A DNA stretch of 38,926 nucleotides, taken from NCBI GenBank assembly GCA_028281625.1, contig JANQJN010000123.1, forward strand, positions 1 to 38,926, given 5' to 3'. The first letter of the stretch is position 1; each line of letters begins with the position of its first letter. The position numbers and the translations under genes are program-made. The notes beneath the pieces were generated by a model that saw nothing but the letters and a program-made list of their open reading frames with translations, was not told the DNA's origin and searched no databases. Below, piece by piece: positions 1-38,926 of this stretch. The DNA is from Emcibacteraceae bacterium (lineage in GTDB: Bacteria; Pseudomonadota; Alphaproteobacteria; Sphingomonadales; Emcibacteraceae).

Positions 1-450
1 TTTCAAAATAATATCAAAATGGGACTTAGTATTGCTCCGAACAGTCCAGCTGTTCTTGCCGATAGTGGTGTTTATCTTTGTTTGATGGGCGAAATTGACC
101 AGGGTTTGTCACTTGTTAAAAAAGCCATGGCCCTTAATCCGCAGCATCCCAATTGGTGTGGATTTGCACTTTTTCACAATCATTTCCTAAAGGGAAATTT
201 TGAAGAGGCAAGCAAATACATCAGCACTATTGAAACGCCGGACTGGTTCTGGCCCTATGCGCTACAAGCGATTATTTTTGCAAAACTTGGCAATCAAGAA
301 GCACTTAACAAGGCCCGCGACAATGTCTTAAGACTATATCCAGGTTTTGCAAAGAATGTTGAAACAGAGTGCTTCAAATGGTTCCAGCGCGAAACAGATA
401 GAAAATACTATCTGGAAGGCTTCAAGAAAGCGAACCTGACGACCAACTAG
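1..450 (+). CDS. TPR-repeat protein, C-terminal part (5' end outside window)
   Basis: The reading frame is open to the first base of the window, so the ATG at 19 is probably internal and the gene starts upstream. The visible part has helix-pair repeats of TPR type (positions such as the Leu/Gly/Ala/Pro of 'AMALNPQHPNW' and 'GNFEEASKYI'). It ends with a segment rich in Trp/Phe and a final 'YYLEGFKKANL', a tail that resembles the C-termini of alphaproteobacterial adenylate-cyclase/TPR or winged-helix/TPR regulators. The effector domain would lie outside the window, so the function cannot be decided here. Its stop codon overlaps the end of the convergent gene at 447 by four bases. Confidence 0.7.
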   Translation, partial: FQNNIKMGLSIAPNSPAVLADSGVYLCLMGEIDQGLSLVKKAMALNPQHPNWCGFALFHNHFLKGNFEEASKYISTIETPDWFWPYALQAIIFAKLGNQEALNKARDNVLRLYPGFAKNVETECFKWFQRETDRKYYLEGFKKANLTTN

Positions 451-881
451 CCTTCGTCAATAATTCCACAAGCATAAAAAACCCAGGAACGCTTAAGAGC
501 CGCTTTGGCGTTTACTTCCATCGTTTGCTTTATTTTCTCGCTATATTCAAGACAGTCGGCAACCGCATAATCATCACCGAAGTTTTGATCAGAAAAATGA
601 GCCACAATATTGGTTGATCCGCTGTCATATTGTTCCTGAGAAATCGACCAAACACGACCAAGGGACGCCAATATTCTGATTTCATTTCTGCGCTGCTCCA
701 CATTTAGCGGCATAAAATCAGCGTTGATCTGTTCTTCTGACCCTACAAGAAGGACAATACGCGGCGCAGAAAGTAACCGTTCGTTATTACTTTTCGTATA
801 AAAATAGCTACCGGTATAAACAGCGAGGACAAAAGCCACAAAACCGATGACTGCAATCTTGGATTTCGTATTATTTTCCAT
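447..881 (-). CDS. Membrane-anchored hypothetical protein
   Basis: This is a 144-residue protein that I do not recognise. An N-terminal hydrophobic segment (about residues 9-26, after a short Lys-containing stretch) should anchor it in the inner membrane, with the rest probably in the periplasm. The soluble part has two cysteines near the C-terminus that could form a disulfide ('ADCLEYSEKI' and 'VFYACGIIDEG'). The ATG at 881 is chosen. A GTG at 896 is also in frame and would add five residues, and neither has a strong ribosome binding site. The gene stands alone, converging on the TPR gene. Confidence 0.6.
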   Translation of the reverse strand: MENNTKSKIAVIGFVAFVLAVYTGSYFYTKSNNERLLSAPRIVLLVGSEEQINADFMPLNVEQRRNEIRILASLGRVWSISQEQYDSGSTNIVAHFSDQNFGDDYAVADCLEYSEKIKQTMEVNAKAALKRSWVFYACGIIDEG

Positions 882-963
882 AGGGAGCTTATACACTTAA
901 TCCGCTTTTAAGGTCTAGCATTTACGGCAAAAAAAGTTCTGAAAACTTGATATATCGCCGTAA

Positions 964-992
964 GTTAACTACAAAGAAAACTATATTATAAT
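964..992 (+). promoter_or_regulatory. Possible sigma70-type promoter for the epimerase run
   Basis: A perfect TATAAT at 987-992 lies 17 bases after GTTAAC (964-969), a poor match to the -35 consensus. The -10 box is only about 16 bases from the start codon at 1009, so a transcript from here would have almost no leader, in keeping with the weak ribosome binding site. Confidence 0.3.
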
Positions 993-1008
993 TAAAGACG
1001 AATAGTAT

Positions 1009-1998
1009 ATGAAATATAATGAAATAACCAAGCAACTAACCGCCTCACCAAAGATATGGTTGGTTACAGGTGTTGCCGGATTTATCGGCTCAAACCTGCT
1101 TGAAACACTACTGCTACTTGATCAAACTGTCGTCGGCCTTGATAATTTCGCCACCGGGCATCAGCATAACCTTGATGCAGTGCAAGATATCGTCAGTGAG
1201 GAGCAATGGGCGCGCTTTAAATTTATTGAAGGTGACATTTGTGACTATGCAACATGCGAAGACGCTATCGCAGGTGTCGATTATATTTTACATCAGGCGG
1301 CACTTGGCTCCGTACCACGCTCTATTGCTGATCCGGTCAGAACAAATGCTGCCAACATAAGCGGATTTATCAATATGATTACTGCCGCCAAAGATGCGGG
1401 TGTTAAAAGTTTCGTCTACGCAGCATCAAGCTCCACATATGGCGATCATCCTGACCTTCCTAAAGTGGAAGATAAAATCGGAAACCCGCTGTCCCCTTAC
1501 GCGGTGACCAAATATGTAAACGAACTCTATGCGGATGTTTTTGACCGAACCTATGATTTCCAATCCGTGGGACTTCGTTATTTTAATGTATTCGGTCCTC
1601 GTCAGGATCCTGAAGGTGCTTATGCGGCCGTAATCCCCAAATGGGTTGCTGCCGTAAAGGCGGGTAACACCGTCTATATTAATGGTGATGGCAAAACAAG
1701 CCGCGATTTTTGCTACATCGAAAATGTGGTTCAGATCAATATCCTTGCTGCAACTAGCGAAAATCTGGAAAAAAGTGAAGTCTTTAATGTGGCTGTGGGC
1801 GGTCAAACATCCCTCAATGAGCTTATTGAGTTGATCAAAGACAATTTGCGCATGAACAGCTTTACAGATATTCAGTACCGCGATTTTCGGACGGGTGATG
1901 TAAGACATTCAAAAGCATCTATCGAAAAAGCGATTTCTCAACTTGGCTATGATCCTCAGTACACGATGAATGAGGGTCTGAGGAAAATGCTCTCATAA
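1009..1998 (+). CDS. UDP-GlcNAc/UDP-glucose 4-epimerase-like SDR enzyme
   Basis: This 329-residue extended short-chain dehydrogenase should interconvert a UDP-hexose and its C4 epimer using bound NAD. The Rossmann motif [10 protein letters not shown] (residues 21-30), the Asp-Asn-Phe that reads the adenosine ribose (45-47), the catalytic Ser region SSSTYGD (140-146) and YAVTK (Tyr164, Lys168) are all present, followed by [12 protein letters not shown]. The overall pattern is closest to the WbpP/TviC type, which acts on UDP-GlcNAc or UDP-GlcNAcA in surface-polysaccharide pathways; the exact substrate is inference. It is the first gene of a plus-strand run that includes a CDP-alcohol phosphotransferase and a flippase, so a role in a cell-envelope glycan or glycolipid is likely. 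Confidence 0.88.
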
Positions 1999-2009
1999 GC
2001 AGTGATACC

Positions 2010-2909
2010 ATGGAAACAAACGACGAAGAGATAAAAAGAACCAGTGAAATCGAAGAATTCACCAATCTTTATATTATCCACCCCATCAGCGCATGGCTTG
2101 TGCCACAATTTATCAGGCTGAACATCACCCCAAATATGGTGTCTTCATTTGGTATGTTATGTGGCCTTCTGGCCGGGGTTTGCTACTATAATTATCAAAC
2201 GCCAGTATTTGCGGCGCTTGGATTCGCACTCATGTTCATGTGGCACGTATTTGACGGTGCAGATGGGCAGCTTGCGCGTGCAACACAGAATTTTTCTGAA
2301 ATTGGTAAAGTCATTGATGGGGTCTGCGATTATGTCACTTTTATCAGTGTTTATGTGGGACTTTCGCTCGCTCTGGTCCCCGTTATGGGTAACCAAGTCT
2401 GGTATATATCCATCTTCGCAGGCCTTTGCCATGCCGTGCAATCAGGTGCTTACGAGCTGCAGCGTAGTGAGTATGATTTTTGGGGGAAAGCCAAGGAAAA
2501 TGCGGACTTACCAAGTATCAGCGCCATGATTGAAGAAGGAAAAACACGCGGCCCACTGGGCCAGATTGCAAACCAACTACATATTGGCTATATCAGAATG
2601 CAATACTCTTTTAGTGGGGTTGACCATACTTTTCGCCGTTCGCTTAAGGAAGTATTGAGCCTAGCCCCTGAAAAAGAGCAGGAAATCCGCGCCCTTTACC
2701 GCGAGCTCTATTCACCTGCGGTTAATAGTTGGTCCATACAATGTGCCAATTATCGTACTTTTGCCATATTTTTGGCGTCAATTATTGGTGAGCCTGTATA
2801 TTACTTTGTGTTTGAAATAGTTGTTCTCAATATCGCGCTAATTTATCTGGTTCAAAAACAAAAGTTACTGAATAATTTATTCACCCTGAGGTTAAAGGAA
2901 ATCGTGTAA
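2010..2909 (+). CDS. CDP-alcohol phosphatidyltransferase family enzyme
   Basis: This 299-residue integral membrane enzyme carries the complete CDP-alcohol phosphotransferase signature D-x2-DG-x2-AR-x8-G-x3-D-x3-D (Asp82, Asp85-Gly86, Ala89-Arg90, Gly99, Asp103, Asp107). It should move a phospho-alcohol from a CDP-linked donor to an acceptor alcohol, with two metal ions bound by the Asp residues. It is longer than a plain PgsA/PssA (about 180-230 residues) because a polar stretch of roughly 90 residues (about 150-240) separates the signature half from the last membrane helices. The nearby inositol-phosphate synthase and cytidylyltransferase suggest CDP-inositol as the donor, or inositol phosphate as the acceptor with CDP-diacylglycerol. 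The sequence alone does not decide this. It starts 11 bases after the epimerase stop. Confidence 0.88.
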   Translation: METNDEEIKRTSEIEEFTNLYIIHPISAWLVPQFIRLNITPNMVSSFGMLCGLLAGVCYYNYQTPVFAALGFALMFMWHVFDGADGQLARATQNFSEIGKVIDGVCDYVTFISVYVGLSLALVPVMGNQVWYISIFAGLCHAVQSGAYELQRSEYDFWGKAKENADLPSISAMIEEGKTRGPLGQIANQLHIGYIRMQYSFSGVDHTFRRSLKEVLSLAPEKEQEIRALYRELYSPAVNSWSIQCANYRTFAIFLASIIGEPVYYFVFEIVVLNIALIYLVQKQKLLNNLFTLRLKEIV

Positions 2910-2936
2910 AAAAGGGTGACTATAGGAAAGTTGTTG

Positions 2937-4037
2937 ATGCGCCTGATACCCTTTTTGTTTTCCATTGCTGCAGTTTGTTTGATAGCGGTTACACCGGTAT
3001 CGGCCCAGTCTCCCGTCACAACCAAACCAGCGCTATTGGACGATGGCGACTATACTGAATATTGGGAACAGTATTTTTATCTAAGCGACGGATCCCTTAT
3101 AACAAGCCAGTTTCTTGCTGCTAATTTCCCATGGCCGGTGGGAAAAGAGCACGGCGTTATGCTGGGTACATTGGTGACACCGAAAGGTGAACTTTATGTC
3201 ATCAAAAACGGTCGTGACCTGGGCGAATGGGGCTTTAGCGAAGATGCAATGGATATCTTTATTCACACGCACCGCCTGAAGCAGCAAAACGGTGGCTATT
3301 CTGTACATTTGGAAAACACAATGGGAATTGCGGATATCGAGCTTACCTCACCTTTTGGCACGTTCGATCATCAGAAGTTCTCTAGTGAAGACGGATATGT
3401 TGAAGCATCCTTTTATGCTCCATACATGACCGGGCATGGCAATTGGCAGTTGGGACCGGAAGCTGGATTTAACCCGGCTGGCCCCGTCCACAATGCGGAT
3501 CATGCCACCGGATTTGGAATTCATGTTGTTATGACTGATAAAGTGGACAAGCTCATTAACAGTTGGACCCGGGTTGTTGGGGTAAGTGAACAAGAGGTGA
3601 AGCCTTTTCTGTCGGCAATTGTGCACGAAGGTGACAGCGAAGACGTCATTTTTAAACTATTGGGGGATGGCGTGATCATCGATGAATTTAGTGATGTGGA
3701 CATTGAATATGACCGAATGACCAAGGAAAAAGATGCGAGCTATCCTAAAAGAATCAAGATTTCCGCCAAAGGCAATAACGGTGAAATTTCCGGTACAATC
3801 GATTACGCGAGCAAATTTTCTCATTTTAATCTGAACGATCACCTTAACTTTTTTGAAAAGTCATTTGCACAGTCCAATCCTGTTGTGACAAATTTTCGCT
3901 ATCTTGCCGACTATGATCTGGTGTATAAAACAGCCGAAGGTGAAACTCGCCTTACAGGTAAGGCACTCAGTGAATATGTTGATGTCCAGCCTGCTAAGAA
4001 GGCGCCCGCCAAGAAACGGCGTCGCAACAGAAGATAA
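2937..4037 (+). CDS. Secreted lipocalin-like protein (Svf1/CrtC-like fold suspected)
   Basis: This is a 366-residue exported protein. The ATG at 2937 is chosen because AGGAAAG lies six bases upstream and it gives a clean signal peptide (MRLIPFLFSIAAVCLIAVTPVSA, cleavage before Gln-Ser). An in-frame GTG at 2916 would add seven residues. The mature protein is beta-rich with a 'YWEQYFYLSDGSLITSQF' opening, a His-Thr-His ('IHTHRL') and 'ENTMGIADIELTSPFG', which recalls the two-domain lipocalin fold of Svf1 and CrtC/AttH proteins that bind or modify hydrophobic molecules. That assignment is from pattern memory and is tentative. The C-terminus is a very basic tail (Pro-Ala-Lys repeats, then Lys-Arg-Arg-Arg-Asn-Arg-Arg) that could touch a phosphorylated lipid or polymer. 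Its position between a phospho-alcohol transferase and a flippase suggests a role with their product. Confidence 0.65.
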   Translation: MRLIPFLFSIAAVCLIAVTPVSAQSPVTTKPALLDDGDYTEYWEQYFYLSDGSLITSQFLAANFPWPVGKEHGVMLGTLVTPKGELYVIKNGRDLGEWGFSEDAMDIFIHTHRLKQQNGGYSVHLENTMGIADIELTSPFGTFDHQKFSSEDGYVEASFYAPYMTGHGNWQLGPEAGFNPAGPVHNADHATGFGIHVVMTDKVDKLINSWTRVVGVSEQEVKPFLSAIVHEGDSEDVIFKLLGDGVIIDEFSDVDIEYDRMTKEKDASYPKRIKISAKGNNGEISGTIDYASKFSHFNLNDHLNFFEKSFAQSNPVVTNFRYLADYDLVYKTAEGETRLTGKALSEYVDVQPAKKAPAKKRRRNRR

Positions 4038-4056
4038 AAACGCTAGAAAATAACGC

Positions 4057-5616
4057 ATGTCATCAACTGACGAAAATGCAGAATGTAAGGCCGCGACCAC
4101 GGCCAAAGATAATAAGGATATCGCCAAAGGGGCTGGGGCGAATTTTTTTGGATTTATTTTGCGTCTTGGATCGCGCCTTCCCTTCCTCATTTTTGCTGTT
4201 GCACTGTTCGGACCAGAACTTTACGGGCGTTACAACTATACCATCACGACTATTGAACTTTGTGCCGCTTTCGCCACCTTTGGCTTCAAGCGGTCCCTGT
4301 TCAAATTTATTCACGACGATGAATTTGCGGAAAAATACTCTATCGAGCAGGTAATGGTCTCGGCCTTATGCTGTTCACTGCTTGTAGGAGCTATATTCAC
4401 CGGACTAATTATCTTAAGCGCAACCACGCTGGCTGCGATATTTGATTATCCTGAAATGGTTACGGGCCTGACGTCACTTGCTCCGATGGTAATGATTATT
4501 GCCGCCCTGGACGTTATACTCGCCGGCACGAGGGCCACGCGCAAAATGCGTTATGAAGTGGTCTCTCGCAGTATTGTTGAGCCTTATATACTGCTGATCG
4601 CCATGCTTGGCCTATTTTATCTGGGGTTTGATAATTACGGTCTATTGATGGCGTATGCGATTGCGCTCATAGCTGCGCTTATATACGCCATATGGGGATT
4701 TTGCCATCTCTATTCTTTTGAACGTACCACTCGCGCCAGACCAAGTCTTACGCTTATGAGGAAGCTGTGGAAATTTTCAGGACCAACAGCCTTTCATGAC
4801 CTTGCTCTGCTCTTTTTCATGCGGATGGACATATTCACCGTTAAATTCTTCTTCTCTGAAGCGATACTCGGAGTCTACACAATCGCCCAGCAATTCGCCA
4901 CGTCGGTTGAAAAAATTTACCAAAGCTTTTATCCCATCCTTTCGCCCGTCATGGCGAAAAATCTGGTAGAGAAAGACTTTGAAACTGTCGAAAAGCAAAT
5001 GATTATGGTGTCACGCTGGATTTTGATGATCCAGTCTGTATTGGTGATCTTATGTGTATTTTACGGCGCGGAAATATTCAGTGCACTACTTGACGACACT
5101 GAATCTCTGGGTGTGCTTTCCATGGTGCTCACAGGAACCATCATCCTCTTTTTTCTTATGCTGGGGGAAACAATCAACGGTGGTTTTGGCATGGCAGACT
5201 TACCGATAATCTACCGCTCTCCCCTGTTTAATCCGATCATTTCACTGGTCATGATCCCGGTATATGTTTTGCTGGCATTCTTGTTTACGCAAGTTTTCGA
5301 TCAAGGGCCAATTGGGGTCGCCATGGCGCTTTGCAGCACGTATTTCATTATGAATTTGGTGCGCGTCATAACTATCAATAAACTTTATGGCATTAACATG
5401 CTGAAATTCGATGTGTTCAGGGTAATTATTGCAAGCGTTGTAGCCGCTGGTCTCTTTTGGGGACTTACAGAATATAGTCCCATGAATTTAACAAGCGGCT
5501 GGGGTATGCTTCCGGGAATTCTGACGCTCTTCATAATTTACGGAATTTCACTTTGGATGATTGCCATAAAGCAATCAGATGCCAGAAGGTTTAAAGCAAA
5601 ATTCCTTTCAAAATAG
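4057..5616 (+). CDS. MOP-superfamily flippase (Wzx/polysaccharide-export type)
   Basis: This 519-residue polytopic membrane protein has about 12-14 hydrophobic segments and the N-terminal 'GAGANFFGFILRLGSRLPFLIFAVALFGPELYG' style opening of oligosaccharide flippases. Such proteins move undecaprenyl-linked or other lipid-linked glycans, or occasionally lipids, across the inner membrane. It follows the lipocalin-like gene by 19 bases and is probably co-transcribed with the epimerase and phosphotransferase genes, which makes it the natural export step of the pathway. A short cytosolic N-terminal tail of about 25 residues rich in Ala, Lys and Asp precedes the first helix. There is no Wzy polymerase or Wzz in the window. 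Confidence 0.82.
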   Translation: MSSTDENAECKAATTAKDNKDIAKGAGANFFGFILRLGSRLPFLIFAVALFGPELYGRYNYTITTIELCAAFATFGFKRSLFKFIHDDEFAEKYSIEQVMVSALCCSLLVGAIFTGLIILSATTLAAIFDYPEMVTGLTSLAPMVMIIAALDVILAGTRATRKMRYEVVSRSIVEPYILLIAMLGLFYLGFDNYGLLMAYAIALIAALIYAIWGFCHLYSFERTTRARPSLTLMRKLWKFSGPTAFHDLALLFFMRMDIFTVKFFFSEAILGVYTIAQQFATSVEKIYQSFYPILSPVMAKNLVEKDFETVEKQMIMVSRWILMIQSVLVILCVFYGAEIFSALLDDTESLGVLSMVLTGTIILFFLMLGETINGGFGMADLPIIYRSPLFNPIISLVMIPVYVLLAFLFTQVFDQGPIGVAMALCSTYFIMNLVRVITINKLYGINMLKFDVFRVIIASVVAAGLFWGLTEYSPMNLTSGWGMLPGILTLFIIYGISLWMIAIKQSDARRFKAKFLSK

Positions 5617-5677
5617 TGTTTTAAATGAGCACCAACATTTGCTAAGTTCAAATATATAAAAAGAAAAGGGTGAAAAA

Positions 5678-5989
5678 TTGAACGACAAGCCATCAGAAGA
5701 AGAAGCAAAATCCAAACTTCTGGAATATCGAAACAGCATTGATAACATCGATGCTGCCGTCATTAGTATGCTTGCAGAGCGTTTTAAAATCACCCAGAAA
5801 GTCGGCGTATATAAAGCTCAGCATAATCTTCCGCCATCAGACAAGGCGCGCGAAAGTGAGCAGATAGCAAGACTTCGCAAACTATCCGAAGAAGCGCAGC
5901 TTGATCCTGATTTTTCAGAAAAATTTTTGGACTTTATTATTGAAGAAGTGATTCACCACCACAAAAAAATTCGTGGTGGTGAAGAATAA
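5678..5989 (+). CDS. Chorismate mutase, AroQ (type II) fold
   Basis: This 103-residue all-helical enzyme converts chorismate to prephenate, the first committed step to Phe and Tyr. The helix-1 pattern LLEYRNSIDNIDAAVISMLAER (Arg14 region and the Ile-Asp pairs), the Lys in 'KVGVYKAQ' and the 'ARESEQIARLRKL' segment match monofunctional AroQ enzymes. Translation starts at TTG (5678): an AAAAGGG ribosome binding site ends eight bases upstream and no ATG is available. It follows the flippase by 61 bases but is a housekeeping enzyme, so its place in this run may be incidental. Its last 12 codons double as a hairpin terminator. Confidence 0.9.
   Translation: MNDKPSEEEAKSKLLEYRNSIDNIDAAVISMLAERFKITQKVGVYKAQHNLPPSDKARESEQIARLRKLSEEAQLDPDFSEKFLDFIIEEVIHHHKKIRGGEE
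5952..5983. terminator. 11-bp hairpin inside the 3' end of the chorismate mutase gene
   Basis: TTCACCACCAC (5952-5962) and GTGGTGGTGAA (5973-5983) are perfect inverted repeats around a loop of seven A and TTC. The stem encodes the His-His-His-Lys-Lys-Ile-Arg-Gly-Gly tail of the enzyme. It separates the plus-strand run from the convergent cytidylyltransferase gene that ends at 5993, so it probably terminates transcription from both sides. On the minus strand the loop reads as a T run; no clear T tract follows the stem on either strand. Confidence 0.55.
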
Positions 5990-5992
5990 ATA

Positions 5993-6709
5993 TTAAAGCC
6001 TACCCTCGTTGACATAAACAATCGCTTTGCCGTACGCCATCGGATCATCCACATCAAGCCACAAACGACCCTTGATATCAAAGGTACGTGCCTTGTCGCG
6101 CGCACCAAGAACATTCATCGCACCGGTAATGCTCTCATCGCCTTCACGCGCACTTTGTTCGAGCGCATCGAACATGGCACTTGTGCAATAGAAAATCCCG
6201 GTATCAAAAGCGTTATAATCACGAATAATTTTACCAATATTATTGATCTGACGGGATGTACAGTTCACACGTGTCACGTCTTCAAGATCGATAACAGGAT
6301 TTTCAATATTATAATCAACGCAAAGGGTGACCGTACCATCTTCGTGATCAGCAGAAATCAGATCCTTGATGATTTCCGGGTCAAACAAATGATCACACAT
6401 TGTCAGAACGAACGGCCCATCGATCGCATCTTTAGCTGCGTAAACAGAAAGTCCATTTGGGCGCTGCCATTCATCGTTTATGATATGCGAGATCAAAATA
6501 TTTTCGCGTTCCGCCAGCTCATCCAAAAATGAGCGCACTTTGGTGCCACGATAGCCGGTGACCACATAAATGTCATCAATACCGCCTTTACGAGCGTTCG
6601 TGATCACCCTTTCAATGATCGGCACGCCACCGATTTCAATCAGCGGCTTGCTTTCACCATGTTCTCTCATTCTGCTGCCCTGACCGGCAGCTACGATCAG
6701 ACCTTTCAT
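5993..6709 (-). CDS. Sugar/polyol-phosphate nucleotidylyltransferase, inositol-1-phosphate cytidylyltransferase-like
   Basis: This 238-residue single-domain nucleotidyltransferase has the signature AAGQGSRM (residues 7-14) with Lys21-Pro22, a nucleotide-contact 'RPNGLSVYAAK' (83-93), a metal-binding Asp in 'TMCDHLFD' (Asp106), and a second metal motif 'LWLDVDDP' (Asp219/Asp221). The Asn-Gly-Leu-Ser-Val, Cys-Asp-His and Asp-Val-Asp pattern resembles the cytidylyltransferase domain of the IPCT/DIPPS enzymes that make CDP-inositol from CTP and inositol-1-phosphate. Phosphocholine-type cytidylyltransferases are an alternative. Its ATG overlaps the stop of the inositol-phosphate synthase gene (ATGA), so the two are translationally coupled, which strongly supports inositol phosphate as substrate. 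Confidence 0.8.
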   Translation of the reverse strand: MKGLIVAAGQGSRMREHGESKPLIEIGGVPIIERVITNARKGGIDDIYVVTGYRGTKVRSFLDELAERENILISHIINDEWQRPNGLSVYAAKDAIDGPFVLTMCDHLFDPEIIKDLISADHEDGTVTLCVDYNIENPVIDLEDVTRVNCTSRQINNIGKIIRDYNAFDTGIFYCTSAMFDALEQSAREGDESITGAMNVLGARDKARTFDIKGRLWLDVDDPMAYGKAIVYVNEGRL

Positions 6710-7833
6710 TCGGCGGCACTCGTTGCTTCAACACGTGAACGAATAAATTCTTCGGTCATGTCGTAAGCCTGATCATCGGTGAATTGTACTGGTGGATGCT
6801 TACAGAAATAAGCGGAAGCCGCAGATAGAATGCCACCTTCGTTGTTCATAAGCGCCAGTTTACAGCAACGGATCATATCAATCGCCACGCCTGCTGAGTT
6901 CGGGCTATCTTCCACAGAAAGACGCATTTCAAGATTCATTGGAACACCGCCGAACAGGTCGCCCTCCATACGTAGGAAACAAACTTTGTTATCGTTCTGC
7001 CATGGAATATAATCACTTGGTCCAACGTGGATGTTTTCATCATCAAGACGCTCACCGGCAACAGACTGAACCGCTTCGGTTTTTGAAATTTTCTTGGATT
7101 TCAGACGGTCCTGATTTTTCATATTGAGGAAGTCGGTGTTACCACCGGTGTTCAGCTGGTACGTGCGATCAAGCACAACACCGCGCTTTGCAAAAAGGTC
7201 TGTCAGTGTTCTGTGGGTGATGGTAGCACCAAGTTGTGCCTTAATATCATCGCCAATGATCGGAAGGTTCGCATCCTCAAACTTTTTCGCCCACTCAGGG
7301 TTAGACGCAATAAACACAGGCATGTTGTTGATATAAGCGATACCCGCCTCAAGCGCACATTCCGCATAGAACTTTGCGGCTTCTTCAGAACCAACAGGCA
7401 TATAGTTGGTCAGAATCTCTGCACCACTTTCCTTTAATTCACGCACCACATCTTCTTTGGTTGCTGAAGGTGTACCGTCAAGAACGAACGTGCGGTTCTC
7501 GTCATAATCTTCCATATGCTCTGATACACCATCAAGGATGTTACCCATTTTTACAATAGTGCCGCTTTTTGGCAGATCGTTGTGAAAGACGGTTGTGCAA
7601 TTTGGTTTTTCAAAGATGGCATCATTAACGTCTTTACCAACTTTACGGGCGTCCACATCAAAGGCCGCAACCACTTCAATATCGCATGGACGGAAGCCAG
7701 CAACATCCCAGTGCATAAGACCCGGGACGATTTTATCATTCCCTACACGCTCAGGCGTATAATAGTAAATTCCCTGGATAAGTGAGCTTGCGCAGTTACC
7801 GATACCTGCAATGGCAATTTTGATTTTTGACAT
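6706..7833 (-). CDS. ino1: myo-Inositol-1(3)-phosphate synthase
   Basis: This 375-residue NAD-dependent enzyme should turn glucose-6-phosphate into inositol phosphate. It shows the N-terminal 'AIAGIGNCASSLIQGI' (residues 7-22), the 'PGLMHWDVAGFRPCDIEVVAAFDVD' segment, 'NNMPVFIASNPEWAKKF', 'IGDDIKAQLGATITHRTL' and 'LNTGGNTDFLNM', all characteristic of the short prokaryotic (actinobacterial/archaeal) form rather than the roughly 520-residue eukaryotic one. AAAAGG lies ten bases before the ATG, a hairpin sits in the leader, and a good promoter lies further upstream. It is the first gene of a two-gene operon with the cytidylyltransferase. Confidence 0.93.
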   Translation of the reverse strand: MSKIKIAIAGIGNCASSLIQGIYYYTPERVGNDKIVPGLMHWDVAGFRPCDIEVVAAFDVDARKVGKDVNDAIFEKPNCTTVFHNDLPKSGTIVKMGNILDGVSEHMEDYDENRTFVLDGTPSATKEDVVRELKESGAEILTNYMPVGSEEAAKFYAECALEAGIAYINNMPVFIASNPEWAKKFEDANLPIIGDDIKAQLGATITHRTLTDLFAKRGVVLDRTYQLNTGGNTDFLNMKNQDRLKSKKISKTEAVQSVAGERLDDENIHVGPSDYIPWQNDNKVCFLRMEGDLFGGVPMNLEMRLSVEDSPNSAGVAIDMIRCCKLALMNNEGGILSAASAYFCKHPPVQFTDDQAYDMTEEFIRSRVEATSAAE

Positions 7834-7870
7834 TTATATTTTACCTTTTGTCTAAAGCTTTAATACTTAA

Positions 7871-7894
7871 GGCTTTTTTCATTACGCAAAAGCC
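7871..7894 (-). promoter_or_regulatory. Leader hairpin carrying a 16-base element shared with mreB
   Basis: GGCTTTT (7871-7877) and AAAAGCC (7888-7894) form a 7-bp stem with a 10-base loop in the untranslated leader of the inositol-phosphate synthase gene. On the minus strand, positions 7890-7875 read TTTGCGTAATGAAAAA, identical to 26426-26411 before mreB. Both copies lie exactly 41 bases from their start codons. The role is unknown. Confidence 0.4.
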
Positions 7895-7910
7895 CATTTT
7901 CAACCCTCGG

Positions 7911-7940
7911 CTTATACCCTATATGACACTATTATGACAA
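7911..7940 (-). promoter_or_regulatory. Sigma70-type promoter for the inositol-phosphate synthase operon
   Basis: On the minus strand TTGTCA (7940-7935) and TATAAG (7916-7911) are separated by 18 bases, close to the sigma70 consensus. Transcription would begin near 7904, giving a leader of about 70 bases that contains the hairpin at 7871-7894. Confidence 0.5.
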
Positions 7941-7991
7941 GCGTTTAACTGTTACATGCGTTCGGGTTTTTAGCCCAATATATTTTCCAAC

Positions 7992-8020
7992 TTGGAACTG
8001 CCACATTTTTGCTTTATAGG
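7992..8020 (+). promoter_or_regulatory. Possible sigma70-type promoter for the FKBP lipoprotein gene
   Basis: TTGGAA (7992-7997) and TATAGG (8015-8020) are spaced by 17 bases, 45 bases before the ATG at 8065. It is divergent from the promoter at 7911-7940. Confidence 0.4.
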
Positions 8021-8064
8021 AATGGTGTGTTTAATCAATTATTACTAATTTTTTGGAGTTTTTA

Positions 8065-8562
8065 ATGCCATTTACGATTAACAATTTCGGTAAGATGATT
8101 GCAATTTCCGCAGCTGGACTTTTTGTTATGTCATGTTCCGACCAATCCACTGAGCAACAGGTAGAAGACGTTGCCGCCGAAACAACAGAAACAATGGAGC
8201 AAGAAGTGACAACCACTGCAGCAGATATGATGGAAACCGCAAGCGGTCTTAAGTATGAAGTGATAAAAGAAGGAACTGGTGCAAGCCCAACAGCAACCGA
8301 CATGGTTACAGTTCATTATGAAGGCACTCTTCTTGACGGCACCAAATTCGATAGCAGCTATGACCGCGGCCAGCCAGCTGAGTTTCCGCTTAACCGCGTA
8401 ATTCCAGGATGGACAGAAGGTGTGCAGCTTATGAAAGAAGGCGCCACATACAAGTTCCTGATCCCATCCGATCTTGCTTATGGCCCAACTGGAACTCCTG
8501 GTGGTCCGATCGGTCCTAATGAGGACCTGATTTTCACAGTTGAACTTATTCGCGTGAACTAA
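8065..8562 (+). CDS. FKBP-type peptidyl-prolyl isomerase, lipoprotein
   Basis: This 165-residue protein has a lipoprotein signal (hydrophobic stretch 11-24 ending in Phe-Val-Met-Ser-Cys, Cys25 as lipidation site), an acidic Thr/Glu-rich linker (about 26-55), and a C-terminal FKBP domain with 'GLKYEVIKEGTG', 'VTVHYEGTLLDGTKFDSS', 'VIPGWTEGVQLM' and 'IPSDLAYG'. It should catalyse proline isomerisation in the periplasm, tethered to the outer or inner membrane. The ATG at 8065 is preferred over an in-frame TTG at 8053 because GGAG lies nine bases before it. The DUF423 gene follows after five bases. Confidence 0.9.
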   Translation: MPFTINNFGKMIAISAAGLFVMSCSDQSTEQQVEDVAAETTETMEQEVTTTAADMMETASGLKYEVIKEGTGASPTATDMVTVHYEGTLLDGTKFDSSYDRGQPAEFPLNRVIPGWTEGVQLMKEGATYKFLIPSDLAYGPTGTPGGPIGPNEDLIFTVELIRVN

Positions 8563-8567
8563 TAAAT

Positions 8568-8945
8568 ATGCGCCTGTGGCTACTTGTTGGTTCTGGGTCC
8601 GCTTTTTTGGCGGTATTGATCGGAGCTATGGGCGCACACGCACTTGAGCCCCTCATGAGTGAAGAGGGCCTTGAGAATTTCAAAACTGCCAACAGTTACC
8701 ATATGTGGCACAGTATCGCCTTGCTCATTGTAGGCGTATTGTTGAACCAGGAAATCGGCAGCAAGAAACTTCTTTCCCTGAGTGGTTGCGCACTACTCGG
8801 TGGCATTCTGCTTTTTTCCGGCAATCTTTATATTCTATCAGTTTTTGGAAATATTCCGGCCCATTTGCTAATTCCAGTGGGCGGTACATTTTTTCTGATT
8901 GGTTGGCTGTTACTATTCACAGCCATTTGGAAGAAAAAATATTAG
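8568..8945 (+). CDS. DUF423 family small membrane protein (YgdD-like)
   Basis: This 125-residue protein has four predicted membrane helices and the family's opening pattern 'GSGSAFLAVLIGAMGAHALEPLMSEEGLENFKTANSYHMWHSIALL', with the conserved Gly-Ala-His-Ala-Leu and the Tyr-His-Met-Trp-His. Its biochemical role is unknown. It lies five bases after the FKBP lipoprotein gene and is probably co-transcribed. Its stop codon is part of a 13-bp inverted repeat. Confidence 0.88.
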   Translation: MRLWLLVGSGSAFLAVLIGAMGAHALEPLMSEEGLENFKTANSYHMWHSIALLIVGVLLNQEIGSKKLLSLSGCALLGGILLFSGNLYILSVFGNIPAHLLIPVGGTFFLIGWLLLFTAIWKKKY

Positions 8946-9015
8946 GTGGTCCCGATTGGCTTTATGCACAAATTGTGAGGGGAGTGTTTATACAGAATAA
9001 ACCGGGACCACCTAA
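8942..9015. repeat. 74-bp element with perfect 13-bp terminal inverted repeats
   Basis: TTAGGTGGTCCCG (8942-8954) and CGGGACCACCTAA (9003-9015) are perfect inverted repeats enclosing 48 bases, which include a smaller dyad CACAA-A-TTGTG (8967-8977). The left arm includes the DUF423 stop codon. It lies between convergent genes and could act as a terminator or RNA structure, although the loop is long and no T tract follows. A small non-autonomous mobile or REP-like element is an alternative. I see no second copy in the window and no clear target duplication. Confidence 0.55.
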
Positions 9016-9071
9016 ACTCAGTTAATACTCAACTCAATAACAACTACTCAAACTTACTCTCAAAAAAATTC

Positions 9072-9548
9072 CTATGTGCGACTGTTAACGATCTTCCAGT
9101 CACCGTCTGGCTGACGGCAGGCTCTGCCATATGCGGTTTCAGTTTCACCGCCGATCGTCACTGTTTGCTGATATTCGCGGCAATACTGGCCTTGCTCGTT
9201 CTGCGACGCTGGCTGCGGCACATAACTACCTGAATTACCTGTATCCGGGTTATACCAAGTGGACGCCTGACCAGAAGGATAACTTTCAAGTGCCACATGC
9301 TGGGCTTGATACATGCGCTCGCGGTCTCTTTCGTCTGCGGCGCGGCCAATGCTGTTACCAATGATACCGCCGGCAAGGGCACCAATGATAATACCATTAC
9401 CTGTACCACCACGACCGTTATCGGAAATAGCGGATCCAACCATTGCACCGCCCAACGTACCCATGAATGTACCGAAGCCTTCTTTCTCACCCATTTGACA
9501 GGCGGAAAGTGTAAATGTCATTAAAATAATTGTGGCTACTTTTTTCAT
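9072..9548 (-). CDS. Glycine-zipper lipoprotein, 17 kDa surface antigen-like
   Basis: This 158-residue protein has a lipoprotein signal (MKKVATIILMTFTLSAC, Cys17) and then a glycine-zipper membrane segment 'GTFMGTLGGAMVGSAI...IIIGALAGGIIGNSIG' (about residues 27-68). A soluble C-terminal part has the family pattern 'GQYCREYQQTVTIGGETETAYGRACRQPDGDW', with two Cys that may pair. It matches the rickettsial 17 kDa antigen family of outer-membrane lipoproteins found across alphaproteobacteria; the molecular role is not established. An AGGAC ribosome binding site lies eight bases before the ATG. It stands alone. Confidence 0.9.
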   Translation of the reverse strand: MKKVATIILMTFTLSACQMGEKEGFGTFMGTLGGAMVGSAISDNGRGGTGNGIIIGALAGGIIGNSIGRAADERDRERMYQAQHVALESYPSGQASTWYNPDTGNSGSYVPQPASQNEQGQYCREYQQTVTIGGETETAYGRACRQPDGDWKIVNSRT

Positions 9549-9608
9549 AATATGTCCTCACGTACTGTTTCAATGAACACATATTAGCAACACCAAAATG
9601 AATGAATT

Positions 9609-9625
9609 CTGAACGATGGGTTCAG
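9609..9625 (-). terminator. Weak hairpin after the sensor kinase gene
   Basis: CTGAAC and GTTCAG form a 6-bp stem with a 5-base loop 27 bases beyond the sensor kinase stop, followed on the minus strand by AATTCATTCATTTT. This is a weak terminator candidate. Confidence 0.3.
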
Positions 9626-9651
9626 CTAATGATAATTTTTGGTTCATAAAA

Positions 9652-11028
9652 CTAAACCGATGGTAGTTTTAGTGAAACAAACAACCCATCCGAGGTAGTA
9701 ATTCGATCATTATCGCCCAAAGTGATCTCTCCGCCGTACAGGCCCGACAAATCCTTAACAATGGAGAGACCTAGGCCAGATCCTGGTTTTTTTTCATCAA
9801 GGCGTTGCCCACGTGCGAAAACCGCTTCGCGCGCTTCTTTTTCAATGCCAGGACCATCATCGCGAATTTCTATTTTAAGCCAGTTATCCTGCTTGAAACA
9901 CTCCACTGTCACAAGACTGTTCGCCCATTTGGCAGCATTTTCCATCAGGTTACCCACCATTTCTTCAAAGTCATTGAGATCCCCTTTGAACACCAAATTT
10001 TGATCATTGGCGATGACTTCAATATTTTTGTCCTCATGTATTTTATTGAGCGCACGGGCAATATTATTGAGCGATGGGACAATAGAGCTATGGCCACTCA
10101 GTGCTTTGGTGTTTGCGGATACACGCGCCCGTTTAAGATAATGCTCAACATACTTGTGCATATTCTCAGTTTGTTTTGCCACCGTTACTGACATTGGTCC
10201 GTCATTCATCCGCGCTTCGTTTCGAAGGACCGCAATGGGCGTCTTCAGTGCATGAGCAAGATTACCCACCTGTGTTCGTGAGCGGACGACAATTTCATTG
10301 TTATGGTCAAGAAGAGCATTAAGCTCGTTTGCCAATGGTTGAATTTCTTTTGGAAAGTCCGTTGGCAAATAATCTGCTTCACCGGTTCTGACCTTTCCGA
10401 GTGATTCTTTAATATGACCGAGCGGCTTTAGCCCTAGGAAAACCTGCAGGAGTGACGCAGCAATCAATCCAACGCCAAGTACACTTAAGCCTACAAGAAG
10501 AATATTATCAAAGCGTACCGCCTGGACCTCAATCTCGCTCGTATCAACGGCAACAGAAAAGAAGTAGATAATATCGCTCTCCGGAATTGTGATGGCCCGC
10601 TCAAGAAGTCTTAATTCCTGATCTTCCGGGCCCACCGTATAGCCATAATTTACCGCGCCCACCTCAGCATCGAAATTCACATCAAGCACCACATCCCAAA
10701 GAGACCGGGACGTGAATGGCGCCATTCCTTCAGCCGAAATCTGCCAATACCAGCCAGAATAGGGCTGATCAAACCTTGGATCGGCCATGGGGCGAGCCAG
10801 ATCAACTTCCGTAGCGCTGACGTTTGAACTTACCCCAATCAGATTGTCCATCAGACTGCTTAAACGCTGATCAAAATTTCGCTCGAGTGAATCACGAAAA
10901 GCAAGCGAAAGAAGATAACCCGCAACAATCAACGTGAGCGCTGTCCAGATCACCGAAATAGAAACAAGCCGTACCCATAACGGCCTTTTTCCTGCATTCA
11001 CATTTTGATTTTCATCAGTCTGCTGCAA
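9652..11028 (-). CDS. Sensor histidine kinase (PhoQ-like two-component sensor)
   Basis: This 458-residue inner-membrane kinase has helices at about 20-42 and 176-198 flanking a periplasmic sensor region of about 130 residues, then a HAMP-like linker, an H-box 'LAHALKTPIAVLRNEA' (His259), and an ATPase domain with N-box 'NLMENAAKWA', 'DDGPGI' and 'GSGLGLSIV'. It should autophosphorylate on His259 and phosphorylate the regulator encoded just upstream. The start is a TTG (11028) preceded by GGGG; no nearby ATG exists. The gene overlaps the regulator's 3' end by 14 bases. The signal is not visible; PhoQ-type sensors respond to divalent cations or antimicrobial peptides. Confidence 0.9.
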   Translation of the reverse strand: MQQTDENQNVNAGKRPLWVRLVSISVIWTALTLIVAGYLLSLAFRDSLERNFDQRLSSLMDNLIGVSSNVSATEVDLARPMADPRFDQPYSGWYWQISAEGMAPFTSRSLWDVVLDVNFDAEVGAVNYGYTVGPEDQELRLLERAITIPESDIIYFFSVAVDTSEIEVQAVRFDNILLVGLSVLGVGLIAASLLQVFLGLKPLGHIKESLGKVRTGEADYLPTDFPKEIQPLANELNALLDHNNEIVVRSRTQVGNLAHALKTPIAVLRNEARMNDGPMSVTVAKQTENMHKYVEHYLKRARVSANTKALSGHSSIVPSLNNIARALNKIHEDKNIEVIANDQNLVFKGDLNDFEEMVGNLMENAAKWANSLVTVECFKQDNWLKIEIRDDGPGIEKEAREAVFARGQRLDEKKPGSGLGLSIVKDLSGLYGGEITLGDNDRITTSDGLFVSLKLPSV

Positions 11029-11674
11029 GTTGGTACCCCAGACCCCTTATGGTTTTAATAATATCAATGCCGATCTTTTTACGGATCCTGGTGACAAAAA
11101 CTTCAATTGTATTGGAATCGCGATCAAAGTCCTGATCATAAATATGCTCTGTAAGTTCAGTTCTGGAAATCACTTTGTTCGGGTGATGCATCATATAGGA
11201 TAGAAGTTTATATTCCTGAGCAGTAAGCTTTATGGGAACACCGTCCACTGTTACTTTTGAAGATGCACTATTAAGCGTTAGCCCCTTAATGGTGAGCTCC
11301 GCAGAGCTTTGTCCGGCTGCGCGGCGGATTAGCGCTCTAATTCTCGCCACTACTTCTTCTATTTGAAACGGTTTGGGAACATAATCATCCGCACCGGCAT
11401 CAAGGCCCGCCACTTTTTCCGACCAGCTGTCTCTCGCGGTTAAAATAAGGACCGGTGTATCCACCCCTTCCTCGCGCCATTTTTTAAGAATGCTGATTCC
11501 GTCCATTACTGGCAAACCTAGATCTAAAATGATCGCATCATAACTTTCCGTTTCACCCAGAAAATGCGCATCCTCGCCATTAAGTGATGCGTCCACGGCA
11601 TAGCCAGCGTCTTCCAGAAAGCTTTTTAGCTGGCGGGAAAGGTCTGGGTCATCTTCTGCAAGCAATAGTCTCAT
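11015..11674 (-). CDS. OmpR/PhoP-family response regulator
   Basis: This 219-residue regulator has a receiver domain with the acidic pocket Glu7-Asp8-Asp9, phospho-acceptor Asp51 ('AIILDLGLPVMDG'), 'LILTARD' and 'DDYVPKPF' (switch Lys). A winged-helix DNA-binding domain follows ('LTAQEYKLLSYMMHHPNKVISRTELTEHIYD', 'TIEVFVTRIRKKI', 'IRGLGYQL'). It should be phosphorylated by the overlapping downstream kinase. AAAGGA lies before the ATG. It begins six bases after the PepSY-protein gene, so all three are likely one transcript. Confidence 0.93.
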   Translation of the reverse strand: MRLLLAEDDPDLSRQLKSFLEDAGYAVDASLNGEDAHFLGETESYDAIILDLGLPVMDGISILKKWREEGVDTPVLILTARDSWSEKVAGLDAGADDYVPKPFQIEEVVARIRALIRRAAGQSSAELTIKGLTLNSASSKVTVDGVPIKLTAQEYKLLSYMMHHPNKVISRTELTEHIYDQDFDRDSNTIEVFVTRIRKKIGIDIIKTIRGLGYQLAAD

Positions 11675-11680
11675 TTAACT

Positions 11681-12070
11681 TTATTCCTTTACATCAACAA
11701 TTTCTGCGCTTTTTGCGTCAAATCTAACAGACAGTAATTTTCCAGCATCGGTGAGCACGCGAACATCAAAAAGGTCATTAAGTCCTTCGCGCCTTGCTCT
11801 TAACAAGCGTACATCAACGATTTTACTATCCGGATACATTTCGCGAATTGTGTTTCTGATATCGCTAAGGGGTACATATTCACCACTACGTATTCGATCT
11901 TGTAATTGATTACGGATAAGTGGATCCGGAATTCGCATCCGGTTTTGGGGAGGAACCGCACGCAATGCTTCTTGTCCAGGCACCTCTCTTGGTACCTGTC
12001 CTAGACTTGCTTCTGGAAACAGAGAAAAAGACACCAAAAGCACGCATATAAAACAAGCGATTCTATTCAT
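11681..12070 (-). CDS. Secreted PepSY-domain-like protein
   Basis: This 129-residue protein has a signal peptide (about residues 1-24) and a proline/arginine-rich spacer. Its C-terminal PepSY-like unit runs from 'YVPLSDIRNTIREMYPDSKIVDVRLLR' to 'LFDVRVLTDAGKLLSVRFDAKSAEIVDVKE'. PepSY proteins commonly sit beside PhoPQ-like two-component systems in proteobacteria and may damp or tune the sensor in the periplasm; that role is inference. The ATG at 12070 is used. A TTG at 12076 would add two residues. It lies 74 bases downstream of the ferredoxin reductase gene. Confidence 0.75.
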   Translation of the reverse strand: MNRIACFICVLLVSFSLFPEASLGQVPREVPGQEALRAVPPQNRMRIPDPLIRNQLQDRIRSGEYVPLSDIRNTIREMYPDSKIVDVRLLRARREGLNDLFDVRVLTDAGKLLSVRFDAKSAEIVDVKE

Positions 12071-12144
12071 GAGCAAATAGTAGGAAATTCCGTCTTAATA
12101 TAGGATGAATAAGACTCTTTCGACTTACAAACATCAATTGGCCA

Positions 12145-13188
12145 TTACTTCTCCGTCGGTGTAACCCCAAGTCGTTCCTGAATGGCTGTGTTGGTTGTGG
12201 TATATCCCGTAGCCATTTTCCGATCCGGAAAGGCGTATTTAAAGGCAGCATGGCACATAACGGCTGCCTCATAAAAGCCCGTCAGGATTAATTTAATCTT
12301 GCTGGGATAACTGCAAACGTCGCCTATTGAATATATTCCTTCCACATCGGTGGCAAAAGTAGTCATATCAACCTGAATATGTTTGCGGTCAAGGTTTAGT
12401 CCCCACTCAGCAATTGGTCCCAAGCTGATTTTAAGGCCCATGAAAGGAAGCAGATATTCGCAGTCGACTTCAACAAATTCACCGTCAGTGGTTTCGACAC
12501 CTACACTGGAAAGCTGTCCATCAGATCCGTTTAACTGCTTAACGTTGCCCATTACAAAATCCACTTTACCTTCGGCGACCAATTGCTTGAATTGTGCTTC
12601 CGTATCGGGAGCGGCTCTGAACCCCTCACGGCGGTGAACAAGAGTTAGTTTTTTTGCCAGTGGCTGAAGGCTAAGCACCCAATCAAGGGCGCTGTCACCA
12701 CCACCAACAATGACAAGCTCCTTGCCTTCATATTTCGCCATTTTATGCACAGCATAATCGATTGATTTTTCTTCATATATTTCCAAATCAGGATATCTTG
12801 GTTTTTTGGGAACAAAGCTACCGGCGCCGGCGGCAATCACAATAATTGGCGCCTCGATCACTTCATCACGACTTGTTGTAAGCCGCCAATGATTATTGTC
12901 CATCCGCTCCAAATCCCGCGCCTGCTGATTAAGATGAAAAACGGCGTCGAAAGGGCTGATTTGCTGCATCAGATCATCCACAAGTTGCTGACCTGTCACC
13001 ATTGGTCTTGCTGGAATATCATAGATTGGTTTTTCAGGATATAATTCAGTGCATTGTCCACCGGGACGATCAAGATTATCAACGAGATGACATTTTAAAC
13101 CCAATAGACCCGCTTCAAATACAGCAAATAATCCAACAGGACCTGCACCAACAATGATCATATCGGTTTTGGCGGCATCATCCTTCAT
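12145..13188 (-). CDS. Ferredoxin/flavodoxin-NADP reductase, thioredoxin-reductase-like type
   Basis: This 347-residue flavoprotein has an FAD motif 'VGAGPVGLFAVFEAGLLG' near the N-terminus, the family-specific 'GGQCTELYPEKPIYDIPARP', an NADPH-binding 'IVGGGDSALDWVLSL', and a C-terminal 'VEGIYSIGDVC' FAD motif. It lacks the redox CxxC of true thioredoxin reductases, which fits the YumC-type ferredoxin-NADP reductases that supply electrons to or from ferredoxin or flavodoxin. GGGGAG lies six bases before the ATG at 13188; a GTG one codon upstream is a less likely start. Confidence 0.9.
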   Translation of the reverse strand: MKDDAAKTDMIIVGAGPVGLFAVFEAGLLGLKCHLVDNLDRPGGQCTELYPEKPIYDIPARPMVTGQQLVDDLMQQISPFDAVFHLNQQARDLERMDNNHWRLTTSRDEVIEAPIIVIAAGAGSFVPKKPRYPDLEIYEEKSIDYAVHKMAKYEGKELVIVGGGDSALDWVLSLQPLAKKLTLVHRREGFRAAPDTEAQFKQLVAEGKVDFVMGNVKQLNGSDGQLSSVGVETTDGEFVEVDCEYLLPFMGLKISLGPIAEWGLNLDRKHIQVDMTTFATDVEGIYSIGDVCSYPSKIKLILTGFYEAAVMCHAAFKYAFPDRKMATGYTTTNTAIQERLGVTPTEK

Positions 13189-13375
13189 CACGAACTCCCC
13201 TATTTTTTATAAAATATAAGAAACTGACTTAGTATTATTTACTCTTCTTTTTCTGACCTAAATATCATCTGAATTTTATTTTTATTAACTTAACATACTT
13301 TAGACTGGATTAAATTGAATTTTTTCGACAAATTAGGCGCAGTGCTTTGGCGTTCTATTTAAACTAAGGAAATCA

Positions 13376-14521
13376 ATGAAAGGCCTCTTCTTATTTAGCG
13401 TGTTTGTCATCACCTATGGATCCCTTTTTCCTTTTGATTTTCAATATGTTGACTGGAGAGAAGGAGGCCTGAATCAACTTCTGTTTGGTGATCGCGATGA
13501 CGGCGGAATGGCGGATATTCTTGGAAATATATTCTTGTTTATTCCTTTTGGGTTTGCCGGCACAGTACTTGCGTATCGGGCCAAAAAGACTGCCAACTGG
13601 CTCCTTGTCCTGTTTATTTTTGGGATCAGCCTTGCAGTCGCGGTGCAGTTTTTGCAGATCTTTATTTCTTACCGTGTGCCCGCGCTATATGATGCCGGCT
13701 GGAACTCGGTTGGCATAGTCCTTGGAACACTGCTTGCCCGCTTCATAGGTAAATCCTTCCCCACGCTTCTTGATGCAGAGGACCGACTTGCCCTCGCTGC
13801 ATTGGCGACGTCTTGGATATTATTTATGCTCGTTCCATTTATTTTTTCTTTTGACATGGAAATCTTGCAGGAAAACATTTTTATCCATTCTGACCCTGCG
13901 GAATATCGTTTCGCTAATGTGATATTTTATGTGGCCATCTGGACCACCTATGCCAAGCTTGTTGATGAGATTGTGCCCAATAGCAGGAATCCATTGCTCT
14001 CGCTTGAGGTGGCAGTTATTTTATCGCTCGGCTTAAAGATATTTGTTTACCGCGATCTGATTGAACCAGAGCTGGTTCCGGGTGCAGTCATCGCGATTAT
14101 TCTACTTAGAAGTGGCTTCTTTAAGCTAATAAGCCCTTATAAAGTTTCGGCACTTATTCTGGTGCCAACCATGTTTTATAATAGTCTCTATCCTTTTGAA
14201 TTTTATACAAACCCCTTCAAAGAGTTTATGTGGATACCATTCGCCGAACTTTTTTCCGGCGATATGCTTAATATTGTTCGTATTGTTTTTTACAAAACAT
14301 TTGCCTACGGCAGCATCATCTGGACCCTGTATAAAAGTTTTCCAAATGCCCGATGGGTCAGTTACTTTTGTTTTATTTATGCTGGCTCAATAGAATATCT
14401 GCAGCATTTGACTTTGGAACGGGTTGGTGGCCTCACGGAGCCCCTCCTAGTGCTTTTCCTTTGCACATTCATCGAACAGAAGCGCGAAAAATTCGATCTT
14501 TATGCGGATCAGGAAGCCTGA
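13376..14521 (+). CDS. VanZ-family membrane protein (first of a convergent pair)
   Basis: This 381-residue protein has about ten hydrophobic segments. The N-terminal half carries the VanZ pattern 'YGSLFPFDFQY', 'DILGNIFLFIPFGF', 'VQFLQIFISYRVPALYDAGWNSVG', and a second 'YNSLYPFEF ... IEYLQHLTLERVGGLTEPL' appears in the C-terminal half. This indicates an internal duplication of the unit. VanZ is linked to teicoplanin resistance, but the general role of the family is unknown. An AAGGAA ribosome binding site precedes the ATG. The 3' end overlaps that of the next gene by 13 bases in opposite orientation. Confidence 0.82.
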   Translation: MKGLFLFSVFVITYGSLFPFDFQYVDWREGGLNQLLFGDRDDGGMADILGNIFLFIPFGFAGTVLAYRAKKTANWLLVLFIFGISLAVAVQFLQIFISYRVPALYDAGWNSVGIVLGTLLARFIGKSFPTLLDAEDRLALAALATSWILFMLVPFIFSFDMEILQENIFIHSDPAEYRFANVIFYVAIWTTYAKLVDEIVPNSRNPLLSLEVAVILSLGLKIFVYRDLIEPELVPGAVIAIILLRSGFFKLISPYKVSALILVPTMFYNSLYPFEFYTNPFKEFMWIPFAELFSGDMLNIVRIVFYKTFAYGSIIWTLYKSFPNARWVSYFCFIYAGSIEYLQHLTLERVGGLTEPLLVLFLCTFIEQKREKFDLYADQEA

Positions 14522-15858
14522 ATCTCGGCCTCAGGCAATTGTTTGGAAATACTGTTTAAGCACATCATGACAAAATAATACCCTAGCCCCGTAGCAAACG
14601 AAGATACGAAAATATTTGTCACATCTGGTCTCTTAAGCCCCCAAATCAGCACAAGAACTTCGAATAGAAGCGCTATGATTGCTCCGTAAGCCAATATACG
14701 TGTGAACGAGCTTGGTGAAAAATCTTCATCGGCAATATTTCGCAGGGCAAGCAAAGCACCTAAAGGAAGGAAAATTACGAAGTTGAGTAGAAAGCTTAGA
14801 AGTGCTTCGCCACTACCAACTTCGATGTAATAAACAAAAGGGAGAAAACTTGTCTGAGCTATGACATCCATACTGGCAGACATTGAAGAAGGCAGTGCAA
14901 ATGTTAATCCCTTAATCCTTAGCGCCAGCCAAATGAATACTGGAAGCCCTACATACAATAAGATTCGATATTTTATGGCAAATTCGAGTAAGAACTTCAG
15001 ATCGAAAAATCGGCCGAACATAAAACCAAACAAGAAACCAATATACTTACACACAAGCGACAGCACTGAACTTTGACCGGAAAGTTCGAAGAACTGTAAT
15101 ACTTCTAACACCAAAAACAATAACGCGAACTTAATCAGAATTCTTCGCGACCGAGATGACCTTCTCTTGTTAGCATTTGACGATAGCTTGTAAAGGATGC
15201 CAAGTGGGAAGGTAAGCATTGCAGCTGCAAGCAACGAAATGGCCCCTATCCCTTCGCTTCCCTCATTTTCAAAAAGGGGCAATCCTTTCGTGGCGAATGC
15301 GACTTCGATTTGCAGCGGTGTAATATAAAAATCAAACGGAAAAAGTATGATAGCGATTACAAACGCAAGATATAACTTTCGAACAAAGTTTAACGGCAGT
15401 GTTTCATATTGATAGTAATAACGCACTGCGTCGGTGGTGAATTTTCCAAAGATAAGCCAAAAAAAATAACCGATAAGAATCCCTGCGGCATTGGCGTATA
15501 TATCCGCAAGAGATGTACCACGAGACCCCACAAACATCTGAAAATATTCAACAATTAGTCCAAAAACAAATATGCCTCCCAACATGATGATCCACTGCCT
15601 CCCTTCGCGTCTAAGCCCGCAATAAAGACAGGCAACAAATGTGACTAGCGCATTAAAAATCACATGCCCAATCCAGTCTCCCTGCTCAGCGGTTACCGAA
15701 GACATCTGCAAAGCTGAAAGAAATCCTGAGGGCGAAACATCAATGGGGGTGGATGTAATATTAAAAGGGAGTAGCGATGCGTAGAGAATGAAAAGCAAAA
15801 TAAAACAGGTGATGTTTAAGAAAAATCGTTGCAGATTTTCATCAAGTTCATTTGTCAT
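14509..15858 (-). CDS. VanZ-family membrane protein (second of a convergent pair)
   Basis: This 449-residue polytopic protein has the same unit as its convergent neighbour: 'YASLLPFNITSTP', 'DWIGHVIFNALVTF', 'VEYFQMFVGSRGTSLADIYANAAG' in the N-terminal half, and 'FPFDFYITPLQ', 'LLNFVIFLPLGALLALRN' and 'ALLFEVLVLIWGLKRPDVTN' further on. The two genes are probably distant paralogues. The ATG at 15858 is chosen because GGAAGAG lies just before it; an ATG at 15873 and a TTG at 15888 are also in frame. It is divergent from the MscS gene. Confidence 0.78.
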   Translation of the reverse strand: MTNELDENLQRFFLNITCFILLFILYASLLPFNITSTPIDVSPSGFLSALQMSSVTAEQGDWIGHVIFNALVTFVACLYCGLRREGRQWIIMLGGIFVFGLIVEYFQMFVGSRGTSLADIYANAAGILIGYFFWLIFGKFTTDAVRYYYQYETLPLNFVRKLYLAFVIAIILFPFDFYITPLQIEVAFATKGLPLFENEGSEGIGAISLLAAAMLTFPLGILYKLSSNANKRRSSRSRRILIKFALLFLVLEVLQFFELSGQSSVLSLVCKYIGFLFGFMFGRFFDLKFLLEFAIKYRILLYVGLPVFIWLALRIKGLTFALPSSMSASMDVIAQTSFLPFVYYIEVGSGEALLSFLLNFVIFLPLGALLALRNIADEDFSPSSFTRILAYGAIIALLFEVLVLIWGLKRPDVTNIFVSSFATGLGYYFVMMCLNSISKQLPEAEIQAS

Positions 15859-15994
15859 TCGCTCTTCCACCATGATAATTTGCCCCAAAATTGATATGCT
15901 AACGAACTTAAAAGAACTTAAGTACTTTTATTGCTTTCAATTTAGTCTATATAAAGATGAGAATACAGGTTTAATTACTAGGGCAAAAAACACC

Positions 15995-17149
15995 ATGGAA
16001 ATTAGTTCTTTTCAGGATTTCTGGCTTCTGGTTCAGGATGTATGGCAAAATGGGGTTTATGGGGTCGCAGTTGGTCAGATCCTGGCAGCATTAACACTCT
16101 TTTTCTTCTGCATGCTGATCCGGCATATGTTCAGCCGGTTTGTTATCGCAAGACTAAAATCCATCGCGGGCAAGACCAAAAATACGGTGGATGACGAGGT
16201 CATTGACGCTATTGAAGGGCCGCTTAGTTTTATCCCGGTCGTGCTAGGTGTATTTTTTGCGACTGAACTTCTGACGCTTGAAGGAAATCTCGCGGTTGGT
16301 GCTGATAATTTAAATCGCTCGCTGATTACATTCACCATTTTCTGGGCCTTTTATAAAACCATCGGCCCTATCAGCCTTACCTTTGGCAAGCTAAAGGATA
16401 TATTTTCCACCAGCATGATCAACTGGCTGATCAAAGCCATGCATGGCTTGTTTATTTTTCTTGGTGTCGCATCCATCCTTGAGATCTGGGGGATTCAGGT
16501 GGCCCCGCTTATTGCCGGACTTGGGCTGTTCGGTGTGGCGGTAGCGCTGGGCGCGCAGGACTTGTTTAAAAATCTAATTTCCGGCCTATTTATTATCGGC
16601 GAACGGCGTTTCCATCCTGGAGACTGGATTAAAATTGACGGTGTCGTGGAAGGTACTGTGAAAGAAATCGGGTTTCGCACTACAACCATAATTCGTTTTG
16701 ACAAAGCACCCGTTTATGTGCCGAACGCCAAATTATCAGATAATGCAGCCACCAATTTTTCACGCATGAGCCACCGACGTATTTATTGGAAAATTGGGCT
16801 TCTTTACGATACATCCATCGATCAGTTAAAAGCAATCCGTGCTGCTATCGAGGATTACGTCATGGGTGGCGAAGAATTTGCCAAGCCACCAGAAGTTGCC
16901 ACTTTCGTGCGTGTTGATAGCTTTAACGATAGTTCCATCGACCTGATGCTTTATTGCTTCACCAAAACCACTGACTGGGGTGAATGGCTGGAGATAAAAG
17001 AGCGTCTGGCGCTCGCCATTAAAGACATCGTCGAGAATAACGACAGTGGTTTCGCGTATCCAAGCCAGTCGATCTATATCGAAAATTTCCCTGATGCGGA
17101 TAAAGCCCCTATGCCCGAAGTGTTGCCGATGGAAACAAAAAATGATTGA
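15995..17149 (+). CDS. MscS-family mechanosensitive ion channel
   Basis: This 384-residue protein has four or five N-terminal membrane helices and then the MscS core: pore helix and beta domain 'GLGLFGVAVALGAQDLFKNLISGLFIIGERRFHPGDWIKIDG', 'TVKEIGFRTTTIIRFDKAPVYVPNAKLSDNAATN', and a C-terminal alpha/beta region. It should open under membrane tension to release solutes during hypo-osmotic shock. The ATG at 15995 is chosen because translation from any earlier start would run through the divergent VanZ gene. The stop overlaps the ATG of the next gene. Confidence 0.9.
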   Translation: MEISSFQDFWLLVQDVWQNGVYGVAVGQILAALTLFFFCMLIRHMFSRFVIARLKSIAGKTKNTVDDEVIDAIEGPLSFIPVVLGVFFATELLTLEGNLAVGADNLNRSLITFTIFWAFYKTIGPISLTFGKLKDIFSTSMINWLIKAMHGLFIFLGVASILEIWGIQVAPLIAGLGLFGVAVALGAQDLFKNLISGLFIIGERRFHPGDWIKIDGVVEGTVKEIGFRTTTIIRFDKAPVYVPNAKLSDNAATNFSRMSHRRIYWKIGLLYDTSIDQLKAIRAAIEDYVMGGEEFAKPPEVATFVRVDSFNDSSIDLMLYCFTKTTDWGEWLEIKERLALAIKDIVENNDSGFAYPSQSIYIENFPDADKAPMPEVLPMETKND

Positions 17150-17948
17150 GCTTCTCGTTGACAGAGCCGTTCTCACGCTAACCGGACCTGAGCGGAAAAA
17201 ATTGCTTCAGGGGATTATTACAAATAACATGAATCGGTTGGTAGATGGAGAGGGACTCTACTCTGCCCTACTCACGCCGCAAGGAAAATTCCTTTATGAT
17301 TTTTTCCTGTTTGAAAAGGATGATGTCCTTTATCTTGATTGTGAGAAGGAAAGCTCAAATGATCTCTTTCGAAAACTGATATTGTATAGGCTTAGATCCG
17401 ACGTGGAGATAAGTATCGACGATGAACTTGCCGTTCTGGTTTCATCTGGTCCAATTCAAGAGGCCCTCACCTTTAAGGATCCAAGACATTCGGAAATGGG
17501 AAGTCGCGCGATCGTAAAAAATAGTGAGGTTGAATGTTCTAACGTGCATTACAACGAACGTCGTATTACCCTTGGAATTCCAGAAGGAACCTACGATTTT
17601 ATTCCGGAAAAAAGCACTATTCATGAAGGGCATTTTGAAGAAATTAACGGAGTTGATTTTGAAAAAGGATGCTATGTGGGCCAGGAAGTCATAGCGCGGA
17701 TGAAGTATCGCGGTAAAATTAAGAAAGCGATGTTCCCAGTTGCCTTTTCTGGGGACACTCCGGCATTCGGCTCTCAGATAACTGACGAAAAAGGCAACAA
17801 AATTGGTGACTTAAGATCCAACTGTGGCAATAATGCCATAGCGCTATTTCGGCTCGCAAATCTGGAATTTGGAAAGAAATACGACTGTTGCGGCACAAAG
17901 GTCACACCTTATAAGCCAGATTTTTATAAGGAATTTGGCGATGAGTGA
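17142..17948 (+). CDS. ygfZ: YgfZ/GcvT-family folate-binding iron-sulfur assembly protein
   Basis: This 268-residue protein has an aminomethyltransferase-like fold with the diagnostic motif KGCYVGQE (residues 175-182) followed by 'VIARMKYRGKIKK'. YgfZ uses tetrahydrofolate and the conserved Cys (Cys177) to help maturation or repair of certain iron-sulfur enzymes. The ATG at 17142 overlaps the MscS stop (ATGATTGA), so an extended frame back to 17046 is rejected. The 3' end overlaps the Tag gene by eight bases. Confidence 0.88.
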   Translation: MIELLVDRAVLTLTGPERKKLLQGIITNNMNRLVDGEGLYSALLTPQGKFLYDFFLFEKDDVLYLDCEKESSNDLFRKLILYRLRSDVEISIDDELAVLVSSGPIQEALTFKDPRHSEMGSRAIVKNSEVECSNVHYNERRITLGIPEGTYDFIPEKSTIHEGHFEEINGVDFEKGCYVGQEVIARMKYRGKIKKAMFPVAFSGDTPAFGSQITDEKGNKIGDLRSNCGNNAIALFRLANLEFGKKYDCCGTKVTPYKPDFYKEFGDE

Positions 17949-18516
17949 ACCCGTTCGTTGTGATTGGTGCGGCACTGATCCTATTTACACTGCTTACCAT
18001 GACGATGAATGGGGCGTACCGGTTTATGACAGCCGCGCACTTTGGGAAAAACTGATTCTTGACGGTTTCCAGGCGGGCTTAAGCTGGATCACAATCCTAA
18101 AACGCCGCGACGGTTTTATCCGCGCTTTCGATGGCTTCGATCCGGCGATCATTGCGAATTATGGTGACGATGATGTTGAGCGGCTGATGAATGACACCGG
18201 CATCATCCGCAACAGGATGAAGATCCTCGCAACGATCAAAAACGCAAAGGGCTATCTTGAAATCGAGAGCGAAAAAGAAGGCGCCTTTAGCGAATTTATC
18301 TGGAGCTTTACTGGCGGTGAAATCAAAGTGAATAGGTTTGAAACCATGAGCGATGTTCCCGCCACCAGTCCGGAATCAGAAGCCATGAGCAAGGCCCTTA
18401 AAAAATGCGGTTTTGGATTTGTCGGTCCAACCATCTGCTACGCATTTATGCAGGCGGTTGGAATTGTCAATGATCATATCGTTACCTGCCACAGGTATGA
18501 GAATAATGGTGAGTAG
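17941..18516 (+). CDS. tag: DNA-3-methyladenine glycosylase I
   Basis: This 191-residue base-excision enzyme removes 3-methyladenine from alkylated DNA. The N-terminal 'CDWCGTDPIYTAYHDDEWGVP' (Cys7, His in TAYHDDEW) and C-terminal 'VNDHIVTCHRY' (His and Cys) supply the zinc ligands known for Tag. 'DGFQAGLSWITILKRRDGF' and 'CGFGFVGPTICYAFMQAVG' form the helix-hairpin-helix core. The start is the ATG overlapping the YgfZ stop (ATGAGTGA). The 3' end overlaps the transporter gene. Confidence 0.95.
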   Translation: MSEPVRCDWCGTDPIYTAYHDDEWGVPVYDSRALWEKLILDGFQAGLSWITILKRRDGFIRAFDGFDPAIIANYGDDDVERLMNDTGIIRNRMKILATIKNAKGYLEIESEKEGAFSEFIWSFTGGEIKVNRFETMSDVPATSPESEAMSKALKKCGFGFVGPTICYAFMQAVGIVNDHIVTCHRYENNGE

Positions 18517-19378
18517 CACCCATTCATCACTGAAGGGTCTGTTGTGGATGGCCGGCTGTTTGTCATCCTTTATAATTATGGCGATCGCTTCTCGGGAACT
18601 TGCCTCATCAATGAGCACATTTGAAATATTATTTTTCAGATCTTTTGTGGGCCTTGTCATTTTGCTGCCATTCGTAATTCCGAAATTTCACACGCTCATT
18701 CAGTACAAAAACCTGAACTTTCAAATCGTTCGTAATATTGTCCATTTCGGCGCACAATATTGCTGGACCATTGGCGTAATATTTTTACCATTGGCTGAAG
18801 TTTTCGCTTTAGAATTCACCATGCCGCTCTGGGTGGCTTTGCTTGCCTATTTCATTTTGGGCGAAAAAATCAGTCGGCAGCGGCTTATTGCTGTAATTGG
18901 TGGTTTTATCGGAATACTGATTGTTTTAAGGCCAGGCGTAGCTGTGATCGATCCTATAACATTTGTTGTTCTTGTCGCGGCTATCGGATACGCGATGTCA
19001 GTCATTTTGGTAAAACGACTTACTTCGGAAGTATCATCAATCGAAATCGTATTCTGGATGGTAATCATTCAATTACCGTTGGGATTGGTGCCAAGTCTGT
19101 TCACTTGGTCCGCGCCTACTTTGGGTGATACTCCGTGGATTTTTCTTGTCGGACTTTCCGGCCTGAGTGCCCACTACACAATGGCTCAGGCGCTTAAGAT
19201 ATTGGATGCATCCGTTGTTATTCCAATTGACTTCCTAAGAGTGCCGCTAATAGCTATTGTAGGCTACTACCTGTATGAAGAAGGTCTGGACATCTGGGTC
19301 TTTATCGGAGCTTTCCTAATTTTTGCATCAAATTACTACGCCATTCGAAAAGAATTCTCGGCAAGAAAAGTCCATTAA
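18506..19378 (+). CDS. DMT-superfamily (EamA) transporter
   Basis: This 290-residue protein has ten hydrophobic segments arranged as two EamA repeats (about 10-140 and 150-285), with the family's 'EILFFRSFVGLVILLPF', 'EVFALEFTMPLWVALLAYFILGEKIS' and 'VVIPIDFLRVPLIAIVGYYLYEE'. It probably exports or imports a small metabolite; the substrate is unknown. The ATG at 18506 has an AGGT-containing stretch upstream. An ATG at 18497 (three residues more) is equally in frame. It overlaps the Tag gene by 11 bases and ends the MscS-YgfZ-Tag chain. Confidence 0.85.
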   Translation: MVSSTHSSLKGLLWMAGCLSSFIIMAIASRELASSMSTFEILFFRSFVGLVILLPFVIPKFHTLIQYKNLNFQIVRNIVHFGAQYCWTIGVIFLPLAEVFALEFTMPLWVALLAYFILGEKISRQRLIAVIGGFIGILIVLRPGVAVIDPITFVVLVAAIGYAMSVILVKRLTSEVSSIEIVFWMVIIQLPLGLVPSLFTWSAPTLGDTPWIFLVGLSGLSAHYTMAQALKILDASVVIPIDFLRVPLIAIVGYYLYEEGLDIWVFIGAFLIFASNYYAIRKEFSARKVH

Positions 19379-19398
19379 TTCAAGAAGCCTAGGCCTTT

Positions 19399-20799
19399 TT
19401 ATTCTGGCGCGCCGGGATCGTTTGCAAGTGATTCTTCGAATTCCTCTAACACCCTATACAGTGGTACATCAACCCACGTGTCATTGAGATAATTGAGCTC
19501 CGGCACTTCTTCCTTTGGATCCACAAGCAGATTATATATGGTTGGATAAGCCATATCCTGAACGGCGTAGCTGTCCTCATCGATTTCTTTAAGCAGTATC
19601 TTGTAGTTTTTCCACTTTGCGCCAAATAAATCATTTCCGATGAAAATCATGACGGAATCACGCGCAGATCGTTCCGATTTTCCGGTTAGGAAATCAAACT
19701 GATCCACCCCATCATAAATGCGGTCGGTCGGCAAATCATAGCCAATAATGCTCGCTATTGTGGGAAATAAATCGATCTGGTGGAAAAGATCGTTTGATAC
19801 CTGACGCTCCGGAATTTTCCCCGGCCAGCGGATCAGAAACGGCACCCGCAGTGAGCCTTCATAAGGCGAAAACATACTGCCACGCCAAGGGCCGGTGAAG
19901 CCAAAGGATCTTGGCACTCCTTCCCGTCCGTTATCCGATGTAAAGATAAAAATGGTATTTTCCTTAAGGCCCAATTCATCAATAGTGGCGAGCAACTCAC
20001 CCACATAAGCATCCGTCTGCGCAAGTACGTCTGCAAACTCGCCATTGCCGGTCGTTCCAAGAAAATCGGGATGCGGGTCCACAGGTTCATGGGTTTGCGT
20101 ATAGGGAAGATAGGCAAAGAATGGCTTGTCTCCTGCGGCCTTGCGCTTTATAAAATCAATTGCCTGATCGGTTATTTCCCGGTCCAGAAGCGTACGTTTC
20201 TCACGGTTAAATACATCTAGCTCCACAGGTACCTCGCCGCGTTTCGAAGACATCACATGGGTGAATTCAGCGCCGCTTTCTGGATCCCAACTGGCGCTGT
20301 CCGGCCAAAATGCCCGATCTGACGATCGGGGAAGTCCGATCCATTCGTCAAAGCCCTGATCGGTTGGGAAGCGCCCTTCTGTATCCCCCAAATGCCACTT
20401 ACCGAACATGCCAGTGGTATAACCAGCATCGGTGAGCATTTCAGCAAGGGTTATTTCCCCCTTGGTAATACCGTACCACACCCCGGCAGGTGGTGCGTCC
20501 GCCCGCTGGCGGGTGCGAATACCATAACGCCCCGTCATCATCGCGGATCTTGAAGGCGTACATTCCGCTTCTACATTATAATTGGTTAGTTGAAACCCTT
20601 CGTGGGCAATACTGTCAATATTCGGCGTCGGCGCACCGCGCAGCACACCGCCGCCATAAACCCCCACTTCGCCATAACCAAAATTATCCATAAGCACCAG
20701 TACAATGTTTGGCTTGCTTTGATCGTCCTGCGCAAATGCAGTTGATAATGAAAACAAGCAGATTGTTAGAAACGCAACTACCTTGGTCACTGACGTCAT
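19399..20799 (-). CDS. Secreted arylsulfatase, formylglycine type
   Basis: This 466-residue type I sulfatase has a signal peptide cleaved after Ala-Phe-Ala (residue 23). The sulfatase signature C-T-P-S-R (Cys80 to Arg84) is followed by TGR (89-91); Cys80 would be oxidised to formylglycine. 'GMFGKWHLGD' carries the catalytic Lys and His, and 'FTSDNGREG' the second metal-binding Asp/Asn. The first metal site reads Met-Asp-Asn-Phe-Gly-Tyr-Gly rather than the usual Asp-Asp-Leu-Gly. It should cleave sulfate esters, perhaps from marine polysaccharides or small aryl sulfates, in the periplasm. No formylglycine-generating enzyme or sulfate transporter is nearby. It has its own terminator and operator candidate upstream. 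Confidence 0.9.
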   Translation of the reverse strand: MTSVTKVVAFLTICLFSLSTAFAQDDQSKPNIVLVLMDNFGYGEVGVYGGGVLRGAPTPNIDSIAHEGFQLTNYNVEAECTPSRSAMMTGRYGIRTRQRADAPPAGVWYGITKGEITLAEMLTDAGYTTGMFGKWHLGDTEGRFPTDQGFDEWIGLPRSSDRAFWPDSASWDPESGAEFTHVMSSKRGEVPVELDVFNREKRTLLDREITDQAIDFIKRKAAGDKPFFAYLPYTQTHEPVDPHPDFLGTTGNGEFADVLAQTDAYVGELLATIDELGLKENTIFIFTSDNGREGVPRSFGFTGPWRGSMFSPYEGSLRVPFLIRWPGKIPERQVSNDLFHQIDLFPTIASIIGYDLPTDRIYDGVDQFDFLTGKSERSARDSVMIFIGNDLFGAKWKNYKILLKEIDEDSYAVQDMAYPTIYNLLVDPKEEVPELNYLNDTWVDVPLYRVLEEFEESLANDPGAPE

Positions 20800-20824
20800 A
20801 GCGAAACTTCCCTCTAGATATAAT

Positions 20825-20836
20825 TTGTGATCACAA
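20825..20836 (-). promoter_or_regulatory. 12-bp perfect palindrome, operator candidate for the sulfatase
   Basis: TTGTGATCACAA is a perfect palindrome lying 25 bases before the sulfatase start codon. Its half-site resembles operators of GntR-family repressors. It lacks the six-base spacer of a CRP site. No regulator gene is adjacent. Confidence 0.4.
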
Positions 20837-20851
20837 TTTAACTATAAATAA

Positions 20852-20880
20852 GCAAATAGCGCAAGCGAATTGCGATTTGC
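20852..20880 (-). terminator. Terminator hairpin after rodA
   Basis: On the minus strand GCAAATCGCAA pairs with TTGCG-ct-ATTTGC around a 5-base loop, giving 11 base pairs with a 2-base bulge. It is followed by TTATTTATA. It lies 20 bases beyond the rodA stop and probably ends the rod-shape operon. Confidence 0.6.
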
Positions 20881-20899
20881 AATACATGGATGGGGTTGT

Positions 20900-22048
20900 T
20901 TAAGCGAACGCGCCGCCGCGTGGTATTGAGGTTTCCTTGTGGATAGCAGTACTTAAGATAAACCCAAACCCAATCAGAAGCGTAAGCATGGCCGAACCAC
21001 CGTAGGAAACGAGCGGGAGCGGTACTCCCACCACCGGGAGCAGCCCCATCACCATGGCGATATTGATGAACATATAAAGGAAGAATGTCACCACCATGCC
21101 TAAGATCAGAAGGCGCCCAAACTGACTTTTTACACTTACACTGACAATCATGGCGTAGGCCAGCAATATGAAATATAGACCGAGTAAACTTAGCCCACCA
21201 ATAAGGCCCAGCTCTTCAGCGATCACCGTGAAAATAAAATCAGTGTGCTTTTCCGGCAGGAAATTAAGCTGACTTTGGGTTCCCTGAATGAAGCCTTTTC
21301 CGTACACCCCACCTGAACCCAATGCGATTTTCGACTGGATAATATGATAGCCGGCCCCTAAAGGATCACTTTCCGGATCCAGAAAAGTAAGCACCCGCTG
21401 TTTTTGATATGGTTGCAAAAACTGCCAGGCGCCAATGGCCGCCGGGATCATGGCAATCGCACCCCCTATAAACAGCCACATGCGAACACCCGCTGCAAAA
21501 ATAAGAGCGATACCGCCCATCACGATGAGCAGTGTAGTACCAAGATCAGGCTGACGAAGCACCAATAAAACGGGTAGCGCAATTAAGATTAATGGCTTGA
21601 CCAGGCTCTTAAGCTTAAGCGTATCTTCGTCGGACAGGCAGTGATAATAGCGTGCAAGCGCCATCACAAGAGCAATCTTCATCAATTCTGATGGTTGAAT
21701 ATTCATAAAACCGACATCAAGCCAACGTTGAGAACCTTTTCCCATCGAGCCCATTACATCCACAATAACAAGCAAACCCAGCGCCGCCGCATAGAAGGGG
21801 TAGGCCAGAAACATCCAGACCCGAACATCAATAACCGCGATCACCACAAGCGCTATCAGACCGATCATGAAACGAATAAACTGATTTTTTGCCCAAGGGT
21901 CGATGCTGCCACCCGCCACAGAATAAAGCATGGCAAATCCAATACTGGCAACACACACAATTATAAAAACGATAAACCAGTTAAGGTCCGTTAGCTTTTG
22001 ACGCAGGTTTTTCTTTTTATGATCACCGATACGGGAAGAGATTGGCAT
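20900..22048 (-). CDS. rodA: Peptidoglycan glycosyltransferase RodA
   Basis: This 382-residue SEDS-family protein has ten membrane helices with 'MLYSVAGGSIDPWAKNQF', 'GSQRWLDVGFMNIQPSELMKIALV', 'RQPDLGTTLLI', 'KIALGSGGVYGKGFIQGTQSQLNFLPEKHTDFIF' and 'LPLVSYGGSAML'. It polymerises lipid II into glycan strands for the lateral wall as partner of PBP2, which is encoded immediately upstream. GGAGG inside the end of the PBP2 gene serves as its ribosome binding site. It is the last gene of the mre operon. Confidence 0.96.
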   Translation of the reverse strand: MPISSRIGDHKKKNLRQKLTDLNWFIVFIIVCVASIGFAMLYSVAGGSIDPWAKNQFIRFMIGLIALVVIAVIDVRVWMFLAYPFYAAALGLLVIVDVMGSMGKGSQRWLDVGFMNIQPSELMKIALVMALARYYHCLSDEDTLKLKSLVKPLILIALPVLLVLRQPDLGTTLLIVMGGIALIFAAGVRMWLFIGGAIAMIPAAIGAWQFLQPYQKQRVLTFLDPESDPLGAGYHIIQSKIALGSGGVYGKGFIQGTQSQLNFLPEKHTDFIFTVIAEELGLIGGLSLLGLYFILLAYAMIVSVSVKSQFGRLLILGMVVTFFLYMFINIAMVMGLLPVVGVPLPLVSYGGSAMLTLLIGFGFILSTAIHKETSIPRGGAFA

Positions 22049-22054
22049 GGGGTT

Positions 22055-23905
22055 TTAAACCTCCTGCCCTGGCAGTTCTGGCTGCTCAGCTGTCAAATCA
22101 CGATCAATTAGAAACTCAAGTACGTCCCGTGCGATTGGAGAGGTTACCGAAGACCCACTACCGCCATGTTCGACGAGCACGGCAACAGAGTATTTTGGGT
22201 TTTCAACTGGCCCATATCCAACAAATAGCGCATGATCCCTTTGAATCCATTCTCTGTCTTCATTATCTAAGACACCGGTTTGACGTTCAGCCATACTGAT
22301 ACGAACCACTTGGGTCGTGCCAGTCTTACCACCGATTTTATAATCCTTGCCGCGGGAGCGGTGCAAATAAGCAGTTCCGCGTTGATGGTTATAAACATCT
22401 TCCATACCTTGCAGAACAAGCTCCAAATGTTCTGGATTTATACCAAGACTTGCGGGTTCTTCATACTCCACCCGGTCATCCAAGAAGATTTTTGGCAGCA
22501 CTCTCTTGCCGCCGTTGGCGAGCCGCGCACCCATTACACAAAGCTGTAGAGGTGTCGCAGAAACATAACCCTGACCAATGCCAACATTAATTGTATCACC
22601 ACCTTGCCATCTTTCGCCAGTCTGACCATATTTCCATTCGCCATTTGGATTAATGCCGCGAGCTTCGCTCATAATGCCGATATTATAGCGCTCACCTAAT
22701 CCAAATCTGGCGGCCATTTCATGAATTTTATCAATGCCTACATCAAGAGACAACCTGTAGAAAAACTCGTCACATGATTGGGCGATGGCTTCTCTCACGG
22801 TCAAGTTGCCATGGCCACCATCCTTCCAACAATGGGCCAGACGATTACCAATTCTGAACACACCATCACAGCCTAGTTTATCATCAGGCTTGATAATTCC
22901 TGCCTCAAGACCGGCGAGTGCGACAATCATCTTAAATGTTGAGCCAGGGGAATATTGTCCGCTAACTGTTTTATTTATCAAAGGTTTACGAATATCACTG
23001 CGCAGACTATCCCATTTGCGTTGGCTGATGCCGCCGTTAAAATCATTGGGATCAAAGGACGGCGTTGAGGCCATACCGAGCAGTTCCCCGGAATGGATAT
23101 CCATCACAAGGATGGCAGCACTTTCATCGCGCACCCTATTGGCCGCGAATTTCTGAATATCAAGATCGATGGTCAGCCTGACATCCCGACCGGATACACT
23201 GTCCTGACGGGAAAGTTCACGGATCACACGACCAAGCACGTTCACTTCTACCTGACTGCTGCCAGCGCTACCACGAAGTTGGCTATCCAAAACCTTTTCA
23301 ATTCCGTTCTTGCCGATTTTAAAATCTGGTAGCTCAAGCAGTGGATCGGGATCCTCAGCCACTTCCTGCTCGTTCACGGCGCCAACATAGCCAATCAGAT
23401 GCGCTGCCAGTTCTCGTTCAGGATAAAAACGGCTTGTCCCTACATCCGGCTGAATACCCGGAAGGTCAGGCATATTAACATTCACATTTGAAAAGGTCTG
23501 CCAATCCAGATTATTTGCTACATTGATGGGGTGGAAGGAGCGTTGCCTGGACGCTGCTTTTGAAATTCTTTCATTATCGCTTTCACTGATGGGCACATAC
23601 TGCGCAAGAGCCTTCAGAGTTTCCTGAAGTTCTTCTGTCTCCTCCGGGATCACGTTAACGCGGTAATCGGTAGTACTGGTTGCTATTTCACGCCCGAAGC
23701 GATCAAGGATATCCCCTCTCGTTGGCGATAAAAGCCGCATACTGATACGGTTTTGTTCCGCGAGCAGTTCATACTGGCTTCTGCTTGTCACCTGAAGATA
23801 ATACATTCGCCCGACAAGTGCAGACGACAAAAGCAACATACCACCGGAAAGCAACGTTGCCCGCCTAGTGAACATTTTGAGCTTATTTTTGTCTGACGGT
23901 TGCAC
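22055..23905 (-). CDS. mrdA: Penicillin-binding protein 2 (class B transpeptidase)
   Basis: This 616-residue protein has an N-terminal membrane anchor (about 16-34), a PBP dimer/pedestal region beginning with 'RGDILDRFGREIA' (63-75), and a transpeptidase domain with SxxK at Ser322-Lys325, SxD at Ser377-Asp379 and KTGT at 527-530. It cross-links peptidoglycan in lateral-wall growth with RodA and MreBCD. Translation appears to begin at a GTG (23905), seven bases after the mreD stop; an ATG at 23875 is possible but has no better ribosome binding site. The beta-lactam target in this operon is this protein. Confidence 0.95.
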   Translation of the reverse strand: MQPSDKNKLKMFTRRATLLSGGMLLLSSALVGRMYYLQVTSRSQYELLAEQNRISMRLLSPTRGDILDRFGREIATSTTDYRVNVIPEETEELQETLKALAQYVPISESDNERISKAASRQRSFHPINVANNLDWQTFSNVNVNMPDLPGIQPDVGTSRFYPERELAAHLIGYVGAVNEQEVAEDPDPLLELPDFKIGKNGIEKVLDSQLRGSAGSSQVEVNVLGRVIRELSRQDSVSGRDVRLTIDLDIQKFAANRVRDESAAILVMDIHSGELLGMASTPSFDPNDFNGGISQRKWDSLRSDIRKPLINKTVSGQYSPGSTFKMIVALAGLEAGIIKPDDKLGCDGVFRIGNRLAHCWKDGGHGNLTVREAIAQSCDEFFYRLSLDVGIDKIHEMAARFGLGERYNIGIMSEARGINPNGEWKYGQTGERWQGGDTINVGIGQGYVSATPLQLCVMGARLANGGKRVLPKIFLDDRVEYEEPASLGINPEHLELVLQGMEDVYNHQRGTAYLHRSRGKDYKIGGKTGTTQVVRISMAERQTGVLDNEDREWIQRDHALFVGYGPVENPKYSVAVLVEHGGSGSSVTSPIARDVLEFLIDRDLTAEQPELPGQEV

Positions 23906-23912
23906 TTAAAAC

Positions 23913-24422
23913 TTAACCTATCGCTTTCTTAATCAGGCCAAGTATCCAGGTGATAACAGGATAAAAGGCGATCGTTAATAATATTTGTCCGATGACATCG
24001 ACAAAATCAAGATATTCCCTGATATAGAGCGATGTTATACCCCAGCTCAACGCGCCGAAACCGACAACAATCATCACAAAGACGAACCAGTTAAACAGGA
24101 AATCTCGTTCCAAAAACTGGCGGCCCTGGAAAAATATAAACTGCTGCACAATCACCAGCAACAGGGACATCAGGCCAAGAGGGCTTCCCAGCAGTATATC
24201 CTGAAGTAATCCAAGAACAAATATAGCACTAACAGGTACCAATTCTGGTTTAAATACGCTCCAGTAATAGACACCGATCAATGTCAGAAACGGCATTATA
24301 TCACCAATGAGCGGAATATTATAGGGTAGCACCATAATTATAATTAGAAATAAAATGGTAAAAAACGGTAGAACCGATTTGATGCCAAATGTGGCTTCCT
24401 GATTTTGGGCGAGTTTTGACAT
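23913..24422 (-). CDS. mreD: Rod shape-determining protein MreD
   Basis: This 169-residue hydrophobic protein has about five membrane helices, including 'LPYNIPLIGDIMPFLTLIGVYYWSVFKPELVP' and 'GLLQDILLGSPLGLMSLL', the latter a conserved MreD feature. It belongs to the elongasome membrane complex with MreC, RodA and PBP2. Its ATG shares one base with the mreC stop (TAATG), so translation is coupled. Confidence 0.92.
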   Translation of the reverse strand: MSKLAQNQEATFGIKSVLPFFTILFLIIIMVLPYNIPLIGDIMPFLTLIGVYYWSVFKPELVPVSAIFVLGLLQDILLGSPLGLMSLLLVIVQQFIFFQGRQFLERDFLFNWFVFVMIVVGFGALSWGITSLYIREYLDFVDVIGQILLTIAFYPVITWILGLIKKAIG

Positions 24423-25288
24423 TACTGCTCCTCCTGCGGCTCGGGAGGTGGCACAGGCGTTTCGGCCTGGATTTCAGGGTTTAGCACAGGAAAATCAGCA
24501 ATCTCATATTCAATCACGCTCACATAATTAAGACGGTCCAGGTTCACTTCTGGGCGTACTCTAATCTCGCCAAATTGTGAAATCTCACTCACTGTTCCAA
24601 CGGGAAGATCAGGTGGGAATACTCCCCCCATGCCGGAGGTAAGGATCACATCGCCGAGGGCCGCACTTTCTTCCGGTGGCATAAATTCTATTTGAAGCTC
24701 CTGGCTATTATCCCCGGCTAGAATCACATTAACACCTGTATTTGCAAATTTTACCGGAATGCGGCTATTGATATCATTAAGTAGCAACACTCGGGATGCA
24801 TTACGGGCTACATTGATGGTGCGGCCAATCACCCCTTCTTCATTCACCACCGCGTGACCCTTTTTGACGCCATCGTTGGTGCCGCTGTTAATGAGCATAC
24901 TTTTAAAAAATGGGCTATTGCTGTCCGAAACGATACGAGACGCCGTAATCGTCGCAACTGTACCGTCTTTAATATTGAGAAGGTTTTTAAGCCTGAGATT
25001 GTCAATTTCCAGTTCAGTCGCTTCGGCGAGCTGCCTTTTAAGCTCAGCATTTTCTTCACGAAGAAACTCATTGTCGGAATATACAACGGCAATGTTCCTG
25101 ATCCAATCAGAAAGACCCGAGCTGGCTTCGCGAGGTATGTCCACCACATCGATAACCGGAATAAAGGTTGCGAAAATTTGTGCGCGCACCTGTTCGATCA
25201 CAACCGTTTGACTGCGGCCGAAAATCAACAGCGCGATCGAGGCAACGATATAGATGAAGGCAGTAAATCGCTGTCCAATCCCCTTCAT
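24422..25288 (-). CDS. mreC: Rod shape-determining protein MreC
   Basis: This 288-residue protein has an N-terminal helix (about 7-24), a periplasmic coiled coil (about 70-108, 'DNEFLREENAELKRQLAEATELEIDNLRLKNLL'), and the two-barrel MreC core ('SPFFKSMLINSGTNDGVKKGHAVVNEEGVIGRT', 'ILTSGMGGVFPPDLPVGTV'). It ends in a short Pro/Glu-rich tail. It scaffolds PBP2 activation in the elongasome. AGAGAGG precedes the ATG. It follows mreB by 43 bases. Confidence 0.94.
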   Translation of the reverse strand: MKGIGQRFTAFIYIVASIALLIFGRSQTVVIEQVRAQIFATFIPVIDVVDIPREASSGLSDWIRNIAVVYSDNEFLREENAELKRQLAEATELEIDNLRLKNLLNIKDGTVATITASRIVSDSNSPFFKSMLINSGTNDGVKKGHAVVNEEGVIGRTINVARNASRVLLLNDINSRIPVKFANTGVNVILAGDNSQELQIEFMPPEESAALGDVILTSGMGGVFPPDLPVGTVSEISQFGEIRVRPEVNLDRLNYVSVIEYEIADFPVLNPEIQAETPVPPPEPQEEQ

Positions 25289-25331
25289 CGTTAGCCTCTC
25301 TCTTTAATCCCGAAATTGATCCTGTATGTAA

Positions 25332-26369
<1,038 letters not shown>

Positions 26370-26410
26370 TCAAATTTTGCCTTTGCCGCGCGTTTGCGGT
26401 TTAATTGTTA

Positions 26411-26426
26411 TTTTTCATTACGCAAA
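26411..26426 (-). promoter_or_regulatory. 16-base leader element before mreB, shared with the inositol-synthase leader
   Basis: On the minus strand this reads TTTGCGTAATGAAAAA, identical to 7890-7875, and lies 41 bases from the mreB start, the same distance as the other copy. The TTTGCG can pair with CGCAAA nearer the gene (26391-26396), so the element may sit in an RNA hairpin. A TATAAG box lies directly upstream at 26432-26427. Confidence 0.4.
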
Positions 26427-26528
26427 CTTATAATATGTTTGTATTAACATAGTATTAGGATTGCAAATAATTTATCAGAATTAAGTAAATAAAGATAATA
26501 TAAAGGACTTTTGCCGTTTGATCAGGGC

Positions 26529-26564
26529 AATTTTAGGGCAACGGCCTAAAATTACGCCGTTGCC
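26529..26564. promoter_or_regulatory. Two overlapping, mutually exclusive 9-bp hairpins between leuA and mreB
   Basis: Stem A pairs AATTTTAGG (26529-26537) with CCTAAAATT (26545-26553), loop 7. Stem B pairs GGCAACGGC (26537-26545) with GCCGTTGCC (26556-26564), loop 10. Both stems are perfect and share bases, so only one can form at a time. Just beyond the leuA stop, this may serve as its terminator, but no T tract follows either stem on either strand. Confidence 0.5.
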
Positions 26565-26579
26565 ACATAATAATTTCAC

Positions 26580-28124
26580 CTAAGCCGTCATTTCTTCCGG
26601 TTTGCTTTTCTCACGTTTTACAAGCAGTTTATTTATTGCATTTAAGTAGGCTTTTGCGGATGCAACCAGTGTATCGGTGTGAGCCGCATGACCATTAACG
26701 GTCTTACCATCTTCAGCCAGACGCACGGTCACTTCCGCCTGTGCGTCCGTTCCTTTTGTCACCGCATGGACCTGATAAAGTTCCAGATCCGGCTCACCAT
26801 CAATCAAACTTGAAAGCGCCAGGAATGCTGCATCTACCGGGCCGTTTCCTTCGCTATGAACCTCCTTAACATCACCAGAAACGGCAATTTCAAATGTGGC
26901 GCTGTTTGGAACATCTTTATCACAGACAAACTTCCAGTTTGTGATCTGCATTCCGTCCATATCACGCATGCCATCATCCACAATCGCAATAATATCTTCG
27001 TCGTAGACAACTTTTTTGGCATCAGCAAGATCCTTGAATTGCTCAAAAGCGCTTAAAAATTCATTGTTGCCAAGTTCATAACCAAGCTCTTTCAACTTTT
27101 CGCTAAAGGCATGACGCCCGGAATGCTTACCCATCACCAATGTGGACTTACCAAGTCCAACGGATTCTGGGGTCATAATTTCATAGGTTTCCGCGTTTTT
27201 CAGCATACCGTCTTGGTGAATACCGCTTTCATGGGCGAATGCATTGGCACCGACAATGGCTTTGTTATGCTGCACATGAAGTCCTGTAACCGAGGATACC
27301 AAATGAGATGTCTTGGTGATATTCTCAGTAACCACACCTGTTGTGTAAGGGAGCACATCTTGTCGGGTTCTAAAAGCCATAACCACTTCTTCAAGAGAAG
27401 CGTTACCCGCGCGTTCACCAATACCATTTACGGTACATTCGATCTGACGGGCACCACCCACGACTGCTGCGATGGAATTTGCCACCGCAAGTCCCAAATC
27501 ATTGTGACAGTGAGTTGAGAATATCGCCTTATCACTGTTTGGCACATTTTCAATGATGTTACGCATCATGACCGTATATTCTTCCGGTGTTGTGTAGCCC
27601 ACAGTGTCGGGAACATTGATGGTGGTTGCACCCGCTTTGATCGCGGTCTCAATGGATTTATAGAGAAAATCCGTATCAGTACGTGTGCCATCTTCGCATG
27701 ACCATTCAACATCGTCACAAAGGTTTCTTGCATGGGAAACACTTTCCTCAATTTTACCCAGCACCGTTTCTGGTGACATATTCAGTTTATGTTCCATATG
27801 CAGCGCACTTGTGGAAATGAAGGTGTGGATGCGCGGCCGTTTTGCACCCTTCAGCGCTTCCCAGGCACGGTCGATATCCTTGATGGAGGCACGAGCCAGT
27901 GAACAAACACTTGTTTCCTTCATCAGTGCGGAAATTTGTTGCACCGCCTGGAAATCACCGTTTGATGCGATGGCAAAGCCTGCTTCAATCACGTCAACAC
28001 CAAGCTGTTCGAGCGCTTCCGCAACTCGTAATTTTTCGTTTAACGTCATGGAACAGCCTGGCGACTGTTCTCCGTCTCGTAATGTGGTATCAAAAATGAT
28101 TACCCTGTTTTTATCTGTCGTCAT
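26580..28124 (-). CDS. leuA: 2-Isopropylmalate synthase
   Basis: This 514-residue enzyme condenses acetyl-CoA with 2-ketoisovalerate, the first step of leucine synthesis. The catalytic TIM barrel shows 'FDTTLRDGEQSPGCSM' (metal and substrate site), 'STHCHNDLGLAVANS' (His metal ligands) and 'NGIGERAGNASLEEV'; the C-terminal regulatory domain (about residues 390-505) would bind leucine for feedback inhibition. AAGGAC precedes the ATG. The gene stands alone and is preceded by a leucine-rich leader peptide and attenuator. Confidence 0.97.
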   Translation of the reverse strand: MTTDKNRVIIFDTTLRDGEQSPGCSMTLNEKLRVAEALEQLGVDVIEAGFAIASNGDFQAVQQISALMKETSVCSLARASIKDIDRAWEALKGAKRPRIHTFISTSALHMEHKLNMSPETVLGKIEESVSHARNLCDDVEWSCEDGTRTDTDFLYKSIETAIKAGATTINVPDTVGYTTPEEYTVMMRNIIENVPNSDKAIFSTHCHNDLGLAVANSIAAVVGGARQIECTVNGIGERAGNASLEEVVMAFRTRQDVLPYTTGVVTENITKTSHLVSSVTGLHVQHNKAIVGANAFAHESGIHQDGMLKNAETYEIMTPESVGLGKSTLVMGKHSGRHAFSEKLKELGYELGNNEFLSAFEQFKDLADAKKVVYDEDIIAIVDDGMRDMDGMQITNWKFVCDKDVPNSATFEIAVSGDVKEVHSEGNGPVDAAFLALSSLIDGEPDLELYQVHAVTKGTDAQAEVTVRLAEDGKTVNGHAAHTDTLVASAKAYLNAINKLLVKREKSKPEEMTA

Positions 28125-28197
28125 TGACTTAAGTCCTTCGAATTCTTTGAAAATATTTTATCACATTTCCCGGGAATACAAATATAATTTTTATATG

Positions 28198-28233
28198 AAA
28201 AACCCGGCGTTTTGGAGGTTCTCCCCTAAACGC
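28198..28233 (-). terminator. leuA attenuator terminator (stem 3:4)
   Basis: On the minus strand GCGTTTAGGGG (28233-28223) pairs with CCTCCAAAACGC (28218-28207) in a stem with one mismatch and one G-T pair, followed by CGGG and five T (28202-28198). The upstream arm can instead pair with the region at 28260-28271, as expected of an attenuator. Confidence 0.65.
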
Positions 28234-28271
28234 TCGCTATTAACAGCTGATATTGGTTAAGCGTTCAGGGG
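28223..28271 (-). promoter_or_regulatory. leuA attenuator antiterminator (stem 2:3)
   Basis: On the minus strand CCCCTGAACGCT (28271-28260), which spans the leader-peptide stop codon, is complementary at 11 of 12 positions to AGCGTTTAGGGG (28234-28223). If a ribosome stalls at the leader's leucine codons this pairing can form and block the terminator. If the ribosome reaches the stop codon it covers this arm and the terminator forms. Confidence 0.65.
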
Positions 28272-28384
28272 CGACTAAGTCGACCGAGAGCAAGTAGGAG
28301 GAGAGAAGACAGAAGAAGTGCTGCGTCAGCAATAAGTGCCTGCGCATCAAAGATTTTTTCAAATTTTACTTTATGACTTTGCAT
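28265..28384 (-). CDS. leuL: leuA leader peptide (leucine-rich, attenuation)
   Basis: This is a 39-codon reading frame before leuA. Residues 23-36 read L-L-L-S-S-L-L-L-L-A-L-G-R-L: nine leucines in 14 residues, using mostly CTT and CTC with single CTG and CTA codons. A purine-rich GAAGGCGAAGAA lies before the ATG. The stop codon falls inside the antiterminator arm and the terminator lies 30 bases further on. This arrangement is that of ribosome-mediated attenuation, in which leucine shortage stalls the ribosome and allows leuA transcription. The symbol follows the enterobacterial usage; homology to that peptide is not implied. Confidence 0.8.
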   Translation of the reverse strand: MQSHKVKFEKIFDAQALIADAALLLSSLLLLALGRLSRP

Positions 28385-28457
28385 AAAATTTCTTCGCCTT
28401 CGTTTGTTTCTGATCCACCTTTTAACCTCAATTAGTTAATTTGTGAATAAGAAAAAT

Positions 28458-29618
28458 TTATTTTTTCACCACATCAAGCAAACGATCGAGAAATTTATCG
28501 CAAGCTTCAAGCTGCGAAATTTCAACAAATTCATTAGCCTTGTGGGCCTGGAGAATGCTTCCCGGACCACAGACAACCGCTGGCACACCTCCTTTTTGAT
28601 GGAAGATACCAGCTTCAGTTCCGTAGGAAACAACAGTCGTTGAGTTCTGCTCAGCCAAATGCTTCACCAGTGTTTCTGCATCCGCGCCCGTTTCCGGGAA
28701 AAGGCAGGGTACTTTCGCCAGATAATCGGTCTTAACATCACCAAATTCTGCCGACTTTTCACGCATTTTAGGTATGATGGTACCCTCAATAAATTCATAG
28801 TAGCGATTATAAATTTCATCTTCGTCCGTGCCAGGTATGGGTCGATAATCCCACTCCACTTCACAATAATTTGGCGTGATGTTTTGAACATGACCGCCAG
28901 CCATGCGCCCCACGTGGATGGTTGCATAAGGTGGATCGAAACCTTCAATCAAAAGCGGTCGCTTTCTAAATTCTTCCTGAAGTTCATCAAGGAAATTCAC
29001 AATCTGTGCGGCGTAACTCACTGCGTTAACGCCACGGTCCGTGCTTGAATGATTTTCAAGGCCGTATACTTTTGTCAGCAGATGTCTGATCCCTTTGTGG
29101 CTGTTGACCACTTTCATTGATGTTGGCTCGCCTACGATACAAGCGCGCGGTTTAATCGACATGTCATTGACCACATCAACAAGACTATGGACGCCCGTGC
29201 AGCCGGTTTCCTCGTCATATGAAAAAGCTAAGTGTAGTGGCTCCTTAAGATCTGCTTTGACAAAATCAGGGATTTTCGCAAGCACACAGGCGATAAAGCC
29301 CTTCATATCACAGGTGCCACGACCATAAAGCCTTCCATCCTTCTTGGTCATCGTAAATGGCTCAGTTTCCCAATTCTGACCCAACACCGGGACCACATCA
29401 GTATGACCACTGAGCATAATCCCTTTTACATCGGCTGGCCCGAATGTGGCCAAAAGATTAGCCTTTTCTTCATGTTTATCACGTATTATGGTCGACGAAA
29501 TACCAAATGACTTAAGATAATCTTCAACAAAATCTATCAGCTGCATATTTGATTTGGAACTGGTAGTATCGAACTGAATAAGCTGACTAAGCATCTCTAT
29601 GGATGAATATTTTTTCAT
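28458..29618 (-). CDS. argE: ArgE/DapE-family deacylase, probably acetylornithine deacetylase
   Basis: This 386-residue M20-family zinc hydrolase has 'SGHTDVVP' (His72, Asp74), 'YGRGTCDMKGF' (bridging Asp104) and 'YDEETGCTG' (catalytic Glu136, metal ligand Glu137). The lid domain follows at about residues 180-290. It should deacetylate N2-acetylornithine in arginine synthesis. Related N-acyl amino acid deacylases cannot be excluded, because many alphaproteobacteria make ornithine with ArgJ instead. The ATG at 29618 with GGAT upstream is preferred; an extended frame to 29759 runs into the divergent glycosyltransferase gene. Confidence 0.85.
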   Translation of the reverse strand: MKKYSSIEMLSQLIQFDTTSSKSNMQLIDFVEDYLKSFGISSTIIRDKHEEKANLLATFGPADVKGIMLSGHTDVVPVLGQNWETEPFTMTKKDGRLYGRGTCDMKGFIACVLAKIPDFVKADLKEPLHLAFSYDEETGCTGVHSLVDVVNDMSIKPRACIVGEPTSMKVVNSHKGIRHLLTKVYGLENHSSTDRGVNAVSYAAQIVNFLDELQEEFRKRPLLIEGFDPPYATIHVGRMAGGHVQNITPNYCEVEWDYRPIPGTDEDEIYNRYYEFIEGTIIPKMREKSAEFGDVKTDYLAKVPCLFPETGADAETLVKHLAEQNSTTVVSYGTEAGIFHQKGGVPAVVCGPGSILQAHKANEFVEISQLEACDKFLDRLLDVVKK

Positions 29619-29709
29619 AGTATATCCATTATTAAAAAAAATGAATATATCGGGATGTGTGGAATATGTCAGTAAATTAAATCGGGTGAAGGACGCATAA
29701 AAAACTTCA

Positions 29710-30789
29710 ATGACAGAGCTTTCAGTAATCGTACCGACCTTTAATGAAGTGGATAACATCCGCCCGCTTTACGATGCGCTCGATAAAGCACTTGTCGGCG
29801 TCTCTTGGGAAGTTATCTATGTGGATGACGATTCCACCGATGGTACGGTTGATGAACTTATCACAGTTTGCAACGAAAAAGAAAACGCCCGCCGCTTGCA
29901 CCGCATTTCCCGTAGAGGTCTCTCTTCCGCTGTTATTGAAGGGTTTCAGGCGACAGTGTCGCCATATATTGCAGTAATCGATGGCGATCTTCAGCACGAT
30001 GAAACCAAACTTCTACCAATGCTTGAGCATTTAAGAACAGGAGACTGTGATCTGGTTCTAGGTAGCCGTTATGTGTCGAAAGGTGGGTTTGGTGACTGGA
30101 CTGAGAGCCGCATAAAGGCAAGTCAATTCGCCACCCGTTTAAGCAAGATGATCACGAAGCAAAGCATATCTGACCCAATGAGCGGCTTCTTCATGCTCAC
30201 ACGAAACGCCCTTGATAAATGCGTTAGAAATCTTTCACTGCAAGGCTATAAACTGCTGCTGGATATTGTGACCGCGTACCCGGGGAAAATGAACATCAAA
30301 GAAGTGCCGTACGAGTTTAAAGCAAGAAGGCACGGAAGTAGCAAACTTGACAGCATGATCATGATGGAATTTGTGATGATGCTAATCGAAAAGATCACTC
30401 GTGGTGTCATCCCTGCAAGATTTATTATGTTCTCTGCCGTTGGCAGCAGCGGGCTAGTCGTTCATTTTGCGGTTCTCTACTTGCTGTTTAATACCGCTCA
30501 AATCGGCTTTACATCAGCCCAAGCAGCCGCAACTTTTGTCGCAATGACCAGCAATTTTTTTATAAACAACTGGCTTACATATTACGATAAACGCCTAAAA
30601 GGAAAACGCGTCCTCACTGGGTTGCTTGCCTTTTACGGTGTATGTAGCCTTGGTGCGCTGGCAAATATCAGCGTCTCTTCCTTCGTATTTGAACGGGACT
30701 ACACATGGTACTTATCTGGTCTGGCGGGTGTGCTCATAGGCACTGTTTGGAATTACGCGGCCACATCAGTCCTGGCATGGCGTAAGTAA
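29710..30789 (+). CDS. Polyprenol-phosphate glycosyltransferase (GT2) fused to a GtrA domain
   Basis: This is a 359-residue two-domain protein. Residues 1-225 form a GT2 domain of dolichol-phosphate-mannose-synthase type ('SVIVPTFNEVDNI', 'YVDDDSTDGT', Asp91-Gly-Asp93 in 'AVIDGDLQHDE', 'SDPMSGFFMLTR'). Residues 235-359 form a GtrA domain of four membrane helices ('RFIMFSAVGSSGLVVHFAVLYLLF', 'ATFVAMTSNFFINNWLTY'). It should charge undecaprenyl phosphate with a sugar from a nucleotide donor and help present it across the membrane, for glycan or lipid A decoration. It stands alone, convergent with trkH. Confidence 0.88.
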   Translation: MTELSVIVPTFNEVDNIRPLYDALDKALVGVSWEVIYVDDDSTDGTVDELITVCNEKENARRLHRISRRGLSSAVIEGFQATVSPYIAVIDGDLQHDETKLLPMLEHLRTGDCDLVLGSRYVSKGGFGDWTESRIKASQFATRLSKMITKQSISDPMSGFFMLTRNALDKCVRNLSLQGYKLLLDIVTAYPGKMNIKEVPYEFKARRHGSSKLDSMIMMEFVMMLIEKITRGVIPARFIMFSAVGSSGLVVHFAVLYLLFNTAQIGFTSAQAAATFVAMTSNFFINNWLTYYDKRLKGKRVLTGLLAFYGVCSLGALANISVSSFVFERDYTWYLSGLAGVLIGTVWNYAATSVLAWRK

Positions 30790-30790
30790 T

Positions 30791-32239
30791 TTAGCGTGAC
30801 CAGAACTTTGGTGAAAAGAGGACCAAAACCGCAAAAAGTTCAAGCCTTCCCAGCAGCATTCCAAACGTCAGCAGCCATTTCGAAATGTCAGGAAGCTCCT
30901 GAAATGTCCCTGATGGCCCTATGATCGGACCAAGCGCTGGACCTACATTCGACATGGCGGTTCCCGCACCCGATACCGCTGTAACGAAATCAAGGCCCGT
31001 CAACGCAAGACAAAGGGATAATATGATAAAACATACAACAAACAGAAACAGATAGGATAAGACAGAGCCAGTAACACTTTCCTCTATTGGTGCACCATTG
31101 TACCGCGGTAAAAATATACCATTTGGCCGAAGAAGCTTTTTGAAATGCGCCGCGCACATGGAAACCAGCACCTGAAATCTAAAAATCTTTATGCCACACG
31201 AAGTAGATCCCGCGCAGCCACCAATAAACATGATAAAGAAAAAAATCATAACAGGCATCGCCCCCCATGCCGTGTAGTCCGTGGTGGCATATCCAGTACC
31301 AGTCAGGATCGATACGATATTAAATGCTGTATAGCGAAGCGCGTCACTAAACTGATATATCTCCGTGCTCCATACCCAAAGTGTCATTCCAGTGATAAGC
31401 AACAGTACCAACGCCAGAAACCATCTGACCTGACTGTCATGGTAAAAACCATCACGTTGGCCGCGCAATATGCGAAGGTAAAGCAGAAACGGCAAGCTTC
31501 CCACAATCATAAAGAAGGTTACAGAATAATCTATAAGGGCACTGTTAAAATGGCCAATCGACCCGTCAGAGGTTGAAAAACCACCCGTCGCAATGGTGGT
31601 AAACGCGTGGCACACCGCTTCAAAAGGTGTCATACCGACCAGCCAAAATGTTACCGCACAAATAATGGTTAGCGCGATATAGAGAAGGGATAGCGCTGAC
31701 GCCAACTGTGTTGCACGGGGAAGAAGCTTATCCGAGACATCGAAGCTTTCGATTTTAAAGAGCTGCATACCCCCAATTTGAAGGATCGGCAAAATGGCAA
31801 CTGCCATAACGATAATACCCACCCCACCAAACCACTGTAGCATTGCCCGCCACAGCAATATGCCTGGTGGCGCACCATCAAGACCTGTAATAACCGTTGA
31901 ACCTGTTGTGGACAGTCCGGACATGGCCTCAAAATAGGCGTCCGTGTAACTTAGGGAAAGTTCTGAAAAAACAAAAGGAAGCGCACCAAAGGCCGGCATC
32001 AAAAGCCAGGATACGAATGTGAGCAGGAAGGCCTGCTGAACGGTGAATTCTTCATATTCGCCGCGATTGCTTAAATAAAGACTGCTACCAAAGAAAACCA
32101 CGATACCAGAAATAAGCGCGAATACTTCCCAATCTGGATTATCAACATAAAGATCCACAGCCACCGGAAAGAGCATTCCGAAGCCAATGATAAGCAGGAA
32201 TATTCCCGAAACCATCCAGATTGGACGAAAATCGATCAA
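30791..32239 (-). CDS. trkH: TrkH-family potassium uptake protein
   Basis: This 482-residue membrane subunit has four pore repeats with P-loop segments such as 'EAMSGLSTTGSTVI', 'HAFTTIATGGFSTSDGS', 'FNIVSILTGTGYATTDY' and 'TAVSGAGTAMSNVGPALG', each with the filter Gly. It conducts potassium and normally works with a TrkA nucleotide-binding subunit, which is not in this window. The start is a TTG (32239) preceded by GGAGGGG; the first ATG (32215) lies at residue 9. It lies 22 bases after folE. Confidence 0.93.
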   Translation of the reverse strand: MIDFRPIWMVSGIFLLIIGFGMLFPVAVDLYVDNPDWEVFALISGIVVFFGSSLYLSNRGEYEEFTVQQAFLLTFVSWLLMPAFGALPFVFSELSLSYTDAYFEAMSGLSTTGSTVITGLDGAPPGILLWRAMLQWFGGVGIIVMAVAILPILQIGGMQLFKIESFDVSDKLLPRATQLASALSLLYIALTIICAVTFWLVGMTPFEAVCHAFTTIATGGFSTSDGSIGHFNSALIDYSVTFFMIVGSLPFLLYLRILRGQRDGFYHDSQVRWFLALVLLLITGMTLWVWSTEIYQFSDALRYTAFNIVSILTGTGYATTDYTAWGAMPVMIFFFIMFIGGCAGSTSCGIKIFRFQVLVSMCAAHFKKLLRPNGIFLPRYNGAPIEESVTGSVLSYLFLFVVCFIILSLCLALTGLDFVTAVSGAGTAMSNVGPALGPIIGPSGTFQELPDISKWLLTFGMLLGRLELFAVLVLFSPKFWSR

Positions 32240-32261
32240 GTCCCTCGCCCCTCCTTTTTCT

Positions 32262-32864
32262 TTACTGCCTCAATTGGTCTATAGGCCCGACAACTGCCAA
32301 AAATTCGCGCCTTGTTTTGTCGTCTGTGCGAAAAGCGCCTGCCATGCGGCTGGTTACCATGGACACACCATGCTTGTGCACACCTCTGGTACTCATACAT
32401 TCGTGAGTTGCCTGTATCACGACACCAACACCGTGTGGGTCTAAAATTTCCTGAATACAGTCTGCGATTTCAGCCGTCATCTTTTCCTGAACTTGCAACC
32501 GCTTGGCATAGGTTTCGACAACACGAGCAAGCTTACTTATGCCGACCACTTTATTTTTTGGAAGATACCCCACATGGGCACGACCAATAATCGGTGCCAT
32601 GTGATGTTCACAGTGACTTTCAAACGGAATATCCCGAAGCACGACCATTTCATCATAACCGTTTACTTCTTCAAAGGTACGTGAAAGATACTCACGAGGA
32701 TCCTGATTGTATCCGGCGTAAAATTCGTCATATGATTTTACCACTCGCTTAGGAGTGTCACGAAGTCCCTCTCGGTCCGGATCTTCACCGGCATATCGAA
32801 GCAGCGTCCGAACTGCTTCCTCTGCTTCTGCCACAGATGGTTTTGTTATTTTTTTATCTGTCAT
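32262..32864 (-). CDS. folE: GTP cyclohydrolase I
   Basis: This 200-residue enzyme converts GTP to dihydroneopterin triphosphate for folate. It shows the zinc and catalytic residues in '[22 protein letters not shown]' (Cys85, His87, His88) and '[12 protein letters not shown]' (Cys156), plus '[22 protein letters not shown]'. The ATG at 32864 lies one base after the apaG stop, with AGGTG upstream inside apaG, so an extended frame to 32927 is rejected. Confidence 0.96.
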
Positions 32865-32865
32865 A

Positions 32866-33273
32866 TTAATGCACCTGTCTGTCGTCGGATGGAATATCAA
32901 GAGAAAAAGCCGGTATTTCGACATCAAAATACTTACCGTCTTTTGCTTTCATTTTGTATCGTCCCACCATAAATCCTGAAGAAGTCGTAAGCGGCGCTCC
33001 GCTCGTATATTCAAATGCATCACCTGGTTCCAGTACTGGCTGTTCGCCAACCACACCTTCACCTTCAACTTCGTGGGTCTCGCCATTGCCGTCCGTGATG
33101 ATCCAGTGTCGACGCTCCAGTTGCACTGTTTCGTTACCGTGATTTTCGATATGTACCTGATATCCCCATACATAGTGGCTTTCTTCCGGTTCGGATTCCT
33201 GATCAAGGTAAAAAGGCTCTACCGAAACACCAATATCGTGGGTAATGGATTTATATGTTTTTTTATCGTCCAT
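32866..33273 (-). CDS. apaG: ApaG-domain protein
   Basis: This 135-residue immunoglobulin-like protein shows '[75 protein letters not shown]', the near-complete ApaG pattern. ApaG was linked genetically to Co/Mg efflux in enterobacteria; its biochemical role is unclear. Some ApaG domains bind nucleotides. It lies between metZ (25 bases upstream) and folE (one base downstream). Confidence 0.94.
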
Positions 33274-33298
33274 AACTCATACTCTAACCGCAACAGAA

Positions 33299-34513
33299 TT
33301 ATAATCCAGCAATTTTCGCAGCGCGGGCGAAATCTTCCAGCAAATCATCAGCATGTTCTAGCCCTACTGATAGTCTAAGCATACCTTCGGTAATTCCCAT
33401 ATCGAGCCGAGCACTTTCTTCAACCGACTTATGGGTTGTACTCGCGGGATGAGTCATCAGACTTTTGGCATCCCCAACGTTGTTGGAAATATCCGTCACT
33501 TCCAGCGCATTTAAGAACTTAAAGGCCTGCGCCCGCCCACCAGGAAGGAAAACAGTCACAACCGAACCACCAGCAGCCATTTGCTTTTCAACAAGATCGC
33601 GCTGAGAAAAATCATCAAAACCAGGATAATTGACCGACGTAAAACATCCCATATCCCGAAGGCCATGCGCTACTTTGGACGCGTTCAAGCACATTTTTTC
33701 GACCCTAAGATCCATAGTTTCCATACCTTTTAACATCACCCAGGCATTGAAAGGACTTAAGTTCGGTCCTGTATGACGGATAAGCGGCAGAATATATTCG
33801 TCAAGAATTTCTTCACTGGTCAGAATACAGCCACCGAGGCAGCGCCCTTGCCCGTCAATATGTTTGGTTGACGAATAAATAACGATATCCGCACCCATTT
33901 TGATGGGTTTTTGTAAAAGCGGCGTGGCAAAGACATTATCCACCACGACAAGCGCATTATTTTCGTGTGCGAGATCGCAGACAAATTCAATATCTACCAC
34001 ATCCAATGTTGGGTTTGCGGGTGATTCCAAAAATACGGCGGTTGTATTGGGCCTAAACGCATTCTTCCAGGCTTCGTTGTCTTTTCCGTCCACGAGCGTA
34101 CAACTCACCCCAAATTTGGTGAGAATATCTTCGATAAATACGCGGCAAGATCCAAACAGGGTTTTGCTTGAAACCACGTGATCGCCAGCCTTGACAATAG
34201 CGAGCATGGCCTGGCTCATTGCCGCCATTCCGGTTGCCGTGGAGCGTGCGGTCTCCGCCCCTTCGATTAAAGCCATTTTATCTTCAAACATAGCGCAAGT
34301 GGGATTACGCAGGCGCGAATAGGTATAACCATCCTGCTCGCCTTCAAAACGCGCGGCAGCATCTTCAGCGCAGTCATAAGCATAGCCAGATGTCATGAAC
34401 ATGCTTTCACTTGTTTCGCCGATTTCACTTCTATATGTGCCACCGCGAACAAGCTGGGTCGAAAGCCGCCACTTATCCGTTATGTTTCTGTTTTTACCTG
34501 TATCGCGTTTCAT
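33299..34513 (-). CDS. metZ: O-succinylhomoserine sulfhydrylase
   Basis: This 404-residue Cys/Met-metabolism PLP enzyme has 'YSRLRNPTCAMFEDKMALIEGAE' (Tyr and Arg phosphate contacts), 'ESPANPTLDVVDI', 'VVDNVFATPLLQKP' (PLP Asp) and the Schiff-base Lys217 in 'YSSTKHIDGQGR'. 'CLGGCI' follows, as in MetZ rather than MetB. It should make homocysteine directly from O-succinylhomoserine and sulfide. No metX/metA or SAM riboswitch is visible upstream; the radical SAM gene is 75 bases upstream in the same direction. Confidence 0.92.
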   Translation of the reverse strand: MKRDTGKNRNITDKWRLSTQLVRGGTYRSEIGETSESMFMTSGYAYDCAEDAAARFEGEQDGYTYSRLRNPTCAMFEDKMALIEGAETARSTATGMAAMSQAMLAIVKAGDHVVSSKTLFGSCRVFIEDILTKFGVSCTLVDGKDNEAWKNAFRPNTTAVFLESPANPTLDVVDIEFVCDLAHENNALVVVDNVFATPLLQKPIKMGADIVIYSSTKHIDGQGRCLGGCILTSEEILDEYILPLIRHTGPNLSPFNAWVMLKGMETMDLRVEKMCLNASKVAHGLRDMGCFTSVNYPGFDDFSQRDLVEKQMAAGGSVVTVFLPGGRAQAFKFLNALEVTDISNNVGDAKSLMTHPASTTHKSVEESARLDMGITEGMLRLSVGLEHADDLLEDFARAAKIAGL

Positions 34514-34588
34514 TTTCTGCTCACTTAGCCATTCTTCCTTTGTTTACGAAGTATGATCGAATAAAGACCATATTTCTACCAGAGAACG

Positions 34589-35527
34589 CTAATTACTACA
34601 GGATGCCCCACCAAGTACACAAAAAGTTGAACAAAATGGGTGATTCAATGAAACTTCATCGTGTGCGGAGCTAAGTTCACTCCCCATGTTAAACTGTTGA
34701 TCATAAGGAAGAAGTGTACATGCCATTATCACGGGGCTTTCAGCACCTCTGTGCTTGACGACCATGCGGGATGACGCACACATCATATGATCCGGGTTCA
34801 CATCAAGAATACCCCAGCAGTCCGTGGTGATCTCCACCACGTCTTCCTGTTCGTTCATTTCAGGAAATAAAATGAGCGAATGCGGGTCATGCGCATCGAC
34901 ATCAATGCCTTGCTCTTTAAAGAAAGACGCATATCCTGCGCGTAAACCCGCATCGTCTTCATGAGTAAAGGTACGACCCGCCACATGAATATCAAACCCT
35001 TGATCAGAAAGCCATTTTAGCCCCTGAAGCATAGGATCCCAGCTTCTCTCTCCCCGCTCTTGTTGATGAATCTTCTTGGTAAAATGATCGGTAGAAACGC
35101 GCAGTGAAAGCTTTTCACCATATTTTTCTTTAAGGTCGATCAGCGCCTCCTGATGGCGCATCATAGGCCGCATGGCGTTTGTGAGCACCAACAATCTAAA
35201 CCCACGTGCGAGCGCACTTTCCATAATTTTCATAATATCCGGGTTCATAAAGGGCTCACCGCCGGTCAGGCCAATTTCCGTAACAGCTATATTCTGATCC
35301 CTGATTTCATCAAGGTATGTTTGAACTTCATCATGACTTATATAAACGAGAGCATCATTTTTAGGTGACGACTCTATATAGCAATTCACACATTCGAGAT
35401 TGCAAAGCGTGCCGGTGTTAAACCAGAGCGTATCGAGGTTTTTGAGGTTTACATGCGCCCTCGTATCACCTTTTGCGGTTGTGCGCGGGTCACAGAATTT
35501 ACCCAAAGTACTGTTAATTTTATCCAT
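34589..35527 (-). CDS. Radical SAM protein of unknown substrate with a Cys-rich C-terminus
   Basis: This is a 312-residue enzyme. The radical SAM cluster motif is CNLECVNC (Cys42, Cys46, Cys49), followed by 'EIGLTGGEPFMNPDI' (SAM-binding GGE). The last 95 residues hold at least six further Cys ('TTDCWGI', 'MMCASS', 'MACTLL', 'FCSTFCVLGGASC'), which suggests one or two extra iron-sulfur clusters like a SPASM/Twitch domain. The C-terminal 'FCSTFCVLGGASCSN' is distinctive. No peptide precursor is visible beside it. The ATG at 35527 is used; a TTG at 35542 is in frame. It may share a transcript with metZ. Confidence 0.82.
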   Translation of the reverse strand: MDKINSTLGKFCDPRTTAKGDTRAHVNLKNLDTLWFNTGTLCNLECVNCYIESSPKNDALVYISHDEVQTYLDEIRDQNIAVTEIGLTGGEPFMNPDIMKIMESALARGFRLLVLTNAMRPMMRHQEALIDLKEKYGEKLSLRVSTDHFTKKIHQQERGERSWDPMLQGLKWLSDQGFDIHVAGRTFTHEDDAGLRAGYASFFKEQGIDVDAHDPHSLILFPEMNEQEDVVEITTDCWGILDVNPDHMMCASSRMVVKHRGAESPVIMACTLLPYDQQFNMGSELSSAHDEVSLNHPFCSTFCVLGGASCSN

Positions 35528-35680
35528 AATTTCAACATACAAGCAAAATGATACCCGGTCACATATAAAATCGTCACATATTTGTGATGCGGTTTTGAAT
35601 TGATTTTATGCCTAAACAGTCCAAATATTCACTTATGATTTATAATCCTTACGCTGCGGTAGCAAAGGAACACAACAAAG

Positions 35681-37066
35681 ATGAGCTTTTTAAAAGTCAT
35701 ACTGCCGACATTTATTCTATTCCTGTTCGCTGCAGGCGGCCAATCAGCAGCGAAACAAAGTGACGCAACACTTTTCACAATACCCGAAGAAGAGTTCTTG
35801 GCTCTGCTTATCTTCATCAATGATAAGCGGGATATTGATGATGCCATTTCGCGGCTTGACAAAAACTGGCAAAGAGAGCTTATTCCCATTCTGCTTGAAA
35901 GTTCGACGCTTACACCTTCGCCAGAAATGAGGAGCGAGATCTACAAATTGCTTAGGGCAAAAACTGGGGAGCGATTTCATAATAACATTAATGACTGGTT
36001 TGAGTGGCTTTGGCAAAATGATGAGAATATATCTTCAGGCTATGCACTTTATAAAGCGAACCTTTATAAGAACATTGATCCTCGGTTCGAATTTTACTTT
36101 AAAGACCGGCAACAAACCGCGAGAGTAAGACTCGACGAAATTCGCTGGGGCGGGGTTCAGCAAGACGGAATCCCACCGCTTCGAAATCCGGAAATGTTAG
36201 AAGCAAGTGAAGCCACTTACATGCAGGATGACAATATCATTTTTGGCATTGAAATTAATGGCGATGCACGTGCCTACCCTAAACGGATTCTCGCCTGGCA
36301 TGAGATGTTCACGGATACAGTTGGAGGAGAGGATATTGCAGGTGTATACTGCACACTATGTGGCACGGTAATCCCATACAAAACCCAATTGGGCGACACA
36401 AAATACAATTTAGGCACCAGTGGTTTTTTATATCGGTCCAACAAACTGATGTATGATAGCAAGACTCAGTCATTATGGAATACCATGATGGGTGAACCGG
36501 TACTTGGTCCCCTGGCCGGAACAGGCGTACGCCTTGATTATGTGGGTGTGGTAACAACGACCTGGAGCGAATGGACAAAGCGCCATCCTAATACGATGGT
36601 TTTATCAATGAATACCGGCTTTAACCGCGACTACAGCGAAGGCGAAGCCTATAAAGATTATTTTTCAAATGATGATCTGATGTTCAGCACTCCGTTCAGC
36701 GATGATCGCCTTGATAACAAACAAGAAATTCTGGCCCTGCGTTTTGCGGCGAGCCCCGGCGAGCAACTGGCAATCGACGCAGAATTCCTTGCCAAAAATC
36801 CGCTCTACGTCGACGCAATTGGCCTTCAGAACTTAATTGTTCTTACCGATAAAAGTGGTGCAAACAGAGTCTATGATCCAGCAGACATCGTTTTTAGTGA
36901 CTATGACGGGCAATCAACGGCGACTGATGAAAATGGCGTCAATTGGGCTCTAAACGAAAACGACTTAACAGCACCCGATGGACGCAAGCTTCCCCGATTA
37001 CCGGCTCACAGAGCTTTCTGGTTTGGCTGGCATGCTGCTTTTCCGGAAACACGGCTAGTCAAATAA
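35681..37066 (+). CDS. Exported DUF3179-domain protein
   Basis: This 461-residue protein has an N-terminal signal peptide (about residues 1-24). After a helical region of about 140 residues comes the DUF3179 domain: 'DGIPPLRNPEML', 'FGIEINGDARAYPKRILAWHEMFTDTVGG', 'VYCTLCGTVIPY', 'LGTSGFLYRSNKLMYDSKTQSLW'. The Cys-Thr-Leu-Cys pair and nearby His suggest a metal or redox site, but I know of no assigned function. AGGAA precedes the ATG. It is divergent from the radical SAM gene and followed by a terminator hairpin. Confidence 0.85.
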   Translation: MSFLKVILPTFILFLFAAGGQSAAKQSDATLFTIPEEEFLALLIFINDKRDIDDAISRLDKNWQRELIPILLESSTLTPSPEMRSEIYKLLRAKTGERFHNNINDWFEWLWQNDENISSGYALYKANLYKNIDPRFEFYFKDRQQTARVRLDEIRWGGVQQDGIPPLRNPEMLEASEATYMQDDNIIFGIEINGDARAYPKRILAWHEMFTDTVGGEDIAGVYCTLCGTVIPYKTQLGDTKYNLGTSGFLYRSNKLMYDSKTQSLWNTMMGEPVLGPLAGTGVRLDYVGVVTTTWSEWTKRHPNTMVLSMNTGFNRDYSEGEAYKDYFSNDDLMFSTPFSDDRLDNKQEILALRFAASPGEQLAIDAEFLAKNPLYVDAIGLQNLIVLTDKSGANRVYDPADIVFSDYDGQSTATDENGVNWALNENDLTAPDGRKLPRLPAHRAFWFGWHAAFPETRLVK

Positions 37067-37075
37067 ATCGACAAA

Positions 37076-37102
37076 ACAAGACCAATTTAGTCTTGTAATT
37101 TT
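37076..37102 (+). terminator. Intrinsic terminator after the DUF3179 gene
   Basis: ACAAGAC (37076-37082) and GTCTTGT (37090-37096) form a 7-bp stem with a 7-base loop, followed by AATTTT, ten bases beyond the stop codon. Confidence 0.6.
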
Positions 37103-37198
37103 AAAAATAATCCCTATTTATACGCTATGCGCAACGGACACATGATTTTGTGTGCGCTGCGTTTTTTTGAGAAAATAGGGAAAAAGATAGATATCTCA

Positions 37199-37480
37199 AT
37201 GCGTAAGCTTGTTATTATTTTGGCACTGGCGCCTATGCTGGCGATGAATATCGCGCCAAGCGTATTTGCTGTGGACGAAGCAAACCCTTTTCTCAGCGAA
37301 CTGATTCCAGCCGAAAACATCTCGGAAACGGCTGAAAAATCTGAAGCTGAAAAAAAGTTTGTCGTCGGGCTTAAACTCCCTATGGACAATAATAAATTTC
37401 TTTCTGGTCACAAGTTAAATGACCTTTATGCCGTTCCGCCTGAACGTGCAGACCTACCCTACGAACCGCCCATCGCGTAA
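37199..37480 (+). CDS. Small exported hypothetical protein
   Basis: This 93-residue protein has a clear signal peptide (MRKLVIILALAPMLAMNIA to Val-Phe-Ala, cleavage near residue 24). The mature part is short, Glu/Lys/Pro-rich, without Cys, and ends 'YAVPPERADLPYEPPIA'. I do not recognise it. The ATG at 37199 gives the signal peptide its natural N-terminus; the frame can be extended to 37127 but this would bury it. It lies between the DUF3179 gene and nhaD. Confidence 0.6.
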   Translation: MRKLVIILALAPMLAMNIAPSVFAVDEANPFLSELIPAENISETAEKSEAEKKFVVGLKLPMDNNKFLSGHKLNDLYAVPPERADLPYEPPIA

Positions 37481-37484
37481 TCAC

Positions 37485-37584
37485 GTGAACCAACTGGTTC
37501 GACTTCACAAATAATTTATACAATAATTAATCGCATGACGCATTTCATGCGTACATATATATAAGAGCCAGATTTACATGGCTC
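37485..37584 (+). promoter_or_regulatory. Three tandem hairpins in the nhaD leader
   Basis: Hairpin 1 (37485-37503) pairs GTGAACC with GGTTCGAC with one bulged base. Hairpin 2 (37532-37551) pairs CGCATGA with TCATGCG, loop 6. Hairpin 3 (37565-37584) pairs GAGCCA with TGGCTC, loop 8. The last ends 26 bases before the nhaD ATG. A structured leader of an ion-transport gene could sense an ion or pH; no known riboswitch was recognised. Confidence 0.4.
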
Positions 37585-37610
37585 GACCGATCTATTGAAA
37601 GGGGTTCATT

Positions 37611-38926
37611 ATGGATCTTACTATGCACTGGGTAGGCATCGCGGCGATCGTCGTATTTGTGCTATCTTATTCACTTGTAATTGCAGAAGAGTATCTGCAT
37701 TTAAAAAAATCAATTCCTGTCATATTGGGCGCAGGCATTATTTGGCTCATTATCGCTACGCAGTATATGAGCGATCCAAGCCACGCCACAGAGGAAGCCA
37801 TCAAGCACTTATTGATCGAATTTGGCGAGCTGTTCCTGTTCCTGCTAGCGGCGATGACGTATGTTAACTCGATGAACGAAAGGGGCGTGTTTGATTCGCT
37901 CCGTGTCTGGCTTGTTCGACATCAGTTAAGCTATCGTCAGCTGTTCTGGGTGACCGGTATCATGAGTTTCTTCCTGTCACCTATTATCGATAACTTGACA
38001 ACAGCACTCGTAATGTGTGCGGTGATCATGGCGGTTGGCCGCGACAATAATAAATTTATTGCAATTGGCTTTGTGAACATCGTGATTGCTGCGAACGCTG
38101 GCGGTGCGTTTAGCCCGTTTGGTGACATCACAACGCTGATGGTATGGCAAACAGGCATTATTGACTTCTGGACATTCTTTAACTTGTTTGTCCCGTCTGT
38201 GGTCAATTACGTCATCCCCGCAACGATTATGTCGCTGGCGGTAAGTACAGATGTTCCCGCAGTTGATATGGATGAGGAAGTACAGATGCTCCGAGGCGCG
38301 AAACGTATCATGGCGCTGTTTGGACTAACCATTGTAACTGCTGTTTCCTTCCACAGCTTTTTTCACATTCCACCATTCTTCGGCATGATGGTTGGTTTGG
38401 CCTACCTAAAGGCTTTCGGTCATTACTTGCGTGTTACACACGAATCGTATCATTCAACAATGCCTGGAGAAAAGCTGGGTGTTGGTGAAATTGGCGATAC
38501 GCGCCAGTTTGACAGCTTCCGTGAAATAGCACGGTCTGAGTGGGACACACTTCTATTCTTCTTTGGCGTGATCATGTGTGTGGGTGGTCTAGGCTTTATT
38601 GGCTATTTGGCACTCGCTTCAAATTTCATGTACGTGGAGATGGGACCGACATTCGCCAACATCATGGTGGGTATCTTGTCAGCACTTGTTGACAACATCC
38701 CTGTAATGGTTGCAGTACTGCAAATGGACCTGACAATGGATACAATGCAGTGGCTTCTGGTAACCCTGACCGCTGGTGTGGGTGGTAGCATGCTCTCAAT
38801 CGGCTCAGCCGCTGGTATCGCCCTGATGGGTCAGTCACAAGGTAAGTATACCTTCTTTGGTCACCTTAAATGGACGCCGGTGATTGCCCTTGGCTATGCC
38901 GCCAGCATCTGGGTTCATATGTGGAT
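37611..38926 (+). CDS. nhaD: NhaD-type sodium:proton antiporter (3' end outside window)
   Basis: 438 codons are visible and the frame is open at the window end. The polytopic protein shows 'LSPIIDNLTTALVMCAVIMAVG', 'IVIAANAGGAFSPFGDITTLMVWQTG' and 'SALVDNIPVMVAVLQMD' with the paired Asp-Asn of the ion-transporter superfamily, matching NhaD. It should exchange cytoplasmic sodium or lithium for protons at alkaline pH, in keeping with a saline habitat. A strong GAAAGGGG ribosome binding site lies six bases before the ATG. The leader contains three hairpins. Confidence 0.92.
   Translation, partial: MDLTMHWVGIAAIVVFVLSYSLVIAEEYLHLKKSIPVILGAGIIWLIIATQYMSDPSHATEEAIKHLLIEFGELFLFLLAAMTYVNSMNERGVFDSLRVWLVRHQLSYRQLFWVTGIMSFFLSPIIDNLTTALVMCAVIMAVGRDNNKFIAIGFVNIVIAANAGGAFSPFGDITTLMVWQTGIIDFWTFFNLFVPSVVNYVIPATIMSLAVSTDVPAVDMDEEVQMLRGAKRIMALFGLTIVTAVSFHSFFHIPPFFGMMVGLAYLKAFGHYLRVTHESYHSTMPGEKLGVGEIGDTRQFDSFREIARSEWDTLLFFFGVIMCVGGLGFIGYLALASNFMYVEMGPTFANIMVGILSALVDNIPVMVAVLQMDLTMDTMQWLLVTLTAGVGGSMLSIGSAAGIALMGQSQGKYTFFGHLKWTPVIALGYAASIWVHMW

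Follow-up and report, generated by a model that had tools for sequence, protein, structure and literature searches.

How is leuA controlled in an alphaproteobacterium of the family Emcibacteraceae? Enterobacterial leuA is a textbook example of control by attenuation. The window analysed here, a 38,926-nt stretch of DNA from an Emcibacteraceae bacterium (contig JANQJN010000123.1), contains a leuA gene on the minus strand (26580..28124), encoding a 2-isopropylmalate synthase of 514 aa (NF002087, 815.9 bits; TIGR00973, 695.4 bits). An earlier examination of the sequence had placed a leucine attenuator with a 39-codon leucine-rich leader before this gene, and the open reading frame was confirmed. 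It occupies 28265..28384 on the minus strand, has equivalents in relatives, and reads from 28384 to 28265 as MQSHKVKFEKIFDAQALIADAALLLSSLLLLALGRLSRP, with nine Leu within 14 codons (segment LLLSSLLLLALGRL) and an end of the form ...LLLLALGRLSRP-stop. The stop codon is TGA (28267-28265), and leuA starts 140 nt past it at 28124; position 28458, on the far side of the leader from leuA, is the end of an acetylornithine deacetylase gene. The leader peptide was matched by no NCBIfam or Pfam model.

The leader stop codon was found to lie within the 5' arm of a 12-bp stem, P1, as the original prediction had stated for a 12-base arm with 11 complementary positions. P1 pairs CCCCTGAACGCT (28260..28271, minus strand; arm 2 of that prediction) with AGCGTTTAGGGG (28223..28234, minus strand; arm 3) through 11 Watson-Crick pairs and one G-U pair. 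The 3' arm of P1 has an alternative partner, arm 4 (CCTCCAAAACGC; 28207..28218, minus strand), with which it can form a stem of 12 pairs, and a run of five T (28198..28202, minus strand) begins 2-3 nt beyond the end of that stem, forming a possible weak intrinsic terminator that is not conserved. In the window, stems 2:3 and 3:4 overlap and so compete with each other, and all parts of the proposed switch, including the alternative stem and its T-run, are present. A 106-nt region was more stable than its dinucleotide shuffles (z -2.44, 4/200), whereas the 3:4 hairpin by itself was unremarkable against shuffles (z -1.37). Past P1, the purine stretch AGGGGAGAA (28219-28227) hardly varies within the window's family, although just AGGGG lies within the stem. 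Its candidacy as the start site of a second open reading frame was dropped, since no start codon follows it in the loci read.

Is this arrangement peculiar to one contig? In a search for leuA in 60 related genomes, the members of the window's family were found to have a leader ending in GRLSRP or a near variant wherever the upstream sequence sufficed, with one exception (G016, L026), and the leaders of several other families of the order end in RLSCP or RLIGP. Searched against 337 genomes of the class, a covariance model (R1) built from 25 sequences found matches in 74, with leuA directly downstream at all 29 R1 loci that were fetched; three weak matches (L100, L111 and L115), having neither leuA nor leader, were rejected as false. 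A second model (R2), built from 52 sequences and searched in the 337 genomes of the class, found matches in 104. When these were crossed with the leuA positions of the same genomes, 94 lay on the same strand, 34-414 nt 5' of leuA, and none of the 104 was in conflict with a listed leuA, that is, none lay away from a detected full-length gene. The other 10 are in genomes without a full-length leuA among those listed, and most of them could be linked to leuA as well. The matches in G036, G048, G053, G302 and G381 (L087, L091, L108, L089 and L082) precede a divergent LeuA type, an assignment based on the N-terminus KYRPF and, in G036, G048 and G053, also on weak LeuA matches; in G042 a weak LeuA-like match lies just downstream of the element, and the match in G157 (L098) precedes leuA. 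The three that remain are in G083, G233 and G328. The same leader thus accompanies two distinct leuA subfamilies, standing also before the divergent KYRPF type.

In a sample of the phylum, 66 of 67 matches fell within the same class. Reading by eye revealed diverged copies in about 7 of 20 model-negative leuA upstream regions (L252, L253, L255-L257, L259 and L261), one of them being CCTCTGAGC:GCTCAGAGG, with a pair altered on both sides. In the AT-rich L261 (reverse complement, about 205-275), eight T come straight after P1, which could itself serve there as an intrinsic terminator. Among individual species, the element scored 41 bits in Methylobacterium bullatum and 19 bits in Phaeobacter inhibens, whose record lists no leader before leuA. 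Paracoccus denitrificans reached just 11 bits, yet has a leucine leader ending in LLLLTLR-stop; there (L265, 700-800), the leader sequence TCCTTCTTC is fully complementary over 9 bp to the leuA ribosome-binding region GAAGAAGGA. At the window site R2 gave an E value of 5.9e-12, the window being included in the training set of the model, and the site was the sole R2 match in its genome at E <= 0.001. Because the element is conserved, as seen in the R2 score and in a leader present in nearly every close relative whose upstream sequence is long enough, comparison of sequences confirms the leader and stem of the window as real beyond chance. No match was found in Rfam at the gathering score, and a relaxed threshold returned chance matches only. 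A literature search that included Caulobacter, Sinorhizobium, Rhizobiales and Rhodobacter, with the 2004 survey of proteobacterial attenuators outside its scope, found no earlier report of an alphaproteobacterial leuA leader.

What is constant in the element is its end. Across Alphaproteobacteria, the leader before leuA closes with CGA CUU A NNN GCC CCU GA, which corresponds to R-L-x-x-P-stop. In 52 sequences, 93.5% of P1 cells were paired, compared with 26-54% in slid controls, and two-sided change was observed at six pairs (30 cells versus 10.4 in shuffles, where the shuffles of the purpose-written scripts are mononucleotide and the loci compared share ancestry). Even the middle base of the stop codon covaries with its partner (G-C 30, G-U 13, A-U 8); over 69 loci, the stop codon is TGA in 59, TAA in 7 and TAG in 3. 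CUU occupies codon -4 in 68 of the 69 loci and CGA codon -5 in 60, and many relatives have just 1-3 Leu among the last 12 leader codons. The candidate for a constant sensor is one CUU codon and not the Leu run, but these letters may just as well serve in RNA pairing. Alignment of leuA upstream regions, which had been suggested as a check of the original prediction, bore out the conservation of arms 2:3 with compensatory changes, but not that of the long Leu run nor, beyond the genus, that of arm 4.

Does the element terminate transcription? Classical attenuation would make P1 (2:3) the antiterminator and stem 3:4 with its five T the terminator, with stalling at the Leu codons favouring 2:3 so that leuA is transcribed. 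Every arm is present in the window, including the 12-pair 3:4 stem and the T-run; most members of the 11-species genus keep arm 4 (AACGC), with 87% of 3:4 cells paired, and at the locus L008 the stem is followed by eight T. Most of the genus lacks a T-run, however, and a terminator-like hairpin with a T-run was found in 3 of the 11 species (the window and two others) and in 5 of 74 loci overall, where about 2 are expected from shuffles. By subset, the counts were 3 of 18 loci in the window's family against 0.8 expected from shuffled gaps, and 2 of 56 outside it against 1.0. Outside the genus arm 4 is missing despite retention of the leader and P1, and the 3:4 stem is no better than its shuffles. 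A simple promoter and terminator scan returned no more than the shuffled level. Classical transcription attenuation is judged unlikely. Because the 3:4 stem is mostly kept in the genus and the T-run is not, and terminator-like hairpins occur in only the 5 of 74 loci, an intrinsic terminator is possible in the window but is not general. A further hairpin, P3 (CCGGG...CCCGGG; 28169..28207, minus strand), overlaps arm 4 by one base; in the genus 82% of its cells are paired and three pairs show two-sided change. It takes the form CCGRR/YYCGG there, with compensatory changes, a variable loop length and no T-run after it.

What does the leader end pair with? The 5' arm of a second pairing, P2, is GGTCGACTTAGTC (28273..28285, minus strand), comprising the last leader codons with the nearly invariant CGACTTA. 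It can pair with the leuA Shine-Dalgarno and start region (28120..28138, minus strand; AAGGAC, spacer and start codon), of which 28136-28120 pairs. By duplex energy, the last leader codons were found to prefer the cognate stretch between P1 and leuA over the corresponding stretches of other species (p 9e-6). Plain duplex energy between the leader end and the leuA region gave no signal within the window's genus, and ensemble and alignment folding were applied for this reason. For 56 loci outside the family, the arm formed 14.2 expected pairs with the downstream stretch versus 9.5 with noncognate stretches (p 4e-9), and 5.7 versus 3.9 with the Shine-Dalgarno/AUG region itself (p 0.001). Within the family (n 13), the excess at the Shine-Dalgarno/AUG region was absent against noncognates (p 0.79), with p 0.04 against shuffles. 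The window RNA gave 9.0 expected pairs at that region versus 5.4 for noncognate and 1.7 for shuffled sequences. RNAalifold, unprompted, closed P2 over the leuA Shine-Dalgarno/AUG region in both family genera aligned. Pairing holds for 94% of the P2 cells in the genus and falls to 14-47% in slid controls; no two-sided changes were observed there, because the sequence hardly varies. In many members of the class, the downstream partner lies before the Shine-Dalgarno sequence and not on it. The alternative pairing that is predicted to be conserved joins the final codons of the leader to the sequence ahead of leuA, in many cases to the ribosome-binding site of that gene. Since the terminator is not conserved and the constant partner is this stretch, the "full logic" of ribosome-mediated attenuation claimed in the original prediction was too strong for transcription, whereas its leucine leader and its stop-containing stem with compensatory change held.

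The predicted consequence for translation is modest. The full-length window RNA folds at a minimum free energy of -49.4 kcal/mol with the Shine-Dalgarno sequence paired, and blocking the Leu codons opens that sequence in the predicted fold. Over 69 loci, the mean unpaired fraction of the ribosome-binding site was predicted to rise from 0.45 to 0.51 with a stalled ribosome, the change exceeding 0.2 in 10 of the 69, and a ribosome placed at the stop codon was found to open the site about equally (0.50). A translational output is the best-supported one, at about even odds, and is also the least certain step, statistically weak in the window's family. Leader translation might instead act on leuA through Rho-dependent termination, or through decay of the mRNA, in the untranslated gap, with P1 and P2 shaping access. 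Most loci have no intrinsic terminator and have a gap of 34-414 nt before leuA, as such a route would have it, but it leaves the preference for the cognate downstream stretch unexplained and is considered improbable.

Which promoter would serve the leader? A promoter-like sequence, TTCACA-N17-TAAAAG (28419..28447, minus strand; elements at 28447-28442 and 28424-28419), is conserved in the alignment of the 11-species genus and matches the consensus, which makes it a candidate promoter upstream of the leader. It bears on a concern raised with the original prediction, namely whether any transcript begins upstream of 28384. Between the leader and leuA lies an extended -10-like sequence, TGATAAAAT (28155..28163, minus strand; TGnTAnAAT), which may be a second leuA promoter. 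If so, the leader could govern a minor share of leuA, and in this family the gene would for the most part not depend on it. Within the genus the -10-like sequence (28163-28155) is conserved, and it can still be made out in further genera of the family, but the region is AT-rich, no clear -35 is seen, and a sigma-70 scan finds nothing on the minus strand; this explanation is regarded as very unlikely.

The reading of the element as a ribosome-read, leucine-sensing leader of leuA is well supported by these comparisons, and the element very probably serves to match leucine production to supply. The more specific proposal, a leucine-responsive leader with a P1/P2 switch whose output is mainly leuA translation, is given an even chance of being correct. 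With leucine plentiful, the ribosome would complete the leader and depart, and P1 would form; the last leader codons (GGUCGACUUAGUC in the window) would then form P2 with the sequence that extends to the leuA start, and leuA would be poorly translated. With leucine short, the ribosome would stall at the Leu codons, above all at the conserved CUU, and would cover the P2 arm, freeing the leuA ribosome-binding site. In the window and a few relatives, the weak terminator (arm 3:4 with the five T) may contribute a transcriptional layer.

How does the element compare with known systems? The enterobacterial leuL attenuator (Rfam Leu_leader) likewise has a Leu-rich leader peptide before leuA and mutually exclusive stems, as in the window. 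It was not matched here even at E <= 10, and differs from the present element, in which the terminator is not conserved, the stop codon lies within the first stem and the constant part is a single CUU instead of a Leu run. In translational attenuators of the ermC/ermB type, stalling of the ribosome on the leader exposes a ribosome-binding site that is otherwise sequestered. That working principle is alike, but the signal is an antibiotic and not an amino acid, and the sequences are unrelated.

The nearest described case, which the alphaproteobacterial leader resembles, is the actinobacterial LEU element. It has been described before leuA as a Leu-codon leader with no obvious terminator and with a base stem proposed to join the Leu codons to the Shine-Dalgarno sequence; a pseudoknot was also reported, and its authors doubted the importance of leader translation (Seliverstov et al., 2005; PMC1262725). 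The alphaproteobacterial leader also stands before leuA, has Leu codons and mostly lacks a terminator, although the window has a weak terminator-like hairpin where most relatives have none. The counterpart of the base stem would be the Leu codon-Shine-Dalgarno pairing, for which, against noncognates, the p values outside and within the window's family were the 0.001 and 0.79 given above. The LEU pattern matched more than 116 contigs, almost all of them from Actinobacteria, with Streptomyces in the majority. In ten actinobacterial loci that were read, CUUAGCUGCC enters the hairpin, and most have visible LeuA sequence downstream; these loci were picked by a LEU pattern that includes the shared motif, which makes the test circular. 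The Streptomyces copies likewise have CUUAnnnGCC at the entry of the hairpin that holds the leader's end, and one alphaproteobacterial locus (L107) has CTTCTCCTTAGCTGCC in common with them. The actinobacterial hairpin is of a different type (CCGCGGCGAGGG...CCCTCGCCGCGG), and the model match to Streptomyces loci spans the short shared motif and not the P1 arms. A broader proposal, that of a class-wide, uncatalogued leuA leader that reads leucine chiefly via the near-invariant CUU, carries its stop codon in the switch stem, frees the ribosome-binding site and has ancestry in common with the LEU element, is tentative and rather doubtful as a whole.

If the proposal is true, leuA control in a large class of bacteria takes a different, terminator-poor form with a very conserved RNA core. 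This core is absent from Rfam and its leader is skipped by annotation; the element supplies exact residues for mutation. The old, unexplained LEU element of Actinobacteria would then become testable in other organisms.
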